Shown here: positions 1-64,000 of the stretch, piece after piece
Layout: each line of letters begins with the position of its first letter
Numbering within the stretch: position 1 is the stretch's first letter
Source: Eubacteriales bacterium
GTDB taxonomy: Bacteria > Bacillota > Clostridia > Saccharofermentanales > Fastidiosipilaceae
Reading direction: 5' to 3'
DNA length: 64,000 bases
NCBI GenBank assembly: GCA_030537565.1
Contig: JAUNVS010000003.1
Span: 1 to 64,000 of the forward strand
Translations under genes and position numbers: made by a program
The notes under the pieces: generated by a model
Seen by the model: only the letters and a program-made list of their open reading frames with translations
What the model was told of the DNA's origin: nothing
Database searches by the model: none

Positions 1-605
1 TCAGCTTCCTCAAGGGAGCGAACGGTACACTCAGCACCACAGAGAAGACGGGTCTTGCTACGGTTGAGTACTACGTCAACCCAACGGCGAAGAAGACCAT
101 GGCAGACGTCACAGCTCCGACCATTGTTCCAGAAACAGGTTACAGCGTTGGAGACCCAGCTTGGAAGGATGCTACAGAAGCCGCACTCGACACGGCAACA
201 GCCATCGATAAGGACTTAAGCTACACGGCTCAGTACAAGAAACTTGCAGACATCATTGGACCCGTGGATCCCACGGATCCAAAGAAACCTGAGAAGCCAG
301 AGGGCTATGTAACCGTCAGCTTCCTCAAGGGAGCGAACGGTACACTCAGCACCACAGAGAAGACGGGTCTCGCCACGGTTGAGTACTACGTCAACCCAAC
401 GGCTAAGAAGACCATGGCCGACATCACGGCTCCGACCGTTGTTCCTGAGACGGGTTACAGCATTGGTGATCTGGCCTGGAAGGATATCGCAGAAGCAGCT
501 CTCGACACGGCAACAGTAATTGATAAGGACTTAAGCTACACGGCTCAATACAAGAAACTGGATGACATCATCGGCCCTGTTGACCCAGATAATCCAGGAG
601 TGGAT
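1..605 (+). repeat. Two near-identical 315-bp coding repeats
   Basis: The sequence at base 1 (TCAGCTTCCTCAAGGGAGCG) recurs at 316, giving a 315-bp unit (105 codons) inside the surface-protein gene. The copies differ mainly at silent positions early on and diverge towards their ends. Only the last two copies are in view, so more may lie upstream. Confidence 0.85.
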
Positions 606-2570
606 GATCCAGAGAAACCTGCCACGCACGTCACCGTCACCTTCGTAGCTGGCGAGCACGGTACCATTGCAGGCAAGCGTGTTTACTACGTCAATCCAAA
701 AGCAGGCAAGACGATTGCTGATCTTTCAAAGCCAGCGATCACGGCTGCAGCCGGTTACACCCATACGGGATGGGATCTTGCAGATACAACTGCGATCGAT
801 AAGGATCTAACGGTCACCGCGAAGTACGAGGCAGTAGTTGTCGTACCAGACATCATCGGACCTGTAGACCCAGATAATCCAGGTGCGGATGATTTAGAGA
901 AACCTGCCCCCCATGTCACCGTGACCTTCGCAGCCGGTGAGCACGGTACCATTGCAGGTAAGCGTGTTTACTACGTCAATCCAAAAGCTGGTAAGACCCT
1001 TGCTGACCTCACCAAGCCAGCGATTACAGCCGCAGAAGGTTACACACATACGGGCTGGGACCTCGCAGATACAACTCCGATCGATAAGGATCTAACGGTT
1101 ACCGCGAAGTATGAGGCGAAGGCGCCCGCCAATGCAGCTGACCTGATCCTCGTCAATGAAGTCAGACTTCTTCCAGGTGAAGCGCTATCGGCAGAGCAGA
1201 TCATTAATGCGGTTATCCTTAAGACGGAGCATGCAATTGGTGAACAAGCAACGCTGACAAGTAAGCAGCTTGCAGAAGTATTTGCGCCAGGTAAGTCCGA
1301 GTACGCTGTTCAGATCAGCATGACGGTCAAAGGAGATGCCTATACCTGGACCGTCTGGGTACCTGTAGTAGAAGTCGAAAGTCAGGCAGGAACGGATGCA
1401 GAGTCCTCAAAGGGCTACCAGCTGCAGACGAATGGTCTCGTACGAGAGATCACCGACAATAGTGAAACGATTACAGAACAAGAGATCCTAGCCGCCTCGC
1501 GAGTGATTCTCGCAGGCAATAATGCAGGCCTGACGGCAAATATCAACATGACTGACTTTGGCCGAGTCAATGCCAAGATCACAACCATGAAAGCCTCAGA
1601 TGCGTCGGCTCAGATTTCAGAGTATGTAACAGTAAGCTACACCCTTGAATCAGAGGGTAAAACAAAGGCTGAGTTGTTCAGTGAGGGCACTCAAGCAGAA
1701 ATTAATGGCCCAAGCAGTCCAACGAAGGAGGAAGTAGAAGCCAGTGTCAGTACAGCCCTCGCAGATCAGGATGTAACGGTCGGAGAGGCCGTAGAGGGTA
1801 CTAATAACGAGTGGACAGTCCCCGTTACCTTTAACGCCGACAAGTCGACTGCAAAACTAAGGATCCGCATCGTAGAACCAGCGGAGGGCGAAGAAAGCGC
1901 TAACCCCGAAGGTGAAGATGATGGCACATCCGAAGGTGAAGGTGCTGGTAAGACAGATGCCGAAGCTGGAGATCCTGGTAAGGCAGAAGGTGGAGACACC
2001 GGCACATCCGAAGGTGAAAACGCTGGTAAGACAGAATCCGAAGATACTGGCAAAGTTGAAGGCGGAGATGCCGGTACATCCGACGGCGAATCAGGCAATA
2101 CCGAAGGCGAGTCAGGCGATGAGGGAGAGTCCAATCCTGAGGGCCACGTCAGAGTTACGGGAGACCGTCAGGCGAAGGTCCGCACTGCAGGTGAGAGTGC
2201 TGGTGCACCGAAATACCAATACACGGTGACAGAAGTAAGTAAGGCAATGCCCACAGTTCGTGAGATTAAGACCCCTGTCTTCCTCTTCCGTAAGGCAAAG
2301 CCCACCCCAGAGCCGACTGAATCGAAGCCAACGGAGACGAAGCCAACGAGCACGACCACCACGACGACTCCAACTGCTCCAACGGCTCCAACGACGACGA
2401 AGCCAAGCCGCCCGAGCTACAGGCCAACAAGCAGTCAGTACGCCGATCCGACAACGACTATTGCACGTAAGCCCCTAATTCCATCGACGGGTGAGGCAAC
2501 AGAAGTCGCAATCCCGCTCATCCTCCTCGGCTCTGCTGCAGCCTTCCTCGTAAAGCGCAGAAAAGCCTAG
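1..2570 (+). CDS. Repeat-rich cell-wall-anchored surface protein, 5' end outside the window
   Basis: The reading frame is open from base 3, so the start lies upstream. The visible part has four beta-type repeat modules of two kinds (about 105 and 95 residues), recalling the InlB B-repeat/Flg_new modules of Gram-positive adhesins (for example GYTHTGWD). A middle region of unknown fold follows, then an acidic linker of GTSEGE/AGKT-like units (about 1880-2140) and a Pro/Thr-rich segment suited to crossing the cell wall. The C-terminus is a sortase signal: LIPSTGE at 2475-2495, a hydrophobic stretch, and the tail KRRKA. The motif is IPSTG rather than LPXTG. The role is probably adhesion or surface display; the ligand is unknown. 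No sortase gene is in the window. A terminator follows at once, so this is the end of its transcript. Confidence 0.9.
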   Translation, partial: SFLKGANGTLSTTEKTGLATVEYYVNPTAKKTMADVTAPTIVPETGYSVGDPAWKDATEAALDTATAIDKDLSYTAQYKKLADIIGPVDPTDPKKPEKPEGYVTVSFLKGANGTLSTTEKTGLATVEYYVNPTAKKTMADITAPTVVPETGYSIGDLAWKDIAEAALDTATVIDKDLSYTAQYKKLDDIIGPVDPDNPGVDDPEKPATHVTVTFVAGEHGTIAGKRVYYVNPKAGKTIADLSKPAITAAAGYTHTGWDLADTTAIDKDLTVTAKYEAVVVVPDIIGPVDPDNPGADDLEKPAPHVTVTFAAGEHGTIAGKRVYYVNPKAGKTLADLTKPAITAAEGYTHTGWDLADTTPIDKDLTVTAKYEAKAPANAADLILVNEVRLLPGEALSAEQIINAVILKTEHAIGEQATLTSKQLAEVFAPGKSEYAVQISMTVKGDAYTWTVWVPVVEVESQAGTDAESSKGYQLQTNGLVREITDNSETITEQEILAASRVILAGNNAGLTANINMTDFGRVNAKITTMKASDASAQISEYVTVSYTLESEGKTKAELFSEGTQAEINGPSSPTKEEVEASVSTALADQDVTVGEAVEGTNNEWTVPVTFNADKSTAKLRIRIVEPAEGEESANPEGEDDGTSEGEGAGKTDAEAGDPGKAEGGDTGTSEGENAGKTESEDTGKVEGGDAGTSDGESGNTEGESGDEGESNPEGHVRVTGDRQAKVRTAGESAGAPKYQYTVTEVSKAMPTVREIKTPVFLFRKAKPTPEPTESKPTETKPTSTTTTTTPTAPTAPTTTKPSRPSYRPTSSQYADPTTTIARKPLIPSTGEATEVAIPLILLGSAAAFLVKRRKA
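630..1112 (+). repeat. Second repeat family of the surface protein, 285-bp period
   Basis: Modules beginning VTVTF start at 630 and 915 (95 codons apart). They share EHGTIAGKRVYYVNPKAGKT and GYTHTGWDLADTT. The linker D-I-I-G-P-V-D-P-D-N-P-G separates modules of both families, which suggests duplication with the linker as part of the unit. Confidence 0.8.
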
Positions 2571-2602
2571 AGCCTAGATAAAATAAAGCTCAAGAGACAG
2601 AG

Positions 2603-2640
2603 GCGTGTGCTGTGGACGAAAGTCCCAGCACGCGTTTTTT
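2603..2640 (+). terminator. Intrinsic terminator of the surface-protein gene
   Basis: A GC-rich stem (CGTGTGCTG pairing with CAGCACGCG with one wobble) is followed by six T. It lies 33 bases after the stop codon. Confidence 0.8.
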
Positions 2641-2746
2641 GTTTGCGCATTGAAGAGACTCGGAGAGTAATTCTTGATGCACTAGGAAGGGGAGGGGGCT
2701 TTGTTGTTAAAATGGACTTAAGCGATCGGGGAGGAGGTAACTTTCG

Positions 2747-3562
2747 GTGAAACGCGTCCTGATTGTTGAAGATGAGCGTTTAATTCGTCGTGGGCTACTC
2801 TATTTGATCCCCTGGCAGGATTATGCATGTCAGGTTATTGGCGATGCAGCAGATGGGCTTGAGGCCTTTGAGATGATAGAGGCGCTTGCACCTGACATCC
2901 TCCTCTGTGATATCCGCATGCCCCGTATGGATGGTCTCGACTTGATTCGCAAGATTCGTCAATCGTGGCCTGAGAGTGATCTCGCCTGTATTCTCCTCAG
3001 TTCTTACGATGATTTCGATTATGCCCGGGAGGCGCTCCGTCTCGGGGTCGATGAGTACCTCCTTAAGCCTCTGGATGAGACTGAGCTTGCGTCGACCCTC
3101 GCTCGTGTGATTGCGAGGCAGGAGGATCAGCGACGATTACGCCGTCAGGCGGCTCTCGCGGACTGTGATCAACGTCTGTTGGGGGCGATGCCAGCAGGGC
3201 AGCGGAGTCGGCGCAGTGAGATGGCAGAGGTGCTTGAGTACTGTCATTCGCATATTGGAGAGCGGCTGACACTTGAAGAGATCAGTCGTCAGTTCTACCG
3301 CTCCTCGGGACGCTTCAATAGTGACTTTAAGTTGTATACGGGCTATACCTTTAATGATTATTTAAATCGTTATCGCATTCACCTCGCCCTCCGTCTACTC
3401 ATCGATGATGAGCTGAGCATCCAGGCGATTGCTTCACGCCTGGGTTTTGAAGACAGTAAATATTTTGCTCGAGTTTTTAAGAAATACCTCGACTGTTCGC
3501 CTCAAGTGTTTCGTGAGCAGCAGTCCGCAGAACTACGGATTTTTCTCTCAGCCTCGGACTAG
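2747..3562 (+). CDS. Response regulator, YesN type (REC + AraC HTH)
   Basis: 271 residues. Residues 1-120 are a CheY-like receiver with acidic residues near the N-terminus (VEDE), the phospho-acceptor Asp55 in LLCDIRMPRMDG, and the conserved Lys in LLKPLDE. About 165-262 form a double helix-turn-helix of the AraC/XylS type, including ASRLGFEDSKYFARVFKKY. The start is GTG at 2747 behind GAGGAGG. YesN-type regulators usually act with a YesM-like membrane histidine kinase and control carbohydrate genes. No kinase is adjacent, so this is an orphan here. A plausible but unproven target is the sulfatase downstream or a sugar transporter. Confidence 0.9.
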   Translation: MKRVLIVEDERLIRRGLLYLIPWQDYACQVIGDAADGLEAFEMIEALAPDILLCDIRMPRMDGLDLIRKIRQSWPESDLACILLSSYDDFDYAREALRLGVDEYLLKPLDETELASTLARVIARQEDQRRLRRQAALADCDQRLLGAMPAGQRSRRSEMAEVLEYCHSHIGERLTLEEISRQFYRSSGRFNSDFKLYTGYTFNDYLNRYRIHLALRLLIDDELSIQAIASRLGFEDSKYFARVFKKYLDCSPQVFREQQSAELRIFLSASD

Positions 3563-3762
3563 CCTTTAATTTGGAGTGATTGACCTGTCGAGGAAGCAAA
3601 GTAGCTCTTCTGAGCAAGCGTAGCTTCAACGGATTTTGACGATCGAATTTGCGATTTCGCTGAAGCGGACGAGGCCCTACCCATGACCTGCGTTGTACAA
3701 TAGAGGACACAAATCGCAGCGCTTACGTACCTTGTGACGCTGCACGATCATAGGGGGTAGAT

Positions 3763-5157
3763 ATGACTCAGACCAGACAGCGTCCAAACATCCTCTTCAT
3801 CATGTCCGATGACCACGCCTACCAGGCAATTACCGCCTATCGACCCGACTTCCCGATCCGTACTCCGGGCATCGATCGACTCGCCACGGAGGGCTGTCGT
3901 CTCGACCGCATGTACTGCACGAACTCCATCTGTGCACCCTCGCGCGCCTCGATCCTGACGGGGAATTACAATCATTTGAACGGCGTCCGCAAGCTTCACA
4001 ACAACTTGGACAAGCGCCTCCCCAACGTCGCCAAATCGCTCCAGGCTGTCGGTTATCAGACCTGCATCATCGGTAAGTGGCACCTCGGAAACACCGACCC
4101 CTATCTGCCAAGCGGTTTCGATAACTACGCTATCTTTGATGGGCAGGGTGAGTACTATAATCCCGAGTGGATTACTCCAGAGGGTCGAGAACGAAGCGAA
4201 GGTTATGTCACTGAATTGCTCACCACACGCTGCCTTGATTGGCTTGAGGAACGAGATCGGAAGAAGCCTTTTTTCCTCATGTGCCACCACAAAGCACCTC
4301 ACCGCAATTGGCAGGCATCCCCTAAGTATCAACACGCCTTTGATAAGGTTAACTTCCCTCATCCGCGGACCTACCGGGACGACTACGCCAGTCGAGGACC
4401 CGCCGTCGCAGCGGCCACCATGCGCATCGATGACCTCACGGCCCACGATTTCAAAGACCGCCCACTTCCAGACCTCGATGAGGATGCGCTCCGCGATTGG
4501 AAATTCCAGCATTATATGGCTGACTATACCGCGACGATTGCCTCCGTCGATGATTCCGTCGCTGAACTTCTTGCCTACCTCGATGCGGAGGGGCTCAGTG
4601 ACGATACCATCGTCATCTATACGTCTGACCAGGGCTTCTACCTCGGTGAACATGGTTGGTTTGATAAGCGCCTGATTTACGAGGAGTCGCATCGTATGCC
4701 CTTTTTAATCCGCTACCCTCGCGAGATCGACCCTGCGTCGATTAATGAGGAGCTCGTTCTCAACATCGACCTTGCTGACACCTTTTTAGACTATGCGGGA
4801 GCGAAGGGGAGCCTTCCCTGTCAAGGTCGTTCGATCCGCTCTATAATCCGTGGCGAAGAAGAGGGCTACGAGACGATTTACTACCGTTACTGGGATTATC
4901 CGTCGGAGCATAATGTTTATCCGCACTCTGGTGTTCGTACGAAGCGCTACCTCCTCGCCCGTTTCATTGATCCAACGGATGGCGACCGTGTTTATTACGA
5001 ACTCTATGACCACATCCGTGACAAGGATGAGGTCAACAACCTCATTGATGACCCTGCTTACGCTGAGCTTGTAGTGGAGCTTAAAGCTAAACTTGAGCAT
5101 CTCAAAAAGCATTACGAGGATTTCGATCCCGACCCTGCGTATCGAGAGATTCCGTAA
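3763..5157 (+). CDS. Type I sulfatase
   Basis: 464 residues, no signal peptide visible. The metal-binding N-terminus NILFIMSDDH (Asp16, Asp17) and the sulfatase signature C-A-P-S-R-A-S-I-L-T-G are present. Cys57 is the residue that would be oxidised to formylglycine. Asp289 in TSDQG completes the metal site. The enzyme should hydrolyse sulfate esters. The overall form resembles sulfatases acting on glycosaminoglycan or mucin sugars, but the substrate cannot be read from sequence. A maturase (FGE or anSME) must be encoded elsewhere. The start at 3763 follows AGGGGG. If cytoplasmic, as it seems, it would act on imported sulfated oligosaccharides, which fits the NahK-like kinase and beta-galactosidase in this window. 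Confidence 0.93.
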   Translation: MTQTRQRPNILFIMSDDHAYQAITAYRPDFPIRTPGIDRLATEGCRLDRMYCTNSICAPSRASILTGNYNHLNGVRKLHNNLDKRLPNVAKSLQAVGYQTCIIGKWHLGNTDPYLPSGFDNYAIFDGQGEYYNPEWITPEGRERSEGYVTELLTTRCLDWLEERDRKKPFFLMCHHKAPHRNWQASPKYQHAFDKVNFPHPRTYRDDYASRGPAVAAATMRIDDLTAHDFKDRPLPDLDEDALRDWKFQHYMADYTATIASVDDSVAELLAYLDAEGLSDDTIVIYTSDQGFYLGEHGWFDKRLIYEESHRMPFLIRYPREIDPASINEELVLNIDLADTFLDYAGAKGSLPCQGRSIRSIIRGEEEGYETIYYRYWDYPSEHNVYPHSGVRTKRYLLARFIDPTDGDRVYYELYDHIRDKDEVNNLIDDPAYAELVVELKAKLEHLKKHYEDFDPDPAYREIP

Positions 5158-5184
5158 GACGTACTCCTTGCTTTTTCATCTACG

Positions 5185-5212
5185 AAAAAGGGGCGGACAT
5201 TGAGGCCGCCCC
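5185..5212 (-). terminator. Terminator of the M16 peptidase operon
   Basis: On the minus strand a GGGGCGG/CCGCCCC stem is followed by a run of T (AAAAA at 5185-5189 on the plus strand). It sits between the converging sulfatase and peptidase genes. Confidence 0.8.
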
Positions 5213-5245
5213 GCTCTAGCTGTCTAGGTGAGGATCAATGATTGA

Positions 5246-8152
5246 CTATTCGTTCAACTCATCCAACTCGTCCACTGCGTCCATTTCATCCATGTAGAAG
5301 CTTCCCTCGCTAAGGAGCATTCGACCTGAGTCGAAGAGCTCCTGATGGCGATTAATCATCTCGGGAGAACCGACGACGGTGAAATGTTGTGCGTCGATTA
5401 ATTGGCGATAATAGGGAGCGTAAGCACGTAAATCTTCAAGGCTTGTGGAGATGATGTCGTTCCATTCTGCGATACGGTCTTCGTGGCTGAAGCCAAGTTG
5501 TTCATACTGAATTTCAAGTTGCATTTTCTGATAGTCTGAACGCTGGCTGAGGTAATCGCCGAGGCAAGCAATCTTGAGATCGAGAAGCTCTCGATCACTG
5601 AGCTCAATCTGCTCGATGAAGTCGGGGATGGTCGCAAAGACATCGAGTGTTTGTTTGAGCTTGGGATCGCGATAGCTTACGAAGCCAATTTGTCCACTGC
5701 GCTGTGCCCAGCAAATGCAGCCGTAAGCACCACCACCGACACGAATTTCATTCCATAGATATGAACGATCAAGGAGCTTCGTGAGTACGAGCAGTTTTCC
5801 GCTCCATGGTAGGCCGATATTTGAAAGGTGACCACCGAGGGCAACGTATTGAACTTCTGATGGAATCATATAGGCTGATCGCGTTGAATTCAGTTCTGGC
5901 ATGAGAAGCGGATCGTTCAGTTCGCCCGTGGGGAGGGATTTTTTAAAGGCCTCCAGTTTGGCATAGATCGTTTCTTTGTTTTCGCGCTCACCACAACTGT
6001 TTTGAAGTAGGCGAGACGAGACGAAGACCTGTTTGGCGACGTTGGCAACGCGCTTGGCAATCTGAGCGTAGTCGTTCGTTTCAATAATTTCGTCAATCCC
6101 GTCGAAGAAGGGGATACCACTAAGCTCACGGAGGAGAGCTTCATCTTCACCACAACTACTCTGAACTTCGTCGATTGCAATTCGATGACCGTTATTTAGA
6201 GCCATCATTTGGTATTGCGCATAGAGCTGGGTGAATGGGAGTACATACTCATGATGGTCAGTGTATTGGCTATCGAGGAGAATCTCACGGAGGAGAGCGA
6301 GGGCATCATCAACCTTTTCAACGAGGAAGCTCGTTTCAATTTGGAAGTAGGTCTGACCATTACGAACATTTATAGAGCTGTTAAAGCGCCCGAAATCGAT
6401 CATCGTATCAAGATCGATCTCATGGCGATTGCGCCGATCACTACTGAGTCGACCGAGGACTTCGGTGAGGACAGCGAGGGCAAAGCGGTCTTCAATATCA
6501 TTGACGATGAAGTTGAAGTCTTGGTACCAGATCCCGGAACAGAGCCCCTCGAGGAAAACTCTCGACTCGCCGTCGTGTTCGAGATCGAGGATCTCGGGGG
6601 CTTCAGGGAGGTCGGAGAGTTCGAGATGAGGGATGGAAGCTGCGGCCTCGGGTGCGTCAGGTGTTTCGCGGCGCTGTTTAAGCCCTTCGCAAATCTGTTC
6701 GATTTCCGCCTTATCCGCTTCCGTCATCTGGGTGTAGATCGCATCGAGGCGTTCGCGCTCGGCCGCTTCTCGCTTCGCATAGTATTGGCCATCTGCTTCG
6801 ATGGTCGCATAGATATAGGCTTGGTTGTCGAGTATATAACGACGGGTGAGTTCGACGAGATAGTCAGAGTTGCAGAGTTCACGGACTTGCTCTAGCTGTT
6901 TGGATAGTTCAAATGCGGTGAACGGTGAAAGTCCATCGTGGAGGTCTCCAATTGCTGAGATTCCGTGGACGAGGCCGCGTGGCATACCGCCATTATCGGC
7001 TTCGCGAATGGAGAAGCTGATCTTACTGAAGATGGCGTCGAGCAGCTTTTGGGAGAAGCCCGTCTTACAAATTTCTTCGAGTGCGGTGTAGATTTTTTCA
7101 AAAAGCAGCTCTTCATCTTGTGGGAGTACGCCATAGAAATTGAAGAGGAGATTACAAGGATTTAAAAAGTTTCGATAACTGAGACTCATGTCCTCAACAT
7201 AGCCTGTTTCCATGATTGCATGTTTGAGAGGAGCAGAATCGGGACCGCAGAGGGCATATGCGAGAATAGGAAGTGCCAGTGTTGCTTCTTCATCACTCCG
7301 TGGATTGGCTCGATAGCAGAGGAGTGCAGGATTGCCACCCGTTTCCTCTTGTCCAGGCGCGAATGGCATACGGAAGCGAATTGGCGTTTCGGGATTTGGA
7401 CTGAGGCGTAGCTGGGGGAGATCTTCGAGACGCTCAAATCCAGCAAGCGCCGCATCAATGCGTTCGAGCATCGGTTCAATCGGCATGTCTCCGTAGAGGA
7501 GGAAGATCGCATTTGAGGGGTGGTAGTTGCGCTTGTGGAAAGCAACGAACTCATCTTGATCGAGATCGAGAATTGCAGCTGGATCTCCTCCTGAGTTAAA
7601 ACCATACTGACTACCTGGGTAGAAGATCTTATCCGCTTCGTTCCCGAGTGCCATGTCAGGACTTGAGAGTGCACCGCGCATCTCGTTGTAGACAACGCCA
7701 TTTACACTCAGCTCATCATCATGGATCTCGTAGTGCCAGCCCTCCTGTTTGAGAATTAGTTCATCTTCGTGTAGGAGGGGGTGGAAGACAGCGTCGAGGT
7801 AAACGTCCATGAGGTTTTCTAGATCACGGAGATTTCGAGATGCGACGGGGTAGACTGTCTTATCTGAAAAAGTCATCGCATTGAGGAAAGTATTGACTGA
7901 GGAGCGGAGGAGGTCGACGAAGGGTTCTTTTACCGGGAACTTCTTCGAACCACAGAGGACCGAGTGTTCGAGGATGTGGGCAATACCGTTATTACTCTCG
8001 GGGAGGGTTCGGAAACTGACCATAAATGACTTGTTGTCATCATCACAGGCGATGTGGATGAGCTTGGCTCCAGTAGTACTGTGTTCATAGAGATAGCCCT
8101 GGCCATGGAAATCTTCGAGGGTGCGCTCTTCAATCTTTTTAAATTGACTCAT
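5246..8152 (-). CDS. PreP/Cym1-like M16C zinc metallopeptidase
   Basis: 968 residues, the usual length of the presequence-protease subfamily with two fused M16 halves. The inverted zinc motif HILEH is at His59-Glu62-His63 (HxxEH), and NEMRG further on supplies the third ligand. Members of this family degrade unstructured peptides inside a closed chamber. No signal peptide is seen, so it should work in the cytoplasm on imported or waste peptides. The start at 8152 is chosen because AAGAAAGG lies at the right distance and PreP homologues begin just before the Y-L-Y-E-H-block. A longer frame up to 8284 would overlap the thioredoxin gene. It follows that gene by 52 bases and probably shares its transcript. 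Confidence 0.92.
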   Translation of the reverse strand: MSQFKKIEERTLEDFHGQGYLYEHSTTGAKLIHIACDDDNKSFMVSFRTLPESNNGIAHILEHSVLCGSKKFPVKEPFVDLLRSSVNTFLNAMTFSDKTVYPVASRNLRDLENLMDVYLDAVFHPLLHEDELILKQEGWHYEIHDDELSVNGVVYNEMRGALSSPDMALGNEADKIFYPGSQYGFNSGGDPAAILDLDQDEFVAFHKRNYHPSNAIFLLYGDMPIEPMLERIDAALAGFERLEDLPQLRLSPNPETPIRFRMPFAPGQEETGGNPALLCYRANPRSDEEATLALPILAYALCGPDSAPLKHAIMETGYVEDMSLSYRNFLNPCNLLFNFYGVLPQDEELLFEKIYTALEEICKTGFSQKLLDAIFSKISFSIREADNGGMPRGLVHGISAIGDLHDGLSPFTAFELSKQLEQVRELCNSDYLVELTRRYILDNQAYIYATIEADGQYYAKREAAERERLDAIYTQMTEADKAEIEQICEGLKQRRETPDAPEAAASIPHLELSDLPEAPEILDLEHDGESRVFLEGLCSGIWYQDFNFIVNDIEDRFALAVLTEVLGRLSSDRRNRHEIDLDTMIDFGRFNSSINVRNGQTYFQIETSFLVEKVDDALALLREILLDSQYTDHHEYVLPFTQLYAQYQMMALNNGHRIAIDEVQSSCGEDEALLRELSGIPFFDGIDEIIETNDYAQIAKRVANVAKQVFVSSRLLQNSCGERENKETIYAKLEAFKKSLPTGELNDPLLMPELNSTRSAYMIPSEVQYVALGGHLSNIGLPWSGKLLVLTKLLDRSYLWNEIRVGGGAYGCICWAQRSGQIGFVSYRDPKLKQTLDVFATIPDFIEQIELSDRELLDLKIACLGDYLSQRSDYQKMQLEIQYEQLGFSHEDRIAEWNDIISTSLEDLRAYAPYYRQLIDAQHFTVVGSPEMINRHQELFDSGRMLLSEGSFYMDEMDAVDELDELNE

Positions 8153-8204
8153 TGAAATGCCTTTCTTAATTGATTCGTCGAATTGGGATAATTTTTGTAA
8201 TGTA

Positions 8205-8519
8205 TTAGTCGTATAGGTGGGGGCCGAAGAGGGCAACGAGTTCATCATGCCCCAGAGCACCACTGAGGCGCTGGATAACCTCACCCTCCTGATAGAGGAA
8301 GAGAGTTGGTACAGCGCGGATGCACATGTCGTGGGTGAACTCTGGTTCTTCGTCCGTATTAATCTTCAAAATCGAGAGCATCGGGTACTCGCGTTCAATT
8401 TGCTCCAGCGTGGCTGAGAGGATCTTACAGGGACCACAGTGGGTACCATAGGCGTCGACGAGGTGAAACCCTTCGGCTACAGCCAGTTTCAACTCTTGGT
8501 AACTTACATTCTTAATCAT
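8205..8519 (-). CDS. Thioredoxin-like protein with GTHCGPCK active site
   Basis: 104 residues of thioredoxin fold: the redox centre CGPC, the cis-Pro loop RAVPTLFLY and the C-terminal helix. The residue before the first Cys is His (THCGPC) where thioredoxins nearly always have Trp. In the family this position tunes redox potential and partner choice, so its partners may be unusual. The start at 8519 lies behind GGAGG. It heads a two-gene unit with the PreP-like peptidase. No thioredoxin reductase is nearby. Confidence 0.9.
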   Translation of the reverse strand: MIKNVSYQELKLAVAEGFHLVDAYGTHCGPCKILSATLEQIEREYPMLSILKINTDEEPEFTHDMCIRAVPTLFLYQEGEVIQRLSGALGHDELVALFGPHLYD

Positions 8520-8959
8520 GGATAACCTCCTGAGTATATTACTTATATTGTATAACTTTTTGTATAACTTTGTTTTAGCTCCTGAAGTGACATGCGTATG
8601 CTATGAGGAGATGAAAATCTAGAATCCATCTAGACAAGGTACTTAGTCACTTTGAGTACTGTACGTTCTCCAGAACTGTACCTAGCATAAACAATATGGG
8701 CAATAAAGAAAGGGAAAAAATTCACCTTTTGTAAAAAAGCTCGATACAAAAACAAACATAGATTTTCTATTCAATTCCCAGCCCGTCGTCATTGGGAAAA
8801 CAATCTCCAAAGAATACCTGAAATTTCTTATCCACAGAACCTAAGATTATTTGTTCGTTCAGCCATAGCTGTATAATGATAGTCAAAAGTGGAAAGGGTG
8901 GGTGGCCATCCCCGCGTCGCAACTCACTTGCCTCGTGGAGCCTCCCAGTAAGAATCGTT
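8520..8959. other. Divergent intergenic region, 440 bases, AT-rich
   Basis: No gene recognised. It holds tandem repeats at 8549-8570, an imperfect palindrome at 8661-8681 (GTACG-TTCT-CC-AGAA-CTGTAC) enclosed by GGTAC/GTACC at 8639-8682, a perfect single DnaA box TTATCCACA at 8828-8836, and a TATAAT at 8872-8877 with TTGTTC 15 bases upstream that probably serves the hydrolase. Confidence 0.6.
8549..8570 (-). promoter_or_regulatory. Tandem 11-bp direct repeat in front of the thioredoxin gene
   Basis: TTGTATAACTT occurs twice without a gap (8549-8559 and 8560-8570). Copies one helical turn apart just upstream of a start codon would suit a regulator binding one face of the DNA. On the minus strand they overlap TACAAT/TATAAG, possible -10 hexamers. 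Confidence 0.5.
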
Positions 8960-9712
8960 ATGTTAGTAATTCGTTCACTACGACCCGAGCCCCTCGGGCG
9001 CTTACTGATTCTTCATCCGATCTGTTTCTCCGCCGAGGCTCTCGCAGAGCATCTCGGGGCTGGAGTCTGGAACCAGGACTATGATCTCCTCCTCTATGAC
9101 TTCGCTGGACATGGAGAACGTTCGGATGAGGTCTTCGTTTCCTATAGTGATGAACTTGATAATTTAAACGCAGAGATCCATGCTACTGGTCTCGGCGCAG
9201 CCACAGAGGTCCTCGGATTTTCAATTGGGGCCAATCTCGCTCTTATATATGCGGCGAATCACCCAGAGCTTCGTGCCCTTTATTGCGACGGACTCCTCTT
9301 CTGTATTGACCAGATGACCCTCCGCAAGAGCCAGATGAAGCTTGCCAATGTGAAGCGCCTGGCGATGAAGATGCCCGCCCTATGTAAACCTTTCTTACCG
9401 AAGTGTTGGACAGAGGCGGAGAAAAATCGTCTGATATCAAGCCTGCGTTCGATGGAAAAAGAAGATCTCGAGGCGATTCTCGAGGCATCCGCCTGGCCCT
9501 ATACGGCGCCGCTGCCAGACCTAGATGAGCGCCTGTTGGCGCATAGTCACTTCTTCTTCGCTGAGCGTGCCTATCAGTCGACCTGGATTCAGCTGATTCG
9601 CCGACATTATCCAGGTGCGAAGATCGAGATTTGGAAGAATCGTTCTTATCTCGAAGCGATCGCTGCGGATCCTGTAGCCTACTATGAGAAGCACATTTGC
9701 CCAGAGGCTTAG
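8960..9712 (+). CDS. Alpha/beta hydrolase
   Basis: About 250 residues. An alpha/beta-hydrolase core is visible: strand plus oxyanion loop LLILHP, the DFAGHGE turn, and the nucleophile elbow G-F-S-I-G with Ser88. The acid and His of the triad cannot be placed with certainty. It could be a thioesterase or small-ester hydrolase; the substrate is unknown. ATG 8960 is chosen because the earlier ATG at 8876 lies inside the likely -10 hexamer TATAAT and would add a segment unlike the fold. The ribosome site is weak, so the start is uncertain. The 3' end overlaps the converging cupin gene by 4 bases. Confidence 0.75.
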   Translation: MLVIRSLRPEPLGRLLILHPICFSAEALAEHLGAGVWNQDYDLLLYDFAGHGERSDEVFVSYSDELDNLNAEIHATGLGAATEVLGFSIGANLALIYAANHPELRALYCDGLLFCIDQMTLRKSQMKLANVKRLAMKMPALCKPFLPKCWTEAEKNRLISSLRSMEKEDLEAILEASAWPYTAPLPDLDERLLAHSHFFFAERAYQSTWIQLIRRHYPGAKIEIWKNRSYLEAIAADPVAYYEKHICPEA

Positions 9713-10065
9713 TCCACCTTGTTTCTTGGAGCTGAGAAGCAGCAGAGCCAGCGCGTTTGGCTGGCCGTCGTCAGAACCTGGTGGCGACAGCCTGCTGGGA
9801 TGAAGATTCCATCACCGGCTTCGAGGGAGAGGATCTCCATTGCCCCTGAGGTCGTTTCGATTGATAGTTTCGCAGAACCGGTAAGGAGCTGGACGTACTC
9901 GTCCTCTGCTTGCTCATAGATTTCTGTCGCATGGCCGTTGGAATAGATGAGCTCAATCCGAAAATCTAGACAATTGACACGCTCGACGATATGCTCGCCT
10001 GCTTCGTTGGGATCATTGAAGTAATTCTGGTCATCACCCTGGGGCCAGAACTGATAAGGCTGCAT
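9709..10065 (-). CDS. Small cupin-domain protein
   Basis: 118 residues forming one cupin barrel. Cupin motif 1 is altered: E-Q-A-E-D-E-Y-V-Q-L-L-T-G-S-A holds Glu residues where many cupins have two His. Motif 2, GDGIFIPAGCRHQV, is well kept and ends in the metal-binding His. It may be a sugar isomerase-like or metal-binding regulatory cupin; no reaction can be assigned. The start at 10065 follows AAAGGAGG. It is separated from the ABC exporter genes upstream by a terminator, so it is probably transcribed alone. Confidence 0.8.
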   Translation of the reverse strand: MQPYQFWPQGDDQNYFNDPNEAGEHIVERVNCLDFRIELIYSNGHATEIYEQAEDEYVQLLTGSAKLSIETTSGAMEILSLEAGDGIFIPAGCRHQVLTTASQTRWLCCFSAPRNKVD

Positions 10066-10110
10066 GGAGGCACCTCCTTTTAAAGGAATATCACTAACAA
10101 TTTAGCATAG

Positions 10111-10139
10111 AAAAAGAGCCGTCCGGAGGGGCGGCTCTT
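10111..10139 (-). terminator. Terminator of the exporter operon
   Basis: The inverted repeat AGAGCCGTCC/GGGCGGCTCT has T5 on the minus-strand side. It lies 17 bases after the exporter stop codon. Confidence 0.8.
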
Positions 10140-10155
10140 AATTTCTATTCTGGGT

Positions 10156-11997
10156 TTAGATCTGCTGGAGTTCGACCATCTCACGATAGAGATTGCAGGA
10201 TTGGTAGAGCTGATCGTGGGTTCCCTCATCGACGACACGGCCCTGATCCATAACCACAATATGATCGCAGTCTTTTGCTGTACTGAGGCGGTGGGCGACG
10301 ACGATCGTTGTCTTTCCTTTACGGGCCTGAAGGATCTGGTGACTGATCTCCGATTCATTCTTAGCATCCATATTGGAGGTTGCTTCGTCGAGGAGGAGGA
10401 TCTGTTTCTCATCGACGAGGGCCCGGGCGATGGCGATACGCTGACGCTGACCACCGCTTAGACGGTTTCCGAGGTCACCGACATCTGTCTGTAGCCCATT
10501 ATCAAGGAGGGGGAGAACTTCGTCGAAGTTGCTGAGTTGGAGAGCTCGAGTGAGAGCTGCCTTAGAATCTTCACGCTTCGTCCACGCATAGAGGATGTTC
10601 TCCTCAATCGTTCCTGGGAGGAGTGTTGGATTTTGGATGACATAGCCGATCGACTCACGCCACTCACCTCTGTGATAGTTTTCGACAGGACAATCACCGA
10701 GGCGAATTTCACCACTATCGGGTTCATAGAAGCGCTCGATGAGTTTGAGGAGGGTCGTTTTACCGGAACCAGAAGGTCCGACGATGGCCGTGTGCTTACC
10801 ATGTTTAATACGAAGGTTTACCCCAGAGAGAACTTCGCGGATTTCATGCTCACCAGGCGGCGGTGCATCGAAGGAGTCGGTGACCTCGATCTCTTCCTCT
10901 TTCGTTGCGAGGAAGTCAATTTTGGCTGCGGCGAGGTCGAAGTCACCATGATAGCTAAAGTGGACATTGTCGAGGACGATGTCTTCGTTGGCTAGAACAG
11001 GCTTCGGGGAAGCTTCGGATTCCAGCTGCTCCTCGGGAAGTTCACAAAGCTCGGAGACGACGTAGGTTTGGCCTTTGATTTCAAAGAGCTGCAAGAGGTT
11101 GCGGAAAACTGTCATGACGGTACCTGGGTAAGTACGTGCGATCAGGAAGATCGTGATCAGACTTCCTGCAGGGATATTGCCTGCTGCAATTTCGTGGGCA
11201 CCGACGATGAGGACGATGGCGTTAACGACGATCGTTGAGAGGTGCTGATAGCCCTCGATGAGGATTCGATAATTGATACTACGCTGTTGAGCATCGCAGA
11301 CATCCTGGGTGAGTTTGGCACCATTTTTAATTTCATGGACCTCGCTGCGACAGGACTTGATAAAGGTCAGGCTCGGGAGTTTCTCGTTGAGGAAGAGAGT
11401 CAGCCGGCTTTGGACCTGCTGAATCTGGTACATAATGCTAAAGGCATAACGAGAGAAGAGGAGCGAGACGAGGGCTGATACGAGGATGAGGGGGAGGATA
11501 TAGGTGCTAATCCGTACCGATTGAGCGAAGAGGATAACAGTGGCGAGGTAGAGGTTGTAACAGTCTTGGAAGACATTTGCGACGTAGACGATGAAGTTGC
11601 TCGCAAAGGGTGCATCGGTCGTGACACGCGAGACGAGTGATGAGGGCATCAGCTCATCGTAACGGCGGAGGGGGAGGTGGATAAACTTATGCCAGCTTCT
11701 AAGCTGAAGTCGCTGGGTGAATCTCCAGATAATCCAACTGTTGGGGATGACTGTGAGGCCGATGCAAGCGAGACCGAAGCTTGCGAGGATGTAGCGACGG
11801 ACAACAACTGGATTATTGATTTCACCGTTGAAAATTTCACCGGTCCAGACCGTTAAGTTATTGGCAAGTTTAGTGGCGATCAGCTGCAGTGCGAAGAGGA
11901 GAAGAAAGGGGATCCAGGGGAACTTCGCATCGCGAATGAGCTTAAAGAGTGGCCGGAAAGAGGCCCGCTTGGCTTGGGAGTAATCGTTATTTTTCAT
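10156..11997 (-). CDS. ABC exporter half, second subunit (membrane + ATPase)
   Basis: 613 residues. The N-terminal ~320 residues carry about six membrane segments of the type I exporter fold; the rest is the nucleotide-binding domain with Walker A GPSGSGKTT, signature LSGGQRQR, Walker B ILLLDEAT with the catalytic Glu, and the switch His in VAHRLS. About 35 extra residues, many acidic, sit before Walker A next to the A-loop. It starts 14 bases after the preceding half-transporter, so the two most likely form a heterodimer. Substrates of such pairs include drugs, lipids and peptides and cannot be told apart here. The ribosome site (AAAGG) is modest. Confidence 0.92.
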   Translation of the reverse strand: MKNNDYSQAKRASFRPLFKLIRDAKFPWIPFLLLFALQLIATKLANNLTVWTGEIFNGEINNPVVVRRYILASFGLACIGLTVIPNSWIIWRFTQRLQLRSWHKFIHLPLRRYDELMPSSLVSRVTTDAPFASNFIVYVANVFQDCYNLYLATVILFAQSVRISTYILPLILVSALVSLLFSRYAFSIMYQIQQVQSRLTLFLNEKLPSLTFIKSCRSEVHEIKNGAKLTQDVCDAQQRSINYRILIEGYQHLSTIVVNAIVLIVGAHEIAAGNIPAGSLITIFLIARTYPGTVMTVFRNLLQLFEIKGQTYVVSELCELPEEQLESEASPKPVLANEDIVLDNVHFSYHGDFDLAAAKIDFLATKEEEIEVTDSFDAPPPGEHEIREVLSGVNLRIKHGKHTAIVGPSGSGKTTLLKLIERFYEPDSGEIRLGDCPVENYHRGEWRESIGYVIQNPTLLPGTIEENILYAWTKREDSKAALTRALQLSNFDEVLPLLDNGLQTDVGDLGNRLSGGQRQRIAIARALVDEKQILLLDEATSNMDAKNESEISHQILQARKGKTTIVVAHRLSTAKDCDHIVVMDQGRVVDEGTHDQLYQSCNLYREMVELQQI

Positions 11998-12011
11998 GCC
12001 TAGAGACCTTT

Positions 12012-13958
12012 CTATTCTGTCTGAGCCGCTATCTTAGCTGCACGGAGAATTTCTTCTTCTTCGCGATCGGTTTCTCCCTCGTAGAGTTCGCGGTAGTCAG
12101 CTGAGTTTTTCAGGAGTTCACCATGCTGGCCAGCGGCTTCGATACGACCATCTTTTAGGAGGACAATCTCATCGGCGTTGAGAATGGTCGAAAGTCGGTG
12201 TGCGACGATGATCATGCTGCGGCCGAGGGCGAGGCGATCGAGGGCGATCTGAACCTGGTGTTCGCTGATGGCATCGAGGTTCGAGGTCGCTTCGTCGAGG
12301 AGGACTATGGCTGGATTGACGAGGAGGAGACGGGCGATTGCAAGACGCTGACGCTCACCACCAGAGAGACTCTGGGCGCCTTCGCTGATTTCACTGTCGA
12401 GTCCGTTCGGGAGGGACTGGATCTTAGAGTCGAGGTCGACGGCGGAGAGAACCTGCCAGAGTTCTTCGTCTGTGACTTTGGTTTCAAGTCCGTAGACGAG
12501 GTTATCGCGGACATTACCGTGATAGAGCTGGATATCTTGAGGGAGGTAGGAGAAGAGTTTGCGCCAGGCAGCGAGCCCGTAATCCTCGGCAGCATGTTTG
12601 CCATAGTGGATTTCACCTGAAGAGGGAGCGTCGAGACGGAGGAGGATACGGAGGAGGGTCGACTTACCCGAACCCGAAGGTCCAACGATTGCCGTTTTCT
12701 TCCCAGCTGTGAAACTGTAGTTGAGTTGATGGAGGACTTCTGTCTCATCGTAGCTGTAGCTGAGGTCTTTGATGCGGAGATCCTGGACGTTGTCATCATC
12801 TAGGTTGAAGTTTCGTGGGGTCTCGGAATTGGCGTAGGATTCCTGTTCAAGTTCGAGGATATCCTGAATACGTTGCATCGAACCCTGGGCGCCTTTTACC
12901 GTGGGCCAGAGGTTGGTAATGATCTGAATCATTGAATAGGCACCAGAGGCGTAAATATAGATACCAATCCAGGCGCCGATATCAAGTTCGCCCTTTGCGA
13001 TCAAATAAGCACCATAGAGGATACAGATCGCATCGTTAATGATCTGGAAACACTGATCGACGAGGTCGAAGCTAATGCTTGCAGCTTCAGAGGCGAAACC
13101 GACTTTACAGTACGCATCGATGATCTGGCGACCGCGGGCGGCTTCAAACTTTTCGCGGTGGAAACTTTTAATTAGAGGAATGTTGACGAGGAGAGCCGCC
13201 ATATAGCGCGTCAGCGAGGCGAAGCGGAAACGATAGCGGTAAGAAAGCGTGTATTTAATACGACCCGTAATAAATTTTACGATTAGGAAGAGGGGGAGGA
13301 GGGCAAATTGGGCGAGAGCCAGCCCTCTATGCATCTGGTACATCTCCGCTAGATAGAGGAAGACGGCATAGGTTGAGCTGATTAGGATCGTAATGACAAG
13401 AGTCAGCGATTCGGAGAGGGTATCGGCGTCGCTCGTTACACGCGAAATAAAGTCGCGCGGTGGGATGTGTCGGAAGACGCGGATCGGGAGTCCGACGGTA
13501 TGCGACCAGAGGGTGTCTCGCACCTGCTTTGAAATCAAGACGCCTGTGCGTCCTGAAATGAAGCGATCGAGGAGGCTGGTAACGAGACCTGCGAAGAGGA
13601 TGAGGATACCGATACCGAGCGAGCGGGCGGAAAAGTCGGGATTTTCACCGAAGAAGACTTGTTGGTAACGCGGGAAGATGGCACTGATACGCGTTGCGAT
13701 CAAGCTCATCACTACCGTTGCAATTATCCAGATAATAGGTAGGTGACTTCGGACGATCAGCCCGCCAAATGATTTCCAAACACCCTTTCGCCCCGACAGA
13801 AGCGAGCCCTCGACCTGTCGGCGGTCACGTGCTTCGAGACTTTCGAGCTGTTTCGAGACTTCTTCGCGTATCTCGCGGTCCTTTTGCTCTTGAAGGGCCT
13901 GTTTCGAGACGACGTCGGCCTGCTTAACGCCGAAGTTTTTGAGCTTCTTTAAAGACAT
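12012..13958 (-). CDS. ABC exporter half, first subunit (membrane + ATPase)
   Basis: 648 residues. A charged cytoplasmic N-terminus of about 70 residues (rich in Lys, Glu and Arg, probably helical) precedes the six-helix membrane domain and the ATPase domain: Walker A GPSGSGKST, LSGGERQR, Walker B IVLLDEAT with catalytic Glu, VAHRLS. Both halves of the pair keep all catalytic motifs, so two active ATP sites are expected, unlike degenerate heterodimers of the BmrCD/TM287 type. The start is ATG 13958, with AGGAG eight bases upstream; a GTG at 13967 lacks a spaced ribosome site. Confidence 0.92.
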   Translation of the reverse strand: MSLKKLKNFGVKQADVVSKQALQEQKDREIREEVSKQLESLEARDRRQVEGSLLSGRKGVWKSFGGLIVRSHLPIIWIIATVVMSLIATRISAIFPRYQQVFFGENPDFSARSLGIGILILFAGLVTSLLDRFISGRTGVLISKQVRDTLWSHTVGLPIRVFRHIPPRDFISRVTSDADTLSESLTLVITILISSTYAVFLYLAEMYQMHRGLALAQFALLPLFLIVKFITGRIKYTLSYRYRFRFASLTRYMAALLVNIPLIKSFHREKFEAARGRQIIDAYCKVGFASEAASISFDLVDQCFQIINDAICILYGAYLIAKGELDIGAWIGIYIYASGAYSMIQIITNLWPTVKGAQGSMQRIQDILELEQESYANSETPRNFNLDDDNVQDLRIKDLSYSYDETEVLHQLNYSFTAGKKTAIVGPSGSGKSTLLRILLRLDAPSSGEIHYGKHAAEDYGLAAWRKLFSYLPQDIQLYHGNVRDNLVYGLETKVTDEELWQVLSAVDLDSKIQSLPNGLDSEISEGAQSLSGGERQRLAIARLLLVNPAIVLLDEATSNLDAISEHQVQIALDRLALGRSMIIVAHRLSTILNADEIVLLKDGRIEAAGQHGELLKNSADYRELYEGETDREEEEILRAAKIAAQTE

Positions 13959-13991
13959 GAACTTCACTCCTATTCATTTAAAGGAAGGCGT

Positions 13992-14996
13992 TTAGTGAGC
14001 TTCGGATTGCGATCTCGTGTAGTTCATAAAACGCTGGTAGAGTGCTTGGGAGAGGAGGGTTTGAGCTTGACTTTCGACATAGGCTTCATAGGGGAGGTCG
14101 CTTCGTAACTGCTCTTCGTTGAGACCCTCTTCCTCACAGGTTTCGCGAAGGAGTTTCTCGTAATCCTCAACGCTGGGCACCTGATTCTCTGCTTCGAGGA
14201 GGGCACTGCCATATTTATTTAAAGATGCGAAATAGTTCAGGCCCTCTTCCAGTTTGTTGCGACCCTGTTCGATCGTCTCAATTTCTGGAGAGAGGTAGGC
14301 CTGGTAGAACTCGAGCTCGTCGAGATTTTCTTCTTCCTTCGCCTGAAGTAGGGATTTAGCGATCTTATCGCGTTCATGCTGGAGGTCGGATTCGTTGATT
14401 TCGATGCCTGAGGCCTTTGCGAGAGCGAGCACCATATCGGAGTAGATATGGGAGATGAAGAAAGTCTCGAACTTCTCCTCAAACTTATAGGACTCCATCT
14501 GGGTTTTTAACTCTGCGTAGCTATGGCAATTTTCGATTTCTTCAATCCCAGAGGCTTTGGCTGCTTCAAAGAAGGCTTCGTCATCATCGAGGGGAAGACG
14601 ACGTTTGCCCGATTTTGTATGGAGTTCGACCGTACAAGGGGGCTCAGAGATGCTAAACTCAAGATGGCTTCCGAGAGGCTTAGCGATCAGCTTCTCCTCG
14701 ATCTCGGCATTATAGAATCCAGATCCGAGGCGGACGCTAACATCGTCGCGTTGGAAGCGCTGATAGCGCTTCGCTTCACGATCGGGGCAGTCGATCAACT
14801 TGGCATCGAAGAAGATGAGATCGTTGGTTTCGAGCGGCGTTCCTGATTCCAGTTCAACTTCCTCACCAAGTTGCTTGCGAAGATAGTTGAGACTCTCTTC
14901 GGTCTCGGCGGCGGCTTCGGCACGATATTCGGCTTCTGGGATGTTTCGAGATTTAAAGAAATCATCCTGAAGCTCAGCGGGGCGTATTAATTCCAT
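13992..14996 (-). CDS. Trigger-factor-like peptidyl-prolyl isomerase/chaperone without ribosome-binding domain
   Basis: 334 residues. Residues ~50-150 look like the FKBP-type isomerase domain of trigger factor (GSGFYNAEIEEKLIAKPLGS), followed by a long helical, acidic SurA/trigger-factor C-terminal arm. Trigger factor is usually ~430 residues and begins with a ribosome-docking domain carrying GFRxGKxP; that domain is absent, so this is not the housekeeping tig product. The start at 14996 follows AAGGAG. It is first in an operon with the two ABC exporter halves, 33 bases ahead of the first, which hints at a chaperone role for the exporter or its cargo. Confidence 0.75.
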   Translation of the reverse strand: MELIRPAELQDDFFKSRNIPEAEYRAEAAAETEESLNYLRKQLGEEVELESGTPLETNDLIFFDAKLIDCPDREAKRYQRFQRDDVSVRLGSGFYNAEIEEKLIAKPLGSHLEFSISEPPCTVELHTKSGKRRLPLDDDEAFFEAAKASGIEEIENCHSYAELKTQMESYKFEEKFETFFISHIYSDMVLALAKASGIEINESDLQHERDKIAKSLLQAKEEENLDELEFYQAYLSPEIETIEQGRNKLEEGLNYFASLNKYGSALLEAENQVPSVEDYEKLLRETCEEEGLNEEQLRSDLPYEAYVESQAQTLLSQALYQRFMNYTRSQSEAH

Positions 14997-15087
14997 GCTT
15001 GTCTCCTTACTTTCAAGTTTCAGATTAATATAATAGTTTTCATCACAATATACAGCTTTTGAGATCAATTTTGGGAAATGTACAAAA

Positions 15088-15405
15088 ATGCAGCTTTTAG
15101 ATTTGTTTTTTAGCGGAGTTAGTTTTGCAATTGCTTATATCCTCGGGCGAAGCCTGAGTAAACGGGGTGAAGATTTACGGAAATATCGCGGTCTCCAACA
15201 GATCTGGCGGGCGACAGGAATCGGATTTATCCTCCTTGGCGTCCTCATTCACTTCGAGCCGCGAGCACTCGTTCCCCACCTCGTTTTCAGCTTCTTAATC
15301 ATCCTCATTGCCCTCTTCATGACACAGCGGGAGATCCGTCGCTACCTCCTCGATCTCGGCGGCAGTGATGTGTCGGATGATGCGTCGGACGTCCTGAAGA
15401 AATAA
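15088..15405 (+). CDS. Small membrane protein, unknown
   Basis: 105 residues with three probable membrane helices (about 6-26, 45-62, 66-84) and a charged C-terminal tail. I do not recognise the family. It diverges from the trigger-factor-like gene, with 91 bases between their starts, and converges on pepT. The ribosome site (GGGAAA) is weak; codon use matches the neighbours, so a real gene is likely. Confidence 0.65.
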   Translation: MQLLDLFFSGVSFAIAYILGRSLSKRGEDLRKYRGLQQIWRATGIGFILLGVLIHFEPRALVPHLVFSFLIILIALFMTQREIRRYLLDLGGSDVSDDASDVLKK

Positions 15406-15435
15406 AAGTCACTCGAGGCGGCTCCCAGACTTCCT

Positions 15436-16671
15436 TTACGCTGCTTGTGTATAGATGTTCACCAATTCGAGGAGGACATCGACTGCGAGATCCATACTCG
15501 ATAGTACGAGGTATTCATAGCGCCCGTGGAAATTCGCGCCACCCGTGAAGAGATTTGGACAGGGCAGTCCCATATAGGAGAGCATCGCTCCGTCAGTACC
15601 GCCACGAATCGCTTCTTCAATCGGCTCGATATCATGGCGACGCATCGCTTCGCGGGCGTTCTCGATCAGCTCGAAGCGTGTCTTTATTTTCTCTACCATA
15701 TTGAAGTATTGATCTGTAATCGTGATCTTAAATCGCGGCACATCGAGACCGTTGTTAAAAGCCTCCACTCGCTGGATAAGGTCCGACTTGCGCGCCTCGA
15801 AGGCGTCGAGGTCGAAGTCACGGATGATGTATTCGATACGAGCCGAGGCGACCCCACCCGTGAAGTCCGAGAGATGGTAGAAGCCCTGGCGTCCCTCACT
15901 GTAGCGTGGTGTATCACAGGGATCCATCGAAGCGACGAAACGCGCGGCGAGGTCTGCTGCATTAATCATGCGCTTCTTCGCTGAACCTGGGTGGACGGAG
16001 AGTCCTTCGACTTCGATCAAAGCCGAGGCTGCATTAAAATTCTCGTATTCAAGTTCACCGAGCTTGCCGCCGTCGACGGTGTAGGCGTAGTAGGCATCGA
16101 AGCGCTCCAGTTCGAATTTCGCTGTCCCGCCACCAATTTCCTCATCGGGGGTGAAGCAGACTCTTAGTGGTCCGTGCTTGATTTCTGGATGAGCCTGGAG
16201 TTCGGCGAAAAGGGCCATGATTTCAGAGACCCCCGCCTTATCATCCGCACCGAGGAGGCTGTGGCCATCGGTGACGACGAGCTCCTCACCGACGAGTGTC
16301 TCGAGTTCGTGGAAGAGGGCAGCTTCGATGCGAATATCCTCGGCTTCGTCGAGGACGATGTCGCCGCCAGTATAGGTCAGAACACAGGGATTCACATTGG
16401 CTCCCGAGAAGTCAGGCGCTGTATCTATATGGGCAATAAATCCGAGGGGTGGCTGCTTCGCATAGACTGCATCGTTGGCTGCAAGTCGACCGTAGACGTA
16501 GCAGTGTTCGCTGAGCTCAACCTCTAGGCCGAGGGCCTCGAGATCACTGGCGAGGCGTTTCGCCAGTGGCCACTGATTTTCTGAGGAGGGCGTCCCCTCA
16601 CCCGCAGGATTCGACTGGGTATCGTATTTCACATAGTCTAAAAAGTAATCTAAAGCGCATGTATGTCGCAT
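15436..16671 (-). CDS. pepT: Peptidase T (tripeptide aminopeptidase)
   Basis: 411 residues, the normal length for PepT of family M20B. Dinuclear zinc motifs are in place: AHIDTAPD (His, Asp), GHSLLGADDKAG (bridging Asp), TPDEEIGGG (catalytic Glu pair). The dimerisation lid segment follows VEGLSVHPGSAKKRMINA. It removes the N-terminal residue from tripeptides in the cytoplasm and completes peptide use together with PepF in this window. The start at 16671 lies behind CGGAGG. It diverges from the NahK-like kinase gene. Confidence 0.95.
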   Translation of the reverse strand: MRHTCALDYFLDYVKYDTQSNPAGEGTPSSENQWPLAKRLASDLEALGLEVELSEHCYVYGRLAANDAVYAKQPPLGFIAHIDTAPDFSGANVNPCVLTYTGGDIVLDEAEDIRIEAALFHELETLVGEELVVTDGHSLLGADDKAGVSEIMALFAELQAHPEIKHGPLRVCFTPDEEIGGGTAKFELERFDAYYAYTVDGGKLGELEYENFNAASALIEVEGLSVHPGSAKKRMINAADLAARFVASMDPCDTPRYSEGRQGFYHLSDFTGGVASARIEYIIRDFDLDAFEARKSDLIQRVEAFNNGLDVPRFKITITDQYFNMVEKIKTRFELIENAREAMRRHDIEPIEEAIRGGTDGAMLSYMGLPCPNLFTGGANFHGRYEYLVLSSMDLAVDVLLELVNIYTQAA

Positions 16672-16825
16672 GGAACCTCCGACTAAAACTAAAAAAGTCT
16701 TGACCTTTTAGGTACAATAAGCTGCAAAAGTATAGCACAGCCCCGAGCTGTTTCTGGCGTATCCTTCTGGGTGACTCGGAGGCGAGGAGTAAGGGGCTAC
16801 ATAATGAATAGATAAGAGAGTGTGT

Positions 16826-17944
16826 ATGGAGACACGTGAGAATTGGGCGCTTTTGGAGTCGACTCTGAGAGCATTTCATTTTGATCCAGAGGCCTGCGAG
16901 CTGATTTTTGATTATGGTTCGGGACACATTAACGATACGATGAAGGTTCATAATCATCGCGATGGGGAGTTCTACATCCTGCAGCGGATTAATACCTATG
17001 TATTTAAGAATCCAGAAGCGATGATGGCGAATATTTTAAAGGTGACAGATACCCTCCGAGCTGAACATGCGGCTGGCCGCTTCGCCCAGGCAACGATGGA
17101 TTTCCTACGTACGACAGATGGTGAGGCGTATTTCGTCGATGCCGAGAGCGGGTATTGGCGCTGCTATCACCTGATCGGGCCTGCACTGACATATCAGAAG
17201 AGCGAAGATCTCAGTAGTTTTAAAAAGTCGGGCGAGGCCTTCGGGGCGTTTATGTACAGTCTCAGGGATTTTCCCTCAGATGAATTGATCGAGACGATTC
17301 CAGATTTCCACAATACCCCGAAGCGCTATCAGGCGTTTGAGGAAGTTCTCGCCCGGGATGTTCATCAGCGGGCAGTGACTTGTCGGGCGGAGATTGATTT
17401 TCTAAAGGCGCGCCAGGCCCTCTGCCACGAACTTGTCGATGGCCTCGCGGCCGGCCGTCTGCCGTTACGTGTTACCCATAATGATACGAAACTGAACAAT
17501 ATTCTTTTTTCCTGCGAGAGCGGCGAGGCGCTTGCGATCATCGATCTTGATACCGTGATGCCAGGCCTCGCGGCTTACGATTTCGGTGACTCGATTCGTT
17601 TCGGTGCCTCGACGGCCCTAGAAGACGAGCGCGATCTGGAAAAGGTGCATTTTAGTCTGCCCCTCTTCGAGGCCTATGCCGATGGCTATCTCTCGAGCCT
17701 CGCCGATGAACTGAGCATCGACGAGCTCCACTCCCTCGCTGCGGGTGCGAAGATTATCACTCTCGAGACGGGGATGCGTTTTTTGACTGATTACCTCGAT
17801 GGCGACACCTATTTTAAGACGGACTATCCCGAGCATAACCTCGTTCGTTGTCGGACCCAGTTTAAACTCGTTGAAGAGATGGAAGTGAAGTATTCGGAGA
17901 TGAAAGCCAGCCTCGAGTGGCTTCAGGCACTGCATCGATCTTAA
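16826..17944 (+). CDS. N-acetylhexosamine 1-kinase-like phosphotransferase (APH fold)
   Basis: 372 residues of the aminoglycoside-phosphotransferase/choline-kinase superfamily, closest in look to NahK of the bifidobacterial lacto-N-biose pathway: GHINDTMKV (P-loop region), catalytic VTHNDTKLNN with Asp220, and metal-binding IIDLDTVMPG. NahK phosphorylates GlcNAc or GalNAc at C1 in the salvage of mucin and milk-oligosaccharide sugars. The assignment rests on motif resemblance; other sugar kinases of this fold remain possible. ATG 16826 is preferred over GTG 16820 because AGAGAG is then correctly spaced. A terminator follows. Confidence 0.78.
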   Translation: METRENWALLESTLRAFHFDPEACELIFDYGSGHINDTMKVHNHRDGEFYILQRINTYVFKNPEAMMANILKVTDTLRAEHAAGRFAQATMDFLRTTDGEAYFVDAESGYWRCYHLIGPALTYQKSEDLSSFKKSGEAFGAFMYSLRDFPSDELIETIPDFHNTPKRYQAFEEVLARDVHQRAVTCRAEIDFLKARQALCHELVDGLAAGRLPLRVTHNDTKLNNILFSCESGEALAIIDLDTVMPGLAAYDFGDSIRFGASTALEDERDLEKVHFSLPLFEAYADGYLSSLADELSIDELHSLAAGAKIITLETGMRFLTDYLDGDTYFKTDYPEHNLVRCRTQFKLVEEMEVKYSEMKASLEWLQALHRS

Positions 17945-17974
17945 GTCTCACTGAGATTATTAAAAAAATGGATG

Positions 17975-18008
17975 GACGACCCCTCAATGTGGGTCGTCTT
18001 GCTTTTTG
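17975..18008 (+). terminator. Terminator after the NahK-like kinase
   Basis: The stem GACGACCC/GGGTCGTC has an eight-base loop and is followed by TTGCTTTTT. Confidence 0.8.
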
Positions 18009-18139
18009 CTTGGCTTGGTTTGGGATGGCTTGAAGCGGATCCGGAGGCTTTTGCGTAGGCAAAATGTGCGAAGTCTTGGGAAAAAACGTGGTAGGCTAAA
18101 CGTCCATCTCGGAGACGAGTGTGAAAGGAAGTGCATTGG

Positions 18140-19072
18140 ATGGCGATTTTAGATTTTAAGGAAGCGATACAGCTTGGTAAACGATGCTCGGGAACGGTCC
18201 TCTTAAACGAGGTCCCTACGACCCGGGCGACGCGCAATAATGGTCGCTTCATGAGTGGTCAGTTTCTGAATTCAGAGGGGCAGATCGATTTTCGCATCTG
18301 GGATGAGTCGATGATCGAGATGGTCCAGCGAAATGGTAGTGGCCTATATCACATCCAGAGCGAGGGCGCTTCCTATAACGATCAGACGTATATTAATGTA
18401 AAGGCGATTGCACCAGAGACGGATCCCCAGTATGAGCGCGAGCAGTTTCTGCCGGCGATCGATGAGAAGCGTGTTCTCGCGATCCGAGATACCGCCTATG
18501 CTCAGCTCCGTAAACTGGGGGCCACAGAGCGCTGTTTTGAGTTGCTCGAGGACCTCCTCGCTGCCCCAGATGTCGATGCGCGTTTCTTAAAGGAGGGAGC
18601 GGCTGTCCGCCACCATGATAACCTCGTTCACGGTCTCGCCCACCATAGTTATAAGATGCTCTACCTCGCCGTTACGATGATGCAGCTCTATCCGTTCATG
18701 CGTGAGCACGTCGACCTCTTCACGATCGGAATCGTCCTCCACGACGTCGGTAAGATCTATGAATACGACCATCTCAGTATGGGAGAGTTCTGGTATGCCA
18801 ATCACCGAGTTCGCGGCATCGAATTTCTCGCGGGTCAAAAAGACCGAATCATCGCTGCTTACGACGAAGCGTTTTACCGCCAACTTCAAGCGATCATCCA
18901 GGGGCACCACGGCCAGTATGAAGATCGCCCCTGTACGGTTGCGACCCTCATCGTCCACTGGATCGACAGCCTCGAGGCCCAGATGACGGGACTTGAGGCG
19001 CAGCTCGCGAAGCTCGGAAATGAGAAACAGTTACGCTGGCCAGATTTTGGCTTTCTCTATACTTTTGATTAA
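18140..19072 (+). CDS. YhaM-like 3'-5' exoribonuclease (OB fold + HD domain)
   Basis: 310 residues. Residues ~10-95 form an OB-fold nucleic-acid domain (F-D-F/R-I-W-D pattern around GQIDFRIWDES) and ~150-300 an HD domain with H-H-D-N-L-V-H-G-L-A-H-H-S and LHDVGKIYEY as metal ligands. This is the layout of YhaM/CBF1 of Bacillota, a 3'-5' exonuclease that trims single-stranded RNA ends. ATG 18140 is preferred because AAGGAAG is eight bases away; the GTG at 18131 would overlap that site. Confidence 0.88.
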   Translation: MAILDFKEAIQLGKRCSGTVLLNEVPTTRATRNNGRFMSGQFLNSEGQIDFRIWDESMIEMVQRNGSGLYHIQSEGASYNDQTYINVKAIAPETDPQYEREQFLPAIDEKRVLAIRDTAYAQLRKLGATERCFELLEDLLAAPDVDARFLKEGAAVRHHDNLVHGLAHHSYKMLYLAVTMMQLYPFMREHVDLFTIGIVLHDVGKIYEYDHLSMGEFWYANHRVRGIEFLAGQKDRIIAAYDEAFYRQLQAIIQGHHGQYEDRPCTVATLIVHWIDSLEAQMTGLEAQLAKLGNEKQLRWPDFGFLYTFD

Positions 19073-19116
19073 AGCCTGCGGGCACCAAGCGCCCGTATCT
19101 GAAGCGACTCAGGCCA

Positions 19117-19156
19117 ATAAAAGAGGGTCAACACCATGACTGGTGCTGCCCCTCTT
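19117..19156. terminator. Bidirectional terminator between the YhaM-like gene and pepF
   Basis: AAGAGGG.CA.CACCA pairs with TGGTG..G.CCCTCTT. On the minus strand TTTTATT follows; on the plus strand the T run is short. Confidence 0.7.
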
Positions 19157-19183
19157 CGTTTGATTCGGATGGATTCACTGAGC

Positions 19184-20998
19184 CTAGGCGAAGAAACGCT
19201 CGAGATCGGACACTGTCTCGTCGAGAAAGGCAATCGTCGACTTGAGGGCAGCGTCGTTTGTGAAGTCGCTTCCGGCGACCTGGACGGCCTCTTGAACTGG
19301 TAGGGAGCCACCGAGTTTAAGGAAGGCAAGCCAATCGCTGATGGCTTTTGATGCTTCTTCAGGCTTCTGTAGACGAAGATAGGTTTGAGTCGCGAGGGTG
19401 AGTCCTGCCGAGTAGGTGTAGGAGTAGAGACCCATGTAGTAGTGAGGCTGACGCATCCAGGTCATCTCAACGCCTGACTCGAGTTCGACGGCATCACCCC
19501 AGAACTGTTCCTGCGTCTCACGGGTGAGGGCATCGAAGTCGTCGGCGGAGAGCTGCTCACCGGCATCGACGGCTCGGTAGACCTTTCGCTGGAAGTCGGC
19601 TTCGAGGAGGTGGGTGACAAAATTATGGAAGTAGGTCTTCGCCAGCATCGAGGCTTGTACCCGGGCCCGTTCTTCGTCCGTCTTCGCCCGCTGGAAGAGG
19701 GCATGTGAGAGCAGGAGCTCATGGAAGGTCGAGGGTGCTTCGACGAGGCTGAGGGGTAGCTCCCCCTGGAGGATGCTATTTTCTCGATAGGCGAGGATGA
19801 AGTTTGCACCGTGGCCAAGCTCGTGGGCGAGGGTGTAAAGCTCCGACATCGTGCCGTTCCAGGAGAGGAGGACAAAGGGTTTTCCCTCGGAGGAGGCACC
19901 ACAGTAGCCGCCCGTCATCTTACCCTGATTCATGGCGAAGTCGACCCAGCGCTCACGATCAAAGGCGGAGACGAGCTCGCTGTACTCTGGACCCATCGGG
20001 GTGATCGCATCGAGGATATAGGATTTTGCCTCGGGGATCGAGATCGACTCCTGTCCCTCATCGAAGAGGTTGGCCCGGAGGTCAGCGTAGTAAAGCTTAT
20101 CGAGCTTAAGCGCCTTTTTTAAGAGGCGGGCATAGCGGCGCATGACTGGTGCGAAATCGCGCATGATGACGTCGATCTGGCGATTATAAAGATCGGCATC
20201 ACCGGCAGCCTGGTTGAGGAGAAAGTCAAAGACGGAGTCATAGCCACGCAGGCGGGACTCGACTTTTTCCTGCTGGACGTGGGCATTGTAGAGGGTCGCG
20301 GTCGTATTACGGTATTTATGGAGCCCTGCATTAAATGAAGCGAATGACTGGCGTCGAAGCGCTGCGTCATCTGAGACCGCATAGCTATTTTCATAGAGGA
20401 CGTAGGAATTCTCGTAGCTCTTCCCATTGGCTTCGAAGTTCTCAAAGCTCATGTCGGCCATCTTCGTCGTCTCATAGCAAGTCATCGGCAGTTGCAGACT
20501 CTGGCCGAGAGCACTGAGGACTTCCTCTGTCTCTGCAGCGAGGAGGTGGGGGCGCATGCGCTTCGCTTCGCGGACATAGCCTGCAAATTTCGCGTCGAGT
20601 TTGCTGATCGCATCGAGCTTCTCGTCACTTAACTGGTAGAACTCGCTTGTGAAAAAGGATAGGCCGCTGCTGATCTGCGCACTGCGGGCCGAGCAAGTGC
20701 CACAGAGTTTCGCATTTTCCTGATTTCCGAGGTCGACGTCCGACTTCGAGTTGGCGTAGATTTGGAGGTCACCGAGGACGGAGATCAGGTGATTGAACTG
20801 GACGAGGGCCTTGTGTAGTTCCGTACTGTCGAGATCTGCGAGCTTGTGTTTATAGCTCGCGGCAAAGTCGAGCGCCTCGCGCTCAATCGCATCGAAACTT
20901 GCGTGGTAGCTGGCATCATCTTTAAAAAAGCGACTGATGTCCCAAGTTTCAGACTCAGGGACTTCCGAACGCTTGGGAAACTTGTATTGATTCTCCAT
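19184..20998 (-). CDS. pepF: Oligoendopeptidase F (M3 family)
   Basis: 604 residues, typical for PepF. The zinc motif is in TLAHELGHGANF (HExxH) and the third ligand in the downstream S-L-V-E-A-P-S-T-F-H-E block. The N-terminal helical domain starts with W-D-I-S-R-F-F-K-D, the normal family opening. It cuts peptides of about 7-17 residues in the cytoplasm. The start at 20998 follows AAAGGAC. It is monocistronic as far as can be seen. Confidence 0.95.
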   Translation of the reverse strand: MENQYKFPKRSEVPESETWDISRFFKDDASYHASFDAIEREALDFAASYKHKLADLDSTELHKALVQFNHLISVLGDLQIYANSKSDVDLGNQENAKLCGTCSARSAQISSGLSFFTSEFYQLSDEKLDAISKLDAKFAGYVREAKRMRPHLLAAETEEVLSALGQSLQLPMTCYETTKMADMSFENFEANGKSYENSYVLYENSYAVSDDAALRRQSFASFNAGLHKYRNTTATLYNAHVQQEKVESRLRGYDSVFDFLLNQAAGDADLYNRQIDVIMRDFAPVMRRYARLLKKALKLDKLYYADLRANLFDEGQESISIPEAKSYILDAITPMGPEYSELVSAFDRERWVDFAMNQGKMTGGYCGASSEGKPFVLLSWNGTMSELYTLAHELGHGANFILAYRENSILQGELPLSLVEAPSTFHELLLSHALFQRAKTDEERARVQASMLAKTYFHNFVTHLLEADFQRKVYRAVDAGEQLSADDFDALTRETQEQFWGDAVELESGVEMTWMRQPHYYMGLYSYTYSAGLTLATQTYLRLQKPEEASKAISDWLAFLKLGGSLPVQEAVQVAGSDFTNDAALKSTIAFLDETVSDLERFFA

Positions 20999-21102
20999 AA
21001 AATAGTCCTTTCGAATTTTTTCTTATTGTGACGACTAGGGGCCTGTATTTCAAGCAAGCTGAGTTTTGCTGATCTTAAACGCCAGAGTCTCTTTCAGCTG
21101 TA

Positions 21103-21591
21103 TCACAGAGGGAGAAATGGAATTTCGAAAAGTCGGCCAACGCTTTGGATGAGCAGGGCGATATAGAGTGCTGGCAGGAGGGCGATGCGCTCGGGATGAG
21201 GCCGTTTTAGGTGCCGAAGCAGTATCCAGATGACGGCAAAGAGGAGGCCTAGGGAAAAGATGTAGAGCGCAGATTCGATACCGTAGGCAAAGGCGAAGAG
21301 GAGGAGGAGGGCTCGGTCGGCGGCGCCGAGCTGGGAGTTTGGGAGGGCGAGGAGGACAAGCAGTAGGAGGATGAAGAGCCACTCGCTCGAGGTCCAAGCT
21401 GGCGCGAGTCTGAGTCCAGAGCTCGCTGAATGGCTGAGGAGTCTGTGGACTCGGAGCTGGGCGAGGACTAGGGCGAAGAAACCAGGTAAGATCCAGCGGC
21501 GACGGAGGACCCACTGATCGCGGAGGTCGTCGAGGACGGCGGGTACTAGGGTGAGGATGAAACTGAGTTCGAGCCAGTCTTGGATCTGCAT
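21103..21591 (-). CDS. A24 prepilin-peptidase-like membrane protein
   Basis: 162 residues, strongly hydrophobic with four or more membrane helices. Two acidic sites match the A24 aspartyl protease plan: D-D-L-R-D-Q-W-V after the first helix (the family has D..xR..IPN there) and GAADRALL (family GxGDxKLL). A24 enzymes cleave the short leader of type IV pilins or com pseudopilins. The Gly before the second Asp is Ala here, and no pilin or secretion gene is in the window. Its substrates would be elsewhere, or it is a divergent homologue. The start at 21591 lies behind TAGGAG. Confidence 0.6.
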   Translation of the reverse strand: MQIQDWLELSFILTLVPAVLDDLRDQWVLRRRWILPGFFALVLAQLRVHRLLSHSASSGLRLAPAWTSSEWLFILLLLVLLALPNSQLGAADRALLLLFAFAYGIESALYIFSLGLLFAVIWILLRHLKRPHPERIALLPALYIALLIQSVGRLFEIPFLPL

Positions 21592-21694
21592 CGTTAGCTC
21601 CTATCTGATGTGCCGTAGATGACACAGCGGCGAATTCTCTTTAGTGGCGAAATCTTTTTATTGAACACAACTTTAGGAGGCTTGGATGGGCGAG

Positions 21695-21769
21695 AAAGGG
21701 CAAATTTTTTTGCCTTTTGGCATTTGCGGCCAAGGCGATTGTCGCTTTTAAAGGCAAGTTTTTTTGCCT
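21695..21769 (+). repeat. Hairpin cluster with two GGCAARTTTTTTTGCC copies
   Basis: GGCAAATTTTTTTGCC at 21699-21714 and GGCAAGTTTTTTTGCC at 21753-21768, with two more small inverted repeats between them (TTGGC..GGCCAA and GCGA-TTG-TCGC). The second copy is identical over 19 bases (AAAGGCAAGTTTTTTTGCC) to a copy at 53 kb. They lie in the leader of the secreted-protein gene. Confidence 0.8.
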
Positions 21770-21825
21770 AGCCGCCTGCCCTTCGCTTTGAGAGGATTGG
21801 CTCAAAAGCTTTGGAGGTGCTTGTC

Positions 21826-23067
21826 GTGAAGAGTCGTTTTAAATGTTATATCGCAGTGCTCGTCTTTGCCTTCTTGCCTTGGGCTCAAGCTAGCGGAATA
21901 CGAGCGGAGTCGGGTTCGCTGCTTAGTGAGTCTGACGCGGGCGAGATTCGTAGTTTGCTTGGGGCTGTCTTTGAGGATCAGCGATTGGACTTAAGCTGGC
22001 GATTTGAGCGCGTTTTAAAGATGTCGGAAGCGGCTCGGGCGGCGGATATGCGTGATCCTGAGGATGAGTTTTATTTGGAGGAGCCCTTCGAGGGACTTTG
22101 GCATCGCCATCTAGGTAGGGCGGAGCTCAGTTTTTGTGGGCCAGCGGACTGGCAGATTTTGGCTCGAGATGAGGAGCGGTTTGACTATGGGGATGCGGCC
22201 GAGGTAGCCCTTGAGCGATTGAGACGGAATCGTGATGTTGAGATCCGTCTCGCTGAGATGACGGATAGTCAGCTTGATAACTATGATCCCTATACCTTGG
22301 ATGTTTCGGATTTGAGTCGAAGCTCTGAGCGGCGGCTTGCTGTCGAAGGGCGCTTGAGTGAAGATCGGGACCTCGTCTGCCGAATGCAGAATTATGATGG
22401 CCTCGGCGATGGAGAACGAGGTCTCGAAGAGTTTCGTATCCCAGATGAGTCATACAGCGAATTTCAGCAGCTTGAAATCTACGTCCCTCTAATTGTGCTT
22501 CGCTATGGGCTAGAGATGGGGACTTATGAGCTTTATCGAGGAGCCGCTGACACTGAGTATCGTCTGCGTCTAAAACCGCTTGAGCTCTTGCGACGCTTTG
22601 CTAGCGATGAGGGCGCTTGGGATTATTTGGGGCGCCAGGTTAGTGATGATTTTGATCGCCTCGATCCTGAGCGGGATTTCCGTGCTTTAAATCGCTGTAT
22701 TGAGCACTTGGCTGAGTTGGAAGACAAGCAGAGTCCTGAAACTGGGGAGTCTCTGGTCCTTGTTTTCCATCTTCGCCTCGAAGCGAGTCGGCAGGCGATT
22801 GAGTCGATTTGGCTGGACGATCCCGAGCAGTTGCCACTTTTAATTCGTATTTTTTCAGAGCTGGGAGGATGGCAGTCCTCAGAGCTTGAGGACTACGGCT
22901 TGGAATATACGGGATTGGAGTTTTCGAATCGAGTTTGTGAGGTCCATATTCAGCCCAGGGGGAAGATCGAGGCGCTCGAAGAGCAGGTCTTTGAGGACTT
23001 CATGTCGGGGCTTGGAGCTGATCTTGAGACTGAGCTCCGTCATGTTCTGGAAGCCCCAGTTTTCTGA
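21826..23067 (+). CDS. Secreted acidic protein, unknown family
   Basis: 413 residues. The start is GTG 21826, six to seven bases after GGAGGTG. The N-terminus MKSRFKCYIAVLVFAFLPWA is a clear signal peptide with a likely cut near A-Q-A-S or I-R-A-E. The mature part is rich in Glu, Asp, Arg and Leu and looks alpha-helical, with no membrane anchor, lipobox or sorting signal. I do not recognise a family. It has few Cys. Its leader carries the hairpin cluster described separately, so expression may be controlled after transcription starts. Codon use is like its neighbours except for somewhat more GCG/TTG. Confidence 0.7.
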   Translation: MKSRFKCYIAVLVFAFLPWAQASGIRAESGSLLSESDAGEIRSLLGAVFEDQRLDLSWRFERVLKMSEAARAADMRDPEDEFYLEEPFEGLWHRHLGRAELSFCGPADWQILARDEERFDYGDAAEVALERLRRNRDVEIRLAEMTDSQLDNYDPYTLDVSDLSRSSERRLAVEGRLSEDRDLVCRMQNYDGLGDGERGLEEFRIPDESYSEFQQLEIYVPLIVLRYGLEMGTYELYRGAADTEYRLRLKPLELLRRFASDEGAWDYLGRQVSDDFDRLDPERDFRALNRCIEHLAELEDKQSPETGESLVLVFHLRLEASRQAIESIWLDDPEQLPLLIRIFSELGGWQSSELEDYGLEYTGLEFSNRVCEVHIQPRGKIEALEEQVFEDFMSGLGADLETELRHVLEAPVF

Positions 23068-23079
23068 CTATTTCTTTTT

Positions 23080-23293
23080 TTAGATTCTTACGCTCTCGAT
23101 TCTTCCTCGTAACATCATTGTAGATATCGCCAAGGTACGAATCTCATAGAGGTTGTCGAAGCCATCAATGTGGCTATCTAAGAGTTCGTAGGCATACATA
23201 TTTGAGGGCTGGTAAATAGTCAAAGTGTTTGTAAAATCGTGCTAGGAATTCATCGAGTCTGGGGCTACTCTCATAGACAGATTTGTGTGGGGG
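23080..23293 (-). pseudogene. Frameshifted remnant of a HigB/Gp49-like toxin gene
   Basis: Read on the minus strand, three frames in succession give pieces of one protein: K-S-V-Y-E-S-S-P-R-L-D-E-F-L-A-R-F (down to about 23210), then H-I-D-G-F-D-N-L-Y-E-I-R-T-L (about 23130-23170), then G-D-I-Y-N-D-V and a basic helix (to about 23080). The family PF05973 (phage-derived Gp49-like/HigB) has the order F-L..L, H-[IL]-x-G-x-x-G-L-Y-E-I-R, then G-N-I-Y-R. At least two frameshifts break the gene. No antitoxin gene is adjacent. The family call is from memory of conserved motifs. Confidence 0.4.
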
Positions 23294-23409
23294 GGAGAAG
23301 TGGAGCATCTCCAGCAAAAACAGCTAAGATCCATCCCCTTTTATCTTGATTCTGCGTGTTTGACGGAAACGATCGAGTGGGAGCTAGTTCAAGTCCAGTT
23401 TAGAGCACG

Positions 23410-23436
23410 AAAAAAGGGCTGGTAGCTAGCCAGCCC
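23410..23436 (-). terminator. Terminator of the FPSTG surface-protein gene
   Basis: On the minus strand GGGCTGGCTAGCTACCAGCCC forms a stem followed by TTTTTT. It is 32 bases after the stop. Confidence 0.85.
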
Positions 23437-23467
23437 CTCCAGAGCTAAGCACGGGAAGGAGAAGTGC

Positions 23468-24397
23468 TTAGTGATGATTTCGGCGTAATAAAATTCGAAC
23501 GAAGACAAGTGCGGCAGCGAGGACTGCGAAGACGATGACTATGATGACCGCGCGATTTTCGCCCGTCGACGGAAACGTTGCGACCGTTCGAATATAGAGT
23601 TTGTTCTGCACGTTGGTGATGACCTGGTCGGCTCGATTGAGGAGATCCTGTTCACCTGAGCTGAGGGCAGAGTCAGCAAGCTGTCTGCGAAGTGACTGAA
23701 CCTGCAGGAGTTTGACGCTAGCATTGTAGCCGTTTCGGGCTGGTAGGCTTGGGAGGAGGTAGTCGAGCTCATCGCAGAGACTGCGGAGGTTTTCGAAACT
23801 CACGCTGGTCGAGGCGAGGATTTGGTCGATTTTACTCGTGGGAGGTGGGTCACTGGAAACGGTGGGCGCAGGATTTAGCTCCTGGCTCTCGCTCGGCGAA
23901 TCACTGGCTGCAGGACTCTCACTGCTATCACCAGAGAAGTAGAGGTTTAGTTTGAGGTTGTAGCCGACGTTTTGTCCAGGGATCTTCAGTGAGTTGAGGG
24001 TGTCGGCAGCAAACCGGCTGGATGGATAGTTGCTGTAGCACCAGCTCTTAAGGCTGAGACTGTTGTATGGAAAACTGAGTTCGTGGTCAACGAGAGGGTG
24101 ATTGCTGATGAATAGCACGGCGTTATTTGCATAAAGGTTGCTCCCCTCACCTGGGAAGTAGACATCTGCAAACTGCCCCATATCGCCCGAGGGGTAGAGG
24201 AGGGCAGAACCTGACGTGGCTCGGTCAACGGGGAGGGGATTCCCAGCCTCGTCATAGCAAAAGACGGTGATGTCGACCGGAAAGCTCACGCCAGACGCGT
24301 CAGTCCGTGTTGTCATGAGCGCGAAGCACAGGCCCAAAACCAGCGCAAAAGTAATTAAAGATTGTTTGAACATTCGGGTGCGCAGCTGTGCTTGCAT
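23468..24397 (-). CDS. Sortase-type wall-anchored protein with FPSTG signal
   Basis: 309 residues. A signal peptide (about 1-35, ending T-R-T-D-A-S-G) is followed by a ~130-residue globular part with two Cys, a Ser/Pro/Glu linker and a helical segment. The end is F-P-S-T-G-E-N, a hydrophobic helix and R-I-L-L-R-R-N-H-H. FPSTG replaces LPXTG; together with IPSTG in the first gene it suggests that the local sortase accepts hydrophobic residues other than Leu at position 1. Function unknown. The start at 24397 has AGGAGG 11 bases upstream, slightly far; ATG 24373 is another option. It has its own strong promoter and terminator. Confidence 0.82.
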   Translation of the reverse strand: MQAQLRTRMFKQSLITFALVLGLCFALMTTRTDASGVSFPVDITVFCYDEAGNPLPVDRATSGSALLYPSGDMGQFADVYFPGEGSNLYANNAVLFISNHPLVDHELSFPYNSLSLKSWCYSNYPSSRFAADTLNSLKIPGQNVGYNLKLNLYFSGDSSESPAASDSPSESQELNPAPTVSSDPPPTSKIDQILASTSVSFENLRSLCDELDYLLPSLPARNGYNASVKLLQVQSLRRQLADSALSSGEQDLLNRADQVITNVQNKLYIRTVATFPSTGENRAVIIVIVFAVLAAALVFVRILLRRNHH

Positions 24398-24429
24398 GGC
24401 GAGAGCATCCTCCTAATTAATATGTCAGG

Positions 24430-24458
24430 ATTTTAACAAATGTCTCACAAAATTACAA
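24430..24458 (-). promoter_or_regulatory. Sigma-A-type promoter of the FPSTG surface-protein gene
   Basis: Minus strand: TTGTAA at 24458-24453, 17-base spacer, TAAAAT at 24435-24430, about 33 bases before the start codon. Confidence 0.65.
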
Positions 24459-24581
24459 ACAGATTACACGAAGGGTTGAAACTTTACAAAATGACGAATA
24501 AAAGGAGCTATTTTGTCATAAAACTGGGATTTTTCTGAAAAACAGGAAATTGTCAGGGACCCTGATTCGGGCCTCGCATGA

Positions 24582-26000
24582 CTAATTTTTCTCGATGAGG
24601 GCGAGGTCCGGAAGCTCTCGGATGTGATCGAGGTAGAGGATCTTACAGGGCTTTTCGTGTAGTTTCTCGAGGCCGCGCCGACAGGCAGAGGGAACAATGA
24701 CCTGATCGAAGTCATATTTACTGACCTCCTGGACTCGTTCGACGATGCCCTGGACCCGGCGGCTCTCTCCAGTGAGGCCGACTTCCCCGATGAGAACCGT
24801 CTTTTCGCGGAGGGGAACTTCCTTATAGGTAGAGAGGAGGGCTGCGAGGACAGCGAGGTCGATAGCGGTCTCACTAATCCGGATGCCACCGATGAGGTTG
24901 ATAAAGGCATCGTAGTTTCCAAGATCGAGATGGAACTGTTTCTCGAGGAGGGCGAGGAGGAGACCGAGGCGCGAGCGGTCGAAGCCCTGGGTCATGCGTT
25001 GGCCTGCTCCGAAGACGCTGCGATTGAGCAGAGCCTGAACCTCGATAAGTAGCGGTCGTTTACCCTCGAGGGTACAGGTGATCGCTGAGCCAGGAAGGGA
25101 TTGGGGGCGGCCTGAGAGGAGGGCCGCCGAAGCATCTTCAATCGGTAGGAGGCCCTCGCCCGTCATGCGGAAGAGGCCGAGGGCGTTGGTGGCGCCGAAG
25201 CGATTCTTCGTCGCTCGGATGCTGCGCAGCTCTTCGCCAGACTCGCCATCGAAGGAGAGGACGCAGTCGACCATGTGTTCGAGGACCCTAGGCCCTGCGA
25301 GGCTGCCGTCCTTTGTCACATGCCCGACGAGGACAATGCAGCAGTTAAGTCGCTTGGCGAGACGGAGGAGACCAGCGGTGACTTCGCGGACCTGGGACAC
25401 AGAGCCAGGCGCGGCACTGAGGGCCTCGCTATAAAGGGTCTGGATTGAATCGATGATGCAGAATTTACACTTCAGGGCGACGATGACCTCCGCAATTCGC
25501 TCGAAGAGAATCTCTGGGAGGAGGCGAATACCGCGCCGTTGAATCCCGAGGCGTTCCGCTCGGAGCTTGATTTGGCTACTGGACTCTTCACCACAGACGT
25601 AGAGGTAGGGCATTTCAAAATCTGCGTTTTCGCAGACCTGCATGAGCAGGGTTGACTTGCCGATTCCTGGTTCGCCTCCGAGGAGGACGAGAGAACCCTC
25701 GACGAAGCCCCCTCCGAGGACGCTGTCGAGCTCTGAAATACCTGAACTGACCCGTCGTTCGACTTGGAGATCGACTTCGCTGAGTTCAATGGCCCGCGTT
25801 TCGCCATGGCCTTTTTCACTCTCATCCTCGTCGACGAGTTCATCGAGCCAGGCACGAGCGCTCGGCGTCGCGGATTTCTTCGACTTCGGTAGGCTCTCTT
25901 CAACAAAGCTGTTCCAAGTACCGCAGCTGGGGCAACGTCCGAGCCAACCGGAACTCTCGTAGCCGCATTCATTACAGAAAAATTTAGATTTCTTGGCCAT
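24582..26000 (-). CDS. radA: DNA repair protein RadA
   Basis: 472 residues, standard length. The N-terminal zinc finger has Cys9, Cys12, Cys23 and Cys26; the RecA-like core has Walker A GGEPGIGKST and the RadA-specific KNRFG motif; the C-terminus is a Lon-like domain (LIGEVGLTGESRRV). It helps branch migration of recombination intermediates. The start is ATG 26000 behind GAGGAG; an upstream ATG at 26012 overlaps that site. A gene-proximal extended -10 promoter is visible. Confidence 0.96.
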   Translation of the reverse strand: MAKKSKFFCNECGYESSGWLGRCPSCGTWNSFVEESLPKSKKSATPSARAWLDELVDEDESEKGHGETRAIELSEVDLQVERRVSSGISELDSVLGGGFVEGSLVLLGGEPGIGKSTLLMQVCENADFEMPYLYVCGEESSSQIKLRAERLGIQRRGIRLLPEILFERIAEVIVALKCKFCIIDSIQTLYSEALSAAPGSVSQVREVTAGLLRLAKRLNCCIVLVGHVTKDGSLAGPRVLEHMVDCVLSFDGESGEELRSIRATKNRFGATNALGLFRMTGEGLLPIEDASAALLSGRPQSLPGSAITCTLEGKRPLLIEVQALLNRSVFGAGQRMTQGFDRSRLGLLLALLEKQFHLDLGNYDAFINLIGGIRISETAIDLAVLAALLSTYKEVPLREKTVLIGEVGLTGESRRVQGIVERVQEVSKYDFDQVIVPSACRRGLEKLHEKPCKILYLDHIRELPDLALIEKN

Positions 26001-26060
26001 TCTACTCCTCATCTGGACGCTGCTCCTGAGACAATTGGAGCGGCTCTTTTTTCTTACTGC

Positions 26061-26069
26061 ATTATAGCA
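26061..26069 (-). promoter_or_regulatory. Extended -10 promoter of radA
   Basis: Minus strand TGCTATAAT, i.e. TGnTATAAT, about 60 bases before the start codon. No clear -35 hexamer, as is usual for extended -10 promoters. Confidence 0.6.
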
Positions 26070-26103
26070 AGTGGGCTGTGAGCGCTTTTATGTCAAAGTC
26101 GGC

Positions 26104-26135
26104 AAAAAAAATCCCGAGGGCCTGAGCCACTCGGG
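26104..26135 (-). terminator. Terminator of the LysR-type gene
   Basis: Minus strand CCCGAG...CTCGGG stem followed by ATTTTTTTT. Confidence 0.8.
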
Positions 26136-26158
26136 TGGATTGTCTATTTCACAGAGTG

Positions 26159-27076
26159 CTATATGCGCTTGTTGATGGAAACCGAGGGGAAGCGGCAGGT
26201 CTTAAGCACCTGGATGGCGTGATTAATCTTCGGATCACTGAGGAAGTCGAGGGGGTAAATCATGAAGAACTCACGGATGAGGTGGTCGGGGCCCATCGGG
26301 ATGGCGAGTAATTCACCACTGTCGAGGTCGGCCTGGATGTCGATCTGAGACATGAAGGAGATTCCGAGACCCTGGCGAATCGCATGGCGGATCGCTTCGT
26401 TACTATTCAGGTGAACCGAGACGTTTAGTTCTGCGTCGTCAATGCCCTGTTCCTGTAGGTAGCGAATGCTCTGGAGGACGGTTGAGGAGCTGCGGTCGCG
26501 GAGGATGATGGGCTCGGCATAGAGACGCTCCCAGGGGAAGTCTCCGGCGATGATCTGCTGGTAGTACTCGGTGTTTGGCATCGCGATGACGATCTCGTCA
26601 TGGCCGATCTTATGGCAACGGAGGTCTGGTTCTTCGGTGGGCACGCCCGAAATCGCGACCTGGAGATCGTGATTCTTAACCATGTTAATGATTTCGAGGC
26701 TATCGCCCTCGTGGACTTCAAACTGCAGGCTGCTCATGTTCTTATGAAGAACGCCGAGTGCATTTGGCAGGAAGTGAACGGCGGCAATCGGTGAAGCACC
26801 GATGACTAGGGTCTGCTTGAGGTCGATCTGCGTCATGCGCATCATCGTCGCACGAAGCTCGAGAATCTTCTTCGCTTTCAAATACATCTCCCGACCTAAG
26901 GGTGTGGGGACTGCTGGTTTATGACTACGGTCGATCAATGTCGCGCCGAGAGACTCCTCGAGACTCTGAAGGTGGATGCTGATTGTAGGCTGGGTAACTT
27001 GTAAAGACGCAGCCGCTGCAGCATAGGTACGGTTCTCAACAACTGCACAGAAGGCCTCTAATTGACGAAATTCCAT
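26159..27076 (-). CDS. LysR-type transcriptional regulator
   Basis: 305 residues. The N-terminal winged HTH is typical (MEFRQLEAFCAVVENRTYAA... TQPTISIHLQSLEESLG), followed by a periplasmic-binding-protein-like effector domain. The start is ATG 27076 behind GAGGAG. Many LysR genes regulate a divergent neighbour; here the next gene upstream is on the same strand after a terminator, so no target is obvious. It is of the CysB/CbbR-like general type; the effector is unknown. Confidence 0.9.
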   Translation of the reverse strand: MEFRQLEAFCAVVENRTYAAAAASLQVTQPTISIHLQSLEESLGATLIDRSHKPAVPTPLGREMYLKAKKILELRATMMRMTQIDLKQTLVIGASPIAAVHFLPNALGVLHKNMSSLQFEVHEGDSLEIINMVKNHDLQVAISGVPTEEPDLRCHKIGHDEIVIAMPNTEYYQQIIAGDFPWERLYAEPIILRDRSSSTVLQSIRYLQEQGIDDAELNVSVHLNSNEAIRHAIRQGLGISFMSQIDIQADLDSGELLAIPMGPDHLIREFFMIYPLDFLSDPKINHAIQVLKTCRFPSVSINKRI

Positions 27077-27115
27077 AAGAACTCCTCTCATCTAATTCTA
27101 CTTGCGTATCTGATT

Positions 27116-27145
27116 ATTATAACCTCTTTCCCAGAAATCTTGTAA
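27116..27145 (-). promoter_or_regulatory. Promoter of the LysR-type gene
   Basis: Minus strand: TTACAA at 27145-27140, 18-base spacer, TATAAT at 27121-27116. Confidence 0.6.
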
Positions 27146-27202
27146 CATCTACACTAATTTTACAAGTCTTTTTAATAAATAGTGCCGCGTTTGCGCATCG
27201 AT

Positions 27203-27236
27203 AAGAAAAGTCGCCTCCAAAGAGGTGACTTTTCTT
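27203..27236. terminator. Strong hairpin terminator after the lipoprotein gene
   Basis: AAGAAAAGTC.CCTC pairs with GAGG.GACTTTTCTT. The A/T-rich ends let it work in both directions; on the minus strand it ends the lipoprotein transcript. Confidence 0.75.
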
Positions 27237-27268
27237 AAAGAGTTTGCTAATAATTGTCGGAACAAATG

Positions 27269-28432
27269 CTAGTTTTTGACCCATTCTTTAAATACAGCGT
27301 TTTCTGGCCCGTTTGAGGCATCGTAGAGGATGATCTGGCCGTCGCTACCGATGAGTAGTTTACGCCCACTGCTACCGAGGCTCTGGCTCGAGTCGAGGTC
27401 GCAGACGCTGTAGATCGAGCCTGGATGATACAGGTTTGCCGGAATGAACTGATCCACTGGCTTATCCGGGAAGACTCGCTCAAAGGGTGTTGGGCCTGCC
27501 ATGAAGTCCTGGCCGATGATCGATGCACCGTTTTCGATATCCGGGTCATCGAGGGAACGGTAGTTCGTCGGCAACTGTCCAAACTTCAGGTAGTATGCGA
27601 TGACATCGGTATCACTATTATAGAACGTGGTGGCCGTGATATCGAGGTAGACCTGGCGGACGTAGGCTTGGATTTCACTCGAAACCCGCTGTAGCTTGGC
27701 TTCATCATCTGCTGAGAGCGTGGGCGCTTGATCGCTTGGATTATTACCAGGGGCGTCGCCGGATGGAGCGCCATTATCTTCATCCTGGTGGCCAGCGTCG
27801 AGATTCCCGTCAGGATTATCATTCGGCGGGATGAGTTCGGCATTATCACTATTAACGTCGGGTGGTGTGATCACCGGATCGGTCGGGATTTCCTCAGGCT
27901 GGGTTTCAGGCTCGGGTTGGGGTGCCGGTGGCGTAGGCTGGGGCGCTGGTGCCGGAGGTGGAGCAGGTTGAGGTGCTGGAGCCGGCGGCGGTGCAGGTGC
28001 TGGTGGCGGCGCCGGCTGAGGGGCCGGTGCTGGCGGTGGTGCTGGTTGGGGTGCTGGTGCCGGAGGTGGTGCTGGTTGTGGCGCAGGAGCCGGCGGAGGT
28101 GCGGGAGCTGGCGGCGGCGCGGGCTGTTGGGGCTGCGGTGGACGTGGGCGCGGTGGCGGAGCCACTGGCTGGACAGGCTGGGCGCGGCCGTTCGTCGCAC
28201 GTAAGACTCGGCGCGTCGGTGTCGCCTTTTTATTCGCAGTGCTGCGATTTCTCTTCAGACGGCTCTTCACAGTGGCACTCGGTTTCGTCTGTGACGTGCT
28301 ATCTGCCGTCCGACTAATCTTCACCTGATCGGCATCATCGAGTTCAGCTTGGCGAGGTTTACAGGCACTGAGGCCCATCGCCAAAGTCAGTGAGAGACCG
28401 AAGCAAGCGATTTCTCGTAGATGTTTCTTCAT
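27269..28432 (-). CDS. Proline-rich lipoprotein with a barnase-like C-terminal domain
   Basis: 387 residues from ATG 28432 (AAAGGAG upstream). A lipobox L-S-A-C with Cys24 predicts a lipid anchor. Then come a basic segment, about 100 residues of P-P-A-P-A-P-Q-P-type repeats, an acidic Asn/Asp/Gly-rich part, and a ~110-residue domain. That domain runs parallel to barnase: A-Y-Y-L-K-F-G-Q-L-P-T-N-Y against barnase D-Y-L-Q-T-Y-H-K-L-P-D-N-Y, and later C-D-L-D...G-R-K-L-L...I-I-L-Y against A-D-I-N...D-R-I-L-Y...L-I-Y. In this alignment barnase Lys27, Glu73, Arg83 and His102 are all replaced. So the domain may share the fold but not the activity, perhaps binding RNA or a partner. The fold call is moderate in strength. 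Confidence 0.6.
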   Translation of the reverse strand: MKKHLREIACFGLSLTLAMGLSACKPRQAELDDADQVKISRTADSTSQTKPSATVKSRLKRNRSTANKKATPTRRVLRATNGRAQPVQPVAPPPRPRPPQPQQPAPPPAPAPPPAPAPQPAPPPAPAPQPAPPPAPAPQPAPPPAPAPPPAPAPQPAPPPAPAPQPTPPAPQPEPETQPEEIPTDPVITPPDVNSDNAELIPPNDNPDGNLDAGHQDEDNGAPSGDAPGNNPSDQAPTLSADDEAKLQRVSSEIQAYVRQVYLDITATTFYNSDTDVIAYYLKFGQLPTNYRSLDDPDIENGASIIGQDFMAGPTPFERVFPDKPVDQFIPANLYHPGSIYSVCDLDSSQSLGSSGRKLLIGSDGQIILYDASNGPENAVFKEWVKN

Positions 28433-28448
28433 AAGTATTACTCCTTTG

Positions 28449-28475
28449 GGCTGAGTGAAATATTTCACCCCAGCC
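28449..28475. promoter_or_regulatory. Perfect 14-bp palindrome in the lipoprotein leader
   Basis: GTGAAATATTTCAC (28455-28468) is a perfect palindrome, flanked by GGCTG (28449) and CAGCC (28471) which extend the symmetry. It lies 17-43 bases before the lipoprotein start codon: an operator or leader hairpin. Confidence 0.55.
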
Positions 28476-28536
28476 ACATCGACTGTAATTGTCTCCTAAG
28501 TTGTACCAAAACTAAGTGACGAAAACGTAAATTTTT

Positions 28537-29382
28537 TTAAATTAAACTTTGTTCCTCAAAGCTTTCTTGCGGATTTTCGCCCGCGTGGAAGTGTCGTAGT
28601 CCAGGACTTAAACTGTAGTTTTTACAATCAATATCGAGTTCAACACTAACAGGACAGTGATCAGAACCCATGACCTGGTCGTGAATTTCTGCGGAGCGAA
28701 GTTTAGAGCCTAGGGCCTCACTGAGGACAAAATAGTCGATTCTCCAACCGATATTACGGCTGCGAGCACGAGTCCGATAGGACCACCACGAATAGCGATT
28801 CTCAGCCTCGGGCTGCAGTGTTCGAAAACTATCGATGAATCCGGCATCGAGGAGGGCGGAAAATTTCGCTCGCTCCTGGTCACTAAAACCTGGGTTGAAA
28901 TGATTGCTCTCAGGATTGGCAAGGTCGATCTCTTCGTGGGCGACATTTAAGTCACCGCAGATGATGACGGGTCGATCGCTTTGCAATTCAATGAGGTAAG
29001 CGCGAAAGGCATCCTCGAAGCGTTCACGATAGGGCAGGCGTTTCAATTCAGATTGGCTGTTCGGCGTATATACCGTGACGAAATAGAAATCTGGATAGCG
29101 GAGAGTGATCACTCGTCCTTCGTGGTCGTGCTCGTCTACCCCAATCCCATAGCGGACTTCTTCGGGCTGGTAGCGGGTGAAAATGCAGGTGCCAGAATAC
29201 CCCTTTCGATCGGCGTAATTCCAGTAGACATCGTAACCCGGGAAGTCAATTTCAATTTGCCCAGCTTGGAGTTTCGTCTCTTGGAGGGCGAAGAAATCGG
29301 CGTCGAGGCGCTCGAATATCTCGTGAAAATCCTTTTTAACAATGGCGCGGAGGCCGTTCACATTCCAGGAAATCATTCGCAT
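28537..29382 (-). CDS. Exodeoxyribonuclease III (AP endonuclease)
   Basis: 281 residues of the ExoIII/ExoA family (xth/exoA type): W-N-V-N-G-L-R-A at the N-terminus, catalytic Glu35 in LQETK, GDLNVAH, and the terminal active-site His in GSDHCPV. It cuts the DNA backbone at abasic sites in base-excision repair. The start at 29382 is chosen because the fold begins there; the ribosome site AAAGGA is 11 bases away, and ATG 29376 is an alternative. Confidence 0.95.
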   Translation of the reverse strand: MRMISWNVNGLRAIVKKDFHEIFERLDADFFALQETKLQAGQIEIDFPGYDVYWNYADRKGYSGTCIFTRYQPEEVRYGIGVDEHDHEGRVITLRYPDFYFVTVYTPNSQSELKRLPYRERFEDAFRAYLIELQSDRPVIICGDLNVAHEEIDLANPESNHFNPGFSDQERAKFSALLDAGFIDSFRTLQPEAENRYSWWSYRTRARSRNIGWRIDYFVLSEALGSKLRSAEIHDQVMGSDHCPVSVELDIDCKNYSLSPGLRHFHAGENPQESFEEQSLI

Positions 29383-29498
29383 GTCAGGGGTTTCCTTTCT
29401 GAGGATCCTAGGGTCGGGACAAATTGCAGCCCTCATTCTAGCGGGTATTTTGTTTTGGGGCGAGGGCTTTTGCGTCGGGGCAGGCTTTTTTGCTCATC

Positions 29499-29533
29499 AA
29501 AAAGTCCCCTCGACTTTGCTTCCGAGAGGACTT
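29499..29533 (-). terminator. Terminator of the CPBP-family gene
   Basis: Minus strand AAGTCC.CTCG pairs with CGAG.GGACTT and is followed by TTT. It lies just beyond the stop codon at 29554. Confidence 0.75.
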
Positions 29534-29553
29534 AATCCATGTGTGTATAAACG

Positions 29554-32500
29554 TTAGAAGATGAATTTCCATGAGAGGAGAAGTAGGGTGACGAGGAGGA
29601 TGAAGCTGATCAGGAATTTACGGTTTACTGGGTTCCAGCTTAAGCGTCGGCTGAAGCGGGGGAATTCAACCCGCTGGGAGAGGAGGCGTTCGCCCTGGAG
29701 GTAGACGAGGAGGACGGCGAGGACGAGGAGGGCGATCAGGGCTGAGACTGCTGCTGCGAGGAGGCCAGCTTGGGCGCCGTGCTCACTCTGGGGGATTTCG
29801 GCGCGGAAGAAGGCCATCTTCGAGTAGAGGAAGACGAGTGTGAGGCTGTAACTAAAGTGGCAGGCCATTGAAGCGTAGATCGAACCGAGGCTATAGCGCA
29901 GCCATGCGAAGATATAGGCCGCCGCAAAGGCGAAGATGAGGTAGCGGTCGCGGAGGATGAGGCTGTATATAAGGGACGAGAGGAGGAGGGAGGAGTAGAT
30001 CCGTCCCGAGCGCATCATGCCTGTGAGGAGGATGCCACGCATGAAGAGTTCTTCGCAGAAGGTCGCAAGGGCCGACATCACGAGGACGAGGATGAGATCT
30101 TGGCTGAATCCATGGGTCTCCGGTAAGAAAAAGTACGGGTTCGGGAGACTGAGGCCGTTTCGTGAAATCATCCAACTGACGATCTTCGCTGAAGAGGAGA
30201 GTCCGATTGCCAGCGGCACGCCAGTGACGAAGCACATTAGGAGGCTGGTGCTCGAGAGGCTGCGCAATCCAGTCACTCGTTTTAGGGGGACGCTCAGCCG
30301 GTAGAGAACGAGGAAGGCGGGGAGGGAGAAGAGGAAGAAGAGTCCGAGGAGCTTATAGAGGAGGAACTGCTTGAAATCATTGTTGCAGAGGACAGCATCT
30401 GCATGCCCCGTCAGCTTCACAAATAGGAGGCTGATGGCGAGAAAGAGGGTGTAGAGGAGGAGGAGGCTGGCGGATTCGTTCCGGATTTTTTCTTTTAGCC
30501 GCAGGCGTTCGAGGGTCTGCTCGTTCATTCCGAGGCTGGCTTTTATCTTAGGTGCCTCGAAGAGGAGGGCATCGACCCGACGTAGTCCGCTCAATAACAG
30601 CTCTTTTGGAGACAGTTTTTGTTTCGACTTCTGCTTGCGTTCACCGCGATTTAGTTCGCGTAAATCGTTGCGATTGAGGAGACGTGGCTCATCGAGGTGT
30701 TGATCCTCACCAGCGGCGATTGCCGAGCTGGCGGCGTTTAGATCTGGGCTCGAGAGCGCATCACTCCGGCGTGGATAGCTCTGTGGGAAGCGTTGACGGC
30801 GCTCTTCGCCGACCTCGATGCGACGCTGCTTCGCTTCGCTGCCATCGATCTCGACTGCGTCATCTGTGGAATCACTCGAAAGACTGACAATTTCTTCCAT
30901 GAGGCGGAGATCATCGTACTCATCGCGGTAGCCCTCGGCTTCAGCAATCAGATAAGGATCGGGAAAGTCCTCATCATCCTCAAGTGCAAGCAAGCGCGCA
31001 TTTTCTTCCGCGAGCTTAGCTTCGGCTTCAGCGCTGAGACTGATTGTAGCCTGCTCTTCATCGCTGAACTTTGAAATCTCGGTAGCGTTCCCTGAGGCCT
31101 GCTGGCTCGAATCTGAATTCTCATGGACAGGGATCTCGGCATCCGCCGAATCCTCGTCGCCCACCTCTGCAGGGAAGAGCTTGCTTATATACTTCGCTGC
31201 CTCGACCTCATCTTGGTCGAGGAGTGCATAGAAGGTTTCGAGGGCTTCCGCCTCACGACGCTCGCGTTCAGCCTCTAAATCGGCTGCCTCTTCGGCTTCC
31301 TCATATTCATCGGCGAGGGCGGCATCATCCTCTTCATTTTCAATAATTTCCTCGAGGAAAAAGTCTCGGATTCGGTGGCGGAGGCTTGGTTTCGGCTCTG
31401 CTTCTGGCACTTCAGTCTGGGCCGGGGCTCCTGCAAGGTCCGGGGCGTATGGCTGATTGGTAGGGCCATAAGCTAGGTCTACTGACTCAGTCGCCATTTC
31501 GCCATCCGTCGGGCTTACTGGATAGACGGGCTCTGGAAGCTTACCTTCTCCTGTAGTGACCGGTGGCCACGAGGCTGTGGAACTTGGATTATGGGGAGGC
31601 TGGCCTGCGGCTTGGCTCGAACTGCCATCAAAGACGGTGGGTGGCTGACCTGCTGGGGGCTCAGCTGCTGGCGGCATCTCGAGGTGTGGCTCCTGTGGTT
31701 CGAGCGTGGTGCTCGGGACTGGCGACGGGGCATAGCCCTCAGGAACCCAATCTGGAGCCGGGAAGTCTGGCGCCGTCTCTGCGGGCTTAGACTTCTTAGA
31801 GCCAAATTTCTTAAAGAGCGACTTAAAGCCAGAGAGGACGGTGTTCGTTACCACTGTTGCTTCGCCGGCATCTTCGTCAATAGGCTCGAGGCCTGGCTCG
31901 TAGAGGGCAGGCATGTCCTCTCTAGGTGCCCTGAAATCTGCGCGTCGCTCGCGCTCTTCGGCTTCGAAAATCTCGGCCTCATGGACCTCAGTGGCGTTCG
32001 AAGCAGCGCGTTCGCTGGCGTCGACGAGGAGCTCGTCAGCGACAGCCGAGTCGTCGGTTTCGTCGCTTGGGGCGGGCATCAGGAAGTCCCCCTGGATCGG
32101 AGCCTCGGCTTGGAAATCCTCGCTGGCTTCGGGCTCTGGCTTCAACTTCGAGGTCAGGCGTTTGAAGACGCTTGGCGCAGAGGCGCGTTCACTCGCCTGC
32201 GGGAGCTCAGGCGCGCTCTTAGCCATCTCAGTATCTGCGCTCGTGTCGCTGGTTGTGTCGGCCAACTCAAGCTGGAAATCATTAAAGTAATCGCCATCCG
32301 ATGTGTTCCCCGAGGTGGCGCGGTAAATCAGTTCCGCCTCTTCATCGGCGACATCTGGGAGGACGGACGCAGTCGCAGGACGCACCTGTGCCTCGACCGT
32401 GCGGGGCTGGGTCTGACGTTCCTGTCCAGCCCGAATTCGGCGGATCTGGGACTCGTCAATTCCGAAGCGAGCGGCTTCGCTTTCGAGGAGGCGCCCCATG

Positions 32501-33222
32501 GCTCGAAATTCTGGTTCAGATAGATGGGTGTAATCCAGTCTAGCCGCCGTCTCAATAATCTGTGCTTCGTCGAGCTGGACTCTGCGAATCCCGCCCCCTG
32601 CAGCCGGCTGCTTCGCTGGCGATGGGGGCTGAATAGGCGCAGGGCCGCTCCAGGCGTCTACTGCATCCTCTGGGCTAAATGGAGCTGCCTCAGTGAAAAA
32701 GTCGTCCTGAGGCTGGATCTCGGAACTCGCTTCGGCGTCATAGCTTGCGGGATCGACGGCATCGTCTCGCTGGGCTAGCTCGTTATCGGCGTCGCTGGGC
32801 GCTGGCCCAAGTTGGGGCGAGAAATCCGGCCTGAGCAGGCCGCTCGTCGACACTGCATCGTCCTGCTCGGGAAGTGCGACGCCGGTCTCACTCTCGTCTG
32901 CATTTAGAAAATCACTATTGGATTCCGTCAAATCAGGACTTATGCGATGCGGTCTACGGTAAGCAAGATGCTCGCTTTCGGACTTATGTCTTGGCTCGCT
33001 CGCCGGGGCCGTAGGTGGCGCGCTGATCTCCGCTTTAAAGGGATCGGCTGCTACGACTGGAGCGTGCGGCTTCGCTGTATTTTCGAAATGATCTCCCGAT
33101 TCAATTTGTTCGGGACGAATGCGTCGAATTAGAGGCGTATGATCTGACCCGAGCGCATGGAGCCCAGCCCCCGTTTCGCCCTGGGGGGATACTTGGTTTG
33201 GATTTTGATCAGGTTTCTTCAT
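29554..33222 (-). CDS. CPBP-family membrane protein with ~915-residue disordered N-terminus
   Basis: 1222 residues. Residues ~920-1222 have about eight membrane helices and the CPBP (CAAX-protease/bacteriocin-processing) motif EELFMRG at Glu1057-Glu1058...Arg1062; the later H-F-S-Y-S matches the third motif. The second motif (FxxxH) reads Y-S-L-I-L, so one expected His is missing. Everything before residue ~915 is rich in Glu, Asp, Ala, Ser and Pro with no domain seen; it should lie in the cytoplasm. Within it are basic aromatic patches at about 351 (SVFKRLTSKLK), 464 (SGFKSLFKKFG) and 613 (SLRHRIRDFF). Usual CPBP proteins have 200-350 residues. The start is ATG 33222 with AGGGGAA eight bases upstream; ATG 33228 is too close to it. 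Confidence 0.85.
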   Translation of the reverse strand: MKKPDQNPNQVSPQGETGAGLHALGSDHTPLIRRIRPEQIESGDHFENTAKPHAPVVAADPFKAEISAPPTAPASEPRHKSESEHLAYRRPHRISPDLTESNSDFLNADESETGVALPEQDDAVSTSGLLRPDFSPQLGPAPSDADNELAQRDDAVDPASYDAEASSEIQPQDDFFTEAAPFSPEDAVDAWSGPAPIQPPSPAKQPAAGGGIRRVQLDEAQIIETAARLDYTHLSEPEFRAMGRLLESEAARFGIDESQIRRIRAGQERQTQPRTVEAQVRPATASVLPDVADEEAELIYRATSGNTSDGDYFNDFQLELADTTSDTSADTEMAKSAPELPQASERASAPSVFKRLTSKLKPEPEASEDFQAEAPIQGDFLMPAPSDETDDSAVADELLVDASERAASNATEVHEAEIFEAEERERRADFRAPREDMPALYEPGLEPIDEDAGEATVVTNTVLSGFKSLFKKFGSKKSKPAETAPDFPAPDWVPEGYAPSPVPSTTLEPQEPHLEMPPAAEPPAGQPPTVFDGSSSQAAGQPPHNPSSTASWPPVTTGEGKLPEPVYPVSPTDGEMATESVDLAYGPTNQPYAPDLAGAPAQTEVPEAEPKPSLRHRIRDFFLEEIIENEEDDAALADEYEEAEEAADLEAERERREAEALETFYALLDQDEVEAAKYISKLFPAEVGDEDSADAEIPVHENSDSSQQASGNATEISKFSDEEQATISLSAEAEAKLAEENARLLALEDDEDFPDPYLIAEAEGYRDEYDDLRLMEEIVSLSSDSTDDAVEIDGSEAKQRRIEVGEERRQRFPQSYPRRSDALSSPDLNAASSAIAAGEDQHLDEPRLLNRNDLRELNRGERKQKSKQKLSPKELLLSGLRRVDALLFEAPKIKASLGMNEQTLERLRLKEKIRNESASLLLLYTLFLAISLLFVKLTGHADAVLCNNDFKQFLLYKLLGLFFLFSLPAFLVLYRLSVPLKRVTGLRSLSSTSLLMCFVTGVPLAIGLSSSAKIVSWMISRNGLSLPNPYFFLPETHGFSQDLILVLVMSALATFCEELFMRGILLTGMMRSGRIYSSLLLSSLIYSLILRDRYLIFAFAAAYIFAWLRYSLGSIYASMACHFSYSLTLVFLYSKMAFFRAEIPQSEHGAQAGLLAAAVSALIALLVLAVLLVYLQGERLLSQRVEFPRFSRRLSWNPVNRKFLISFILLVTLLLLSWKFIF

Positions 33223-33250
33223 ACGCATCTTTCCCCTATTAATGTGGGTC

Positions 33251-33259
33251 ATTATAACA
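33251..33259 (-). promoter_or_regulatory. Extended -10 promoter of the CPBP-family gene
   Basis: Minus strand TGTTATAAT (TGnTATAAT), about 28 bases before the start codon. Confidence 0.6.
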
Positions 33260-33354
33260 CGTGCCTCCCAGTGGCTGTGCGGCAAGCTTTGCTGAAGCGT
33301 TACGATGCATAATATTTCAATTTGATGACAAAGCTAGGCTCGCTTCCAGGGCGA

Positions 33355-33476
33355 TTATCCACTGAACTGTCATCTCTTTTTCATCTTTAAGAAATGTGGA
33401 AAAGTGTGGCTTTTTGAGGATTGCGGCCCAACTTATCCACAATTTGGGGATAAGGCTTCGTGATCGACGTGGATAA
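33355..33476. promoter_or_regulatory. Cluster of five DnaA-box-like 9-mers
   Basis: Consensus TTATCCACA. Sites: TTATCCACT 33355-33363 (+), TTTTCCACA on the minus strand at 33395-33403, TTATCCACA 33433-33441 (+, perfect), TTATCCCCA on the minus strand at 33445-33453, TTATCCACG on the minus strand at 33468-33476. One perfect and four single-mismatch sites in 122 bases are far above chance. Confidence 0.65.
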
Positions 33477-33553
33477 GTACAATGATGCGCCCTTATTCGT
33501 TCGGGTGGATTAATTCACGCTGCCCCCTGAGTTTTGGATCTTTTCACTCGATT

Positions 33554-33580
33554 GTGACAAAGACGCCACAAATTTGTCAC
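33554..33580. promoter_or_regulatory. Inverted repeat GTGACAAA-N11-TTTGTCAC
   Basis: Perfect 8-bp arms about 120 bases before pth, followed by CGTTTTGTTAT. It could be an operator or a weak terminator-like hairpin. Confidence 0.5.
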
Positions 33581-33700
33581 CGTTTTGTTATCGCTCATTT
33601 GCCTAAAATGCAGTCCCCAATTCTCCTCAGGACGGGCGAATCGGCTTATCTCCGTGGCACTTTTGTGTCATGATCTGGGGGATTAAGAGGAGGGTGTATT

Positions 33701-34363
33701 TTGGAAGTCGAGAAGTTTTTAGTGGTCGGTCTCGGAAATCCCGGGGATCGCTACCTCCGTACCTGGCATAACCTGGGTTTTATGGCCCTCGAAGTCCTCT
33801 CCCAGATCTATGGGATTGAGCCGAAGCGGGCGAAGTTCCGAGGCCTCTATGAGAAGCTGAGTTTGGCAAAGGGGGAGGCGCACGCCAAGCGACTTAGGCG
33901 AGAGATTCCGAACGTTGGACGACGGGGCTTACCGCCTCAGCCCGAGCGAGAGATTATCTTTCTCAAACCGATGACTTATATGAACCTGTCTGGCGAGTCG
34001 GTGGCTGCCGCGGCTAGATTTTTCAAAATCCCACCGGAGCGGATTCTCGTTTTTTACGATGATGTCGATATCCCCCTCGGTGAGATTCGGATACGAAGTC
34101 GGGGATCTGCAGGGACTCATAACGGTATGCGCTCGGTCGTCTGTCAGCTCCATAGTCAGGATTTCCCCCGGATTCGAATCGGTTGCGGGCCCCAGCCAGA
34201 ACAGTGCGATATTGTCGACTTCGTCCTCGAGCAGATCCCGAAGTCGGCTCAGGGCCGCTGTTTTGAAAGCCTCGAGCTAGCGTCGACGGCTGCCCGTCTC
34301 TGCTTCTATGACGGGGCTGACTTTGCCCAGAACTATATCAACACCCTCTTGCAGAAGAAGTGA
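33701..34363 (+). CDS. pth: Peptidyl-tRNA hydrolase
   Basis: 220 residues. Active-site residues are visible: Asn13 in GLGNPG, catalytic His23 in TWHNLGF, the K-P-M-T-Y-M-N-L-S-G motif, and Asp in Y-D-D-V-D. It frees tRNA from stalled peptidyl-tRNA. A small insert (residues ~57-80, basic) precedes the KPMTYMN motif. The start codon is TTG 33701 with AGGAGG about eight bases upstream; no ATG or GTG in frame fits. It is followed by mfd after eight bases, the common pth-mfd pair of Bacillota. Confidence 0.95.
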   Translation: MEVEKFLVVGLGNPGDRYLRTWHNLGFMALEVLSQIYGIEPKRAKFRGLYEKLSLAKGEAHAKRLRREIPNVGRRGLPPQPEREIIFLKPMTYMNLSGESVAAAARFFKIPPERILVFYDDVDIPLGEIRIRSRGSAGTHNGMRSVVCQLHSQDFPRIRIGCGPQPEQCDIVDFVLEQIPKSAQGRCFESLELASTAARLCFYDGADFAQNYINTLLQKK

Positions 34364-34371
34364 GGAGTCCT

Positions 34372-37300
34372 ATGGAGCAGGAACTAGAGTTACAGTTAGC
34401 GGCTGAGAAACGTGCGAATTTCCTTCGAGCTGCAGAACGCGATCCCAGTTTCGTGGCGCTTCGCTCGGCGATTACAGATTATTTTTTTGCAGCAAAATCA
34501 GAGAGGCGACTGCGGATTAATCTCCAGGGGATGGGGGAGTCGCTGAAGCCCTATCTGATTGCGGCACTCCTCGAACTGCTGCCCGATTTAAAAATCCTCT
34601 ACATCGAGTCCGATGAACTGAACTTCCGACGGGATGAACGTGATTTCGAGGCCCTCCTCGGAGTGGCTCCTGCCGTCTTTCGCCCCCGAGAACTTGAGTT
34701 TCGCGAGGTCGATGCCACCAGCCGTACGACTGAGATCGAGCGCCTCGCCTGTCTCCATCAGATGCAGAGCGGAGCGGCGCGTCTCGTCCTCGCACCCGTG
34801 ACGGCTCTCAGTCAGCGCCTCGCTTCGAGGGCGAAGCTCGATGCCCGCTATGAGATCTCTGTGAATCAACGCCTCGATCAGGCGGAATTACGTGAGCGTC
34901 TCGTCGCCCTCGGTTTTGAAGCCCTACCGCATTGCGAGGGTCTCTCGCAGTTCTCTCAGCGCGGCGACATCATCGACTTCGTGCCGCTTGCCATGGATGC
35001 TGAGGTGGATTACGGCGTGCGCATCTCGTTCTTCGATGACGAGATCGACCGCATCGATCGCTTCGATCTCGATACCCAGCGCAGCTTGGAACGCCTCGAG
35101 AGCGTTGAGATCCTCAGCCAGAGAGAGCTGGAACTGAGCGCGGCTGACTATCAGCGCCTGGCCGAGCACCTCGAAGAGGCGGGGGCCGAGGCGCGCCGAC
35201 GCATCATACGTCAGGGGGGTAAGCTGGAGTCGGCCCGTAAGATTGAGAGCCTCTACCTCCGAGATGCCGAGCGCTGCCGCACGGCTGAGCGCTTTCCTGC
35301 CCTCGACCGCTATCTCGACTTCATCTTCGGGGAGTCGGCGCTGAGCCTCGTCGACTATGCCGCTGAGCATGGCTATCTGATCATCGTCGATGAGCTTCTC
35401 CGTTGTCAGGAGCGCCTCGATCGCCAGGCTGCCCAGGCCTATGAGGATATGACGATTCTCATCGAGCATCAGGATGCCCCGAATGAGATTTTCGATGCGA
35501 ACTGGCGTCCGGATGCCGTGCTTCGGGGTCTCGATTCGAAGCCAGCCCTCCTCAGTCTCGCGGCTCTGCCTCAGAGTGGTAATGGTTTGACTGCGGCGAA
35601 GGAAATACAGATATATGCCCGAGAAGCGGAGCATCGTCATGGCCTCGAGCTTCAGATGCTTCGGGAGTTTCAGGAGCGAGAGGCTCGAGGCGAGTCGAGT
35701 TATATTCTCTGTAGTGATCCAGATTTACGTGAACGTCTGCGTGCTTTGATTTTCGAAAACTGTCCGGGACTAAAGGATCCTTTCCTCGATTTTGAATTGA
35801 GTCATGGTTTTGAGTACCCTGCAGCGAAACTCTACGTCCTCTCACGGGAGGAGGTCTTTGCATCCCGACGTAATCGCCGTAAGAGACGGAGCAAGACGGC
35901 TCAGACGGGGGCGCCGATTGCACTCTTCACGGAACTTAAACCCGATGAGCTCCTCGTCCATGATGATTTCGGTATTGGAATTTACCGTGGACTTACCCAG
36001 CTAGAACACCACGGTGCAGTCCGCGATTACCTCCAGATTGAGTATGCAGGCGGCGATAAGATTTACCTGCCGATGGATGCGCTCGACCAGATTCAGAAAT
36101 ACATCGGTACAGGGGATAATTCAAAGGTTAAACTTTCACGCCTCGGGGGCCAGGACTGGGAAAAGGCGAAGTCTAGGGCTCGTGATTCGATTAAGGTTCT
36201 GGCGACTGACCTCGTCGAACTCTATGCCAAGCGCCGCCAATTAAAGGGTCATGCATTTCCACCGAAAACGCCTTTTGAGGCGGATTTTGCGGCTCGTTTC
36301 GACTACGAGGAGACGAACGATCAGCTCCAGGCCCTCGATGAGATCTGCGCCGACATGGAGAGCGATCGGGTCATGGATCGCCTCCTCTGTGGCGATGTTG
36401 GCTTCGGGAAGACGGAGGTTGCATTCCGAGCCATGTTTAAATGTGCCTGCGATTCGAAACAGGCGGTTCTCCTCGCTCCGACGACGGTGCTCTCTCAGCA
36501 GCATTACGAGACCCTCCTCGAGCGACTGGGGGATCTGCCGCTGCGCGTCGCCCTCCTCAATCGCTTCGTGGCGGCAGCGGATCGGAAGAAGATCCTACGA
36601 GCGGTCCAGCGCGGTGACGTCGACATCCTTATCGGCACCCACCGCGTCCTCTCAAAGGATGTGAAATTTGCCGACCTCGGTCTCCTCGTCGTCGACGAGG
36701 AACAGCGTTTCGGCGTCGATCATAAGGAAAGCCTCAAAGCAAAATATCCAGAGGTCGACGTCCTCACCTTAACCGCGACGCCGATTCCCCGCACCCTCCA
36801 CATGTCGCTCTCGGGGATTCGAGATATCTCGGTCCTCGAAGAGCCACCAGAGAACCGACGGCCGGTGCGAACCTTTGTCATGGATTACGACGAGGGCATC
36901 GTCGCGGACGCCATCCTTCGGGAAATCAATCGCGGCGGCCAGGTCTTTTACCTCTTCAACAACGTCGAAAAAATGCCTGCTGAACAGGCGAAGCTCGAGC
37001 GACTCCTCCCAGATGCGCGCATTGTCATGGGCCATGGCAAGATGAGTAGCAGCGAGATCGAGGCGGTGATGGAGACTTTCTTAAAAGGAGAGGCTGATAT
37101 CCTCCTCTGTAGCACGATCATCGAGAGTGGGATTGATATTCCAAACGTCAACACCCTCATCGTCTGTCACTCCGATCGCTTCGGTCTAAGTCAGCTCTAT
37201 CAGATTAAGGGACGGGTCGGTCGTTCAACGCGCCAAGCCTACGCCTATTTCACCTATGAGCGCGAAAAAGTCCTCAATGCTGAGGCTCAGAAGCGCCTCA

Positions 37301-38148
37301 TCGCTCTCAGAGAATATACGGAGCTCGGTTCTGGCTTTAAGATTGCGCTTAAAGATCTCGAGGTTCGAGGCGCGGGTAACCTCCTCGGTGGTGAGCAGCA
37401 TGGGCAGATGGCGGCAATCGGCTATGAGCTCTACTGCCGTATGCTCGACGAGGAGATCGAAGCCGCGAAGTGGGCCAGTGTCGCCGAAGAGAACGAGGAC
37501 TTCGTTTCGGTCCGCAAACTCGAACGGGCCGAGGACTTCCAAGCGGCGTCGGCAGCCAGCTCCAGTCAGACCTCGGGAATTTCCTTCTCTGCTAAAGCGA
37601 AGAGCGAAGCCGTTGATAAGTCTGGCCCGAGATTTCGAGACGCCCATACGAGTCGCCGTGCGCGTTCGCTCGAGACCCTCATCGATCTCAAAGTCGATGC
37701 CTTTATCCGAGCCGATTATGTGCCCGATGAGAGTGCCCGCGTCGACCTCTACCGTCGCATCGTCCGCATTGAGACTTATGCAGACTATCTCGACCTCCAA
37801 GATGAGTTCCTTGACCGCTTCGGCGATCCACCGCCAGCGATCAGTCAACTCCTCGATGTCGCCTATGTTCGCGCTCGGGCGAGTCGTCTCGGCTGCGTGC
37901 GGATTTGCCGCCAAAAGTCGAGTCTTTGCCTCGAGATGAGTAAGGATTTGAGCCTCGGCATGGGTGAGGTGACGGCCCTCATGGCTGGTCCATATCGGGC
38001 CAATCTGCGTCTCGATCTCGGCCAGCACCCAGCTCTCTACCTCCTCGACGTACCCGCGAAGAATGAGGCGGCCCTCGAGCTTCTCCGCAAACTATTTTAT
38101 GAGGGGGAACGAGAAGCTGAGAAGATGAAGGGGGAGGCCAGCTCTTAA
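34372..38148 (+). CDS. mfd: Transcription-repair coupling factor
   Basis: 1258 residues (family about 1150-1180). In order: UvrB-like N-terminal module, RNA-polymerase-interaction domain (KPDELLVHDDFGIGIYRGL), translocase motor with Walker A GDVGFGKTE and box DEEQRFG, TRG region (GSGFKIALKDLEVRGAGN), and the C-terminal D7 domain. About 60 extra residues, rich in Ser, Ala and Lys, sit between the TRG region and D7 (around 37490-37680). ATG 34372 has AGGAG four bases upstream; the GTG at 34360 overlaps pth. Mfd removes stalled RNA polymerase and recruits UvrA. Confidence 0.96.
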   Translation: MEQELELQLAAEKRANFLRAAERDPSFVALRSAITDYFFAAKSERRLRINLQGMGESLKPYLIAALLELLPDLKILYIESDELNFRRDERDFEALLGVAPAVFRPRELEFREVDATSRTTEIERLACLHQMQSGAARLVLAPVTALSQRLASRAKLDARYEISVNQRLDQAELRERLVALGFEALPHCEGLSQFSQRGDIIDFVPLAMDAEVDYGVRISFFDDEIDRIDRFDLDTQRSLERLESVEILSQRELELSAADYQRLAEHLEEAGAEARRRIIRQGGKLESARKIESLYLRDAERCRTAERFPALDRYLDFIFGESALSLVDYAAEHGYLIIVDELLRCQERLDRQAAQAYEDMTILIEHQDAPNEIFDANWRPDAVLRGLDSKPALLSLAALPQSGNGLTAAKEIQIYAREAEHRHGLELQMLREFQEREARGESSYILCSDPDLRERLRALIFENCPGLKDPFLDFELSHGFEYPAAKLYVLSREEVFASRRNRRKRRSKTAQTGAPIALFTELKPDELLVHDDFGIGIYRGLTQLEHHGAVRDYLQIEYAGGDKIYLPMDALDQIQKYIGTGDNSKVKLSRLGGQDWEKAKSRARDSIKVLATDLVELYAKRRQLKGHAFPPKTPFEADFAARFDYEETNDQLQALDEICADMESDRVMDRLLCGDVGFGKTEVAFRAMFKCACDSKQAVLLAPTTVLSQQHYETLLERLGDLPLRVALLNRFVAAADRKKILRAVQRGDVDILIGTHRVLSKDVKFADLGLLVVDEEQRFGVDHKESLKAKYPEVDVLTLTATPIPRTLHMSLSGIRDISVLEEPPENRRPVRTFVMDYDEGIVADAILREINRGGQVFYLFNNVEKMPAEQAKLERLLPDARIVMGHGKMSSSEIEAVMETFLKGEADILLCSTIIESGIDIPNVNTLIVCHSDRFGLSQLYQIKGRVGRSTRQAYAYFTYEREKVLNAEAQKRLIALREYTELGSGFKIALKDLEVRGAGNLLGGEQHGQMAAIGYELYCRMLDEEIEAAKWASVAEENEDFVSVRKLERAEDFQAASAASSSQTSGISFSAKAKSEAVDKSGPRFRDAHTSRRARSLETLIDLKVDAFIRADYVPDESARVDLYRRIVRIETYADYLDLQDEFLDRFGDPPPAISQLLDVAYVRARASRLGCVRICRQKSSLCLEMSKDLSLGMGEVTALMAGPYRANLRLDLGQHPALYLLDVPAKNEAALELLRKLFYEGEREAEKMKGEASS

Positions 38149-38295
38149 GTTTGAGAAAAGCCTCAAGCCCAGCCCATTTAAGGTCTGAATTGATCGGGCG
38201 ATCGGCTCCGTCGGGGCTGGCCGCTATTGCTGCGCCAGGTGGGCGAGTCTGCTATCATTTGACCATCTATGAATTAGGAAGATGAGTCGCAAATT

Positions 38296-39579
38296 ATGAA
38301 GATTCAGAAGTTAAAGGGTACCCAGGATGTCCTCCCTCAGGAGTCGGCCCAGCGTCGCTATATCGAAGAGGTCTTCCATGAAGTCTGCCGTCGCTATGCC
38401 TATGGGGAGATCCGTATTCCAACCTTCGAGATGACTCAGCTCTTTCAGCGTGGCGTAGGCGATAGCAGTGATGTCGTCAATAAGGAAATGTACAGCTTCG
38501 AGGACCGCGGTGGTCGCCAGCTCAGTCTCCGCCCCGAGGCGACCTCGGGAGTCGTCCGTGCCTATATTGAAAACGGTCTCACTTCGACGCCTGCTCCACA
38601 GAAACTCTACTATCTGATTTCTGCCTTCCGTGCCGAAAATGTTCAGGCGGGTCGCTTCCGTGAGTTTAATCAGTTCGGCGTCGAGGCCTTCGCGTCAGAG
38701 TCTCCGAGCATCGACCTCGAGGTTATTAGCCTCGCCAATACCTATTTTCAGAACCTCGGTCTTAAGAATTACCGGATTAAGTTAAATTCAATCGGAGATC
38801 CGGAGTCTCGCCAGGCCTATCGCCTCGCCCTCCTCGAATTCTTCCGGCCTCGCCTCGACGCGCTCTGCCCAACTTGCAGGGAGCGGCTCGAGAAGAATCC
38901 GCTTCGCCTCCTCGATTGTAAGGAGGTGTCTTGCCAGGGCCTGATCGCTGAGGCCCCCGTCATCGACGATTACCTCAGCGAGGCTTCGAGAGCCCATGAT
39001 GCCTACCTCCGTGAGGGCCTCGAGGCCCTCGGCATCGCCTATGAACACGATTCGAGACTCGTGCGTGGCCTCGACTATTACACGAAGACGGTTTTTGAGT
39101 TCGTCCTCGATGCGGAGATCGGAAGTCAGGCGGCGACGATCTGCGGCGGCGGCCGCTACGACGGCCTCGTTGAACAACTCGGCGGTGCGGCTGTTCCAGG
39201 GATCGGCTTTAGCCTCGGTGAAGAGCGCCTCCTCATGGCCCTCCGCGAAGAGGGACTTCTGCCAGAGCTTAATTCGGGCGTAGACCTCTTCATTGCAGCT
39301 CAGTCGGATGCCGCCCGCCTACCTGTTGCCGTCCTCGCCCAGCGCCTGCGTGAACTCGGGCTCGCCGTCGAGATCGACCTCATGGATCGCTCGTTAAAAG
39401 CGCAGATGAAGTATGCGAATAAGTCGGGGGCTCGCTACGCCCTCGTGATCGGAGATGCCGAACTTGAGACGGAGTCGGCCCAGCTCAGGGACTTGCGCAG
39501 CCGCGAGGTCGAAGACCGTTTCGTCGAGATCAGTGATCCAGCGGCCCTCTTCGAGATTCTCAGCCTTGAGATTGTCTGA
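38296..39579 (+). CDS. hisS: Histidyl-tRNA synthetase
   Basis: 427 residues, class II synthetase. The histidine-specific motifs are LVRGLDYYTKTVFEF and the motif 3 region GIGFSLGEERL; motif 2 lies around YYLISAFRAENVQAGRFREFNQ. The C-terminal anticodon-binding domain is complete. The ribosome site is weak (GAAGATGAG). The 147-base leader shows no T-box element. Confidence 0.96.
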   Translation: MKIQKLKGTQDVLPQESAQRRYIEEVFHEVCRRYAYGEIRIPTFEMTQLFQRGVGDSSDVVNKEMYSFEDRGGRQLSLRPEATSGVVRAYIENGLTSTPAPQKLYYLISAFRAENVQAGRFREFNQFGVEAFASESPSIDLEVISLANTYFQNLGLKNYRIKLNSIGDPESRQAYRLALLEFFRPRLDALCPTCRERLEKNPLRLLDCKEVSCQGLIAEAPVIDDYLSEASRAHDAYLREGLEALGIAYEHDSRLVRGLDYYTKTVFEFVLDAEIGSQAATICGGGRYDGLVEQLGGAAVPGIGFSLGEERLLMALREEGLLPELNSGVDLFIAAQSDAARLPVAVLAQRLRELGLAVEIDLMDRSLKAQMKYANKSGARYALVIGDAELETESAQLRDLRSREVEDRFVEISDPAALFEILSLEIV

Positions 39580-39664
39580 GCGACTCGGACTAGCGTTTCA
39601 GCCCCTTTGCTTTGCCTTCCATAGATGACGAGGCGAGGCGATCACGGATTTTTTTTGAGGATGC

Positions 39665-40606
39665 ATGTATTACTTACTCAATCAACCCGATTGCCCCTAT
39701 GAGCGGCTCGCAGAGCTTCCCGAGCGCAACTGTGACCTCGCTGCCTATCTGAAGTTTCGCGAACTAGAGCACGATGCGGAGCAGCTCCATATCGAGCCAG
39801 AAGTCCTCGATCTCTGCCGTGAACGGACTCTCCAGAACACCCTCGGGAGCTTCGAGCGTTATCTTTTTGCCATCCTCTCGCTTCCAGATCCTGAGCGGAT
39901 CTCGAACGAACGTGACTTGATCGGCCTCTACATCGATGCCGAGAAAATCCTAATTATCGACCTCTATGACCGGGATCGCTCGACCTCCAGGGCTTTTAAA
40001 CGGGCTCTCCAGTTGATGGGAAATAAACAGAATCTCGGTCGCTTCTTCGCCCTCTTTGTAAAAGAAATTACGAAGGGCCATTACCGTTACTTCAGAGTCT
40101 TCCAAGAGGAGACCGCCCAGCTGGAACACTCACTCTGGGATACAGATGACGACAACGATCAGCGCCACTATCAGCGTGAATTTTCACGAATTTCTCACCA
40201 GCTTCTCCTCCTACACTCCTACTACGAGGAAGTCGTCGACCTCCTCAGTGAGATGGAGGAAAATGAAACGCAGGTCCTCGACTCCGAAGACCTCGCCTAT
40301 GTGCGCCAGCTCCTCGGACGGATGGAACACTATTCTGGAAATATGCAGTACTGCCGAGAGTATCTGGCTCAAGTCCGAGAAGCCTATCAGTCGCAGCTCG
40401 ATCTTAAGCTCAACGCTACGATGAAAATCTTCACGGTCATGACCTCCGTTTTCCTACCTCTTTCGCTTCTCGTTGGCTGGTATGGGATGAATTTTAAAAA
40501 TATGCCAGAATTGGATTGGGAATACGGGTATATCGCCGTCATCGCCTCGAGCATCGTGATTACCGCCCTCATCCTCTGGTATTTCAAGCGTAAGAAACTC
40601 CTCTGA
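39665..40606 (+). CDS. CorA-family divalent-metal transporter
   Basis: 313 residues. A long helical cytoplasmic funnel is followed by two C-terminal membrane helices, with the selectivity signature Y-G-M-N at the end of the first (GWYGMNFKNMPELDWEYGY). The charged tail K-R-K-K-L-L points to the cytoplasm. Likely ions are Mg2+ or Co2+/Ni2+. The start at 39665 has GAGG four bases away. Confidence 0.92.
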   Translation: MYYLLNQPDCPYERLAELPERNCDLAAYLKFRELEHDAEQLHIEPEVLDLCRERTLQNTLGSFERYLFAILSLPDPERISNERDLIGLYIDAEKILIIDLYDRDRSTSRAFKRALQLMGNKQNLGRFFALFVKEITKGHYRYFRVFQEETAQLEHSLWDTDDDNDQRHYQREFSRISHQLLLLHSYYEEVVDLLSEMEENETQVLDSEDLAYVRQLLGRMEHYSGNMQYCREYLAQVREAYQSQLDLKLNATMKIFTVMTSVFLPLSLLVGWYGMNFKNMPELDWEYGYIAVIASSIVITALILWYFKRKKLL

Positions 40607-40660
40607 ATCTATTTTTTTATAACAAAGCGGGGGACAGGTCCTGTGTTCTGCATTTGCAAA

Positions 40661-40690
40661 GCCTGAGCACGTCGCGGCTCGGCCTTTTAT
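40661..40690 (+). terminator. Probable terminator after the CorA-type gene
   Basis: GCC(T)GAGC pairs with GCTCGGC with a one-base bulge, followed by CTTTTATTT. Confidence 0.5.
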
Positions 40691-40811
40691 TTGACGATCA
40701 AAAAGATTTGTTTTCCCGGCCAAGAACAGCTCAAGATTTGCTAAACTAAAGGGTACATTTTTAGTCGTGGAAGAAGGGCAGGTACATAACATGCAAATTG
40801 GACAGGAAACG

Positions 40812-42605
40812 ATGAAGCGCAGTGTTTACTGCGGCGAGGTGGGGGAGTCCCACGTCGGTCAGAGTCTCTGCCTTATGGGCTGGGTCAAGCGTCGCCGTAA
40901 TTTAGGTGGCATGGTTTTCCTCGATTTGCGAGACCGCAGCGGTATCTGCCAGCTGGTGGTGAATGAGAAGAGTCCCGAGGCGGTCCACGAGGCGGTCCGT
41001 GACGTGCGCAGTGAATATGTGCTCGCTGTCCGCGGTGAGGTCCTCCGTCGTTCGTCGCCAAACCCAGATTTGCCGACGGGTGATTACGAGCTTCAGGTCG
41101 AGACCCTCATCGTCCTCAGTGCTTCGGAGACGCCGCCCTTTGTTCTCGAAGAGGCCGACCAGGTCTCGGACGTCCTCCGTCTTCGCTATCGCTTCCTCGA
41201 CCTCCGGCGTGAGCGCCTCTCGAATATCATTCAGCTGCGCTCAGCGATGTTAAATCGCACGGTTGATTTCTTTGCGACCCACGGTTTCCTACAGATTGAG
41301 ACGCCCTATCTCGGTAAGTCGACGCCTGAGGGAGCCCGTGACTACCTTGTTCCTAGTCGTGTCTACCCAGGTTCTTTCTTCGCGCTTCCTCAGTCTCCAC
41401 AGCTCTATAAACAGATGCTGATGATGTCGGGTTTTGATCGCTACTTCCAGATTGCTCGTTGCTTCCGAGATGAGGATCTGCGCGCTGACCGTCAGCCTGA
41501 ATTTACCCAGGTCGACCTCGAGATGAGTTTCGTCGACGAAGATGATGTCATGGATATCGCTGAGTCCTACACCCACTTCTTATTCGAGAATTTCGGGACG
41601 GGGATGGAGGCGCCTAAATTCCCACTGCAGCGCTTGACCTATCGTGAGGCGATGGAGAACTACGGCTCGGATAAGCCTGACCTGCGTTTCGGGATGAAGC
41701 TGCATAAGATCTGCGGTTGGGCGCTGAGCGTCGATTTCCCTGTATTTAAAAACTGTGTTGAAGCGGGGGGCTGCGTCTATGCCATTTGTGCGAAGGGCAT
41801 GGGCCAGGCTTCTCGTAAGCAGATCGATAAGATGACGGATCTCGTCCGCCTCTATCATGCAAAAGGCCTCGCCTGGTTTGCTCCCGGCGAGTCCGAGCGC
41901 GGTTCGATCTTAAAATTCTTAAGTGATGCGAATAAGCAGGAGCTCTGCGAACTGATGGGGGCCGAATCGGGCGACCTCATCCTTATTGTTGCGGATTCGG
42001 AGCGCACGGCGCAGACCGCCCTCGGTCAGCTACGTCTGAAGATTGCCGATGAGCAGGGACTCCTCGATCCGAATCGCTGCGCGGCTTGCTGGGTGACGGA
42101 TTTTCCCCTCTTTGAATATTCTGAGGAGGAGCAGCGCTATGTGGCGCAGCACCACCCCTTTACGATGATTGCCGATGAGGATGTCGATTACCTCGAATCC
42201 GATCCCGGACGCTGCCGCTCTAAAGCCTATGACCTCGTGGTCAATGGTCAGGAGATGGCGGGTGGTTCAATCCGTATCCATGACCGTGACTTCCAGTACC
42301 GAGTACTTAAACATCTTGGCTTTAGTGAAGAGCGGGCGAAGGCAAATTTTGACTTCCTCCTGCGTGCATTTGATTACGGTGTACCGCCGCACGGCGGCTG
42401 CGCTTTTGGACTTGACCGCTGGGTGATGTTCTTCGCCCGGACGAATAATATCCGGGACGTCATCGCCTTTCCGAAGGTTCAGTCCTCGAGCTGCTTGATG
42501 ACAGGGGCTCCGAGCCGAGTTTCCGAGCATCAGCTGATGGAGCTAGGGCTTGAGGTTGAGGCAAAGCCCGAGGGGGATGCCGCTTCGGAGGGAGCTGAGG
42601 AATAA
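40812..42605 (+). CDS. aspS: Aspartyl-tRNA synthetase, bacterial type
   Basis: 597 residues from ATG 40812, the usual family length and N-terminus (M-K-R-S-V-Y-C-G-E-V). OB-fold anticodon domain, class II core with FRDEDLRADRQPEFTQ (motif 2), the bacterial GAD insertion, and motif 3 FGLDRWVM. The long C-terminal tail is acidic. ATG 40791 (upstream AGGGCAGG) is an alternative start adding seven residues. A possible extended -10 TGCTAAACT precedes it. Confidence 0.95.
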   Translation: MKRSVYCGEVGESHVGQSLCLMGWVKRRRNLGGMVFLDLRDRSGICQLVVNEKSPEAVHEAVRDVRSEYVLAVRGEVLRRSSPNPDLPTGDYELQVETLIVLSASETPPFVLEEADQVSDVLRLRYRFLDLRRERLSNIIQLRSAMLNRTVDFFATHGFLQIETPYLGKSTPEGARDYLVPSRVYPGSFFALPQSPQLYKQMLMMSGFDRYFQIARCFRDEDLRADRQPEFTQVDLEMSFVDEDDVMDIAESYTHFLFENFGTGMEAPKFPLQRLTYREAMENYGSDKPDLRFGMKLHKICGWALSVDFPVFKNCVEAGGCVYAICAKGMGQASRKQIDKMTDLVRLYHAKGLAWFAPGESERGSILKFLSDANKQELCELMGAESGDLILIVADSERTAQTALGQLRLKIADEQGLLDPNRCAACWVTDFPLFEYSEEEQRYVAQHHPFTMIADEDVDYLESDPGRCRSKAYDLVVNGQEMAGGSIRIHDRDFQYRVLKHLGFSEERAKANFDFLLRAFDYGVPPHGGCAFGLDRWVMFFARTNNIRDVIAFPKVQSSSCLMTGAPSRVSEHQLMELGLEVEAKPEGDAASEGAEE

Positions 42606-42649
42606 TTTGGATCTTGCGAGGGCGCGGACTTAGACGTTGAGGTGTAAGC

Positions 42650-45280
42650 ATGGCGATTTTTAAGCGTGACGGTTCGAAACGATCCCGATCTAAACGAGAA
42701 ACGAAGCCGATTCTAATTACGGAGGAACGTCCGAATATGGACGCGGATCTCGAGACTGAGATCGCCCGTGAATCGGATGCGCTTCCGACGTCCGACCGCC
42801 CTGTTATCCATATCCGTCGTCTCGCCGCCCCTGATGAGGAAGTCAATGACGAGCGACAGCCCCAAGCGGAACTCGACCTCCTCCAGGACTTCGATATGAC
42901 GGGGCAGTTGCCACTTCATAGCGGGGGCTTCAATCTCCATACGGAGTTTTCTGAGGAACGAAATTCTGAAGATCCGCTCCTCGCCGGTCGCGGCTCTTCG
43001 GAAGACGCCTCGGTTTGGGAGGCCTACCGCGATTTTGATACCAGTCACTTTGATCCGAATGCGACGAATCTGCCTCCCGTTCATCAGCAGACCTCGGTTC
43101 ATGATTTTGCTCAGCTCGCCCAGCAGGCAGCTCAGGGGCAGTTTATTTATGCCGAACGCATCGAGGATGCCCTCCCGAGTTTCGAGGGGGAGGCGGGAAC
43201 TCAAACGGGTCAGATCTCTGAAGCGATGGGAGAGTATCTCGACACTGACGAGGCGAGGGGATTTGAGCTGGCGGAAATGGCCTCTGATACCGATTCTAAG
43301 CCGTCTCCAGAGACTTACGAAGAAGCTCAGATGGAGGAGGAACCGGAGTCTGAACTGAGCCCAGAGCCCGATTCGATGGCGGCTGCTGGCGAAGCCCTGT
43401 ATGAAGCAGTGCTTGAGGCGAGTGAGCCAGTTTTCGCGATCCCTGAGTTTGAATCTGAGACCCTGGCGCAGACGCGCCGGGTTCCGGAGCTGGAGCGTGC
43501 ACGACTTAGTCAGGAAGAGTCTGAGTTGGTTAATGAGATTGTTTCGGATGCGAAGATTCGCCAGGAAGTGATCGCAGAGGCGGAGCATCCGGCTGGTGAG
43601 GCCCCCCAGCGGCGTTTCTTCTGGCAAAGGCGTACGGAGCCTGTGCACGAAGACGGTCCCGAACGTCATGTGATTGAGCGCCTCCATCCAGAGGCAGACG
43701 GGGACGGGGTGGTTTCGATCGAACGGGTGCCTATCCATGACGAGCAGACTGGTTTGGAGCCTGAAGCTTCTGAGCAGATCTCTGAAGCGGCTGCGCCTAA
43801 TTTTTCGACTGCGTCGATCACGACTGATTCAGAGAAAACAGCAGAGATTGACCTTTCTTCGACGCGCTATGCCTGGGATGAGACGGGTGACTTCGAGACT
43901 AGTTATATGGACGAGTATGCGGATCACTATGGCGAGGAATACGTCGAAGATCCAGAGCTCGGATCCGTCGATGGTCTCAGCGATCCGCTGGAGAATGCCT
44001 TTGATGAGCCGGATTTTGTCGATGCAGGTTACAGTCATGTTCCAGACGCGGAGCATGAGGTGCGGGCTTTTATTCCTGGTATTTATTCGCCACGGGCAGA
44101 GATTCCGATGTCATCTTTTGGCGAGCTGTCGGCCGCAGACGAGAACCTGATTCGTGTGCCACAAACCTTTAGTTTCGAATCCCCGGTAGAGTTCAATCCG
44201 GAGGCTGAGACTGTCGCAAATTCTGTGCCTGGGCCTGATTTTGCAGGATCCTATGAATATGAAATGGGACCCGATGTCTACGATCCTGGCATGGTGGGGC
44301 TTCAGACGGACAGTCCCCCACCTCTTGCGTGGGAAAGCCAAGAGGATTACGATGCAGAACCTGAGCGGATGAGTTTCTGGGGGCGCATGAAGCGCTTCTT
44401 CGGAGGTCGAGGGGCATCGCAAGTTCAGATGCCGACTGGTCCCGTGATTCAAGAGGTTTTGCCTCGCCAAGCTCAGTTGAACAAGACGCCTGAGATTCAA
44501 TCTCAGCGTGACTTGCCTCAGCCAAGCTTTAGAAACCGTAATCCTCAGTACGAGCGCTTGCGTCAGAGAGATCCGATCGATGTCAACTTTGCGAGACGTC
44601 GAGCCCTCAGTAGTCGCCAGCTCGATATCCTCGAGTTGCCCGAAGCGCCTGTTTATGAAATTCCGCTGGAAGAAAAGGAGTTAAACAGCCGCAATATGCT
44701 TTTACCCGCACGCATTGATGTGTTTAAAGATCAGAGTCAGCGTTCGAGCCGCCTCTACGAGGCTCTCTCATGGCTGCGCAGCTTGTTGCTTGCGATTTTA
44801 ATTGGTGTCGTCCTCGTTCAGTACGTCGTTCACCGCAGTGTGGTCGATGGCCGCTCGATGGATCCGACCCTCCATAATGGCGATCAGCTAATTGTCGAAA
44901 AGGTGAGCCGCTATTTCTCATTGCCCGCTTATGGTGAGATCATTACTTTCCGTCATCCCGATACGGAGCATCGTCCGAAGGATTATCTCGTTAAACGCGT
45001 AATCGGACTGCCTGGAGATTTGATTCAGATCAAAGAGGGGGGCGTCTATCGAAATGGCGAGAAGCTGACAGAGGATTACCTCGATCGTTCGGTCCAGACG
45101 CTTGGCGTCGAACGTGGCTTCGATGAGGTCCTCGTGCCGGAGGGGGAGGTTTACGTCCTCGGCGACAATCGTGGTGTCAGCAGTGATTCTCGCTACTTCG
45201 GGTCGATTGATGCATCGCTGATCGAGGGGCATGTACTCATGCGCTTCTATCCCTTCCAGGACTTTGGCTTTCCCCGCTAA
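42650..45280 (+). CDS. Signal peptidase I with ~700-residue disordered N-terminal extension
   Basis: 876 residues; normal Gram-positive type I signal peptidases have about 170-200. The C-terminal ~180 residues are complete: one membrane helix at ~709-729, nucleophile Ser736 in GRSMDPTL, general base Lys782 in YLVKRVIGLPGD, and the GDNRGVSSDSRYFG box. It removes signal peptides at the outer face of the membrane. Residues 1-705 would face the cytoplasm, are rich in Glu, Asp, Ala, Pro and Ser, and show no domain. Basic aromatic patches lie at Arg321 (RRFFWQRR) and Ser575 (SFWGRMKRFFGGRG), much like those of the CPBP protein. The stretch at ~590-700 becomes basic towards the membrane. The start at 42650 follows GAGGTG; lepA follows after 115 bases. 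Confidence 0.9.
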   Translation: MAIFKRDGSKRSRSKRETKPILITEERPNMDADLETEIARESDALPTSDRPVIHIRRLAAPDEEVNDERQPQAELDLLQDFDMTGQLPLHSGGFNLHTEFSEERNSEDPLLAGRGSSEDASVWEAYRDFDTSHFDPNATNLPPVHQQTSVHDFAQLAQQAAQGQFIYAERIEDALPSFEGEAGTQTGQISEAMGEYLDTDEARGFELAEMASDTDSKPSPETYEEAQMEEEPESELSPEPDSMAAAGEALYEAVLEASEPVFAIPEFESETLAQTRRVPELERARLSQEESELVNEIVSDAKIRQEVIAEAEHPAGEAPQRRFFWQRRTEPVHEDGPERHVIERLHPEADGDGVVSIERVPIHDEQTGLEPEASEQISEAAAPNFSTASITTDSEKTAEIDLSSTRYAWDETGDFETSYMDEYADHYGEEYVEDPELGSVDGLSDPLENAFDEPDFVDAGYSHVPDAEHEVRAFIPGIYSPRAEIPMSSFGELSAADENLIRVPQTFSFESPVEFNPEAETVANSVPGPDFAGSYEYEMGPDVYDPGMVGLQTDSPPPLAWESQEDYDAEPERMSFWGRMKRFFGGRGASQVQMPTGPVIQEVLPRQAQLNKTPEIQSQRDLPQPSFRNRNPQYERLRQRDPIDVNFARRRALSSRQLDILELPEAPVYEIPLEEKELNSRNMLLPARIDVFKDQSQRSSRLYEALSWLRSLLLAILIGVVLVQYVVHRSVVDGRSMDPTLHNGDQLIVEKVSRYFSLPAYGEIITFRHPDTEHRPKDYLVKRVIGLPGDLIQIKEGGVYRNGEKLTEDYLDRSVQTLGVERGFDEVLVPEGEVYVLGDNRGVSSDSRYFGSIDASLIEGHVLMRFYPFQDFGFPR

Positions 45281-45395
45281 GTCCTGTAGATTCGCTGGGG
45301 GCAGAGTTGTCAGCCTGCTTTGATGGATAAGCCTTGAGTCCGAAGTGAAGATCGTAGAAGTGATTTTTCTTGTATGACCCAGTTGAAAGGAAGCT

Positions 45396-47207
45396 ATGAG
45401 CTCAGAACGTCAAGACCATATTCGTAATTTCTGTATTATTGCCCACATTGATCACGGGAAGTCGACTCTCGCCGACTGCCTCATCTCGGAGACGGGTTTG
45501 TTGACCGATCGAGAAATGCAGCATCAGGTCCTCGACAATATGGAGATCGAGCGTGAGCGTGGGATCACGATTAAGGCCCAGGCAACGACGATGTTTTATC
45601 GGGCGGATGACGGTGAGACCTATGAGCTGAATCTCATCGATACACCGGGACACGTCGATTTTAACTATGAAGTTTCTCGTTCGCTCGCGGCCTGTGAGGG
45701 TGCGATTCTCGTCGTCGATGCGGCGCAGGGGATTGAAGCCCAGACGCTCGCGAATACTTACCTCGCGGTCGACCATGGCCTCGAGGTCCTGCCTGTCATT
45801 AACAAGATTGACCTGCCTGCGGCGGATCCTGAAGCGGTGAAAAATGAGATTGAGGAGGTCATCGGCATTGATGCCTCTGAGGCACCCCTGATTTCTGCGA
45901 AGAATAAGCTGAATATTCACAGCGTGTTGGAGGCGGTCGTGCGGAATTTACCGCCGCCGTTCGGGGACGAAGAAGCGCCCTTAAAGGCGTTGGTCTTTGA
46001 TTCCGAATACGATGCCTACCGAGGCGTGATCGTCCACCTCCGAGTATTCGAGGGCTCACTAAAGCGTGGTGACGAAATCTATTTCATGCACACGCAGAAG
46101 TCTTTTATAGTTAATGAAATTGGTGTATTTAAGGCGGGTGAACCGATTCCGGGAGGCAAGCTCGATGCTGGTAATGTCGGGTTTATCGCCGCGTCGATTA
46201 AGAATGTCCGCGATTCAAAGGTCGGTGACACTGTGACACTGAAGTCCCGGCCCTGTGCGGCGGCCCTGCCAGGGTATAAAGAAGCGGTTCGCATGGTTTT
46301 CTGCGGGCTCTATCCGACGGATTCGGCCCGCTATAACGATCTGCGCGAGGCCCTCGAGAAGCTCCAGATTAACGATGGTTCGCTCTCGTTTGAGCCCGAG
46401 ACGTCCAAAGCCCTGGGTTTCGGATTTCGCTGTGGCTTCCTGGGCCTACTCCATTATGAAATTGTCCAGGAGCGCCTCGAGCGCGAGTTTAATCTCGACC
46501 TGATTTCAACGGCCCCCTCGGTTGTGTATAAAGCGATCATGAACGACGGCTCTGTCCTCCTCGTCGACAATCCGACGAATATGCCTAATCCGAGTGAGGT
46601 CGATGAGATGCAGGAGCCAATCGTCGATGCGACGATCATGACGCCGACGGATTATATTGGAAACATCATGGAGCTCTGCCAGGATCGCCGGGGTACTTTT
46701 ATCAACATGGAGTACCTCGATGAGACCCGTGTTGCGATGCACTATGAGATGCCGCTAAACGAGATCATCTATGATTTCTTCGATGCCCTGAAGAGTCGTT
46801 CGCGCGGCTATGCATCCCTCGACTATGAGATGAAGGATTATCGCAGTAGTCAGTTGGTCAAACTCGACATTCTCCTCAACGGAGAGGTGGTTGATGCCCT
46901 CTCGTTTATCCTCCATACGGAAAAGGTCCAGACGCGTGCCCGTAAGATGTGCGAGAAGTTAAAGGAGCATATCCCGCGCCAGATGTTCGAAGTCCCGATT
47001 CAGGCAGCGATCGGCGGCAAGATCATCGCACGTGAAACCGTACGTGCGTTTAGAAAAGACGTGCTCGCGAAGTGCTACGGTGGTGATATTAGCCGTAAGA
47101 AGAAACTCCTCGAGAAGCAAAAAGAGGGGAAGAAGCGAATGCGCCAAGTCGGCTCCGTCGACGTCCCCCAAGAAGCCTTTATGTCGGTTTTAAAACTCGA
47201 TTCCTAA
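45396..47207 (+). CDS. lepA: Elongation factor 4 (LepA)
   Basis: 603 residues. GTPase motifs [17 protein letters not shown] and NKIDLP; EF-G-like domains II, III and V; and the LepA-specific C-terminus with [14 protein letters not shown] upstream of it. It is a ribosome-associated GTPase. The start at 45396 follows AAAGGAAG. A clear terminator ends the transcript. Confidence 0.97.
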
Positions 47208-47236
47208 GGTGGTCCATCCAATTTTTAGAGATGAAG

Positions 47237-47271
47237 AATCCCTCCGAGCTCGAGGCCCTGGAGGGATTTTT
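47237..47271 (+). terminator. Terminator of lepA
   Basis: AATCCCTCC pairs with GGAGGGATT; T run at 47267-47271. Confidence 0.85.
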
Positions 47272-47340
47272 CATGGATTAATTTAATCCTTCGGCGAGAA
47301 AGCCAGCGCCGAAGCGCAACTCAGGCGTTCAGGGCAGACT

Positions 47341-48027
47341 CTAAAATATGTCCTCAGCAAGCTCTTTTGGATCGAGGAGTAGGACTTCTATCTTTTCCGC
47401 TGCCTTAAGACTGAGTTCGAAGCTTTTCTCGGGCTGGGCGAGATTACGCATCTTCAGGGGCCCACCGTAGTCACCAAACTCGAGCAGCTCGAAGCAGTCT
47501 CCAACGTGGAGATTCAGCTTGTCGAGGTAGTTCAAGAGGTCATAGTCCTCGTCGATGCGAGCGATCTCGACGTGGTCGAAGAGATCAGTGTCTGTCAGCT
47601 TAACGAGGTCACGTTTATCGTCAAGAAGACCTGGACGCGGAACCTGGGCGCCGTGGGGGCAGTGCTCGGGATAGTTTAGGAACTGGTCGAGATGCTCCAT
47701 CAGTTTCGGCGATGTCGCGTGCTCGAGAATATCGGCCTCGCGGTGCGCTTCGCTGGTGCGGTAGCCGAGGTGCTCGACGAGAAAGACTTCCCAGAGTTCA
47801 TGACTGCGTACGAGATCGGTGCAGATTTGAATTCCCTTTTCTGAAAGTCGAACGCCATGGTAGGGTTCATACTTCAGGAGACCCTCACGGGTGAGGCGTC
47901 CGAGCATCTCAGTCACTGAGGCGCTCTGGACGTTCAGTCGCTGAGTAATCTCTTTCATCGGGACACGGCGTTCGCGTCCACCGAGGTACCAAATTGCCTT
48001 TAAATATTCTTCGCGATTCGATGTCAT
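47341..48027 (-). CDS. DtxR/MntR-family metal-dependent repressor
   Basis: 228 residues. Winged HTH (REEYLKAIWYL...VQSASVTEMLGRLTREGLL), a dimerisation/metal domain with HREADILEHATSPKLMEHLD and C-P-H-G, and a C-terminal FeoA/SH3-like domain. The length is that of three-domain DtxR/IdeR/TroR types rather than short MntR. It should repress genes when Mn2+ or Fe2+ is plentiful. Candidate target: the divergent small-transporter pair, with a palindrome between them. The start at 48027 follows AAAGGAAG. Confidence 0.88.
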   Translation of the reverse strand: MTSNREEYLKAIWYLGGRERRVPMKEITQRLNVQSASVTEMLGRLTREGLLKYEPYHGVRLSEKGIQICTDLVRSHELWEVFLVEHLGYRTSEAHREADILEHATSPKLMEHLDQFLNYPEHCPHGAQVPRPGLLDDKRDLVKLTDTDLFDHVEIARIDEDYDLLNYLDKLNLHVGDCFELLEFGDYGGPLKMRNLAQPEKSFELSLKAAEKIEVLLLDPKELAEDIF

Positions 48028-48355
48028 GGAAACTTCCTTTCCAGCTTAATAGGATCGCTCAAGCCGTGACACTGGGTCAAGGACAGGAAGCGATATAAAT
48101 GCTAACTAAGCATATTAAAGCAGATTTTCAAGCTGGATAGGCTGCAAAGAGTACGTTCTCATGAAACTTTTAGAGAAATTCCTAAATATATTTTTGAAAA
48201 TGCTGAAGTTTTTTAAGTTAGCCAGTAAAAACCAGGACAGAATTATCAGCGCACATGTACTATTATAGGTAGTGAACCACGTAGAATCTCGGCCAGATGG
48301 GGCACCTCAGCCCTGGTATAAGACTCTGACCGAATCCAGTAAAGGAGCTTCGCGC
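48028..48355. other. 328-base divergent intergenic region
   Basis: AT-rich. It contains the palindrome at 48099-48113 and TATTAT-like hexamers near 48259-48265 for the rightward gene. A GTG at 48272 could extend that gene by 28 codons but has no ribosome site. No other gene is seen. Confidence 0.6.
48099..48113. promoter_or_regulatory. Candidate metalloregulator operator ATGCT-AACTA-AGCAT
   Basis: A palindrome with 5-bp arms inside TAA..ATTA, 71 bases before the DtxR-type start codon. On the minus strand its core TTAGTTAGCAT resembles the T-T-A-G/T-T-A-G-C pattern of DtxR-family boxes. The link to the regulator is inferred from position. Confidence 0.4.
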
Positions 48356-49210
48356 ATGTTTAGAGATTCCAAAGGCGCCAGTTGGAAGGCGATTTTAGCG
48401 AGTGTGATCTTCACCATCATCCTGGCCCTGATCGCCACCTTCCAAAAATGGACGGCCTTGCAGTTTAACAATTCGACCCTCGTTACCATCCTTTTCATCA
48501 TCACTCTCGTCCTCTATGGACTCTTCTCTCTAGTTTGGCAGGAGCTCAACCATTACATTTCCCTGAGGCTTGGACGCCTGATCCGGGCGACCTCACTTTT
48601 CTGGATCATTGTCGCCGCCATTGTTTTCTACGGCGAGCGCCTCAGTTCACATGTCTGGATCGCTGCGGTCTTTATTTTCGCAGGCATCCTATTTGCCCAG
48701 GCGGGTTCTGTTGAAAATGAGGATGAGGGTCGAGCGAAGTACCGGCACTTTATGGGCGATGTTTTCTCTGCGCCAGCCTATCTCGATTTCGGAGCGCGCG
48801 GTGAGGACAGCAAGCTCTTGAATTCCGCGGCGAGTTTTTACCATAAGCGTAAGACGGAGCTCGCTGAGCGCCGTATTCGCCGTGAGGCGGAGCGCCAGGC
48901 TCGAGCCGAGATGGAGGCAGCGAATGCTAAGCGCCTCGCTGAGGCGGAGAGTAAGCAGACGCCGATGGCTGCTGCAGCGCCGGGTGCAGCTGTGAGGAAT
49001 GCACCCGAGACCTCGTCTTCTGAGAAAAGTGCCTTAGATCCAGTAGATCTTGAGGCGGCAAAGGCGGCCGCCGACGCGGTCCGTGAAGCCCATGCGGCAG
49101 AGGCTGAGATACAGGCCGCAAACCCCGCTACGGGGACAGCGGGTTCGACGTCCGAGGGCGATCATCGCGTCGTAGATCATCCGCAGGACATCCAAAAGGA
49201 GGAGAAGTAA
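48356..49210 (+). CDS. EamA/DMT-like half transporter with long charged C-terminal tail
   Basis: 284 residues from ATG 48356 (AAAGGAG eight bases upstream). Four membrane helices fall in the first ~125 residues; R-L-I-R-A-T-S-L-F-W and F-Y-G-E-R-L-S-S-H-V-W-I-A-A-V-F-I-F-A-G-type sequence matches the second half of an EamA/SMR unit (conserved Glu in G-E-R-L). The last ~150 residues are Ala/Glu/Arg-rich, probably coiled coil and then disordered, and cytoplasmic. The stop codon is four bases before the next gene, whose ribosome site lies in this gene's end, so the two are coupled and probably pair. The substrate is unknown; the metalloregulator next door hints at metal or metallophore export. 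Confidence 0.7.
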   Translation: MFRDSKGASWKAILASVIFTIILALIATFQKWTALQFNNSTLVTILFIITLVLYGLFSLVWQELNHYISLRLGRLIRATSLFWIIVAAIVFYGERLSSHVWIAAVFIFAGILFAQAGSVENEDEGRAKYRHFMGDVFSAPAYLDFGARGEDSKLLNSAASFYHKRKTELAERRIRREAERQARAEMEAANAKRLAEAESKQTPMAAAAPGAAVRNAPETSSSEKSALDPVDLEAAKAAADAVREAHAAEAEIQAANPATGTAGSTSEGDHRVVDHPQDIQKEEK

Positions 49211-49214
49211 GACC

Positions 49215-49574
49215 ATGGAATTTACATTCATCTGCGGCCTCGTCGCCGTTCTCATCGCCGTCCTCGGCCAAATCCTAATTCAACACGAAGAGCGAAACCA
49301 AGGTGGCTCCAAATTCTTTAATAAATTCAACATCTTCGTCTTACTCTCGTGGGTCCTGATGATCGTCGCCACCTTCCTCACCACTGTCGCGTTTACGCGC
49401 TGGCCACTCTCCTACGCTGTATTGATGGCGGGCATCGACGTCCTACTCCTTAACATCCTAAATGCCCTCCTCTTCGATAAGAAACTCTCGAAAAAGAGCC
49501 TCATCGGCATCCTCCTGATCACCATCGGAGTCGTCATCTTTCTGATGCCATCTTCCGAGGGCTTCTGTTTCTAA
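49215..49574 (+). CDS. SMR/EamA-like half transporter, partner subunit
   Basis: 119 residues with four membrane helices (about 4-22, 36-57, 63-85, 93-112), size and layout of a small multidrug-resistance/half-DMT subunit. Conserved features include the L-S-Y-A-V-L-M-A-G segment and the final L-I-G-I-L-L-I-T-I-G-V-V-I helix. The ribosome site GGAGGAG lies inside the preceding gene. With that gene it would form a hetero-oligomer equal to one EamA transporter. Confidence 0.75.
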   Translation: MEFTFICGLVAVLIAVLGQILIQHEERNQGGSKFFNKFNIFVLLSWVLMIVATFLTTVAFTRWPLSYAVLMAGIDVLLLNILNALLFDKKLSKKSLIGILLITIGVVIFLMPSSEGFCF

Positions 49575-49596
49575 GTTATAGTTGCCGAAAAAAATT

Positions 49597-49632
49597 AAGA
49601 ACTGGCGGAGGAGCTTCGCCAGTTCTTTTTTA
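49597..49632. terminator. Bidirectional terminator
   Basis: AAGAACTGGCG/CGCCAGTTCTT with A7 on the left and T6 on the right. It serves the transporter pair and the converging lipoprotein gene. Confidence 0.9.
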
Positions 49633-49662
49633 CACCAAAGTAGGCGTCACTTCGTTCAGCGC

Positions 49663-50277
49663 TTATTTGTCGAAGAGTTCACTGTCATAGATTGTGTAGT
49701 CGCAGCGATAGATAAAGAGGTAGCGGCCATCGATCAGCAGTGCCGTTGACTTAGGAACATCGGTCTTATCCAGTGAAACTTTTTTACCGGCAAATGTTGC
49801 AAGGGGGCTACCGTTTTGCGAACGGATGAGGATGATCTTTTGTCGTCCGGTGAACTTGTTGGCGAAGTCGTGGGCGAGGCGGTTAATGATCGGAATCGAA
49901 CGGTCGAGGTTGTCGACGTGCACGTGTTGATCGAAGGTTTCGAAAAGATTCTCGAGTCCATCTTCATAGAGGATGAGACTTGAGCCGACGTGGGTGAGCT
50001 CGTGCTTGCCGATACTAACGGTGACCACTGGGGAGTCGCCACTTTCCTCACTACTGTCAAAGGTCGTGTTGCGACGAATTGAGACGTTGTTTCCATGGAG
50101 ACTGTCAATCACACGGCTGTTTTCGTCATAACTGTGGAGGGTCATCGAGAGGCCGACGAAGTTCTGTTCAAAATTTTTAATCTTCATCCGCCAAGACTGG
50201 CAGGCGCTGAGGCTCCAAAAGCTGAGGGCTAGGCTAAAGATAAGAACTAGACTGAGATGTCGCTTGCGAATATTCAT
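49663..50277 (-). CDS. DUF5052-like lipoprotein
   Basis: 204 residues. Signal sequence and lipobox S-L-S-A-C (Cys26). The mature N-terminus (M-K-I-K-N-F-E-Q-N-F-V-G-L-S-M-T-L) followed by Y-D-E-N-S-R-V-I-D matches what I recall of DUF5052 lipoproteins, which have K-N-F-E-S-x-x-x-G-L-x-R-T. About 50 extra residues follow. Function unknown. The start at 50277 has AGGGAG nine bases away. Confidence 0.7.
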   Translation of the reverse strand: MNIRKRHLSLVLIFSLALSFWSLSACQSWRMKIKNFEQNFVGLSMTLHSYDENSRVIDSLHGNNVSIRRNTTFDSSEESGDSPVVTVSIGKHELTHVGSSLILYEDGLENLFETFDQHVHVDNLDRSIPIINRLAHDFANKFTGRQKIILIRSQNGSPLATFAGKKVSLDKTDVPKSTALLIDGRYLFIYRCDYTIYDSELFDK

Positions 50278-50392
50278 GAACTAATCTCCCTTTCACTAAA
50301 CTGTCCTAATCATATAGAATCGATTCTGAAAAGAAAGCCAGACGGCTGCCTGCCATGTGCTGTGAGCCGAGAATAGGGAAGGGGCCTGACAC

Positions 50393-51583
50393 GTGAATCG
50401 TCTAGATTATATAGATAACGAGAGTGACCTGATCTTTGCTTGGTCGACGATTAGCCCTCGGGATCGACATCGGATTCAGCGGCATCTCCAATTGCCACGG
50501 AGTGAAAAAGAGGGCCGTTTTTCGATCGGTGTCGACCGCTATTCCTTTCTCCACTACCGTTTCCAGCAGTACCTCGAATCCCACAGTGCCCGATGGCGGG
50601 ATCTCCTATGCCAGTTCTTCGAGTGTCGGGATCCCCTCATCGATGATTTTGCTAGTCTCGAACCCTACAGTCTTTTGGAGGAGACTTTGAACTACGGTTT
50701 CGTCTATAGCTATCTCGACATCGAGAAGCAGATCCGCTTCTGGATGCCGCCGACCTTTCGAGCCATGCTCAGGCACCCACGGATGGCCAGTCTTCGCGTC
50801 GGTGCTGAGGTCGACCTCGGACAGTTCGAGCGAAGTGGTCGGCGACTGGTCCTCGAGGACGTCGAGGCTGAGCCGCCGACGAGTGAGGGCCTCGAAGTTG
50901 CTGCGATTTTTGATTTTTTGCGTGACTTGCTTCGCCTCTATGGCCGGATCCAGGTCAGTGAGTGGCAGGATGCCATTAAGACTCGCTTTGGCGTAGATCT
51001 GTCCCGTCAGTGGATGCAGGCGATTGTCAGCCATCTCCTCTGGTCCTATCCGGACTTTGCCCACGATGGCGATCTCATCTATCTCGCGAGCCTCGAGCGC
51101 TACCGCAGTTATCTCGAACTCGTCGACCTCAGTGGCGGCGAGCCGCGCGAGCTTCCAGCGCGTCAGGACGAGATCCCGGCCTACCTCCTCTATGATCCCA
51201 ATGAGGCGGCGACGGCAGTCCTCACCCGTTTTATGCGAAGTTATCCACAGCTCTTGAATTACCAATACCAGCGCAGTAGTTTTGAACTCAATCTTTCCAA
51301 CCACTTTTTGAATCCGAATTTCCGTTTTGAGATGAGCCTTTGCACCTGGATGAACCGCCTCGTCCTCGCCCTCCAAACTCAGGCTCGTCCATTTGACCTC
51401 GTCCTCAGTCGCTTCGTTAACCACGAGGGCATGTATTTTCAGAATGTAGAGATCCGGGCCCGGTGGCTCACCGCTGTTCGCAACTTCCATCGGAACTTGC
51501 CCGCTTGGTATCTAAAGGGTCAGGCACCAGCGAGTCTCTGGCCAGAACTTGAAGAAAAAAGTGAAACGGGGAGCAGAAGCTGA
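50393..51583 (+). CDS. Cytoplasmic protein, unknown family
   Basis: 396 residues, no signal peptide or membrane helix. Rich in Leu, Arg, Tyr and Phe, mostly alpha-helical in appearance; the start of the second half (about 165-225, I-F-D-F-L-R-D-L-L-R-L-Y-G-R-I then a helix-turn-helix-like stretch) could be a winged helix. I do not recognise it. The start is GTG 50393 behind AGGGAAGGGG. The prolyl-peptidase-like gene follows after 39 bases on the same strand. Confidence 0.7.
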   Translation: MNRLDYIDNESDLIFAWSTISPRDRHRIQRHLQLPRSEKEGRFSIGVDRYSFLHYRFQQYLESHSARWRDLLCQFFECRDPLIDDFASLEPYSLLEETLNYGFVYSYLDIEKQIRFWMPPTFRAMLRHPRMASLRVGAEVDLGQFERSGRRLVLEDVEAEPPTSEGLEVAAIFDFLRDLLRLYGRIQVSEWQDAIKTRFGVDLSRQWMQAIVSHLLWSYPDFAHDGDLIYLASLERYRSYLELVDLSGGEPRELPARQDEIPAYLLYDPNEAATAVLTRFMRSYPQLLNYQYQRSSFELNLSNHFLNPNFRFEMSLCTWMNRLVLALQTQARPFDLVLSRFVNHEGMYFQNVEIRARWLTAVRNFHRNLPAWYLKGQAPASLWPELEEKSETGSRS

Positions 51584-51622
51584 ACTCCCCTCTGATGGAT
51601 TTTCAGAAAGGAAAGCTCGTTT

Positions 51623-53011
51623 ATGAAAGCACGGAAAATTGATCATTTTTTCCTCCCGGGCATCGAGGTCGAGGATTACTGTGTCAACGTCCCCCTCGAT
51701 TGGCGGGGAAAGGATCCCCAGACACTCGCCGAAGAGGGTCTCCCTGAGGATGAGGAGCTTTGGCCCCTATTCTGGCGAGTGCTTCGCTCGGCGGGTACGG
51801 CAAAGGCGAATCGCCCCTACCTCATCTATCTCCAGGGTGGGCCAGGGTGCTATGGCCCCCGGCCACTCGCCGCAACGGGGTGGCTCGCCGAAGCTCTCAA
51901 ACACTTCCAAGTCGTCCTCCTCGACCAACGTGGGACGGGCCGCTCTGGCTCGATCGACGGGCAGCTCATCGAGGCGCGTGGCGCCGTGGTTGCTGAACTT
52001 GGGAGCGAAGCCGCTGCCCGTAGCCAGGCCGACTTTTTAAAGCGCTTTCTCGCACTTTCCATCGTAAAAGACTACGAGTTCGTCCGGCACCTCGCCTTCG
52101 ACTCGAAGCCCTGGTATAGCCTCGGTCAAAGCTATGGCGGTTTCCTGACCATGTGCTATCTCTCGTTCTATCCCGAGGGCCTAAAAGCAAGTTTTATCAG
52201 CGGTGGTGTGCTGCATATTCCGGGTTCTGCTGAGGAGCTCTACCAGCATTCTGTTCTGCGCATGGCGGAGAAGACAAAGGCGTTCTACGAGCGCTATCCC
52301 GAGGATGCAAAACGCCTCGCTTACCTGGCCGATTATCTCGAGCGCGAGGATCTGCGCCTGCCAGACGGGGAGCGACTGACGGCACGCCGTCTTCAGATGC
52401 TCGGGCAGGGGCTCGGGGCCAAACCAGGTGCGGAGCGCCTCCATCAGCTCCTCGATACGGCCTTTGCGGAGACGGGGGCAGAAATTCCAGAGGGAACGCG
52501 GCCCTCCTGTCATTTCCTGATGTCTGCGTACCAGACTCTTTCGTCCTATGGGAATCCGCTCTATTGGACGCTCCAGGAGTTCATCTATGCGAATTCAGAG
52601 GTGGAGCCGATTCGCTGGGCGGCAGAGCGGGCCTGTGCGGTACGGCCAGAGTTTTCGCCACAGGCGAGGCCTTTGATGCTAACTGGGGAGGCGATTTTCT
52701 CGTGGCTATTTGATGAGGATCCAGCCCTACGTCCGTTTAAGGCGGCGATGGAAGTCCTGATGGAAGATCGTGAGTTTGATCCGATTTATGATCCGGAGCA
52801 GTTGGCGAAGAATACGGTGCCCCTCCAGGCGATGGTCTATTTCGACGATCTCTATGTTCCCTCGGAGCTGCAGCTCGATACGCTTTCGAGGGTCGGCTCC
52901 TCTCATGCTTGGGTCAGTAATGAGTATGAGCACGATGGGCTGACGGATCCGCGGGTCTTCGCCCGTCTCCTCGAAGAGGCGCGAAATCGTGGAGATCTCG
53001 AGGAACTTTAA
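51623..53011 (+). CDS. Prolyl-aminopeptidase-like hydrolase (S33)
   Basis: 462 residues of the alpha/beta-hydrolase type. Oxyanion loop LQGGPG, the family turn LDQRGTGRSG, nucleophile Ser170 in GQSYGG, and the catalytic His in Y-E-H-D-G-L near the end; a large cap domain lies between. This is the arrangement of proline iminopeptidase/tricorn-interacting F1-type enzymes, which release N-terminal proline from small peptides. No signal peptide. It complements PepT and PepF. The start at 51623 has GAAAGGAAAG about ten bases upstream. A terminator follows. Confidence 0.9.
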   Translation: MKARKIDHFFLPGIEVEDYCVNVPLDWRGKDPQTLAEEGLPEDEELWPLFWRVLRSAGTAKANRPYLIYLQGGPGCYGPRPLAATGWLAEALKHFQVVLLDQRGTGRSGSIDGQLIEARGAVVAELGSEAAARSQADFLKRFLALSIVKDYEFVRHLAFDSKPWYSLGQSYGGFLTMCYLSFYPEGLKASFISGGVLHIPGSAEELYQHSVLRMAEKTKAFYERYPEDAKRLAYLADYLEREDLRLPDGERLTARRLQMLGQGLGAKPGAERLHQLLDTAFAETGAEIPEGTRPSCHFLMSAYQTLSSYGNPLYWTLQEFIYANSEVEPIRWAAERACAVRPEFSPQARPLMLTGEAIFSWLFDEDPALRPFKAAMEVLMEDREFDPIYDPEQLAKNTVPLQAMVYFDDLYVPSELQLDTLSRVGSSHAWVSNEYEHDGLTDPRVFARLLEEARNRGDLEEL

Positions 53012-53032
53012 ACTAAGTGAAACCTTGGACTG

Positions 53033-53059
53033 AGGCCGCCTGCTGGGCGGTCTTTTTTT
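53033..53059 (+). terminator. Terminator of the S33 peptidase gene
   Basis: GGCCGCC/GGGCGGTC stem with TGCT loop, then T7. Confidence 0.85.
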
Positions 53060-53081
53060 GTGTTGGGTGATGGATCGAAAA

Positions 53082-53097
53082 GGCAAGTTTTTTTGCC
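53082..53097 (+). repeat. Third GGCAAGTTTTTTTGCC hairpin
   Basis: Identical over 19 bases (AAAGGCAAGTTTTTTTGCC) to the copy at 21750-21768. It lies 35 bases before the small membrane ORF that leads into lacZ. Confidence 0.8.
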
Positions 53098-53132
53098 GTC
53101 AGCGATGCTGGGGTGGCGGATAGACTGGCGTC

Positions 53133-56739
<3,607 letters not shown>

Positions 56740-56740
<1 letters not shown>

Positions 56741-57846
56741 TGAATACCGAAGATCAAGTAGGACAGATGTTTTCCTATGGGACGGGGCCACGGCGCGTTT
56801 GCTTGCGCCGTCCCCTCTTTCTTGCTCCGCTCGCAGGGGCGACGGAGATCTGCTTTCGTGAGATTTGTCACGAGCTCGGAGCGGGTCAGGTTTGTACGGA
56901 GTTGGTTTCTGCGCGGGGGATTCGCTACAGCGGTCTCGAGGCCTGTCGTCGATACTTAGAAATCGACCCTAAGCGCGAGGGGCCGGTTGCGATTCAACTC
57001 TTCGGCTTTGATCCCGAGGATTTTCGCTATGCGGCGGCCGCCCTCCTCGACGATCCGAGGTATCGCCATATGGCTGCCCTCGATATCAATATGGGTTGCC
57101 CGGTTAAAAAAGTGGTGAAGACAGGGGCGGGGGCGGCACTGATGCTCGATGTGAAGCGGGCTGTGGCGATTGTAAAGGCGGTGAAGTCGATTATCGATCC
57201 CGTCGGCATCCCCGTGAGCTGTAAGTTTCGAAAGGGCTATGCGGCTGATGAGTCGACAGCGCTCGACTTCGGTCTCGAGATGGCCGAGGCTGGGGTGGAC
57301 CTCCTCGCAATCCATGCGAGGACCCAGGCCCAGGGCTATTCGGGGACGGCGGATCATCAGGTGACTGCGGCTCTGTGTTCGGCACTTAGGGCTCGCGGTT
57401 ATAAGCAGCCTCTGATTGCCAATGGCGATATCGACGGGGTGGAATCGGCAGGCCGCATCCTCGCGGAGACGGGGGCGGATGGTCTGATGATCGGGCGTGC
57501 TGCGATGCAGGATCCCTTTGTCTTCGAGCGAATCGCCGCCGCACTTTACCCGGAGACCTTTAGTGAGACAGAACGGCGCGAGGCGGAAGCCTGCGAAGCT
57601 GGAGAGGATTATTGTCGGCGCCTCGGCTTGGCGCGCCGCTATTATGAAGCCCTCGCCGATCGCCTCGGTGAGTTGCGGGCGTCTCGAGAGATTCGAGCTG
57701 TGTTGATGAAGCTCTTTGCGCATTTCCCAGGCGCAAGTCACTTGCGCGCTCAAATTTCTGAACTTGCCGATCGTGCGAGCTATCGGGATTTTTTCGATGC
57801 GCTAGAAGCAAATTTGAAACGGCGATATTCGAATCCCTGTGACTGA
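56740..57846 (+). CDS. dus: tRNA-dihydrouridine synthase
   Basis: 368 residues. FMN-binding TIM barrel with L-A-P-L-A-G-A-T-E near the N-terminus, catalytic Cys120 in INMGCPVKK, H-A-R-T-Q-A-Q-G-Y-S-G and N-G-D-I (FMN phosphate site), G-R-A-A-M-Q-D-P-F. It reduces uridines of the tRNA D-loop. It is DusB-like in pattern. The start is ATG 56740, sharing a base with the lacZ stop (TGATG), with GTGAGG upstream: translationally coupled to lacZ. Confidence 0.93.
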
Positions 57847-57978
57847 GCTGGGATGGGACTGGCCTGAAGCGCGTTCGTTTGGCTTTGACGTACGAAGAAA
57901 TAGGTTCTCATTGCCCTGTTTTCGTGATTTCGTGCGGTGAACTCGGGGTTGGGCCCAATTCTAAATCGAATAAAGCAT

Positions 57979-58007
57979 TTTCAATTGTGGAATTTGCATA
58001 GTATAAT
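57979..58007 (+). promoter_or_regulatory. Promoter of the EF-G-like gene
   Basis: TTTCAA, 17-base spacer, TATAAT at 58002-58007; about 78 bases before the start codon. Confidence 0.6.
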
Positions 58008-58085
58008 CGCCGCATAGCCAAAATGACTTTAGGCGGCCCGAATCTGGCCTCAGCGTTTTGGAAAAGTTTTAGGAGGGCAGACCAA

Positions 58086-60161
58086 ATGCAAGCTTATACA
58101 GCAGATAAGATCCGTAATATTGCGATCCTCGGACACAGCGGCTCGGGTAAATCCAGTCTGATCGAGGCGATGTTGTTTAACAGTGGCGCGATCGACCGCA
58201 TTGCGAAGGCGGGCGAGGGTCAGTTGACGATGGATTTCGATCAGGAGGAGCAGCGTCGACATATTACGATCAACACTTCTGCTGCAGCCTGTGAGTGGAA
58301 GTCGCATAAGTTTAATTTCATCGACACTCCAGGTGACTTTGATTTCGTCGGTGAGGTGATGAGTGCCCTCCATGTCGTCGGTTCGACGCTTGTAATGGTG
58401 AGTGCAAAAGCGGGCCTCGAGGTGGGCGTTGAGAAGGCGGTTCGCCTCTCGAAGAACGAGCAGCTCCCGATGGCATTCTTCGTCAATAAGATTGACGATG
58501 AAAATATTGATTACAATCAGGTAATTTCCGAGTTAAAGGATCGCTTCGGTCGTGGCGTGACACCCTTTGTGGTACCGATCCACGAGGATCGCCGTTATAT
58601 TGGTTTCTACGACGTTCTCGGCAAGCATGCCTATCACTTTGATGGTAAGGGTGGTCTCGTCGATGCAGAGGCCAGTGCTGAGGTTCTCGAAGAGGCCGAG
58701 CGCTGCCGTGAGGCACTCGTCGAGCAGGCGGCAGAGTCCGATGATGAATTGATGATGAAATTCTTCGAGGGTGAGCCACTGACGGACGAGGAGCTCTTCG
58801 CGGGGCTTCGTCAGCGGATCTTCGAGGGTCTCCTGATTCCAGTTTGGTGTGGTTCAGCGACCGAGAACTTCTCGATCCGCTACCTCATGGATCAGATGGC
58901 AGCCTTTATGCCGAGTTCATCGGAGAAAAAACCGGTACTTGCACACGATGCGAAGGGCGAGTGGGTCGAGCTTCCCTGTTCGACCGAAGGCCCTCGGGTT
59001 GCCTATATTTTTAAGACGATTGCCGATCCCTTTGTCGGTAAGATTTCCTACTTCCGGGTTTTTTCTGGTGTCTTTAGCTCCGATCAGACAGCATATAACC
59101 CAAGCACCGAGAAGGAAGAGCGCCTGAATAACATGTTCTTCATGGTTGGTAAGAAACAGATTCCCGTCACACGGGTGGAGGCCGGCGATATTGCTGCGTT
59201 TACGAAATTGTCGAATACGTTTACAGGGGATACGCTTAGTGAACGTACAGAAGTGCATAAGTTGGATCCCGTTGAGCTGCCACATCCTTATTTGACGCTT
59301 GCGATCTTCCCAGAGAAACAGGGGGAGGACGACAAGATTGCGCAGGGGCTTTCGAAGCTGCGTGAAGAGGATCCGACCTTTGAATTTGCTGCGAATCCTG
59401 AGACGAAACAGATGACGATTTCGGGTGTCGGAGAGATGCAAGTCGATGTCATCGTTTCCAAGTTGAAGAATCGTTATAAGGTCAGTGCCTATACCGAGCC
59501 GGCGAAGGTTCCGTATCGGGAGATGATCCGTAAGAAAGTGAAGGCTCAGGGTCGTCATAAGAAGCAGACGGGTGGGCATGGGCAGTTTGCTGATGTCTGG
59601 ATTGAGTTTGAGCCCAATCTCGAATCGGAGGCTCTCGTATTTGATGAAAAAGTCTTCGGTGGTGCCGTCCCGAAAGCGTATTTTCCTGCTGTTGAGAAGG
59701 GGCTACAGGAGGCCGTCCACGAGGGGGTGCTCGCAGGTTATCCCGTTGTCAATCTTAAGGCGACGCTCGTTGATGGTTCCTATCACGATGTGGACTCATC
59801 GGAGATGGCTTTTAAGATTGCTGCTCGACTCGCTTATAAGAACGGTTTGGAGCAGGCGAGCCCAGTCCTCATGGAACCCTATTCGAGCTTAAAGGTCTAC
59901 TGTCCTGAGGAAGATATGGGTGACATCATGGGAGATGTCAACAAACGCCGAGGGCGAATTCTCGGAATCGAACCTCGTGAAGAATACAGCATCGTTTCAG
60001 CGGAGGTTCCAACGAGTGAGCTCGGACGATATGCGACAGATCTGCGTTCGATGACCCAGGGCCGTGGTTTCTTCAGTATGGAGTTTGCTCGCTACGAGCA
60101 GATGCCCGATGCCCAAGCTCAGCGGGTTATTGATGAGGCGAAAAAAGCACAAGAGCAGTAA
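58086..60161 (+). CDS. Elongation factor G-like GTPase (FusA2/EF-G II type)
   Basis: 691 residues from ATG 58086 (AGGAGG nine bases upstream). GTPase motifs are divergent from the main EF-G: P-loop GHSGSGKSS, switch II DTPGDFDF (EF-G has DTPGHVDF), NKID. Domains II-V are present, with the domain IV box G-R-H-K-K-Q-T-G-G-H-G-Q-F-A-D. This is the pattern of the second EF-G-like protein found beside the main fusA in many Bacillota; its exact role is not settled. The His-to-Asp change in switch II removes the residue that activates water in EF-G. Confidence 0.9.
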   Translation: MQAYTADKIRNIAILGHSGSGKSSLIEAMLFNSGAIDRIAKAGEGQLTMDFDQEEQRRHITINTSAAACEWKSHKFNFIDTPGDFDFVGEVMSALHVVGSTLVMVSAKAGLEVGVEKAVRLSKNEQLPMAFFVNKIDDENIDYNQVISELKDRFGRGVTPFVVPIHEDRRYIGFYDVLGKHAYHFDGKGGLVDAEASAEVLEEAERCREALVEQAAESDDELMMKFFEGEPLTDEELFAGLRQRIFEGLLIPVWCGSATENFSIRYLMDQMAAFMPSSSEKKPVLAHDAKGEWVELPCSTEGPRVAYIFKTIADPFVGKISYFRVFSGVFSSDQTAYNPSTEKEERLNNMFFMVGKKQIPVTRVEAGDIAAFTKLSNTFTGDTLSERTEVHKLDPVELPHPYLTLAIFPEKQGEDDKIAQGLSKLREEDPTFEFAANPETKQMTISGVGEMQVDVIVSKLKNRYKVSAYTEPAKVPYREMIRKKVKAQGRHKKQTGGHGQFADVWIEFEPNLESEALVFDEKVFGGAVPKAYFPAVEKGLQEAVHEGVLAGYPVVNLKATLVDGSYHDVDSSEMAFKIAARLAYKNGLEQASPVLMEPYSSLKVYCPEEDMGDIMGDVNKRRGRILGIEPREEYSIVSAEVPTSELGRYATDLRSMTQGRGFFSMEFARYEQMPDAQAQRVIDEAKKAQEQ

Positions 60162-60189
60162 GCCGAGTGATTTCAGTGTGGAAATATTG

Positions 60190-60225
60190 GCCCCTGGGTT
60201 GTTTCAGAGCACCCAGGGGCTTTTT
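60190..60225 (+). terminator. Terminator of the EF-G-like gene
   Basis: GCCCCTGGGT/ACCCAGGGGC, 11-base loop, T5. Confidence 0.9.
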
Positions 60226-60279
60226 CTTGCTAAAAAATAAAAGAGCTTCTGTAAAATGATCAGATGGTTGGGGAAGATC

Positions 60280-60308
60280 TTGAATGTTTGTTGTGCAAGT
60301 CCTACAAT
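60280..60308 (+). promoter_or_regulatory. Promoter of the sugar ABC operon
   Basis: TTGAAT at 60280-60285, 17-base spacer, TACAAT at 60303-60308; the start codon is 37 bases on, behind AGGAGG. Confidence 0.7.
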
Positions 60309-60345
60309 ACATATAACTCATTAAAGGGGTTAGGAGGGTTTTTGT

Positions 60346-61608
60346 ATGAAGAAAGTTTATCGTCGTGTCTTATCCATGGCGCTCGCAGTTGCCGTTTCTG
60401 GTCTTTGCGGGTTGGGATTCACTGGTCGAAGCGTTCAAGCGAATTCGGTTAAGCTCAACATTGGTATTTGGGACAGCAACCAAGAGCCAGGTCTTCGTAA
60501 GATTATCGATAAGTATGCCTCGGAAAAGGGGATAGATTATGAGATCTCTATTGTTGACTGGAATAACTATTGGACGAAGATGGAGTCTGCAGCTGCGGGT
60601 GGTCAACTTCCGGATGTGTTCTGGATGCATAGTAATGAATCACAGCGCTACATGGCGGCTGGCTTACTGTTACCAATGAATCAGCGCATCGAGGAAAAGG
60701 GGATTGATCTTAGCAAGTATCCTGGCGATATTCTCAAACTTTATGAATACGAAGGTGAGCAGTACGCGTTGCCAAAAGATATTGATACGATTGCTCTTGC
60801 GTACAATAAGAAACTCTTCGATGAAAAAGGCATAGCTTATCCTGATGAAACTTGGGATTATGCCAAGTTTGAGGAAGTTGCCAATGCTTTGACGGATAAG
60901 GAAAAGGGTATTTACGGTTTCTTTAGTGCGCCCTCGAATAACCAAGCGGGTTATTACAACGCCATTTATAGTGCAGGTGGTTTTGTTTGCGATCGTGAAA
61001 CGAAGAAGAGTGGTTTTGATGATCCGAAGACGGTCGAGGCAATGGATGTATTCGTTCGATTGGCTCAAACGGCTATGCCGTCACTTGCTGAGATGGCAGA
61101 GACTGGTGATCAAAATCTGATGACTTCGGGGCATCTCGCAATGTGTTTCCATGGATCATGGGTTGTGCCTGCGTTTAAGGATAACGAGTATGCTCGTGAA
61201 AATCTCGCTTATGCGGTTCTTCCCAAGTGGGGAGATAAGCGCGTTTCCATCTTCAATGGACTCGGTTGGTCCGTCTTCGCAAAGACGGAGCATCCAGATG
61301 AAGCATTTGATTTGGTTGCTTATCTGACTGGTAAAGAAGCACAGATTGAACAAGCTAAGCTCGGTGTGACGATGTCAGCCTATGAGGGGACGTCAGATGA
61401 TTGGGCGAGCTCTTCTGAATACTTTGATCTAACTCCTTTCTTGAAGATGCGTGAAGATATGGAGATCCGTCCGTATTCGAAAAATACGGTTCGTTGGGAG
61501 AACCGCTCTTTTGAATTGCTTCAAGATGCTTGGTCAGGAGAACGTAGTACGGAAGAAGTGTGTAAGCAGATTGCAGAGGAGATGAATTCAATCCTCGCAG
61601 AAGAATGA
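60346..61608 (+). CDS. Extracellular sugar-binding protein of an ABC importer
   Basis: 420 residues of the family 1 (MalE/UgpB-like) solute-binding fold: N-I-G-I-W-D-S at the start of the mature protein, P-D-V-F-W-M-H-S, and Y-A-L-P-K-D-I-D-T-I-A-L-A-Y-N-K-K-L-F, the typical hinge region. The signal peptide ends S-V-Q-A-N. There is no proper lipobox before its Cys20 (S-G-L-C), so unlike most Gram-positive binding proteins it may be released by signal peptidase I rather than lipid-anchored. It is the first gene of the operon. The sugar is unknown. Confidence 0.93.
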   Translation: MKKVYRRVLSMALAVAVSGLCGLGFTGRSVQANSVKLNIGIWDSNQEPGLRKIIDKYASEKGIDYEISIVDWNNYWTKMESAAAGGQLPDVFWMHSNESQRYMAAGLLLPMNQRIEEKGIDLSKYPGDILKLYEYEGEQYALPKDIDTIALAYNKKLFDEKGIAYPDETWDYAKFEEVANALTDKEKGIYGFFSAPSNNQAGYYNAIYSAGGFVCDRETKKSGFDDPKTVEAMDVFVRLAQTAMPSLAEMAETGDQNLMTSGHLAMCFHGSWVVPAFKDNEYARENLAYAVLPKWGDKRVSIFNGLGWSVFAKTEHPDEAFDLVAYLTGKEAQIEQAKLGVTMSAYEGTSDDWASSSEYFDLTPFLKMREDMEIRPYSKNTVRWENRSFELLQDAWSGERSTEEVCKQIAEEMNSILAEE

Positions 61609-61619
61609 GAGGTGTTTAG

Positions 61620-62519
61620 ATGACTCATGCGAGATCTGGTCTCGCGGGGCAACAGCGCAGAGCCCAATTCTTATGGGGTTGGGCTCTCGTTTTACCTACC
61701 GTTGCGGGGCTAATTATTCTCAACATTTGGCCAATGATTCGGACGATCTTCGAGTCATTTTACAAGGCGGGTGATTTTGGTCTTAGTCAGACTTTTGTTG
61801 GCTTGAAGAATTACCAGATGGCTTTTCAAGATCCTCGTGTTTTAAAATCATTGAGAAATGCACTCCTATATATGCTGATGGAGGTTCCAGTTTCAATTTT
61901 CCTCGCCCTCCTACTCGCGGTGTTTCTCAACAGTAAGATTCGTGGGCGTTCTTTTTATCGGACACTTTTTTTTCTACCGATGGTCACTGCGCCAGCAGTT
62001 GTCGCGATGATCTGGAACTGGCTCTATAATGCCAACTATGGTCTGATCAATCATATTATTGGTCATCGTATTTACTGGATCTCTGATCCTAAGCTTGCCC
62101 TGATGTCGATCGCCATTGTAGGTGTTTGGTCAATTTTGGGTTATAACATGGTTATTCTGCTGAGTGGTCTTCAAGAGATCCCTAAAGATTTTTATGAGGC
62201 AGCAGATATTGATGGTGCAGGATTCTGGAGACAACTCTTCCAGATTACAATCCCACTTGTATCTCCGACACTTTTTTTCGTTCTTGTGACGCGTGTAATC
62301 GGGGCTCTACAGGTTTTCGATGTAATCTACATGATTATGACCCGAGATAACCCAGCCCTCGAGTCGGTGCAGTCTCCGATTTACCTTTTCTACCGCTTTG
62401 CTTTTGAAGAGAAGCAGCGTGGCTATGGAGCGACGGTTGTCGTCATGCTTCTCGTGATTACGATCCTGATAACGATTGCTCAGCAGCTTTTGCAAAAACG
62501 CTGGGTTATTTACGAGTAG
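61620..62519 (+). CDS. Sugar ABC permease, MalF/UgpA type
   Basis: 299 residues, six membrane helices. The EAA loop with D-F-Y-E-A-A-D-I-D-G-A-G-F-W contacts the ATPase. It starts 11 bases after the binding-protein gene, behind GAGAGGTG. No ATPase gene lies in the operon; in Bacillota a shared MsmK-like ATPase encoded elsewhere usually serves such transporters. Confidence 0.94.
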   Translation: MTHARSGLAGQQRRAQFLWGWALVLPTVAGLIILNIWPMIRTIFESFYKAGDFGLSQTFVGLKNYQMAFQDPRVLKSLRNALLYMLMEVPVSIFLALLLAVFLNSKIRGRSFYRTLFFLPMVTAPAVVAMIWNWLYNANYGLINHIIGHRIYWISDPKLALMSIAIVGVWSILGYNMVILLSGLQEIPKDFYEAADIDGAGFWRQLFQITIPLVSPTLFFVLVTRVIGALQVFDVIYMIMTRDNPALESVQSPIYLFYRFAFEEKQRGYGATVVVMLLVITILITIAQQLLQKRWVIYE

Positions 62520-62529
62520 GAGGTCCAAG

Positions 62530-63366
62530 ATGCATGACTCATCGAAAAAATTGAGTGAAAGAATCGTCATACACGTCTTCCTCGTATTTTTTAGCCTCCT
62601 GATGGCTGTGCCTTTCATTTGGATGATTCTCACGGCCTTTAAAACACAGACGGAAGCAACTTCAATTGACCCATTTATTATTTTCCCGTCCGCGCTCCGA
62701 TGGGATGCTTTCAAGCGTGTAACGGAATTGCTCCCATTTGGTCGCCTCTATTTGAATACGCTTGTGCTCATTGTTCTGCGTATCTTATTTGCCCTGGTGA
62801 CGGCCTCTATGGTGGGCTTTGCGCTGGGCCGTCTCAAGTTTCGAGGCCGAGGTTTTGCCTATGCTACGATCATCGGTCAGATGATGGTTCCAGGTCAAGT
62901 GTTCGTTATCCCCCAATATCTGATGCTGAGTCATTTAAATCTCACGAATACGATGTTTGCGCTTCTCTTTCCAGGTTTGGTCACGGCGTTTGGAAGTTTC
63001 CTCCTAACCCAAGCCTACCGCCACTTACCACGTGAGTTAGAGGAAGCTGCACGCATTGATGGTTGTAGTATTGGACAAACTTTTATTTATGTTATGGCTC
63101 CGCTGACACGTTCGGCACTTGTTGCCCTCGGAATTTTTACAGCCGTTTTCGCATATAAAGATCTGATGTGGCCTTTGATCGTTATCACTGAAAAATCTAA
63201 GTTGACGCTGGCTCCAGCACTTGCAAATCTTCAGGGGGCTGTTTCAACTCACTATCCAGAGTTAATGGCTGCTTCGTTGATTGCATCGGTACCGATGCTC
63301 CTAATCTATATCGTTTTCCAACGTCAATTCATTGAAGGGATTGCGAGCTCTGGTTCGAAACTTTAG
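62530..63366 (+). CDS. Sugar ABC permease, MalG/UgpE type
   Basis: 278 residues, six membrane helices, EAA loop L-P-R-E-L-E-E-A-A-R-I-D-G-C. It follows the first permease by ten bases, with GGAGG seven bases before ATG 62530. Together with it, it forms the heterodimeric channel. The operon ends here with a terminator. Confidence 0.94.
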   Translation: MHDSSKKLSERIVIHVFLVFFSLLMAVPFIWMILTAFKTQTEATSIDPFIIFPSALRWDAFKRVTELLPFGRLYLNTLVLIVLRILFALVTASMVGFALGRLKFRGRGFAYATIIGQMMVPGQVFVIPQYLMLSHLNLTNTMFALLFPGLVTAFGSFLLTQAYRHLPRELEEAARIDGCSIGQTFIYVMAPLTRSALVALGIFTAVFAYKDLMWPLIVITEKSKLTLAPALANLQGAVSTHYPELMAASLIASVPMLLIYIVFQRQFIEGIASSGSKL

Positions 63367-63389
63367 ATAATTTATAGATCATGCGAATT

Positions 63390-63423
63390 AGGAGTTTTAC
63401 TTTGGAGTGAAACTCCTTTTTTA
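63390..63423 (+). terminator. Terminator of the sugar ABC operon
   Basis: AGGAGTTT..AC pairs with GT.AAACTCCT, then a run of T. Confidence 0.8.
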
Positions 63424-64000
63424 TTTGAGGAGGGCTTGAGTTCCCAGTGAGCGCTTACCACTTTTTCTTGTGTTATCTTCCTGGAATCCTCTGTTGTGCC
63501 TCAGATGCTTCTGCGTCAGTAGAATGGCGCTCTGCTTCTTAGGCTCAGCATCAGAGCTGTTCCCTCGATGATAGTTTTTTTATCGGGGGCTTGGTCGCTA
63601 TCCTAGTCACACTCACCAGTAAGTCATATCCTCATTTTGGTCAGTTGACATCGAGGGGAGTTACTTTTTTTACGCGCATAACTCTAATAGAGAGTAGATC
63701 CAGCATTATATTAGCCTTGGTTAAGGATTAATGTGAATACTAAATTAAATGGATGCTTTTAATTAGTGTTTTCTCGATAAAGAGAGACGGATTAGACTCC
63801 CATAGCCTACAAATACCCTTCTATGATGATTGCTTTTTCTGGAGAACAGACCATCTGTGGGATTAAGACCTGAGTGAATAGATAGGAGAAAATCCAGATT
63901 ACCTGATCTAAGCCAATAAAGTTGGCGAATCAACTTATTTTTTAGCTACTATTTACATCACATCTGAACAATGTCAAGAGTGAAACGAAATGGCTAAATT
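63424..64000. other. Gene-free window end
   Basis: No credible coding frame on either strand; stops are frequent and base composition is more AT-rich than upstream. It contains the operator-like site at 63446-63459 and a hairpin CCTCGAT...ATCGGGG around 63561-63587. It may be the leader of a gene beyond the window or eroded sequence. Confidence 0.6.
63446..63459. promoter_or_regulatory. LacI/GalR-family operator-like palindrome
   Basis: AGTGAGCGCTTACC matches 11 of 14 positions of TGTAAGCGCTTACA, the pattern recognised by LacI-family regulators (CcpA sites are similar). It lies downstream of the sugar transporter, so it may belong to the next gene to the right. Confidence 0.35.

Follow-up and report, generated by a model that had tools for sequence, protein, structure and literature searches.

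Bacillus subtilis carries clusters of DnaA boxes outside oriC near ywlC, ywcI/vpr, yydA, gcp/ydiF, yqeG-sda, and trmE. Such clusters are high-affinity DnaA sites (PMC4447404), and deletion of the six leads to early initiation (PMC5295017; PMC13220808). Their effect is measurable; how initiation is limited in Gram-positive species that lack Hda, SeqA, datA, and DARS is unsettled. In Escherichia coli, datA is a noncoding cluster of DnaA boxes off oriC that lowers active DnaA (PMC5742627), the elements DARS1 and DARS2 have a three-box core (PMC4585315), and DnaA is found in vivo mainly at paired boxes 2–3 bp apart (PMC11317965).

Here we describe a cluster of five DnaA boxes upstream of pth in a stretch of 64,000 nucleotides, referred to as the window, together with arrays of DnaA boxes in related genomes. 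The cluster comprises several boxes in noncoding DNA, exceeds what chance would give, and lies away from dnaA–dnaN; it is a non-oriC DnaA-box cluster. Although this is a known kind of element, the loci reported here and the order-wide architecture of the arrays appear to be undescribed in searchable papers; no description of DnaA arrays at the pth, glmU, or proA loci was found in open-licence papers. We infer, with a probability of roughly 0.55, that the cluster binds DnaA and functions like those of B. subtilis, titrating DnaA and/or tuning the expression of pth–mfd.

Like the B. subtilis clusters, the arrays of the Clostridia are intergenic, usually lie away from dnaA, and tend to the origin half of the chromosome. 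They differ in their loci, which are the pth operon, proA or rpiB/upp, and hpf, and in that the arrays of the relatives are built as a fixed triplet (gaps of 3 bp and 0 bp) with extra flanking motifs. The window cluster resembles datA in being noncoding and off oriC, whereas datA works with IHF, a factor that B. subtilis lacks; compared by box number, the core of three in the relatives' arrays resembles DARS1 and DARS2. With the clostridial oriC (dnaA–dnaN, oriC2 of C. difficile) it shares the box consensus (PMC7561715), but it is not beside dnaA and shows no skew change.

A Five-Box Cluster in the Divergent Intergenic Region Upstream of pth

Boxes were counted with at most one mismatch to TTATCCACA. 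A sequence-only reading of the window had reported one perfect and four single-mismatch boxes within 122 bases between diverging genes, and all five are present (table 1). The cluster spans 122 bp and ends 225 bp upstream of the pth start (225–346 bp). The switch in gene orientation noted in the same reading was likewise confirmed, with 13 of 20 genes running leftward on the left of the cluster and 17 of 19 running rightward on its right. The start of mfd overlaps the end of pth, and the divergent gene for the CPBP-domain protein probably starts at an ATG near 33222–33228. Among named genomes, a scan gave only distant relatives of Mfd (41–42% identity, in MAGs of Clostridia and Oscillospiraceae), and it is on these matches, together with gene order and the related genomes, that we place the window in the Clostridia. 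The inverted repeat between the cluster and pth looks operator-like.

Table 1. Features of the window at and around the DnaA-box cluster.
Feature	Position	Strand	Basis or remark
Long protein with CPBP (Rce1-like) domain, divergent neighbor	29554..33285	-	Pfam PF02517, E = 2e-11
Divergent intergenic region with cluster	33229..33700		Sequence and ORFs; ~470 bp
DnaA box TTATCCACT	33355–33363	+	1 mismatch to TTATCCACA
DnaA box TTTTCCACA	33395–33403	-	1 mismatch; variant also frequent at relatives' dnaA loci
DnaA box TTATCCACA	33433–33441	+	Perfect
DnaA box TTATCCCCA	33445–33453	-	1 mismatch; orientation opposite to that of the perfect box, 3 bp away
DnaA box TTATCCACG	33468–33476	-	1 mismatch
Inverted repeat GTGACAAA-N11-TTTGTCAC, between cluster and pth	33553..33582 (approximate by 1–2 bases)		Sequence
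pth, peptidyl-tRNA hydrolase	33701..34363	+	Pfam PF01195, E = 4.6e-53
mfd, transcription-repair coupling factor	34360..38148	+	Pfam TRCF, CarD_TRCF_RID, DEAD, UvrB_inter

A chance origin of the cluster is ruled out. The 1,593,927 bp of the genome contain 345 boxes of this stringency (no more than one mismatch). At that density, a genome should have about 5e-6 clusters of five boxes in a span of 122 bp. When the intergenic region (468 bp) was shuffled 20,000 times with dinucleotides preserved, five boxes were never reached (maximum, 3). Box density outside the window was sampled by pattern searches and retrieved stretches. In these stretches the perfect boxes stand singly or in pairs, except one at dnaA–dnaN, and no equally dense place was seen among the matches listed for TTATNCACA and for TTWTCCAC (100 of 105 for the latter).

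The Replication Origin Lies on Another Contig

Five boxes at a switch in gene orientation could mark a replication origin, a possibility that the sequence-only reading had raised as doubtful, having seen neither dnaA nor an origin-type skew change in the window. Both of those observations hold. The genome carrying the window is assembled in 81 contigs, and its dnaA is found on contig C43, beside a gene that we call dnaN from our reading of the sequence. The dnaA–dnaN intergenic region contains four boxes with at most one mismatch, fifteen parS-like sites that agree with TGTTNCACGTGNAACA in at least 12 of its 14 positions occur within ~26 kb, and the GC skew flips there from about -0.1 to +0.14. 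No such flip occurs at 33.4 kb of the window's own contig (C22), where the skew is positive on the left and weak or mixed on the right. When plus- and minus-strand genes were averaged, which removes the gene-strand effect, the third-position GC skew was positive on both sides of the cluster; therefore a single replication fork probably crosses the whole window rightward, meeting the left-hand genes head-on. Moreover, pth lies 388–397 kb from dnaA (0.22–0.24 of the chromosome) in three complete or near-complete relatives (G001, G005, and G008), one of which is in three contigs with a rounded genome size. An oriC at the cluster is thus ruled out, its probability being practically nil: dnaA–dnaN, boxes, parS-like sites, and skew flip lie together on C43, and a joint position of dnaA and the skew change elsewhere is what the sequence-only reading had named as excluding an origin.

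Two regions of C43 near dnaA, at 9087–9396 and 27712–28145 (L231 and L230), carry regularly spaced parS-like TGTTCCACGTGGAACA sites, four of them at exactly 103 bp and six at alternating distances of 60 and 126–127 bp. In the complete relative G001, three single-mismatch boxes form a cluster (C1, 569348–569484) no more than 200 bp from the GC-skew maximum at 569296, the putative terminus.

Arrays at the pth Locus of Related Genomes

A scan of relatives found box clusters upstream of pth in G004, G006, G030, and G041; G056, in which a PTS-like membrane gene precedes pth, has one at a greater distance upstream. We then took the tandem core TTATCCACATTATCCACA as a query against 188 genomes of the order, allowing at most one mismatch and using the reversed pattern as a control. 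The core was found at 49 places in 33 genomes, compared with 3 for the reversed pattern. Twenty of the 49 places are upstream of pth, glmU–pth, or the PTS-like membrane gene, with neighbors read by eye and one pair probably representing the same site on overlapping contigs of G041. Several members of the window's family carry arrays upstream of pth or its operon, as do most genomes in a second family of the order. Their boxes show the consensus that these organisms have at their dnaA loci.

Copies of the pth-type element can be aligned across ~145 bp, with two CGTGAAAC repeats ~40 bp apart followed by GTTATNCACA-N3-TTATCCACA-TTATCCACA, and often with TTTTCCACA ~15 bp beyond the last box. The array thus has three head-to-tail boxes with gaps of 3 bp and 0 bp, often preceded by the two CGTGAAAC repeats; the first of these gaps falls within the 2–3 bp preferred in vivo by E. 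coli DnaA (PMC11317965). A profile of this element matches the pth operon regions of G001, G003, G004, G006, G010 (~1.5 kb upstream of glmU), and G011; it also matches the end of a contig of G007, a site that cannot be linked to pth. It should be noted that representation within the family is not complete: a cluster at the pth operon is absent from G002, G009, and G005, and in G008 the region upstream of glmU has only three boxes, which are scattered. In the complete relative G001, the sequence examined holds only three clusters of at least three boxes, one of them at pth, 395 kb from dnaA.

The window cluster takes the same position upstream of pth as the relatives' array, with five boxes in mixed orientations. 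The profile of the relatives' array (R1) has no match in the whole window, its best local fragment reaching 6.3 bits (E 0.006 in a 1.1-kb search), and no head-to-tail pair of boxes 0–3 bp apart occurs in the cluster even when weaker boxes are included. An architectural copy of the relatives' array was therefore rejected by the profile search, which was run with filters off. On this comparison, position and box content, and not a fixed architecture, are what the window and its relatives have in common, and we read the window copy as a diverged example of the array. It has lost the relatives' fixed architecture and may be weakened; this difference from the relatives is the chief weakness of the case for the window locus itself. 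The conservation that had been proposed as a check on function is accordingly found in part: organized arrays do stand at the same locus in relatives, but their architecture is not that of the window and some family members have no cluster.

The Tandem Core at Other Loci and across the Clostridia

A second location accounts for 23 of the 49 core places, which are upstream of proA. The box triplet recurs in this proA-type element, while the motif upstream of it differs and ends in TTGTCC. Many genomes have an rlmL-like methyltransferase gene in front of the element. A different family keeps the triplet but has rpiB–upp or upp in place of proA; therefore the array outlives a change of the downstream gene. 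As for a proA-type array in the window's genome, proA itself was not found in an assembly that is ~84% complete.

Across the class, the 18-base tandem core was found in 189 of 391 sampled Clostridia, against about ten genomes for the reversed control. It is usually away from dnaA, yet in dnaA's half of the chromosome: of 18 matches away from dnaA in 12 single-contig genomes and G001, 16 are no farther from dnaA than 15% of the genome length, and none is farther than 25% (p = 0.013 against a uniform spread, using family means and genome sizes mostly rounded to 0.1 Mb). The contexts vary by clade and include the upstream regions of hpf and of an amino-acid ABC transporter and sites near tsaD, among others. 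Such arrays, conserved at particular loci within an order and sharing a core that roughly half of the Clostridia sampled possess, offer short, specific, and testable sites in this class, and would let the titration model be tested by deletion in cultivable Clostridia.

A tandem array upstream of hpf, the ribosome hibernation factor gene, was seen in several other Clostridia (L265, L267, L271, L277, and L279). In L278 (G439, C4), ~300 bp separate tandem DnaA boxes from the 3′ end of tsaD (gcp); the gcp/ydiF cluster of B. subtilis is in this neighborhood too, hinting that the two may derive from a shared ancestral site.

Possible Functions of the Cluster

As a site of titration, the cluster would bind several molecules of DnaA at a distance from the origin, and DnaA held there would be withheld from oriC. 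Its duplication after initiation would leave less free DnaA and delay re-initiation, as has been proposed for the B. subtilis clusters, and DnaA at the cluster may additionally modulate transcription of pth–mfd. The sequence-only reading had offered a DnaA-titrating or DnaA-regulated site as its alternative to an origin, a suggestion to which the arrays conserved at pth in relatives lend support. The same reading also named the CPBP gene as one that might be controlled, but a conserved target is unlikely to be found there because the arrays of relatives mostly adjoin other genes.

How far the neighboring genes matter is the main point on which the readings differ. The cluster could be a DnaA-regulated promoter at which bound DnaA represses or activates pth–mfd or the CPBP gene, tying translation rescue and repair to the state of replication. 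Its distance of 225–346 bp from the pth start would suit this, as would the location of the arrays upstream of a gene start in most relatives and the regulation by DnaA of genes adjoining its clusters in B. subtilis (PMC4447404). The downstream gene is inconstant, however, being pth, glmU, or PTS-like at one locus and proA or rpiB/upp at the other, the distance from array to start codon varies widely, and no convincing promoter was seen beside the cluster, although this last is a weak test; we regard a dedicated promoter as somewhat unlikely. That the array is retained next to differing downstream genes favors DnaA bookkeeping over control of a single gene, and titration is most likely the function of the cluster, with transcriptional effects on its neighbors possible. 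A wider version of this idea, which we put forward only tentatively, is that the Clostridia possess a class-wide fixed platform of three head-to-tail boxes (gaps of 3 bp and 0 bp) with a lineage-specific co-motif, placed in the origin half of the chromosome and persisting through gene turnover, which would act as a gene-independent controller of DnaA and a counterpart of datA/DARS; the window cluster would then be its diverged copy at pth.

Two further readings concern what the cluster does beyond, or no longer does by, binding DnaA. An element similar to datA or DARS would change the nucleotide state of DnaA, through ATP hydrolysis or ADP release. The fixed spacing of the relatives' arrays and their two co-conserved CGTGAAAC repeats suggest an ordered complex with a second factor, as this would require; but IHF, datA, and DARS are absent from B. 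subtilis (PMC13220808) and the window cluster is without fixed architecture, which makes such an activity distinctly improbable here. The same loss of architecture relative to the family, along with the family members that have no clear array and the failure to find proA, the landmark of the other array, in this ~84% complete assembly, would also fit a relic, a once functional ancestral array now decaying in this lineage and no longer of consequence. Decay of an array of three or four boxes should leave fewer than the five boxes with at most one mismatch that stand in 122 bp, and a relic is in our view unlikely. Titration of DnaA, with or without an effect on pth–mfd, remains our preferred reading of the cluster.

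The conserved repeats flanking the arrays hint at a possible unknown partner of DnaA. The CGTGAAAC repeats are co-conserved with the DnaA boxes in pth-type arrays, for example in L125 (252–397) and L127 (1893–2038). Some copies depart from parS (TGTTNCACGTGAAACA) at one or two positions, TATTACACGTGAAACA at a single defined one, which suggests that the partner may be ParB-like or another protein. At the dnaA loci of the relatives, no palindromic parS was found, and for this reason the likeness of the repeats to parS is simply noted.
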